The position numbers were made by a program, and so were the translations under genes. Shown piece by piece: positions 1-22,532 of a stretch of DNA of 22,532 nt (position 1 is its first letter; each line of letters begins with the position of its first letter). The DNA lies in IMG/VR virus record IMGVR_UViG_3300031785_000059, positions 1 through 22,532 of that record, one strand, 5' to 3'. Source of the stretch: a virus. Under the pieces are notes generated by a model that was not told the DNA's origin, ran no database searches, and was given only the letters and a program-made list of their open reading frames with translations.

Positions 1-95
1 GGTCGTTCTTACGCTCCGAAATTTTTTAGCGAGTGGGTCGTAGGGGGGTTTACAAGTTAACTATAATAAAATCAATAGGTTTACAAAAATAGATT
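1..95. other. Non-coding leader upstream of the terminase genes; possible packaging-recognition region
   Basis: No gene starts here. The first 48 bases are richer in G than the rest of the window. GGTCGT occurs at 1-6 and 36-41, and a run of six G lies at 43-48. GGTTTACAA occurs twice, at 47-55 and 78-86, with starts 31 bp apart (about three helical turns). Related words GGTTACAA (149-156) and GGTTAACAA (215-223) lie inside the next gene. Lambda-type phages have their cos site just upstream of the small terminase gene, so a cos or terminase-binding role is possible. That role is inference; no cohesive end can be seen from sequence alone. A TATAAT lies at 62-67 without a well-spaced -35 box. 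Confidence 0.35.
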
Positions 96-593
96 ATGTT
101 AATAACAATGGCAGAACTTGCAACACTAAAAAATGTGTCTAGGGCTGCGGTTACAAAGAAAATTAAAACTGGTAAACTAGAAGGTGCAATTGTTAACCAT
201 AATGGTAGAAAACTGGTTAACAAAGAAGAAGCCTTTAGATTATGGGACTTGCAAGCATCACCAAGTAAGGACACAACCGTAAGAAAGAAGCTAAAAGAAG
301 AAATAGACAGTAAAACACTTGAAGAAATACCTAGTTATGGCGAAAGTAAGGCAAAAAGAGAATATTTTTTAGCAGAATTAGCAAAAATAGACGTAGAACA
401 GAAGAGAGAACAGGTTATAGACGTAGAAATAATAACTAAATCTGCATTTGCTAAAGCTAGAGCTATTAGAGCATCACTAGAAAATATTGCAGATAGGTTG
501 TCTCATCAATTAGCAGGTGAAGATAACCCTAGTGCCATACATAAGATACTAACTGAAGAGCATAGAGAAGCATTAGAAAATTTAGCATCATGA
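96..593 (+). CDS. terS: Terminase small subunit (DNA-recognition subunit of the packaging motor)
   Basis: This protein should bind the packaging site on phage DNA and deliver it to the large subunit. The N-terminal part (about residues 5-50, including NVSRAAVTKKIKTGKLEG) reads as a winged helix-turn-helix with a recognition helix, as in lambda Nu1. The C-terminal half is charged and helical (KREYFLAELAKIDVEQKREQ), a pattern common in small terminases for oligomerisation and large-subunit contact. At 165 aa it is close to Nu1 in length. The stop overlaps the start of the large terminase (ATGA), so the two are translationally coupled. The start could equally be the in-frame ATG at 108 (MAELATLKN); neither has a clear ribosome-binding site. 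Similarity to Nu1 is judged by eye. Confidence 0.82.
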   Translation: MLITMAELATLKNVSRAAVTKKIKTGKLEGAIVNHNGRKLVNKEEAFRLWDLQASPSKDTTVRKKLKEEIDSKTLEEIPSYGESKAKREYFLAELAKIDVEQKREQVIDVEIITKSAFAKARAIRASLENIADRLSHQLAGEDNPSAIHKILTEEHREALENLAS

Positions 594-2455
594 ACGCATG
601 GGAAAAAGCATTTAATGATGGCCTAAGACCTACAGAACGTCTTACTGTTAGTGAATGGTCTAATAGATATAGAAGATTAAGTGTTAAGAGTAGTAGTGAA
701 AGCGGAAAGTTTAGAACTAGCAGAACACCATATATAGAAGAGCCTATGGATTGTCTATCTGCACATGATGATACAGAACGTGTTGTAATGATGTTTGCAA
801 GTCAGACAGGTAAGACGGAAAGCATGAACTGCGCGCTAGGTTACTTTATTGATCATGCGCCAGCACCTGCATTGATTGTTAATAGCACAATTGAGATGAG
901 TAAAAGACTAAGTAAACAAAGACTAGATCCGATGATAGAAGAAACTCCTGTATTAAAAGCAAAGATTGCACCGCCTAGAAGTAGAGATAGTAGTAATACA
1001 ATGATGGCTAAAGATTTCCCTAACGGTTTTTTTATACTTACTGGTAGCAACTCAGCAACAGGGTTAAGAAGTACACCTTGTAAATATGTATTAATGGATG
1101 AGGTAGATTCATTTGTAACTGATGTAGATGGTGAAGGCGATCCTGTAGAACTGGCTGTTAAACGTGCTACTACATTTCCTAAAAGAAAAATACTATTAAC
1201 AAGTACACCAACTATTAAAGACTTTTCAAGAATAGAAGCTGAATATTTAAAATCTGATCAGAGAGTTTATAAAGTACCTTGTCCCATTTGTAATTTTTAT
1301 CAACAGTTAGAATGGAAACAATTAAAGTTTGATAAAGAAAATTTAAAAGAAACTAAATACGAGTGTATTTCTTGTAAGGGTTTATTTGACGAAAGACATA
1401 AAACAAAAATGCTAAGAAAAGGTAAATGGGAAGCACAAGCAGAAGGTGATGGAATAACAAAAGGCTATAGATTGAATGGTTTGTATAGTCCTTTAGGGTG
1501 GCTGTCATGGGAACAATTATCGCGAGAATTTTTAGCAGCTAAGAAAGATGCACCATTGTTAAAAACATTTGTGAACACTAGATTAAGTGAAACATGGAGC
1601 GATGATTTTGAAAGTGCATTAACTGCTGAAGGTTTATTAAAAAGGTGTGAAGAATATACAGAGGGGTCATGTCCTGATGGTGTTCTGTTTATAACTCAGG
1701 GCGTTGATTGTCAGAAAGATAGACTAGAAGTTAGTACATGGGGATGGGGTGCAAATGAGGAATCATGGCTTATTGAACATTTTGTTATAAATGGTGATCC
1801 ACATCAATCACAAGTATGGAAAGATTTAGATTATTTTATAAATAGAGATTATGAACATGCAAACGGTAAAACAATAAAGCCTGTTATTACTGCTATAGAT
1901 AGTGGTGGTATTCATACTAGTGAAGTTTATCAATATGCAAGAGAAAGACAGGCGTTAGGAGTAATTGCAATTAAAGGACAATCTATTAGAAACAAGCCAG
2001 CAATAGGAAAACCTACAAGAGTAGATATAAATATAAAAGGTAAAAGTTTAAAAAAAGGGAGTCTTTTATATCCTGTTGGAGTAGATACAGTGAAGAACAC
2101 ACTAATAGGTAGATTAAAAAGTAATGCAGAAGATAGCGATGCATATATACATTTTCATGCAACAACAGGAGAAGAATATTTTAAACAGATAACAAGTGAA
2201 CGCCAGCAACTAAAAACAAACAGGGCAGGTTTTCAGGTGACTATGTGGGTTAAGAAACCAAATCAAAGAAATGAGGCTCTAGATTGTTGGGTTTACAGCT
2301 ATGCAGCTATGGTTTTATATATAAGTAAATACCCAAGAAATAAAGTATGGAAATTATTAGAACAAAAATTAATTAATAAAGGTAATGTACAACAAAGAAA
2401 GAACGCTACAATGATGGATAATAGTAATAATCAAAACTATGTTAATTCGTGGTAA
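590..2455 (+). CDS. terL: Terminase large subunit, lambda gpA family (packaging ATPase and nuclease)
   Basis: This is the motor that cuts concatemeric phage DNA and pumps it through the portal using ATP. The Walker A-like motif SQTGKTE is at residues 71-77, the Walker B YVLMDEVD at 166-173, and the coupling motif LLTSTPT at 202-208. A four-cysteine zinc-binding pair follows (C231-x2-C234 and C259-x2-C262), a hallmark of the gpA-type (GpA/YnfO) terminases. The C-terminal RNase H-like nuclease domain shows its acidic residues in GVDCQKDRLE (D373), AIDSGG (D437) and NEALDCWVY (D565). The 621-aa length suits the family (lambda gpA is 641 aa). The start overlaps the small-subunit stop. A gpA-type large subunit usually implies cos-type packaging. 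Confidence 0.96.
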   Translation: MNAWEKAFNDGLRPTERLTVSEWSNRYRRLSVKSSSESGKFRTSRTPYIEEPMDCLSAHDDTERVVMMFASQTGKTESMNCALGYFIDHAPAPALIVNSTIEMSKRLSKQRLDPMIEETPVLKAKIAPPRSRDSSNTMMAKDFPNGFFILTGSNSATGLRSTPCKYVLMDEVDSFVTDVDGEGDPVELAVKRATTFPKRKILLTSTPTIKDFSRIEAEYLKSDQRVYKVPCPICNFYQQLEWKQLKFDKENLKETKYECISCKGLFDERHKTKMLRKGKWEAQAEGDGITKGYRLNGLYSPLGWLSWEQLSREFLAAKKDAPLLKTFVNTRLSETWSDDFESALTAEGLLKRCEEYTEGSCPDGVLFITQGVDCQKDRLEVSTWGWGANEESWLIEHFVINGDPHQSQVWKDLDYFINRDYEHANGKTIKPVITAIDSGGIHTSEVYQYARERQALGVIAIKGQSIRNKPAIGKPTRVDINIKGKSLKKGSLLYPVGVDTVKNTLIGRLKSNAEDSDAYIHFHATTGEEYFKQITSERQQLKTNRAGFQVTMWVKKPNQRNEALDCWVYSYAAMVLYISKYPRNKVWKLLEQKLINKGNVQQRKNATMMDNSNNQNYVNSW

Positions 2456-2460
2456 TAAAC

Positions 2461-3042
2461 ATGTTACAATCTGATATACCAAAAACAATTATTGCAGGTA
2501 CTACTGTTGAATGGGTAGATGAAGCAACAACAGCGGGTGTAGATGAGGTTATTACCTCTACTGAATGGACATTAGAATATTATTTACGAACAAATACAGC
2601 AAGTGAAGGTTTAACAGCAACTGGTACACAATATCAAAATACAACAGGCTGGAAATTTACAATAACTGCTGCACAAAGTAATGATTTAGCCGCTGGTATA
2701 TATTATTGGGCTGCAAGAGCATTTAAAAGCGGAAAAGTATTTGAAATTGGAAATGGACAATTAGAAGTAAAACAATCTTTGCAGTATTCAGGTACACCTT
2801 CAGCTATTGACAATAGAACGCAAGCAGAAAAAGATTTAGAAACAGTACAAGCTGCAATAAGAACTCTTACCAATGATAAGGCTGCGGAATACAGCATAGG
2901 TAATAGAAGATTTAAACGTCAGGATTTAGCAACACTTATTACTAGAGAATCACAGTTAAAATCTATAGTGTTTAGTGAAAGAAGGGCTAGTATGATTGCA
3001 CAGGGTTTAGGAGATCCTAAAACTATGTTTGTACGCTTTTAA
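2461..3042 (+). CDS. Two-domain head-tail protein: beta-rich N-terminal domain plus gpW-like C-terminal domain
   Basis: The C-terminal part (about residues 126-193, from ETVQAAIRTLTNDKAAEYSI to DPKTMFVRF) has the pattern of lambda gpW: a helix with a conserved ARxALxxL-like stretch, a short beta hairpin, then an ARDLxxLIxxLE-like helix. GpW closes the filled head and links the portal to the tail. Lambda gpW is only 68 aa. Here it follows an added domain of about 110 residues rich in Thr/Ser and beta-forming stretches (TTVEWVDEA, GWKFTITAAQSNDLAAGIYYW), which looks Ig-like. The order terminase, W, portal matches lambda. I chose ATG 2461; an in-frame GTG at 2449 overlaps the terminase stop. The gpW assignment is by pattern; the N-terminal domain's role is unknown. 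Confidence 0.7.
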   Translation: MLQSDIPKTIIAGTTVEWVDEATTAGVDEVITSTEWTLEYYLRTNTASEGLTATGTQYQNTTGWKFTITAAQSNDLAAGIYYWAARAFKSGKVFEIGNGQLEVKQSLQYSGTPSAIDNRTQAEKDLETVQAAIRTLTNDKAAEYSIGNRRFKRQDLATLITRESQLKSIVFSERRASMIAQGLGDPKTMFVRF

Positions 3043-3052
3043 GGGGGACTAA

Positions 3053-4642
3053 ATGGGCTTAATTAATGCTTGGAAGGGCTTATTTACTACTAAAAACGTT
3101 TACCAAAAACGGCAAAATTTGCAAAGAATATACAAAGCAGCTACTGTAGACCGCACTACATTAGATTGGATGGTCTCACAAACCAGCCCTGATCAAGAAT
3201 GGAAGAATGGTATTAAGAATTTAAGAAATAGAGTACATGATGTAGTTACTAACAATACATATGCAGCGCAAGCTATTAGATATGCAACTAATCAGATTGT
3301 AGGGCAAGGTGTAAGGATGCAAGCGCAAATACCTAAACAAAGAGCAAATCAAAAAGGAAAGTTAGATGTAAGAACTAATGAACTTATAGAAAACGAGTGG
3401 AGTAAATGGGGTAGGCGTGATAGCTGCGATATAAAAGGGGTTCTATGTTTTAGTGAAGTTGAAAGATTAGCTGTTAGATCAATGGTAGAAAGCGGTGAAT
3501 GTTTTATAAGGATGCATAAAAAAAGATATGGAAGATCTAAAGTACCTTTTGCATTAGAAGTTATAGAAGCTGATATGTTAGATCAAGATTATCAGGGTGT
3601 TAAAAAAAATCAAAAGAATACATGGCGTTTAGGTATTGAATTAACACCTGAAGGCAGAGCTATAAATTATGCATTTTTAACAAAACACCCTGCAGATAAT
3701 TTTTATTCAGCACCAACAGGACAAAAACAACACATTATTGTACCAGCAAAAGAGGTATTTCATATATTTATGCCTTTAAGACCGTCACAACATAGAGGCA
3801 TACCTTGGCTGGCTAGTGCAATTACAAATTTACATCAGTTAGAAGGATTTATTGAAAGTCAAGTTATAAGAGCTAGGGCAAGTTCTGCACTTATGGGTTT
3901 TATCAGTAATTCAGAAGGTGAAATAGATGCAGGTGGTGAAGTATTCCAAAATGAAAGGGTTAAAAGCTTTCAGCCAGGGGTATTTCATTATTTAAATCAA
4001 GGTGAAGAAGTTACAATTCCTAATATTGATGCATCATCTGGGGATTTTGAACCATTTATAAGAGCTATCTTAAGAAGTACTGCAAGCGGTGTAGGTTGTA
4101 GTTATGAAGCAATAAGTTCTGACTATTCACAAAGTAATTACAGTTCATCTAGGTTATCTCTTTTACAAGATCGTGATAACTGGCGGACAATACAGCAAAT
4201 GTTAAAACAAAATTTCTACCAGCCTTTATATGAAGCATGGTTAGAGATGGCTGTTCTTAGTGGCGCATTAAATTTACCGCAATATGCAACAATGCCTGAA
4301 ATGTATGAAAAAATAAGATGGGTTTGTAGGGGATATAGTTATGTTGATCCACAAAAAGAAATTGCAGCGCAAAAAGACGCCGTGCGGTCTGGTTTTAAAA
4401 CACTTGCAGACTGCATAAATGAAAATGGTGGCGATATTGATGAATTATTAGTTGCAAGACAAGACGAATTAGCACGACTTGATGAAATGTCTATTATTAC
4501 TGATACAGATCCAAGTGCAACTAATAAATCAGGTGGATCACAATTTAAACCAATGAATACTGTTGATCCTTTTGGCGATACACCTAGACCATCAGGTGAA
4601 ATGGCAGAAGATGTAGGAGACGAATCTAGTGGCAACTATTAA
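3053..4642 (+). CDS. Portal protein, lambda gpB family
   Basis: The portal is the twelve-subunit ring at one capsid vertex through which DNA enters and leaves and to which the tail attaches. Family signatures include NNTYAAQAIRYATNQIVGQG near residues 67-86, VESGECFIRMHKKRYG in the wing, VIEADMLDQDYQG, and a C-terminal DPQKEIAAQKDAVRSGFKTL segment like that of lambda gpB. The 529-aa length closely matches lambda gpB (533 aa). A strong ribosome-binding site (AGGGGGAC) sits just upstream of the ATG. The end overlaps the GTG start of the next gene by 14 bases. Confidence 0.95.
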   Translation: MGLINAWKGLFTTKNVYQKRQNLQRIYKAATVDRTTLDWMVSQTSPDQEWKNGIKNLRNRVHDVVTNNTYAAQAIRYATNQIVGQGVRMQAQIPKQRANQKGKLDVRTNELIENEWSKWGRRDSCDIKGVLCFSEVERLAVRSMVESGECFIRMHKKRYGRSKVPFALEVIEADMLDQDYQGVKKNQKNTWRLGIELTPEGRAINYAFLTKHPADNFYSAPTGQKQHIIVPAKEVFHIFMPLRPSQHRGIPWLASAITNLHQLEGFIESQVIRARASSALMGFISNSEGEIDAGGEVFQNERVKSFQPGVFHYLNQGEEVTIPNIDASSGDFEPFIRAILRSTASGVGCSYEAISSDYSQSNYSSSRLSLLQDRDNWRTIQQMLKQNFYQPLYEAWLEMAVLSGALNLPQYATMPEMYEKIRWVCRGYSYVDPQKEIAAQKDAVRSGFKTLADCINENGGDIDELLVARQDELARLDEMSIITDTDPSATNKSGGSQFKPMNTVDPFGDTPRPSGEMAEDVGDESSGNY

Positions 4643-7199
4643 CGGTACTGAAATAGACCTTATGCCTACAGCGGGTATGAGAGAAGAGGCGCAAAGATAT
4701 AAAGATTGGAAAGCAGAAGGTAGAGGTGGAGGTACAGAAGTAGCTGCTAGAAGAGCTAATCAAATACTTAGTGGTAATGAATTAGCACCTGATGTAGTAG
4801 TTGCTATGTCAGCATGGTTTGCTAGGCATTTATCAGATAAAGATGGTCAAGGCTTTACGCCTAATGAGGAAGGTTATCCAAGTAGAGGTAGAGTAGCGTG
4901 GGCTGCATGGGGAGGTGACGCAGGTAAAAGTTTTTCTGACAGAAAATCGGCTAAGATAAAAGAATTAAGATCATCTGAAACTATGGCTAAAACAAAAAGA
5001 GCTAAAACAAAAAGAGCAGAACCTGATGAACTAAGTGTAGGCGATTCAGTTAGATGGAACGCATCAGGAGGTATTGCAAGAGGTGTTATTACTTCTATAG
5101 AACGTGATGGGACTATTAATGTACCTAATTCAGATTTTGAAATTACAGGAACCGAGGACGATCCAGCAGCCTTAATTACTGTTTATAGAGAAGTTGATGG
5201 TGACTTTGAAGAAACAGATGTACAGGTAGGTCACAAGTTCAGCACATTAACAAAGATTGATTCATTAAGAAGTGTTACAACCTTATATAAAAGAAGTGGT
5301 GAAACTTCTTTCGAGACTGTAGAGGATCGTACATACTCAATACCATTTAGTTCTGAATTTCCAGTTCAAAGATCATTTGGTACAGAAATACTTAGTCATG
5401 AAGAGGGATCTATAGACTTTAGTAGGTTAAATGGTGGAGTTGCGCCAGTTCTTTGGAATCATGATATGGATCAGCTAATTGGTATTGTACGCAGCGCATA
5501 TTTAGATTCTTCAAAAGAAAAGAAAAAAGGTAGGGCAGTTATTGAATTAAGTAGAAATCCTAAAGCGCAAGAGATAAAAAGAGATATTGACGATGGAATT
5601 ATAAGGTCAATTAGCGTTGGTTATGGGATAACAGAGATGGAAGAGCAAGAATTAGAAGGTTCTAACGGTGCGGAGTCTGTTTTTATCGCAAAACGCTGGT
5701 TTCCGTACGAAATTAGCTTGGTTAGTTCGCCAGCAGACGCTACCACTACATTTGGGAGGTCACTAATTGAACCTAACACTATGCCTAGTGTTGAGAAATC
5801 CGATATAGTAGAAGATAAGCGTATCATTACGCACAATGAAAACTCAAAAAAGGAAATTATGTCCACTAATCAAGAAATTGAAGTAGTGCGTAGTGAAGCA
5901 GAAAAATCTGCTACATCAAAAGAACGTACTAGAATCTCTCAAATCAATGCAACATGCGCTAGACATGGCTTTGATGATTTAGCAGAACAAATGGTTGCTA
6001 ATGGTGCATCAGTTGATGCATGCAGAGAAGCAATCTTAGAAAGAATTAATGCAAAGCCTGTTGAAACTGTTAAGCCAGTTGAAGAGCAGCTTTCTAAAAA
6101 AGAAAGACAGTATCTAGCTAAAGACTATAAAGTATCTGCATTATTAAGAGGTGCTATTACTGGCGATTGGTCATCTTATGGTGCTGGTTTTGCTAAAGAG
6201 ATACACGAAGAACTAAGCAGAAATGCACAGTCTAACCAAAATAACGGTGGGTTTTTTGTACCATTCTCAGCATTAAGAGCTACTTACAATACAGCGACAG
6301 CTAACCAAGGTGGTAACTTAGTTCCTACAGATCTAAGAGGTGATGACTTCATTGAGGAGTTGAGAGCATCTAGTAAGATGGTGGAACTCGGAACTACTGT
6401 CTTAACTGGACTTACAGGAGATGTAGCAATACCTAGAGCTAGTGGAGTTGCTTCCAGCGCATATTTAAGTTCAGAAACTGCAAGTATTTCACAGAGTGAA
6501 GGTACGTTTGATCAAATTTCAATGACACCAAAAACTTTAGCGAGTTTTTCTAAATTCTCTAGGAATATGGTGATACAGGCTACAGGCGGTATTGAAAATA
6601 TCGTTAGAGCGCAGTTACAAAGAGGTATTACTGTAGGATTAGATTCAGGTATTATTTCAGGTTCAGGTAGTTCAGGACAGCCTACAGGTATTCTTAACCA
6701 ATCTGGTATTAACTCAGTTGCGATTGGAACTAATGGGGGTGCAATTACTTTAGATAAGATTGTAGATCTAGAAACTGCAATGATGGAGGACAATGCCGCT
6801 GTTAACCCTGATTCAGTTGCTTATGCTACTAACGCTAAAGTGATGGGAGCTATTAAGAAGCTCAAGACATCAGGTGGTGAGTACATTGTAAATAACAACC
6901 TTATGGCAATTGGTAGAGGTGAAACACCTTTAGCTGTTAACGGTTATCCAATCGCTATGACAAACAATGTACCTTCTAACCTTACAAAAGGTAGTTCATC
7001 AGGTGTTTGTTCAGCCTTAATTCTTGCAGACTTCACACAGGTAGTCTTAGGAATCTTTGGCGGCGGGGTCGAAATTTCTGTAGGTGAATCTGGGGATGAC
7101 TTTCAGAAAAATCTAACCAGCGTAAAAGCAGTTGTTGCTTTTGACGTAGCACTACAACATGCAGAATCAGTTGCTGCAATAGTTGATATTACAACATAG
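4629..7199 (+). CDS. Prohead protease / major capsid protein fusion with N-terminal Tudor-like domain
   Basis: One 856-aa frame carries several head functions. Residues 1-112 form an unassigned domain (RGGGTEVAARRANQIL, WAAWGGDAGKS). Residues 134-210 resemble the hypervirulence-associated Tudor-type domain (VGDSVRWNASGG, INVPNSDF, VGHKFSTLTKI). Residues 225-380 are an HK97-type U35/S78 prohead protease with H278 in LWNHDM, candidate nucleophile S329 in SISVGYG, and acidic E361 in PYEISLVSSPAD. Residues 380-510 are charged and helical like a scaffolding delta domain. Residues 520-856 are an HK97-fold capsid protein (GGNLVPTDLRGDDFIEELRA, GQPTGILNQSG). Protease/capsid fusions are a known arrangement. 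The GTG start is supported by AGGAGA at 4615-4620, eight bases upstream. A terminator follows. Confidence 0.9.
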   Translation: MATINGTEIDLMPTAGMREEAQRYKDWKAEGRGGGTEVAARRANQILSGNELAPDVVVAMSAWFARHLSDKDGQGFTPNEEGYPSRGRVAWAAWGGDAGKSFSDRKSAKIKELRSSETMAKTKRAKTKRAEPDELSVGDSVRWNASGGIARGVITSIERDGTINVPNSDFEITGTEDDPAALITVYREVDGDFEETDVQVGHKFSTLTKIDSLRSVTTLYKRSGETSFETVEDRTYSIPFSSEFPVQRSFGTEILSHEEGSIDFSRLNGGVAPVLWNHDMDQLIGIVRSAYLDSSKEKKKGRAVIELSRNPKAQEIKRDIDDGIIRSISVGYGITEMEEQELEGSNGAESVFIAKRWFPYEISLVSSPADATTTFGRSLIEPNTMPSVEKSDIVEDKRIITHNENSKKEIMSTNQEIEVVRSEAEKSATSKERTRISQINATCARHGFDDLAEQMVANGASVDACREAILERINAKPVETVKPVEEQLSKKERQYLAKDYKVSALLRGAITGDWSSYGAGFAKEIHEELSRNAQSNQNNGGFFVPFSALRATYNTATANQGGNLVPTDLRGDDFIEELRASSKMVELGTTVLTGLTGDVAIPRASGVASSAYLSSETASISQSEGTFDQISMTPKTLASFSKFSRNMVIQATGGIENIVRAQLQRGITVGLDSGIISGSGSSGQPTGILNQSGINSVAIGTNGGAITLDKIVDLETAMMEDNAAVNPDSVAYATNAKVMGAIKKLKTSGGEYIVNNNLMAIGRGETPLAVNGYPIAMTNNVPSNLTKGSSSGVCSALILADFTQVVLGIFGGGVEISVGESGDDFQKNLTSVKAVVAFDVALQHAESVAAIVDITT
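5859..7199 (+). other. Candidate nested in-frame capsid product from an internal start
   Basis: Inside the fusion gene, ATG 5859 (residue 411, MSTNQEIEVVRSE) is preceded by AAGGAA at 5850-5855. It lies exactly at the junction between the protease domain and the charged helical region before the capsid domain. Starting here would give a 446-aa delta-domain plus major capsid protein without the protease. Phages need many more capsid subunits than proteases, and lambda makes its scaffold (Nu3) from a nested in-frame start in the protease gene C, so this is a plausible device. The spacing to the ATG is short (about four to five bases) and no product has been shown. The alternative is that all subunits are made as the fusion and cleaved. 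Confidence 0.45.
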
Positions 7200-7216
7200 T
7201 AAACCAGCTATAATAA

Positions 7217-7240
7217 GGGGGCGTAATGCCCCTTTTTTTT
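7217..7240 (+). terminator. Intrinsic terminator after the capsid gene
   Basis: The stem GGGGC (7218-7222) pairs with GCCCC (7228-7232) around the five-base loop GTAAT. Eight T follow immediately (7233-7240). It lies 18 bases after the capsid stop. This is a classical rho-independent terminator and probably partial, because the essential connector and tail genes lie just downstream on the same strand. Confidence 0.82.
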
Positions 7241-7242
7241 AT

Positions 7243-7401
7243 ATGAAAATAAAAGTATTAAAAGCAGTAGCAGTTTCTGGTAAGCATCTAGAAAAAGGAA
7301 AGACTTATGAGGTATCTGATTATGACGGTCAGTTTCTTATAGATAGAGGAAAAGCAACAGAAGCAAAAACATTAACAAAATCAAAAAAATCATCTAAATA
7401 A
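7243..7401 (+). CDS. Small conserved phage protein between capsid and connector genes
   Basis: This 52-aa protein reads MKIKVLKAVAVSGKHLEKGK, then TYEVSDYDGQFLIDRGKATE and a lysine-rich tail (KSKKSSK). Small proteins of this pattern (a short beta barrel with KGKxYEVSDxDAxFLIxxGKA) recur between the major capsid and head-tail genes of many siphophages; their function is not known to me. I chose ATG 7243 over a longer frame starting at 7183, because that frame would read through the terminator hairpin and has no family match. The ATG begins two bases after the terminator T-run and has no ribosome-binding site of its own. Its stop overlaps the next start (TAATG). Confidence 0.75.
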   Translation: MKIKVLKAVAVSGKHLEKGKTYEVSDYDGQFLIDRGKATEAKTLTKSKKSSK

Positions 7402-7688
7402 TGCCTTTTACAGAAGATACAACAACACTAGCAGTATATTTAAATGATTTTGGTGTTTCTTGTACATCTGGCGGTACTACAGGATTAGGAATATTAGAAC
7501 AGCCTGATCAGATACTTGCAGGGGATATGATAATAAGTACAGAGTATGAATTAACAGCAAAAACCTCTGATTTTGGAAATTTATTATCTGGCGCAAGTAT
7601 TACAGTAGATGGAACAGCATTTACAGTAAGAGATACAAAAAAAGAAAATGATGGTGTATTTTGTAGATTAAGTTTAACTAAAAATTAA
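7401..7688 (+). CDS. Head-tail joining protein, lambda gpFII-like (head completion/stopper)
   Basis: This 95-aa protein is mostly beta strands: MPFTEDTTTLAVYLNDFGVS, then AGDMIISTEYELTAKTSDFG, then ITVDGTAFTVRDTKKENDGV. The strand pattern and the ending in which a parameter value is corrected (FTVRDTKKENDGVFCRLSL) fit the gpFII family, which binds to the closed head and provides the surface for tail docking. Position supports this: it sits after the capsid gene and just before a gpU-like tail terminator. TAATG overlaps at both ends show tight coupling. The assignment rests on pattern and synteny rather than clear catalytic residues. Confidence 0.65.
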   Translation: MPFTEDTTTLAVYLNDFGVSCTSGGTTGLGILEQPDQILAGDMIISTEYELTAKTSDFGNLLSGASITVDGTAFTVRDTKKENDGVFCRLSLTKN

Positions 7689-8113
7689 TGACTACTAAAA
7701 GGGAAACTATATTAGCAAGAATAGCAACTGTATTAGCAGGTACTACTGGGGTTTCTGATCGTATTTTTAGGGGTAGAACAACTGCATTTGCAAGAAGTGA
7801 AACACCATCTATAGTTATTGAACCTCAGAATGATGTAGTACAACAAGAAACATCATTAGCTACACTAGATCATACTCTTACAGTAGTTATTAGTGTTGTT
7901 GTAAGAAGTGCTACACCATATCCTACTGCTGATCCTGTAATAGAATCATTACACTCTAGACTAATGGCAGATTTAACATTAAATGGTAATGCTATAGATG
8001 TAAAACCTACAGATACAAGTTTTCAATATATTGATGGCGATCAGTCAGGTGGTATATTTGGTTGCGAGTATGATATAAGATATAGGACAAATGTTGATGA
8101 TTTGACGCAATGA
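7688..8113 (+). CDS. Tail terminator, lambda gpU-like minor tail protein
   Basis: This 141-aa protein starts with a helix (TKRETILARIATVLAGTTGV) and continues with SETPSIVIEPQNDVVQQE and a strand in which values are compared (TLDHTLTVVISVVVRSATPY). A DPVIESLHSRLMADLTL helix follows. This helix-strand-helix pattern with the preceding PSIVIEP is typical of gpU/tail-completion proteins, which cap the growing tail tube and fix its length before head joining. Lambda gpU is 131 aa. Its position just before the tail tube gene fits. A 62-base gap follows, the first real gap since the terminator. Confidence 0.7.
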   Translation: MTTKRETILARIATVLAGTTGVSDRIFRGRTTAFARSETPSIVIEPQNDVVQQETSLATLDHTLTVVISVVVRSATPYPTADPVIESLHSRLMADLTLNGNAIDVKPTDTSFQYIDGDQSGGIFGCEYDIRYRTNVDDLTQ

Positions 8114-8134
8114 TAGTTACATTCTTCTTATAAG
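8102..8134 (+). promoter_or_regulatory. Weak candidate promoter for the tail tube gene
   Basis: TTGACG at 8102-8107 resembles a -35 box. TCTTAT (8126-8131) or TTATAA (8128-8133) could be the -10 box, with spacing of 18 or 20 bases. It lies in the short gap before the tail tube gene, which needs high expression. AT-rich DNA produces such matches by chance, so support is low. Confidence 0.25.
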
Positions 8135-8175
8135 GGTTTATGATATGTACATAGTGCTATTTAGTAATTAGGACA

Positions 8176-9114
8176 ATGCCAAAGCTTCATAGAAAAAGAT
8201 CATTACTAGTTAAAGCGGAAAGCAGCTACGGATCGTCAAGCAACCCTTCAGGAAGTGCAAATTATTTAGAAGTAGTTGATCTAGAAATTACACCACTAGA
8301 AAGCGATGAGGTAGAACAGGAAACAATTAGGCCATATGTCGGAAACTACCCCGTCTTGTTAAGTAACACTAGGGTCAGTTTAAGTTTTTCAGTTTACATG
8401 GTAGGTTCTGGGAGTAGTGGTGTTGCGCCAAAATATGATCCTGTACTAAAGGCATGTGGTCTATCTGCGAATGTTGTTAGCTCTACATCTGTTACTTATA
8501 CACCTGCTTCATTAGCAACACAAGATTCTTGTACATTTTTTGTTAACTATGATGGTGTAAGACATGTAATTTTGGGCGCAAGAGGTAGCTTTTCAATTAG
8601 TTGCGCTGTTAATGAAATACCTATGATAAATTTTGAAATGCAAGGAATAAAATCTACAATTACAGATACTGCACTACCAACCGTTACAAAATCAAATCAA
8701 GCAGAACCAGTAATATTTAAAAATGGCAATACAACAGGTTTTGAAATATTTGGCTTTGCAGCTGCATTACAATCATGGGAACTAGATTTTGCTAATGAAG
8801 TTATTTATAGAGAACTTGTAGGCGGTACAAAAGAAGCACTAATTACTGATAGAAGGCCATCAGGAACTATGGTTGTAGAAATGCCTACGCTTGCTTCTAA
8901 AAACTTTTTCTCACTAGCAGAAGGTACAGCAACAGGGGGTAATTTATATCAACATTCAGGTGGTGCGGGTAATATTGTTAATATTAGTTGTCCACAAACT
9001 GATTTAGGACAGCCAACATATGAAGAATCAGACGGAATTACTATGTTGAATTTACCGTTTTACGCTACACCAACAGCAGCGGGTAATGATGAATTTTCTT
9101 TAGCCTATACATAG
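8176..9114 (+). CDS. Major tail protein (tail tube subunit)
   Basis: This 312-aa, beta-rich protein begins MPKLHRKRSLLVKAESSYGS and has repeated strand pairs. VSLSFSVYMVGSGSSGVAPKY and DPVLKACGLS are typical of tail tube proteins (a substrate series ending in a PxYDxLLxACG-like motif). VNEIPMINFEMQGIKS is the usual strand that lines the tube. DRRPSGTMVVEMPTLASKNF near the C-terminus also recurs in this family. It would polymerise as stacked hexamers around the tape measure. It lies between the tail terminator and the chaperone genes, exactly where the tube gene is expected. There is no strong ribosome-binding site; AGGAC lies close to the ATG. Confidence 0.85.
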   Translation: MPKLHRKRSLLVKAESSYGSSSNPSGSANYLEVVDLEITPLESDEVEQETIRPYVGNYPVLLSNTRVSLSFSVYMVGSGSSGVAPKYDPVLKACGLSANVVSSTSVTYTPASLATQDSCTFFVNYDGVRHVILGARGSFSISCAVNEIPMINFEMQGIKSTITDTALPTVTKSNQAEPVIFKNGNTTGFEIFGFAAALQSWELDFANEVIYRELVGGTKEALITDRRPSGTMVVEMPTLASKNFFSLAEGTATGGNLYQHSGGAGNIVNISCPQTDLGQPTYEESDGITMLNLPFYATPTAAGNDEFSLAYT

Positions 9115-9131
9115 TTGTCAAGTCGTAGAAA

Positions 9132-9143
9132 AGGGTTTACCCT
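9132..9143. repeat. Short palindrome AGGGT-TT-ACCCT between tail tube and chaperone genes
   Basis: AGGGTTTACCCT is a two-armed inverted repeat with a two-base centre in the 50-base gap after the tail tube gene. TATAAT at 9155-9160 lies just downstream, before the ATG at 9165. The palindrome could be an operator or a chance word; no -35 box with normal spacing precedes the TATAAT, and there is no T-run placed to make it a terminator. Confidence 0.25.
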
Positions 9144-9164
9144 AGAAGAGATTATATAATTTTT

Positions 9165-9539
9165 ATGTTTATTTTAAAAAAGGAGGCAACTTTTACGCAT
9201 CCTATAAAATTTTATACACCTGCTGATGGTGGTACACAAAAGGAAGAAACTTTTGACGCTGTATTTAAAATTCTCCCACAATCAAGAATTAATGAAATAG
9301 GAGCGCAAGCACAAAAAAAAGAAAAAGAACTTAAAGAAGGTATTATTGATGGCACAGATATAAGTGATTTACAAATAGCAGATGAGATATTAGTAGGGTG
9401 GGAAGGCATAACTAATGGAAATGAGCCTGTTGTATTTACAAAATCTACAAAAAAACAGGTATTAGATATAGCTGGTCTAGCTAATGTATTAGTTACTGAA
9501 TACTTAAAAATTGTTGCACAACAAAAAGTAAAAAACTAG
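9165..9539 (+). CDS. Tail assembly chaperone, lambda gpG-like (zero-frame product)
   Basis: This 124-aa protein is the upstream half of the chaperone pair that keeps the tape measure soluble and helps tube protein polymerise around it. It starts with strands (ATFTHPIKFYTPADGGTQKEE, then TFDAVFKILPQSRINEIGAQA) followed by a lysine/glutamate-rich helix and a segment IADEILVGWEGITNGNEPVV, characteristic of the family in which the tube interacts with a short domain. It ends at a TAG directly after A AAA AAC (9530-9536). The gene precedes the tape measure as in lambda. An AAGGAGG at about 9180-9186 lies inside the gene and is not followed by a start codon. Confidence 0.8.
   Translation: MFILKKEATFTHPIKFYTPADGGTQKEETFDAVFKILPQSRINEIGAQAQKKEKELKEGIIDGTDISDLQIADEILVGWEGITNGNEPVVFTKSTKKQVLDIAGLANVLVTEYLKIVAQQKVKN
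9530..9536 (+). promoter_or_regulatory. Programmed -1 frameshift site A AAA AAC
   Basis: The zero-frame codons are GTA AAA AAC TAG, so A9530-AAA-AAC is a canonical X XXY YYZ slippery heptamer in the correct register, directly before the stop. Slipping back one base continues in the -1 frame as CTA GAA GGG GCT GCA and on to 9868. The -1 frame is closed upstream by TGA at 9497-9499, so slippage must occur between 9500 and 9536, and this is the best slippery heptamer in that interval. Confidence 0.85.
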
Positions 9540-9868
9540 AAGGGGCTGCATTGTATTGGTGCGGTGATCGTATTATTGATGAAACTGCAAAAGATGATGC
9601 CGTACTATTCGATCAGCCCATAGAAAAAAAAGAAGAAGAAAGAATATTTGAGGTACTACCTTCTAACTGGCAATCAATAAAAATATTTCTTGATATACAA
9701 ACTCAATGGAGAATAGACCAAGGTGTTATTTTTGGTCTTGATTACAACGCAGTAGCATTTATTTTTAAATTAAAAAAGAAAAAAATCAAGAAACCTTTAG
9801 ATATACTTGCTGACTTACAGGTATTAGAGGCTAAAATAGTAGAAACATTAAATAAAGATAATAAATAA
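9536..9868 (+). CDS. Frameshift extension of the tail assembly chaperone, lambda gpT-like (DUF1799-type)
   Basis: This reading frame supplies the C-terminal half of a GT-type fusion of about 234 aa beginning at 9165 (124 zero-frame residues plus about 110 here). It continues LEGAALYWCGDRIIDETAKD and later has WQSIKIFLDIQTQWRIDQGV followed by IFGLDYNAV. The W-x-x-V-x-x-F-L-x-x-Q-T-Q-W-R and GLDY pattern is the one I know from DUF1799 proteins beside tape measure genes. The fusion would carry the tape-measure-binding part in a minority of chaperone molecules. No ATG opens the frame; a TTG at 9551 exists but has only a poor upstream site. The stop overlaps the tape measure ATG (TAATG). Confidence 0.82.
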   Translation, partial: LEGAALYWCGDRIIDETAKDDAVLFDQPIEKKEEERIFEVLPSNWQSIKIFLDIQTQWRIDQGVIFGLDYNAVAFIFKLKKKKIKKPLDILADLQVLEAKIVETLNKDNK

Positions 9869-11607
9869 TGGATCTATCTACCTCTTATACGATAAAAGCA
9901 CAGGTACAGGGTCAAAACCAAATTGGTGGTTTAGAAAAGGGTTTAGATAAATTAAAAACTTCATCTAATAATGCTGCTGGCGCAATGAATAAACTTAAAG
10001 GTGCAGCTAGTCAGGCATTTGGAGCATTAAAAGCATTAGCACCTGCTATAGGTATTGCTGGTATGGGTAAATTAGTAAATGATACTCTTACTTTAGGTGA
10101 TGAACTTGGTAAATTGAATGAGCAAACTGGTATTACAGTACCTACACTAGACAGACTTAGGCAAGCTGCTGATTTAGCTGGTGTTGATTTTAAAAAAGTA
10201 TCGAAATCTTTTGGAATATTTGCAGAAAATATGATGGATTTTACAAGAGATAAAGGTATGGCATTTGATGCATTAGAACAACTAAATATAAACCCTAATT
10301 TTATAAATCAGAATGGTGTAGAACAACTAAAAGAAATTGATGATTTAATATTTGAAGTTGCTGAAGCACTTTATAATCTTCCATCTGGTTCTACATTAGA
10401 ACAAATAGATTTAGCTAAAACAATATTTGGAGGTCAAGGCATGAAAATGATACCGCTTCTTAATATGGGTAAAGACGCAATTATGGGGTTAGATACTGCT
10501 TTCACAGATGATTTTGCAGACAGAATAGAAGCCTTTAATGACAGTATGGCTCAAATGGGAGAAAAATTTAATTTTCTAAAATTTTCATTAACAGAAGCAT
10601 TATTACCTGCATTAGAACTTTTTGTAGATGGGATAACAAAAGCTGCTGAATTTTTAAAAGGCTTACCTAAACCTGTACAAGCAATAGTAATTGGATTTAC
10701 GTTATTAACGCCCGCAATTGTTGCAATAATACCATTATTTGCAGCTATGGTTGTTTCAATCAAAGCTATAGCCGCTGTAAAATTTGGTGCGATTCTTGCT
10801 GGAATAATACCCGCTGTTACTGCACTTGCAGTACCTTTTGCACCTTTTTTAGTTAAGGGTGCTATTGTTGTTGGTATTATTGCTTTAGGTAAATTAATAG
10901 GCACTCTTGCAGGTCATGTATTTGTATCTAGAGACAAAATAGGTGAAGGAATAAATGCTATTAAAGATTTTTTCTCTGCATTTAAAGAAGGTGTTGTACT
11001 CATGTTTCAAGCTATAGGTGATGCAATAAAAAAACCTTTTATAACCTATGCAGATTTTGTTAAGGGTGTATTTACAAACGCTGTAAATGGTATAAAAAGC
11101 GCATTTCAAGCAATACCAAATGCAGTTAAAAGTGCTATAAGTGCAGCTACCGCCCCTCTAAGATCGTTTCTTAGTTTTATAAATAGAATTTTAGCTAAAT
11201 TAGCAGCTTTAAGAAGGAGAAGAAGAAATAGTGGTGGTGGTTCAGGTAGTGGTTCAGGTAGTGGTTCAGGTAGTGGTACAAATATGGCTTTAGGAGGTAT
11301 TGTTACAAGTCCTACACTTAGTTATTTAGGTGAAGCTGGTAGTGAATATGTAATTCCTGCTAGAAAAGCTGCACAGTTTTCAAAAAATTATTTAGCAGGT
11401 TATAGAGGATCAGCGGCAGTGCCTAGATTTGCTGAAGGAGGATATGTTGCACCAAATGTAAATATTACTACAGGCGCTGTTACACAAATGGATGGAACTA
11501 ATTTTATTACAACAAAAGATTTAGCATCAGCGGTACAAAGTGGTATAAATCAAACAATAAATTTAATACAAGGTGACTTTAAGACTAGGAGGGCTTTGGG
11601 TTTATAA
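9868..11607 (+). CDS. Tail tape measure protein
   Basis: This 579-aa protein fixes tail length and is ejected ahead of DNA. It is helical and Ala/Gly/Lys-rich. The N-terminus has LNEQTGITVPTLDRLRQAAD and VDFKKVSKSF, a stretch common in tape measures. A long hydrophobic region follows at about residues 268-348 (IVIGFTLLTPAIVAIIPLFA and more), able to insert in membrane. Next is an arginine run and a Gly-Ser linker encoded by three perfect 12-bp repeats, then the family's C-terminal motif ALGGIVTSPTLSYLGEAGSE plus YVIPARKAA. At roughly 1.5 angstrom per residue the tail would be about 85-90 nm. It lies directly after the chaperones. Similar glycine-rich linkers occur in other tape measures. Confidence 0.93.
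   Translation: MDLSTSYTIKAQVQGQNQIGGLEKGLDKLKTSSNNAAGAMNKLKGAASQAFGALKALAPAIGIAGMGKLVNDTLTLGDELGKLNEQTGITVPTLDRLRQAADLAGVDFKKVSKSFGIFAENMMDFTRDKGMAFDALEQLNINPNFINQNGVEQLKEIDDLIFEVAEALYNLPSGSTLEQIDLAKTIFGGQGMKMIPLLNMGKDAIMGLDTAFTDDFADRIEAFNDSMAQMGEKFNFLKFSLTEALLPALELFVDGITKAAEFLKGLPKPVQAIVIGFTLLTPAIVAIIPLFAAMVVSIKAIAAVKFGAILAGIIPAVTALAVPFAPFLVKGAIVVGIIALGKLIGTLAGHVFVSRDKIGEGINAIKDFFSAFKEGVVLMFQAIGDAIKKPFITYADFVKGVFTNAVNGIKSAFQAIPNAVKSAISAATAPLRSFLSFINRILAKLAALRRRRRNSGGGSGSGSGSGSGSGTNMALGGIVTSPTLSYLGEAGSEYVIPARKAAQFSKNYLAGYRGSAAVPRFAEGGYVAPNVNITTGAVTQMDGTNFITTKDLASAVQSGINQTINLIQGDFKTRRALGL
11239..11274 (+). repeat. Three tandem copies of a 12-bp repeat in the tape measure gene
   Basis: GGTTCAGGTAGT is repeated three times without a mismatch (11239-11250, 11251-11262, 11263-11274) and encodes alternating Gly and Ser. 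Slippage during replication could change copy number and so adjust the flexible linker between the hydrophobic region and the C-terminal domain. Confidence 0.9.
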
Positions 11608-11608
11608 T

Positions 11609-12115
11609 ATGGCAAATTTTGACATTCTTACATTTTTAGAATATTACGCAGATAAATCTAGCGTTCTAAATAATTCTGGTAAAAGATTACCTACAAATGC
11701 ATATCAAAATTTTTATCAATCTGCACAAAATTTAACAGCAGATTCAGATGCTGAACAAACTGTATCTTATGCATATTTAGCCTACGATGCGTCAGGTTTT
11801 TCATCTATGGAAGCTAGTAATATTACAAATTTAACTGTTAACATAGCTGCAACAGCGGCCATAATTGATTTAACTGATACTGCGATAGGTGGTGATAGAC
11901 TTGTAATAGCTTCATTATATTTACAACCTATAGGTCAAGATACTTTAAGTAATTCAGCTAGTTTAGTATCAAGGTTTATAGGTACTATAGAAAATGCAAG
12001 CGTTACAGATACTACTGTTACATGGACAGTTAGCCCTGCAATATCAAAACAAAAAGCACAAGTACCTTCAAGGCGTATTAGTAGCGATATTTTAGGGAGG
12101 TTTGTCACGCTATGA
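11609..12115 (+). CDS. Minor tail protein, probably distal-tail or L-like
   Basis: This 168-aa protein follows the tape measure, where lambda has minor tail genes M and L. It starts MANFDILTFLEYYADKSSVL and carries strands such as EASNITNLTVNIAATAAIID, then LVIASLYLQPIGQD and FIGTIENASVTDTTVTWTVS. It ends QVPSRRISSDILGRFVTL. Beta-rich structure with a phage-like EASNITxLxVxIxAT motif fits a protein at the junction of tube and tip, as in DUF1833/DUF2163-type proteins, but I cannot assign a family firmly. I chose ATG 11609 because GGAGGG precedes it and a longer frame from 11573 would overlap the tape measure. The stop overlaps the next ATG. Confidence 0.6.
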   Translation: MANFDILTFLEYYADKSSVLNNSGKRLPTNAYQNFYQSAQNLTADSDAEQTVSYAYLAYDASGFSSMEASNITNLTVNIAATAAIIDLTDTAIGGDRLVIASLYLQPIGQDTLSNSASLVSRFIGTIENASVTDTTVTWTVSPAISKQKAQVPSRRISSDILGRFVTL

Positions 12116-12327
12116 GTAAAATTTTTGCACAAAATATAAAGTGTATTTTAGAGGATGGCACAGAGCTAGAAAATGTTACAGGATTAGTTATCGATAATAA
12201 AAGAGCATATAAAGCAGAAGATGGTACTTTTTTAAAAGGTACAAAAAAATTTAAAAAAGCAATATATGCTGATATTTTGGTTTCACCATTTGATTTTGAT
12301 AAAATAATTTTCCTAGAGGATTATTAA
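12112..12327 (+). CDS. Small protein between minor tail and tail-tip genes, function unknown
   Basis: This 71-aa protein reads MSKIFAQNIKCILEDGTELE and later KKAIYADILVSPFDFDKIIF. It is mostly short strands with charged turns and ends in LEDY. I do not recognise a family. It is preceded by GGGAGG (about 12094-12099) and overlaps the upstream stop by ATGA; the next gene begins immediately after it. Its constant co-orientation with tail-tip genes suggests a small tail-tip or assembly component. It has one cysteine and no membrane segment. Confidence 0.65.
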   Translation: MSKIFAQNIKCILEDGTELENVTGLVIDNKRAYKAEDGTFLKGTKKFKKAIYADILVSPFDFDKIIFLEDY

Positions 12328-14307
12328 ATGGGTTACACCTTTATTAAAAATTTTAGTGCTTTCTCAGCACAATCACAAAGAAAATCTAATGTAGCAGATG
12401 ATTCATTTGTATTAGATGAAAGTTTAGAAAATATAAAAAAACCAAATGCAGATTTAGATGTATCACAAAAAATAGCAAAAGCAGGTGAAACTGTACCTTT
12501 AGTATTTGGTAAAAGAGCTAATAATATAGGTGGTGTATGGTTGCAACCATCAATAATTAAAGCTGGTACACAATCATTTGTACAAAAGTTATTATTTGTA
12601 ATTTCGCAAGGTGAGATTGTAAGTTCGCCTGAAAAATCTAAAGCATTTACTGGTCTAAATAAAATAGCTTTTACAAGTAATGCATCTTCTATTTCTCTTT
12701 CACATATTTACAATAGTGCAGCAACTTTAGCAGCTAACCTAAATTCATGTCCTATTAATAGCGCTGGTCTTTATTGTGGGAATGATATTTATACATATTT
12801 ATCTGAATTACATAAACCAAGTGGAGATCATTTTGAAAAAAGCGCAGATTATGAAAAGGATTATTTAGGTTACAGAATGAAAACTTTTGGCACTGGCGAT
12901 ACTTCAAATATTGTTTTTTTTGTTACACGACAGGTTTTCGATGCGGAAACAGGTGCAAATGTTACTAATGCTTGGGCAACTTATACAGGGTATCCAGCAA
13001 ATCAACAATTTTCAATTAATCAATCCTACAACAGTTCTACAGGTCGTTATCAAGGTAGAGCAGTTGGAACTGTTGAAAGTTTTTTTGGTTCTAATAATAC
13101 ATTATTAGCACCTTTATCGGGTTCAAATTTAGCTGCTTTAAAACAAGTTAGCGGAGGTAGAACTAAATTTGTTTTTAAATACACATTTGTTTCAATTACA
13201 AATCAACATGATACACAACTACCTGCTTCTACAGGAACATTAGATGGAGTACAAGGAGAATTTACTATAGGTACAAGTGCAACTATACAAAATACATCTA
13301 ATAATAATTCATCCTTTGCTGATATTACATTTTTAGCTAGTAGCGGTAATTTATATGAAACGCCAGCTTCAGGTACATTTCCTACTACTACAAAACAAAT
13401 ATATATATTTTATGAACAAGGTGTAAAAGTAGATTTATATAGTGCAGGTTTATCAGGCTCTAGTTATACACAAGGGGCTAGTAATCAATTTATAGATTTA
13501 GCAATGCATTTATTTAAACTTTATAAAAAAATTGACGGCAATAATACAGCAAATATTGTTGCACCTGTAAAAATTAGTAATTTACAAGCTTTATCAACAT
13601 TTTGTACAAATAATTCTTTTTTTTATAATGGTGTTATATCAAAAGCTGTTAATATAGTTGAGTTTATTTCTAAAATCTCCCCTTATTTTTTTCTTTCATT
13701 TTTATCTGTAGGCGGTAAATATGAATTTTCACCAATATTACCAATTAATAATAGTAATCAATTAGAAACAGGTGCAATATCTCCTGTAATGACTTTTACA
13801 GAAACAAATATAATACAAGAAACATTTAGTAAACAGTATTTATCAGTTGAAGAAAAACGAAATTTTGTTGCTAATTGTATATATACAAATTGTATTCCTA
13901 CAGAGGTAGCAAGAAGAAAAACTGTAAGTGTAAAATTTACAACAACTGATTTAGATGCACCTACTGAACAGTTTGATATGAGTGATTTTTGTACAGATGC
14001 AAATCATGCAATACAATATGCAAAATACGAATTATCTAAAAGAAAACATACTACACATACTATTTCTTTTTCTACACCACTTATCACTACAAGTTTAATA
14101 CCTACAAATATAATAAAATTACAGACTGTTAGAAATAATAGTGTTGGTGATAACAGAACTGAAATAGAATATTATCAAATTACAAGCATTTCTTATGATA
14201 CTAACGGTGTGAGTAATATAGAAGCTTCACATTTTCCACTTAATAATAGTAATGTTTCACAAATAACGAATGAATTATTAACAGGGTCTTATACAGTTTT
14301 ACAATGA
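12328..14307 (+). CDS. Tail-tip hub / host-specificity protein, lambda gpJ-like
   Basis: This 659-aa protein is the likely central hub of the tail tip, carrying fibres and opening onto the cell. The N-terminal region (residues 44-98) reads DVSQKIAKAGETVPLVFGKR, then NNIGGVWLQPSIIKAG and QKLLFVISQGEIVS. This pattern (V-P-x-V-F-G plus GGVWLxP) is common in J-like hub proteins of siphophages. The middle is Ser/Thr/Asn-rich with long beta stretches, and the C-terminal quarter (VEFISKISPYFFLSFLSVGG, YELSKRKHTTHTISF, VSNIEASHFPL) resembles the hub domain shared with T4 gp27-type proteins. AGAGGA precedes the ATG. It is much shorter than lambda gpJ (1132 aa), which fits the fibre functions being on separate genes downstream. 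Confidence 0.78.
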   Translation: MGYTFIKNFSAFSAQSQRKSNVADDSFVLDESLENIKKPNADLDVSQKIAKAGETVPLVFGKRANNIGGVWLQPSIIKAGTQSFVQKLLFVISQGEIVSSPEKSKAFTGLNKIAFTSNASSISLSHIYNSAATLAANLNSCPINSAGLYCGNDIYTYLSELHKPSGDHFEKSADYEKDYLGYRMKTFGTGDTSNIVFFVTRQVFDAETGANVTNAWATYTGYPANQQFSINQSYNSSTGRYQGRAVGTVESFFGSNNTLLAPLSGSNLAALKQVSGGRTKFVFKYTFVSITNQHDTQLPASTGTLDGVQGEFTIGTSATIQNTSNNNSSFADITFLASSGNLYETPASGTFPTTTKQIYIFYEQGVKVDLYSAGLSGSSYTQGASNQFIDLAMHLFKLYKKIDGNNTANIVAPVKISNLQALSTFCTNNSFFYNGVISKAVNIVEFISKISPYFFLSFLSVGGKYEFSPILPINNSNQLETGAISPVMTFTETNIIQETFSKQYLSVEEKRNFVANCIYTNCIPTEVARRKTVSVKFTTTDLDAPTEQFDMSDFCTDANHAIQYAKYELSKRKHTTHTISFSTPLITTSLIPTNIIKLQTVRNNSVGDNRTEIEYYQITSISYDTNGVSNIEASHFPLNNSNVSQITNELLTGSYTVLQ

Positions 14308-14675
14308 CAACTTTTCCAAGTATAGAACCAGAAACCAGATCACTTATATATGGGGACTACCCACAAAATGTACACGAGGGGAAAAGTGGGGGGGATGTAA
14401 GGTTTTTACTAGCTAATAAAAGAGTTGAACAAAGATTAACTATTACTTATGAATATTTAACAGAAACACAAGCACAAACATTATTAACACATTTTAATGA
14501 CCAAAATGGCACTGTTGAACCCTTTGATTTATCTAGTGCTATTTGGCTTGGTTACTCAACACCGCCTGTAAGTAGTAGTAGTTATCAGTGGCGTTATGCT
14601 AGTCCTTTTCAAATTAGTATTTCTTCGCCTAATAGATATAGTACAAGTATAGAACTTATTACAGTACCTTTATAA
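14304..14675 (+). CDS. Minor tail protein, lambda gpM-like (copy 1 of 2)
   Basis: This 123-aa protein starts MTTFPSIEPETRSLIYGDYP and has a body LTITYEYLTETQAQTLLTHF followed by NDQNGTVEPFDL and, at the end, YSTSIELITVPL. Lambda gpM has the same order: a GDGY near the start, then a strand, a helix reading EQAEIDGFLAAHGG, a hydrophobic patch and a last strand YTFTATFEQV. GpM-type proteins sit at the tail tip and contact the tube end. It shares FPSI-P-TR and GD-P with the following gene, so the two are a tandem duplication. It overlaps both neighbours by ATGA or TAATG. Confidence 0.62.
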   Translation: MTTFPSIEPETRSLIYGDYPQNVHEGKSGGDVRFLLANKRVEQRLTITYEYLTETQAQTLLTHFNDQNGTVEPFDLSSAIWLGYSTPPVSSSSYQWRYASPFQISISSPNRYSTSIELITVPL

Positions 14676-15175
14676 TGGCTACTTTTCCATCAATAATACC
14701 TACAACAAGATTATATACGCAGGGTGATTTTCCTAATGCTTTGCAAGCTACATCGAATGGAACTACAACAGGTTTTAGATTAGGTAATAGGCGTATAAAT
14801 CAAACTTTACAGCTTTCATTTGATAATTTATCTGAAACAGATGTAAACACAATAAGAACGCATTATGACGGTCAGAATGGTAGTTTTGAATTTTTTTATC
14901 TTAGTGCAAGTACATGGAACGGTTACGCATCACCTCCTGTTGCTTTAGTTAGTGATTTTGCATGGCTTTATGCTTCACCGCCTGTAATTTCTGATGGTAT
15001 AACAAGTAAATGGAATGTAGAAATAGAATTAAGGTCAGTTCCTATTGATATTGGGGATGTTGTATATGATGCGGGTGATTCGTCAACTACAGCGAGAAGT
15101 TATATATTAGATGCCTTAACAAGTAGTAATTTACCTGCTAGAACTAATATAATAGATTCAGGTACTTCTGCTTAG
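14675..15175 (+). CDS. Minor tail protein, lambda gpM-like (copy 2 of 2, extended)
   Basis: This 166-aa protein starts MATFPSIIPTTRLYTQGDFP and repeats the layout of the preceding gene: FRLGNRRINQTLQLSFDNLS, then TDVNTIRTHYDGQNGSFEFF, then WLYASPPVISDGITSKWNVE and IELRSVPI. Beyond that shared core it has about 40 extra residues (DIGDVVYDAGDSSTTARSYI and so on) rich in Ser/Thr/Asp, which could be a linker to the fibre encoded next. It shows that one copy has diverged after duplication. The fibre gene starts five bases after its stop. Confidence 0.62.
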   Translation: MATFPSIIPTTRLYTQGDFPNALQATSNGTTTGFRLGNRRINQTLQLSFDNLSETDVNTIRTHYDGQNGSFEFFYLSASTWNGYASPPVALVSDFAWLYASPPVISDGITSKWNVEIELRSVPIDIGDVVYDAGDSSTTARSYILDALTSSNLPARTNIIDSGTSA

Positions 15176-15180
15176 ATAGA

Positions 15181-17076
15181 ATGACGGTAACATTAACAGC
15201 ATTACAAAAGCAAAGAAGAGATACAGCAAGTAATTGGAATAGTAATAATACTGTTTTATTAGCAGGTGAGTGGGGTATAGAATCAGACACAAAAAAATTT
15301 AAAATTGGTGATGGTACAACAGCATGGCAAAGTTTAGATTATGTACCTATTCCTGATGCAAATAGATTACTAACAGGAAATCTTACAGTTGGCGGTGATT
15401 TTCAAGTCAACGGTACGACTACAACTGTGAATACTAGTGTGTTAGATGTCGAGGATAAAAATATTACACTAGGAAAAGTATCAACACCCACAGACACAAC
15501 AGCAGACGGTGGAGGTATCACACTAAAAGGCGCAACTGATAAGACATTTAATTGGATAGATTCTACAGATTCATGGACTTCATCAGAACATATTACCGCT
15601 AATGCACAAAAAGAAATGCGTTATGCAGACGCTGATTCATCTAATTATGTAGGATTTAAAGCACCTGCTACAGTATCTTCTAATGTTGTATGGACTTTAC
15701 CTAATCAAGACGCTGCGGTAAACGGTTATGTATTAGCTAGTGATGGTTCAGGTAATTTATCATGGGTAGATGCTGGATCTAGTAGCAACCCTACTATTTC
15801 AGGTGATATTACATTACAAAATGATGGATTAATAAGAGGTTTTTCTACATTACAGGCAACTTATACAGGCTCTACAAAAGTACTTACAGTTACTGTTGCT
15901 AGTAAAACTGCAAACCATAGATATAACGGTACAGGATCTAGTAACGGTTATAAAATTAATGGATATGAAGCACCTTTTATAACACTTACCGCTGGTAGAA
16001 CATACCGTTTTGATCAAGCAGATTCAAGTAATGCTAACCATCCATTAAGATTTTATTTAGAAGCAGATAAAACTACAGCATATACAACAGGCGTTACTAC
16101 AAACGGTACAGCGGGTCAATCAGGTGCTTATACAGAAATTTCTGTTACTGATACAACACCATTAATACTTCATTATCAATGTTCAGCGCATGCATATATG
16201 GGAAATGCTGTTTCTAGTAACTCAAATGTAGTAAATTATAATGATTTATTAAATAAACCTACAATACCTTCTAATACTAATCAATTAACAAATGGCGCAG
16301 GTTTTATTGATGGTTCTGCATTAAACGCTAGTAATTTATCTTCTGGAACTATACCTGATGCTAGATTCCCTGCAACTTTACCAGCAATTAGCGGTGCAAA
16401 TTTAACTAATTTACCTAATTCAGGTACATCTACAGCGGATTTATTAGATATTGCACTATCTTCTAACACAGGAGGAGGTTCAGCGTCTTTTAATGGTGTT
16501 GCTTATAGATTTAAATTAGTAACTAAAGGTACAAGTAATGCAGTAACACCTGCTAATGCTGAAATTTTAAGAGTATCAATAAATGGTGTAATGCAACAGC
16601 CTAATGATGGTACTGGTCAGGGTGATATGACAGACGGATATGTTGTTAGTGGAACTGATATTATTTTTGATTCACCGCCAGCTACAGGATCAACATATTT
16701 TATTATTACTATGGGTTCAGCGGTTTCTATTGGAAATTCAACAACATCTACATTAGCAGATGAAAGTAGTGATACAACCTGTTTTCCAGTTTTTGCTACA
16801 GGAGCTACAGGAGATTTAGCTCTAAAAACTGGTTCAAATTTTACTTTTAATGCTAGTAATGGACAAGTTACAGCAACATCGTATGCAGGTGACGGATCTA
16901 ATCTAACAGGCGTTTCATCACAAGTTGCTGATGGTTGTATTACTGAAAATTCATTAACAATATCTAATAATTACACAATGACAACAAACAAGTCAGGAAT
17001 AAGTGCAGGGGATATAATAATAGCAAGCGGTGTAACAGTTACTATTCCATCTGGATCACGTTATGTCATTGTATAA
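15181..17076 (+). CDS. Large tail fibre with Mtd-type N-terminus and cupredoxin-like module
   Basis: This 631-aa protein is probably the main tail fibre. Residues 1-52 (LQKQRRDTASNWNSNNTVLL, GEWGIESDTKKFKIGDGTTA) match the Mtd N-terminal type domain that anchors fibres. Residues 60-140 carry the FQVNGTTTTVNTSVLDVEDK and ITLGKVSTPTDTTADGGGIT pattern remembered from marine cyanophage fibres. Residues about 255-346 look like a cupredoxin: FITLTAGRTYRFDQ, H287 in NHPLRF, then HYQCSAHAYMGNAV with C334, H337 and M340. The C-terminal part has short DGSNLTG/GANLTN repeats and ends in IIIASGVTVTIPSGSRYVIV, typical of fibre tips. Confidence 0.85.
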   Translation: MTVTLTALQKQRRDTASNWNSNNTVLLAGEWGIESDTKKFKIGDGTTAWQSLDYVPIPDANRLLTGNLTVGGDFQVNGTTTTVNTSVLDVEDKNITLGKVSTPTDTTADGGGITLKGATDKTFNWIDSTDSWTSSEHITANAQKEMRYADADSSNYVGFKAPATVSSNVVWTLPNQDAAVNGYVLASDGSGNLSWVDAGSSSNPTISGDITLQNDGLIRGFSTLQATYTGSTKVLTVTVASKTANHRYNGTGSSNGYKINGYEAPFITLTAGRTYRFDQADSSNANHPLRFYLEADKTTAYTTGVTTNGTAGQSGAYTEISVTDTTPLILHYQCSAHAYMGNAVSSNSNVVNYNDLLNKPTIPSNTNQLTNGAGFIDGSALNASNLSSGTIPDARFPATLPAISGANLTNLPNSGTSTADLLDIALSSNTGGGSASFNGVAYRFKLVTKGTSNAVTPANAEILRVSINGVMQQPNDGTGQGDMTDGYVVSGTDIIFDSPPATGSTYFIITMGSAVSIGNSTTSTLADESSDTTCFPVFATGATGDLALKTGSNFTFNASNGQVTATSYAGDGSNLTGVSSQVADGCITENSLTISNNYTMTTNKSGISAGDIIIASGVTVTIPSGSRYVIV

Positions 17077-17086
17077 AATTTAAATT

Positions 17087-17725
17087 ATGCCAATAGTATT
17101 AAATGGTGATGGTACAATAACAGGTTTAGCAGCGGGTGGCCTACCAAATAATTCTGTTTTAACCGCTGATATTGCAGATGATCAAGTTACAATAGCTAAA
17201 TTAGCATCAACAGGTACAGCTTCTAATTCTACCTTTTTAAGAGGTGATGGTGCTTTTGCAGAAGCAGGGGGTGGTAAAGTGCTTCAATCTGTAACCGCAG
17301 AAACCAGTACACAAACAAGTTGTTTTAATTATATTGCTACATCTACTGGTTTAACCGCATCTATTACACCTTCATCAACATCGAGTAAAATTTTAGTAAT
17401 AACAAGTTCTCATATTATGCTACAGGGTGATAATTATAGTACAAGTGGTAGGCAGATTTATGTTTGGTTAAGTAGGAATGGAGTAGCTGGCACAGGTGTA
17501 ACACTACAACAAACAAGAGTAGGTACTGAGGAACCGTCAAATATTGGAAACTATAGTCCAAAATATCATTTATTGTTCCCTCTTTCATATTTAGATAGTC
17601 CTAATACAACTAGTTCAACTTCTTATGTAGTTTCATTTGCTAAATATAATAATAATGTTTGGATGTATGGTCAATATGGTGGCACTAGTAAAAGCACAAT
17701 GACTCTTTTGGAGATAGCTGCATGA
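17087..17725 (+). CDS. Tail fibre paralogue 1 of 3
   Basis: This 212-aa protein opens with a fibre linker (MPIVLNGDGTITGLAAGGLP, NSVLTADIADDQVTIAKLAS) and LRGDGAF. It then has the module shared with the next two genes: GKVLQSV, ITPSSTSSKILVI, a variable middle, FLDSPNTT-like (here YLDSPNTTSSTSYVVSF) and the ending TLLEIAA. The shared module is a beta sandwich-like domain used as a fibre head in marine phages, by my recollection. The variable middle (RQIYVWLSRNGVAGTG) is the natural place for receptor contact. Its last codons form GAGATAGCTGC, the ribosome-binding site for the next ORF, which begins in the ATGA overlap. Confidence 0.75.
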   Translation: MPIVLNGDGTITGLAAGGLPNNSVLTADIADDQVTIAKLASTGTASNSTFLRGDGAFAEAGGGKVLQSVTAETSTQTSCFNYIATSTGLTASITPSSTSSKILVITSSHIMLQGDNYSTSGRQIYVWLSRNGVAGTGVTLQQTRVGTEEPSNIGNYSPKYHLLFPLSYLDSPNTTSSTSYVVSFAKYNNNVWMYGQYGGTSKSTMTLLEIAA

Positions 17726-18306
17726 GTCAAATTAAGTTACTACATAGCGGTGGTAATGGTGTAATAATATCAGCACCTGATAGTAACCCTGCTTCTGATC
17801 GTACTCTTAAGTTACCTAGTGATGGTGATGGTACTATTCTCACAACAAATACATCTGTAGGTAAAATTCTTCAAGTTAAACAAGCTTTTAAAAATGATAC
17901 AATGACAAGTACTAGCAGTAGTTTTGTAGATTTAGTTGGATTATCTGAAACAATAACAGTTGGATCAACAGGTGGGACTGCTAATAAAGTTTTAGTAATG
18001 TATAACATAAACTCATCAGGTGCAGGTCTAGTAAAAGATTTTAATATAGTTAGAGGTTCTACAAACATTGCTCAACCATCGGATACAAGTGTTGCTCGTT
18101 TTGCAACTCAATCAATGTTTGTTAATGCTAATCATTTTTTAAATCATGCCTTTACATTCTTAGATTCACCTACCGCTGGTACGCATACTTATAAAATACA
18201 ATTTAGGGCAGATGGAGTTAATGTGGTAGCTATTAATAAATATTTTTCAGGTGCTTCAAATTATCATTCTGTTAGTTCATTAACTATAGCGGAGGTAGCA
18301 GCATGA
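17722..18306 (+). CDS. Tail fibre paralogue 2 of 3
   Basis: This 194-aa protein has the linker SAPDSNPASDRTLKLPSDGD and TNTSVGKILQVKQAF, then VGLSETITVGSTGGTANKVL, FNIVRGSTNIAQP, FLDSPTAGTHTYKIQF and the ending LTIAEVAA. The conserved blocks line up with the genes on either side, while the parts between them differ. At DNA level GGTAAAATTCTTCAA is identical to the third copy. Its final codons give GGAGGTAGCAGC, a strong ribosome-binding site for copy 3. It was probably produced by tandem duplication followed by divergence, which suits receptor-binding proteins. Confidence 0.75.
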   Translation: MSQIKLLHSGGNGVIISAPDSNPASDRTLKLPSDGDGTILTTNTSVGKILQVKQAFKNDTMTSTSSSFVDLVGLSETITVGSTGGTANKVLVMYNINSSGAGLVKDFNIVRGSTNIAQPSDTSVARFATQSMFVNANHFLNHAFTFLDSPTAGTHTYKIQFRADGVNVVAINKYFSGASNYHSVSSLTIAEVAA

Positions 18307-18875
18307 GTAGATTAGTCACCAACGCAATAAGAAGCACCGCAGCATCTAGTGATGCTATGACAATAGATAGTGCTGGTAAACCTTCATTTCCAAACGGAGG
18401 TGTTGGTAAAATTCTTCAATTTAAACAAACAGTAAAAACTGACGTTGCAAGTAGAGGAGGAAGTAGTGGTCAAGATGCTTTTGCTGCAATATCAGGTTTA
18501 TCGGTTAATATAACACCATCTGCAACTTCAAGTAAAATTCACGTAGTTGTCAACATCAAACAGGGTGTAACTAGTAGTGCTTGGGTTAGATATCAGTTAC
18601 AAAGAGATAGCACAGCTATTTATTTAGGAGATACTGCAAGTGGAAAAACACCTGCAACAAATTTTACATATCTGGGGAATGATTATGGATTATCTACTGT
18701 TAGTGAAAACTTTTTAGATAGTCCTAATACAACATCACAAATAACTTATCAAGTTTATTGGGGTGTTAGAACTGATTCTGGAAAAATCGCGTATATTAAT
18801 AGAACTGGATACGATCAAGGTGATTATGCAGCAAGAACAGCATCATCAATTACAGCAATAGAGGTAGCAGCATAA
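18303..18875 (+). CDS. Tail fibre paralogue 3 of 3
   Basis: This 190-aa protein carries the same blocks as its two upstream neighbours: GKILQFKQTVKTD, ISGLSVNITPSATSSKIHVV, YQLQRDSTAIYLGD, NFLDSPNTTSQITYQVYWGV and the ending ITAIEVAA. A 21-bp stretch at 18713-18733 is identical to 17590-17610 in copy 1, a sign of recent recombination or duplication. The final GAGGTAGCAGC is again followed by a start codon (TAATG), but this time it opens only a 15-codon frame, as if a fourth copy had been lost. Confidence 0.75.
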   Translation: MSRLVTNAIRSTAASSDAMTIDSAGKPSFPNGGVGKILQFKQTVKTDVASRGGSSGQDAFAAISGLSVNITPSATSSKIHVVVNIKQGVTSSAWVRYQLQRDSTAIYLGDTASGKTPATNFTYLGNDYGLSTVSENFLDSPNTTSQITYQVYWGVRTDSGKIAYINRTGYDQGDYAARTASSITAIEVAA

Positions 18876-18922
18876 TGGCTATCTTATATAATAAAAGAAA
18901 AAGGATTAAATTATGGCCTTAG
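18875..18922 (+). CDS. 15-codon micro-ORF translationally coupled to the fibre cluster
   Basis: ATG 18875 overlaps the stop of fibre copy 3 and is preceded by the same GAGGTAGCAGC that starts the other copies. It encodes MAILYNKRKRIKLWP and ends just inside the next gene (ATG 18913). It could be a remnant of a deleted gene, a coupling device that brings ribosomes to 18913, or translated by chance. No family is recognisable at this length. Confidence 0.3.
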   Translation: MAILYNKRKRIKLWP

Positions 18923-19233
18923 ATCATGAAGCAATTTATTTAGCATATAAAGATAAAGTATTTTCAATAGATGATTCTCTTGGTTGCTTCGACAAAGATG
19001 GCAAGCTTATTAGTGTTGATGATGCAAAAGTAAAAGAAGCAAGAGCAACTTTAAACGCACAAGAGGCTGCTTCATTATATCAACGTCAAAGAACAGGTGA
19101 AGCTGGTACAACAGATAGTATATATTTACCAATGTCTCAGCAATTAGATATGCAGTATTGGGACAGTGTAAATGGTACGACTACATGGAAAGATCATATA
19201 GCTGCCGTAAAAGCAAAATATCCCAAGCCTTAA
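18913..19233 (+). CDS. Small tail-associated protein of a family common beside marine phage fibres, function unknown
   Basis: This 106-aa protein reads MALDHEAIYLAYKDKVFSID, then AKVKEARATLNAQEAASLYQ, then MSQQLDMQYWDSVNGTTTWK and HIAAVKAKYPKP. Proteins with this start and a QLDMxxWDxxNGTxxWxxxIxxVKxxxPKP ending recur near the fibre genes of marine phages in my memory; some are labelled XkdW-like. The AAAGGA ahead of the ATG is a good ribosome-binding site. Its location inside the fibre block suggests it is a fibre assembly factor or a tip component. No catalytic motif is visible. Confidence 0.65.
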   Translation: MALDHEAIYLAYKDKVFSIDDSLGCFDKDGKLISVDDAKVKEARATLNAQEAASLYQRQRTGEAGTTDSIYLPMSQQLDMQYWDSVNGTTTWKDHIAAVKAKYPKP

Positions 19234-19248
19234 AAAGGAGGTCTTTAA

Positions 19249-19743
19249 ATGGGTTTAACAAAAGCACAATCTGAAGGTATTGCTAATGATGCGGTTGGTG
19301 CGGATCAACTTGCAAGTAATGCAGTTGTTAATGATTCTGTTGCAAGTAATGCAGCTATAAGTGGTAGTAAAATAGCTTCTGATTTTGGATCACAAAACGT
19401 AACTACAACAGGAACTATATCAGACAGTAAAGGTAATATAAGATCTATCCCTGCTAATGCACAAAGTGGGGCATATGTGGCTGTAGCCGCTGACGCTGGC
19501 AAAGCTATTTATATATCTACAGGTGGTGTTACTCTTAATAATTCAGTATTTTCTGCTAATGACGCAGTAACAATCATAAATAACAGTGGATCAAACCAAA
19601 CAATAACTCAAGGTTCTGGATTAACTATTTATAATACATCTGACGCTGCTACAGGAAACAGAACTTTAGCTGGTAGAGGAATGGCTACTGTATGGTTTGC
19701 CGCTGCTAATACAGCTTACATCTCAGGAGCAGGTTTGAGCTAA
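19249..19743 (+). CDS. Short tail fibre / spike-like protein
   Basis: This 164-aa protein has an N-terminal repetitive linker (GADQLASNAVVNDSVASNAA, ISGSKIA) typical of trimeric fibre shafts. A domain follows that begins GNIRSIPANAQSGAYVAVAA and contains DAGKAIYISTGGVTL, FSANDAVTIINNSGSNQTIT and GNRTLAGRGMATVWF. This pattern (IPxNAQxGAYVxxxxDAGKxI...TIxNNSGSxQTI...GNRTLAxRGxATV) is one I recall from fibre tips of many marine phages. It follows a strong AAAAGGAGG ribosome-binding site and overlaps the glycine-rich gene by TAATG, so the two probably work together at the tip. Confidence 0.75.
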   Translation: MGLTKAQSEGIANDAVGADQLASNAVVNDSVASNAAISGSKIASDFGSQNVTTTGTISDSKGNIRSIPANAQSGAYVAVAADAGKAIYISTGGVTLNNSVFSANDAVTIINNSGSNQTITQGSGLTIYNTSDAATGNRTLAGRGMATVWFAAANTAYISGAGLS

Positions 19744-20561
19744 TGCCTATTCAGCAAATGTTGTTGGGTGCTGGGGGTGCTAGTGCGGTAGAATATGCCG
19801 CATCTAATAACCAAACAAATATTGGCCTTTCTAGTGTATTTGGTTCTGATTGGTCTGCGGATGTTGCAAAAATATATACTGTGGCTAGTGGAATAAATGT
19901 TGGTGGTACTGGTGGTACAGCGGCCATAACTGCTAACTCTGGTATGGGTGGCACATTAGAAATAGTCGTTGGTGGCACTGTTACTGGTACAGGTGGAAGT
20001 GCTGGTGCTGGTGGAGGTGGTGACAACTTAAATAATTATGTTAACCCTCATGTAAATACATTCCATTGGAATGACAGCTACCAAGGTCAAAATGGTAGTA
20101 ATGGTGGTGATGGCGGACATGCAATATTAATACAATCAAATAACGTAACTGTTGCAAACTCTGGCACTATTTCTGGCGGGGGTGGTGGTGGTGCGGGTGG
20201 TGGTGGCTCTGCTGCTGCTTATTACGGTGTTCACCAAAAAGCAACTCAAGGCGGTGATGGAGGTGACGGTGGCAATGGTGCTGGCTGGAACCAATCTCAA
20301 TCTAATGGTGCGGGTGGTGCAAGTAATATTGGATATTATGGTGGTACAGCTGGCTCTGGCGGTAATGGCGGTACTTTAGGAAACGCAGGTGGTAATGGTG
20401 GTAATGGCTGGAACTACAACCGTAACCAATATAGTAGTGCTTATTACGTTGGAACTGGCGGGGGTGGCGGGAGTGGCGGTTCCGCTGGTAATGCAGTAAC
20501 CCTTGCTAGTGGTATAAGTTACACAAAAACAGGAAGTGGTACATTTAACGGCTCAAGTTAA
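19743..20561 (+). CDS. Glycine-rich tail adhesin (distal fibre, receptor binding)
   Basis: This 272-aa protein has a normal N-terminal part (MPIQQMLLGAGGASAVEYAA, then VFGSDWSADVAKIYTVASG) and then runs of glycine (for example GGGGGGAGGGG near residue 148, GGDGGDGGNG and GNGGNGW further on) broken by Asn/Tyr/Trp/His-rich loops. This layout resembles the polyglycine type II helix bundle of the gp38-type adhesins of T-even-like phages, where variable loops on the glycine scaffold contact the receptor. Local base composition is richer in G because of the GGN codons. No trimerisation chaperone is visible. Analogy to gp38 is by pattern only. Confidence 0.75.
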   Translation: MPIQQMLLGAGGASAVEYAASNNQTNIGLSSVFGSDWSADVAKIYTVASGINVGGTGGTAAITANSGMGGTLEIVVGGTVTGTGGSAGAGGGGDNLNNYVNPHVNTFHWNDSYQGQNGSNGGDGGHAILIQSNNVTVANSGTISGGGGGGAGGGGSAAAYYGVHQKATQGGDGGDGGNGAGWNQSQSNGAGGASNIGYYGGTAGSGGNGGTLGNAGGNGGNGWNYNRNQYSSAYYVGTGGGGGSGGSAGNAVTLASGISYTKTGSGTFNGSS

Positions 20562-20569
20562 ATTTAATA

Positions 20570-20788
20570 ATGATTTTTAACTTTATAAAAAAGCTAATTA
20601 AATATTATGTAGATAAATTAATTCATTGGTTGCGTATGCGAAGATTTAACTTAGAGCTAGATAATAATATAAAAAAATATCACGAAGAATTAGATAATAA
20701 AATAAAAAAACCAAAGATTATAGAAACTGGTAAATTTGGAGAAGAAGGCTGGTCTATTTCTATAGGAGATGTAAAAGATGGAGATTGA
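20570..20788 (+). CDS. Small basic protein with amphipathic N-terminal helix, function unknown
   Basis: This 72-aa protein reads MIFNFIKKLIKYYVDKLIHW, then MRRFNLELDNNIKKYHEELD and ends in SISIGDVKDGD. The first 24 residues could be a membrane-surface helix, followed by a charged helix. It is not a clear transmembrane protein. It lies right after the adhesin and overlaps the next gene, whose ribosome-binding site (TAGGAGA) is within its end. A role at the virion membrane contact or in lysis is possible, but nothing in the sequence proves either. Confidence 0.55.
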   Translation: MIFNFIKKLIKYYVDKLIHWLRMRRFNLELDNNIKKYHEELDNKIKKPKIIETGKFGEEGWSISIGDVKDGD

Positions 20789-21281
20789 ATTACCACATCT
20801 ACCAGACACAAATAATATTCTTAACCCTCCTAAAACAATTTTTTATCCCCCAATTGTGGAAGAACCTTATCTAGATCCAATTCTTCTTCCAAGTTTGGAG
20901 CAAGTTCAGTCGGGACTTCAGGAAGGCTCGGAATCTTCTGTTGAAGAAGAAAAATCATCTTCAGAGGGGATAGAGTCGCAACTAAAACAAGAAATAATAC
21001 CGCAGAACCTGCAAGCACCCAAAGAAACTTTATCATCTGAATCTGTAGCTACATTTAATTTACCGTTTTTTGGTGAAATGCCAATACCCGCCCCTGAAGT
21101 TATCGCATCAAGTGTTATAGCTGCTGGAACTGCAAGCGTTGTGAGCGTAGCAGGGGGGATTGCTGGACAGGCTGTATTAAATCAAATAAAGAAAATATTA
21201 AAAAAAATATTTACTAAAATTCTTAAAAAAGAAGTCGCAAATGTAAATGAAAAAATGACAAACAAAAAAGATAAGGTATGA
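20778..21281 (+). CDS. Proline-rich protein with hydrophobic segment and basic tail; cyanophage-like, function unknown
   Basis: This 167-aa protein starts MEIELPHLPDTNNILNPPKT with FYPPIVEEPYLDPILLP, followed by a Ser/Glu-rich region (residues 46-75). A glycine/alanine-rich hydrophobic segment (about 108-135, VIAAGTASVVSVAGGIAGQA) comes next, then a strongly basic amphipathic stretch (about 138-152, KKILKKIFTKILKK). I recall proteins with the ILNPPxxxxYPPxV start in phages of marine cyanobacteria; I do not know their job. One hydrophobic segment plus a basic tail could fit a membrane-active or holin-like protein. The ATG is preceded by AGGAGATG. Confidence 0.6.
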   Translation: MEIELPHLPDTNNILNPPKTIFYPPIVEEPYLDPILLPSLEQVQSGLQEGSESSVEEEKSSSEGIESQLKQEIIPQNLQAPKETLSSESVATFNLPFFGEMPIPAPEVIASSVIAAGTASVVSVAGGIAGQAVLNQIKKILKKIFTKILKKEVANVNEKMTNKKDKV

Positions 21282-21288
21282 TAACTAA

Positions 21289-21355
21289 TACAAAGGAAAC
21301 CCTCATCAAGCTTGGAGAAAAACCAAGCCTCTGAAATAGTGGAAAATCCTTTGTA
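21289..21355. repeat. Nine-base-pair inverted repeat enclosing a smaller hairpin
   Basis: TACAAAGGA (21289-21297) and TCCTTTGTA (21347-21355) are perfect reverse complements. Inside, GCTTGG (21310-21315) pairs with CCAAGC (21323-21328) around AGAAAAA. There is no T-run after it, so it does not look like a terminator. It could fold as a small structured RNA or as DNA structure. Confidence 0.7.
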
Positions 21356-21429
21356 CAAACACAAGTAGCTAGAGTTTACATACCTGTACTATGTGGTGTC
21401 TAAACTAGCTACTAATATTAAGTTTGTAC
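21353..21429. repeat. Long nested inverted repeat (cruciform or RNA hairpin)
   Basis: Four helices nest in order: GTACAAAC (21353-21360) with GTTTGTAC (21422-21429); AGTAGCTAG (21364-21372) with CTAGCTACT (21405-21413); TTTA (21375-21378) with TAAA (21401-21404); CATA (21379-21382) with TATG (21390-21393). The outer helix shares three bases with the preceding inverted repeat, so the two cannot both be complete. TTTGTACAAA at 21350-21359 is itself a perfect palindrome. Confidence 0.75.
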
Positions 21430-21460
21430 TTGCAATAAATTAGGGTTAACCACATACTAT
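21430..21460 (+). promoter_or_regulatory. Candidate promoter for the downstream module
   Basis: TTGCAA at 21430-21435 could be a -35 box and TACTAT at 21455-21460 (continuing into TATAAATAAG) a -10 box, spaced 19 bases apart. It begins immediately after the nested hairpin and ends 27 bases before ATG 21488, a sensible leader length. The spacing is slightly long and the region is AT-rich, so it is only a candidate. Confidence 0.35.
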
Positions 21461-21487
21461 AAATAAGAGTTACTTTACTTGCTTAAA

Positions 21488-21652
21488 ATGTCTTTTGAAG
21501 AAGAATTAGAAGCTATAGAAAGAGAAGAGTGGTTAGCACATTTTGAAGATCCACAAATATTATGGGTAACAAAAATATATCTTGATTGGCTTGTACAATT
21601 ACCTGATAATTATGTACCAAGAAAATATATAGAAATTAAATTTTTTTTATGA
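21488..21652 (+). CDS. Small acidic protein, function unknown
   Basis: This 54-aa frame reads MSFEEELEAIEREEWLAHFE, then DPQILWVTKIYLDWLVQLPD and ends PRKYIEIKFFL. It is acidic at the N-terminus, has four tryptophan/tyrosine-rich positions in the middle and looks mostly helical. Its stop overlaps the ATG of the next gene (ATGA), and the same overlap recurs through this cluster, which is good support for real translation. There is no clear ribosome-binding site ahead of its ATG. I recognise no family. Confidence 0.6.
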   Translation: MSFEEELEAIEREEWLAHFEDPQILWVTKIYLDWLVQLPDNYVPRKYIEIKFFL

Positions 21653-21963
21653 AAGCACAACCAGAACAATTATTAAAACAAATTAAAGAAGGACAAATGC
21701 AAATTAAGGCATATCAGGCTATTGTTGATGCTAAAAAAGAACTTTTAGAACAATATTTTGAAAGTGGATTAATAATGTCTAGATTTGAAATTGATGGTAT
21801 AAAGGCTACTAGAAGAAGAAAACCTGAAAAATGGCAATATACAGAAGAATTAAATAAATATAAAAAAGAAATAAATAATGCTATTGAAGATCGTGAACAG
21901 CAAGAAAGAGAAGAAGGATTAGCTACTAAAATAGATACAGGTAGTTCATGGGTTGTTAGATGA
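21649..21963 (+). CDS. Coiled-coil phage protein, function unknown
   Basis: This 104-aa protein is largely helical: PEQLLKQIKEGQMQIKAYQA, then KKELLEQYFESGLI. A short segment FEIDGIKATRRRKPEKWQYT is followed by an acidic helix (EINNAIEDREQQEREEGLAT) and SSWVVR at the end. The middle segment (IDGIKATRRRKPEKWQYTEE) has the look of a small strand pair used to bind nucleic acid or a partner. It sits in an ATGA-coupled chain of small genes leading to a nuclease, which suggests a role in replication or recombination, but no known family can be named with confidence. Confidence 0.65.
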   Translation: MKAQPEQLLKQIKEGQMQIKAYQAIVDAKKELLEQYFESGLIMSRFEIDGIKATRRRKPEKWQYTEELNKYKKEINNAIEDREQQEREEGLATKIDTGSSWVVR

Positions 21964-22229
21964 AAACATCAGAACGTGTATTAAATGCATTACAGCGTAT
22001 AAAAGAGTTGCTTATGTTAGTTTCTGATTGGTCAAAAAAAACTAAAGAAGAAGATAGACTTAACAAAGAATTTAAGGAAGCAAAACAAAAAATAATAGAT
22101 GATTTATATTTAAAATTAGGTGCTTTAAGTGATCGTTATATGTTTAACCATAAATCAGAATTTGTAACAAGAGAATATTTAATAGAATATGAGCTACTTA
22201 AAAAACAAATAAAAGAATTAGAAAAATGA
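21960..22229 (+). CDS. Helical charged protein, function unknown
   Basis: This 89-aa protein is almost entirely charged helix: MKTSERVLNALQRIKELLML, then KTKEEDRLNKEFKEAKQKII, then YLIEYELLKKQIKELEK. It has no cysteine and no membrane segment. It overlaps both the upstream and the downstream gene by ATGA. Charged coiled-coil proteins of this size often act as subunits or adaptors; nothing more specific is visible. Confidence 0.6.
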   Translation: MKTSERVLNALQRIKELLMLVSDWSKKTKEEDRLNKEFKEAKQKIIDDLYLKLGALSDRYMFNHKSEFVTREYLIEYELLKKQIKELEK

Positions 22230-22532
22230 ACCCGCAGAAGAATAAAGGGGATAGGGCAGAAAGAGAAGCATGTATATATTTAACAGCATCTACTGGTTAT
22301 ATAGTTGAGCGAAGATTTGGCGCAGGTCAGGACAAAGATAAAGGGGATCTCACAGGCATACCAGATACAGTTCTACAAGTATGCGACTATAAGAACAAAA
22401 GCGAGGCAGTATTAAAAAAACCTAGAGAGGCCGAACAACAGCGATTAAATGCAGGTGTCAAACATGCAGCTACACTTGTTAGATTTAATAAAAGGCCAAA
22501 TTGTGCAGAGGGTGATAATTGGCGTGTATGTT
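22226..22532 (+). CDS. Holliday-junction-resolvase-like nuclease (partial, runs off the window)
   Basis: The start MNPQKNKGDRAEREACIYLT is followed by STGYIVERRFGAGQDKDKGD and LTGIPDTVLQVCDYKNKSEA. This has the order of an Hjc-type PD-(D/E)xK nuclease: an early acidic residue (E12 in RAERE), the metal-binding aspartate (D41 in KGDLTGIP), then D54-x-K56 in QVCDYKNK after a strand. It would cut branched DNA intermediates during replication or recombination, before packaging. About 102 codons are present; the 3' end is outside the window. It follows the upstream gene with an ATGA overlap. Alternative: a VRR-NUC or another endonuclease of the same fold. Confidence 0.65.
   Translation, partial: MNPQKNKGDRAEREACIYLTASTGYIVERRFGAGQDKDKGDLTGIPDTVLQVCDYKNKSEAVLKKPREAEQQRLNAGVKHAATLVRFNKRPNCAEGDNWRVC

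Follow-up and report, generated by a model that had tools for sequence, protein, structure and literature searches.

Hairpin modules probably form a short non-coding RNA cassette, with its own promoter, at the end of the structural-gene block of many marine cyanophage-like viruses

What is the role of the inverted repeats that lie between the structural genes of this phage and the small genes that follow them? The DNA we analyzed (the window, a whole viral contig of 22,532 nucleotides) encodes a lambda-type terminase, a portal, a head protein, and a tape measure according to PHROGs. Marine Synechococcus siphoviruses S-CBS3 and S-CBS1 are among the best-listed relatives of the terminase (~42% identity). 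The structural block is closed by a gene for a 167-aa protein (20778 to 21281, + strand) that belongs to PHROG 9426, of unknown function, and had no match in a Pfam search. About 200 bases further on, a new run of small genes begins on the same strand, with the first start at 21488 and a RusA-like resolvase at 22226 (PHROGs). The element studied here occupies the gap between the structural block and these small (early) genes. Another IMG/VR contig (L001) reproduces the arrangement at 100%.

The original prediction for this gap was a structured non-coding element built from inverted repeats that share three bases, and the repeats are located as it described. TACAAAGGA (21289 to 21297) is repeated in inverted form as TCCTTTGTA (21347 to 21355), AGTAGCTAG (21364 to 21372) as CTAGCTACT (21405 to 21413), and GTACAAAC (21353 to 21360) as GTTTGTAC (21422 to 21429), with bases 21353 to 21355 common to the first and third repeats. 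Folding of a 151-nt segment gave −41.3 kcal/mol (z = −4.2), which none of 200 shuffles equaled. Folded singly, the hairpins closed by the first and second repeats, A and B, had z values of −4.4 and −3.2, respectively. After correction for G+C content, just 1 of 640 segments of the contig was more structured than the element. Hairpins A and B are real and far beyond chance.

Module A (21289 to 21355, + strand) consists of a P1 stem (TACAAAGGA/TCCTTTGTA), an inner core (GGAAACCCTCATC..CTCTGAAATAGTGGAAAATCC), and an apical stem (GCTTGG/CCAAGC). Its core is also found in L029/L105, L109, and L110. A is distantly related to alpha, a more common module (GGAAGCTGTAGGCA-stem-CTCTGNYCGAAGATGATCC). A covariance model (R1) was built from the alpha and beta modules of other phages, with the window copy and L109 outside the training set. 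It matched the window at 21284 to 21360 (28.7 bits, E = 0.0023) and L109 at E = 4e-6, which assigns A to a family of hairpin modules of ~40 to 70 nt in marine phage contigs. The same model found no match in the remainder of the window or in the P-SSP7 genome. An alpha module is also present in the single-cell virus AG-345-A17. A GTDB scan for the alpha core returned one Novosphingobium contig, which we took as a probable chance match.

The alpha and beta modules covary strongly. Both sides change in 10 of 20 pairs. Double-change cells number 45, whereas shuffling gave a mean of 15.6 and none of 500 shuffles reached 45. When the partners were slid by one base, the signal collapsed. In L016, neighboring copies have different P1 stems (ACAAGGG/CCCTTGT, AACAAAGG/CCTTTGTT, and ATAAGTATTGG/CCAGTACTTAT), so shared ancestry cannot by itself account for the compensation. 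The inner loops are conserved while the stems vary, which suggests that something is recognized. Window-type A itself is represented by only four distinct copies, which hardly vary. Therefore, its covariation case rests on its kinship with the alpha modules.

Module B (21364 to 21413, + strand) has a P1 stem of AGTAGCTAG/CTAGCTACT, an AG/CT helix (21373 to 21374/21400 to 21401), an apical helix of TACAT/ATGTG (21377 to 21381/21391 to 21395, + strand), and a conserved internal loop (..GTGTCTAAA). In relatives it reads GTAGCTAG-AG-..CACAT..ATGTG..CT-AAA-CTAGCTAC. The larger element had been drawn with four nested helices of 8, 9, 4, and 4 bp. Its 9-bp repeat is conserved, but the 8-bp outer helix (discussed below) and the inner 4-bp helices are not. 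The latter, TTTA/TAAA, were a single-sequence prediction and need a T that is a C in relatives, which instead back CACAT/ATGTG. Therefore, TACAT/ATGTG is the conserved apical helix. Compensated changes are present as GTAGGTAG/CTACCTAC in L062 and CACAA/TTGTG in L052, and L152 has CGCAA/TTGTG with a G.U pair. Both sides of B change in 3 of 14 pairs, and no shuffle reached its covariation score, although P1 hardly varies (one double change). Compensatory changes in relatives had been proposed as a check on the element, and both the alpha/beta modules and B have them.

To place B in its genomic setting, we fetched 80 relatives of the 167-aa gene from IMG/VR, of which 77 could be resolved at the 3′ end. 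B was at the 3′ end of the gene in 41 of these 77. In another 25 (about a third) there was no element, and a convergent gene abutted the 167-aa gene directly. The element is therefore accessory, and its dispensability makes it unlikely to be an origin, a packaging site, or an essential terminator. B is also present in 17 P-SCSP1 isolates (P-SCSP1a-u), which infect Prochlorococcus MED4 and have a 65% identical homologue of the 167-aa gene (OM416763, 32422 to 32922). That Prochlorococcus isolates share both the gene and B suggests that the host of the window's phage is cyanobacterial. The 167-aa gene thus occurs both in a siphovirus-type structural block (the window) and in T7-like podoviruses (P-SCSP1), a distribution suggesting that the gene and its RNA element have been exchanged as a unit.

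A module may stand alone or be part of a short array on one strand. Close to alpha we found beta, gamma, delta, epsilon, zeta, theta, kappa, and mu, each with its own closing stem and only a few bases from the next. Modules never flip within an array, and no array mixes strands. We counted at least 10 module types and at least 40 distinct module orders; the modules were defined by our own patterns, and their counts are lower bounds for diversity. The loci are metagenome contigs, some of them duplicate sequences under two locus numbers (e.g., L016 = L085), and the position statistics come from partly related genomes. Gamma alone is in 97 IMG/VR stretches, and the stems of gamma and epsilon show GC/AU/CG/UA exchanges. 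In epsilon modules (L201 to L219), the stem covaries (CTCTTAAC/GTTAAGGG, TTCTAAC/GTTAGAA) and the apical loop, ACTCCCTA, is C-rich and conserved; single epsilon copies are also in unrelated gene contexts (L202, L205, and L206). The cultured phage P-SCSP2 (L220, 5009 to 5163) has a gamma-like module, TAGGAACCAGACC..GAACGTCAGTTCCTA, with a large insert. That insert holds a further conserved hairpin, TGATCTCTCTTAG..CTAAGATGAACTCA, which is also in L048. BLAST searches of phage isolates with gamma and epsilon units as queries gave short chance matches only.

The paired positions also reveal the nature of the functional molecule. On the + strand, the paired cells of alpha, gamma, epsilon, and B contain 87 G.U and 10 A.C combinations; these counts are not independent, but the four families agree (alpha, 43:4; gamma, 14:6; epsilon, 23:0; B, 7:0). 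DNA hairpins alone would make A.C and G.U equally bad. Therefore, the functional molecule is an RNA of the + strand, read from left to right, as is the upstream gene.

Where might this RNA begin and end? A promoter had been predicted directly after the element, but no + strand site there passed our scan, and the strongest site is directly before it. This promoter-like site, ATGACA-16-TATGAT (21255 to 21282, + strand), overlaps the end of the 167-aa gene (its final codons and stop). It has 10 of 12 matches and is the sole + strand site with that score in a scan of 20700 to 22532. Transcription from it would start at about 21289 to 21290, the first base of hairpin A. A similar site, CTGACA-16-TATAAT or TAGAAT, precedes the first module of many arrays at the same distance. 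In L090, L094, L097, L232, and L237, and in L084/L092, a TATATT/TATAAT box is at a similar distance with unrelated upstream sequence. As for the other end, a U-tract, TACTTATTTTTTTG, closes several arrays. However, a run of six or more T's is found within 30 nt of the last module in only 24 of 119 arrays and just after B in only 3 of 63 copies, so intrinsic termination is not common to the arrays as a whole, and most of them give no defined 3′ end for the RNA. As originally noted, the window has no T-run directly past the stem of A or B. In L092 (12300 to 12560), a second promoter-like box lies past the array terminator and is followed by a structured unit, GTCGGGAAGCCTGATGATC..TCCCGATC, and a T-run. 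This unit is a second candidate non-coding RNA.

Covariation, the RNA-type strand bias, and recurrence in more than 100 loci support the predicted structured non-coding element and, among the roles proposed for it, a regulatory or small RNA. We consider it somewhat probable that A and B are two of the compact RNA hairpin modules that marine cyanophage-type phages carry, after the final late-block gene, in the form of a small non-coding RNA cassette. The RNA would most likely be a small structured one that acts in trans or as a transcript end.

The main rival has a smaller but appreciable chance of being correct. It holds that the hairpins are a cis element that ends the late operon, stopping transcription or protecting the 3′ ends of late mRNAs, and that neither a separate RNA nor a role in trans exists. 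A convergent gene follows B in 66 of 67 loci, where B lies between it and the 167-aa gene, and follows 95 of 103 arrays, which fits a 3′ untranslated region or a transcript barrier. At the B loci, the stop codons of both flanking genes are in or touching the hairpin arms, and a long U-tract ends some arrays. However, such tracts are as infrequent as described above, and a terminator would not need conserved inner loops on variable stems. A bidirectional terminator also does not explain why orientation never flips and why G.U exceeds A.C on one strand only. In addition, gene ends abut directly in the 25 relatives that have no element, and there is a promoter-like site immediately ahead of the first module.

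An improbable alternative is that A and B are the 5′ leader of the early operon, for example a riboswitch or attenuator that regulates the same-strand genes from 21488. In the window and L003, the next genes are indeed on the same strand and start ~75 nt past B, with no terminator between. However, a conserved place upstream of a same-strand gene is not what we found: with a convergent gene next in nearly all relatives (see the counts for arrays and B loci above), there is no downstream gene to regulate. Also, the early genes have their own promoter-like site past B, TTGCAA-19-TACTAT (21430 to 21460), with similar sites in L003 and L070. The arrangement in the window looks instead like loss of the convergent block. 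The minus-strand genes found past the cassette in other relatives are missing from the window (21414 to 21488) and from L003 (compare L070 and L178). Instead, B is joined directly to the early-gene leader, at what looks like a junction left by deletion or recombination. Transcription might therefore run on into the early genes in this contig. The spacer of the candidate early promoter contains a palindrome, GGTTAACC (21444 to 21451; GGGGTATACCCC in L070), which is a possible operator.

It is very unlikely that the element works as DNA, whether as a replication origin, a recombination or resolution site, or a protein-binding hairpin (all suggested originally). Its position at a module boundary, its inverted repeats, and the shuffling of modules between genomes would suit such a role, but tolerance of G.U with hardly any A.C is a one-strand RNA signature, the orientation is always the same, and 25 of 77 relatives do without it. 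Least probable of all is the proposed two-state RNA switch, in which hairpin A would compete with an 8-bp outer helix around B (21353 to 21360/21422 to 21429): the idea was fair because the alternative pairing is nearly as good in this one sequence (−40.4 versus −41.3 kcal/mol, with an outer-helix probability of ~0.34), but that pairing exists in this genome alone, and the helix is refuted as a conserved feature by L003 and L199, which keep the 3′ arm GTTTGTAC next to B but have no 5′ arm GTACAAAC, and by L070, which has the same early leader elsewhere and a changed outer-helix arm, while in L029, L109, and L110 the sequence after A differs from that of the window. A and B are two separate modules, not one switch.

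The element had been thought undescribed, and our searches agree. Rfam 15 at gathering scores gave no match in the window and nothing relevant below threshold, and 17 array- or B-bearing loci searched at E values up to 1 gave weak, unrelated, sub-threshold matches only. Low-threshold matches to DLEU2_3 and Noro_CRE were dismissed as chance, another was a tmRNA fragment, and a CPEB3-like match in L267 is >3 kb from the gamma module and on the opposite strand. A tRNA/tmRNA search found none. Consensus structures of the hammerhead, twister, hatchet, and pistol ribozymes were compared by eye; none fits, and Rfam gave them no support. A literature search found no paper describing these hairpin modules, and the text of the paper on the isolates does not mention terminators, hairpins, or intergenic or non-coding elements (PMC9860041).

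Some known systems are similar in part. Like intrinsic terminators between convergent genes, the modules are stable hairpins in a convergent gap, and some arrays end in a U-tract. Unlike them, they have conserved inner loops, a one-strand bias, a promoter-like site in front, and mostly no U-tract. Type III toxin-antitoxin RNAs (ToxI-like) are near-identical short pseudoknot repeats beside a gene for an endoribonuclease toxin. The modules resemble these in being tandem short structured RNAs in a phage-related setting, but they are diverse and their neighbors are proteins of unknown function. No adjacent toxin of the ToxN/CptN/TenpN kind was found; the neighbors tested had no Pfam match and were unknown or RusA-like in PHROGs. 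The manA, wcaG, and PhotoRC-II motifs (RF01745, RF01761, and RF01717) are structured RNAs of marine metagenomes and cyanophages that, like the modules, were found by covariation, and they are mostly 5′ untranslated region elements of metabolic or photosynthesis genes (PMC2864571). In contrast, the modules are past the last late gene, form arrays, and do not match those models. Yfr1 and Yfr2 are cyanobacterial small RNAs (PMC6778093), comparable in being small and structured and in their likely host group, but the phage modules have no Rfam match to any described family.

How might a small non-coding RNA cassette work? Transcription would begin at the first base of the first module, from a sigma-70-type promoter hidden within the final codons of the gene upstream, and in some arrays it would stop at the U-tract. 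In the window, which lacks the usual convergent gene, this RNA might also extend into the early genes. We favor a small RNA that binds a host factor; action in trans and the identity of the partner are guesses. Each module might offer a conserved motif, in an internal loop or at the apex, to a host partner (an RNA-binding protein, a nuclease, or an RNA), for which the phage RNA might be a decoy or scaffold, although our confidence in both of these steps is low. More tentatively still, marine cyanophages may draw on a common stock of interchangeable modules, alike in their rod-like build and in having internal loops longer on the 3′ strand, to build an RNA that acts in trans, and each module would bind a different host factor. 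The cassette would then be an evolving equivalent, made of RNA, of the islands of protein genes that serve host take-over or counter-defense, a doubtful but conceivable extension of the sequence comparisons.

Little is known of the non-coding RNAs of phages, and least of all for phages of the ocean's most abundant phototrophs. The locus described here, with its shuffled RNA modules, recurs in more than 100 contigs. Prochlorococcus phages in culture have it too: P-SCSP1 carries B, and P-SCSP2 carries a gamma-like module. Because cultured phages have these modules, an existing laboratory phage-host pair is suited to testing them directly.
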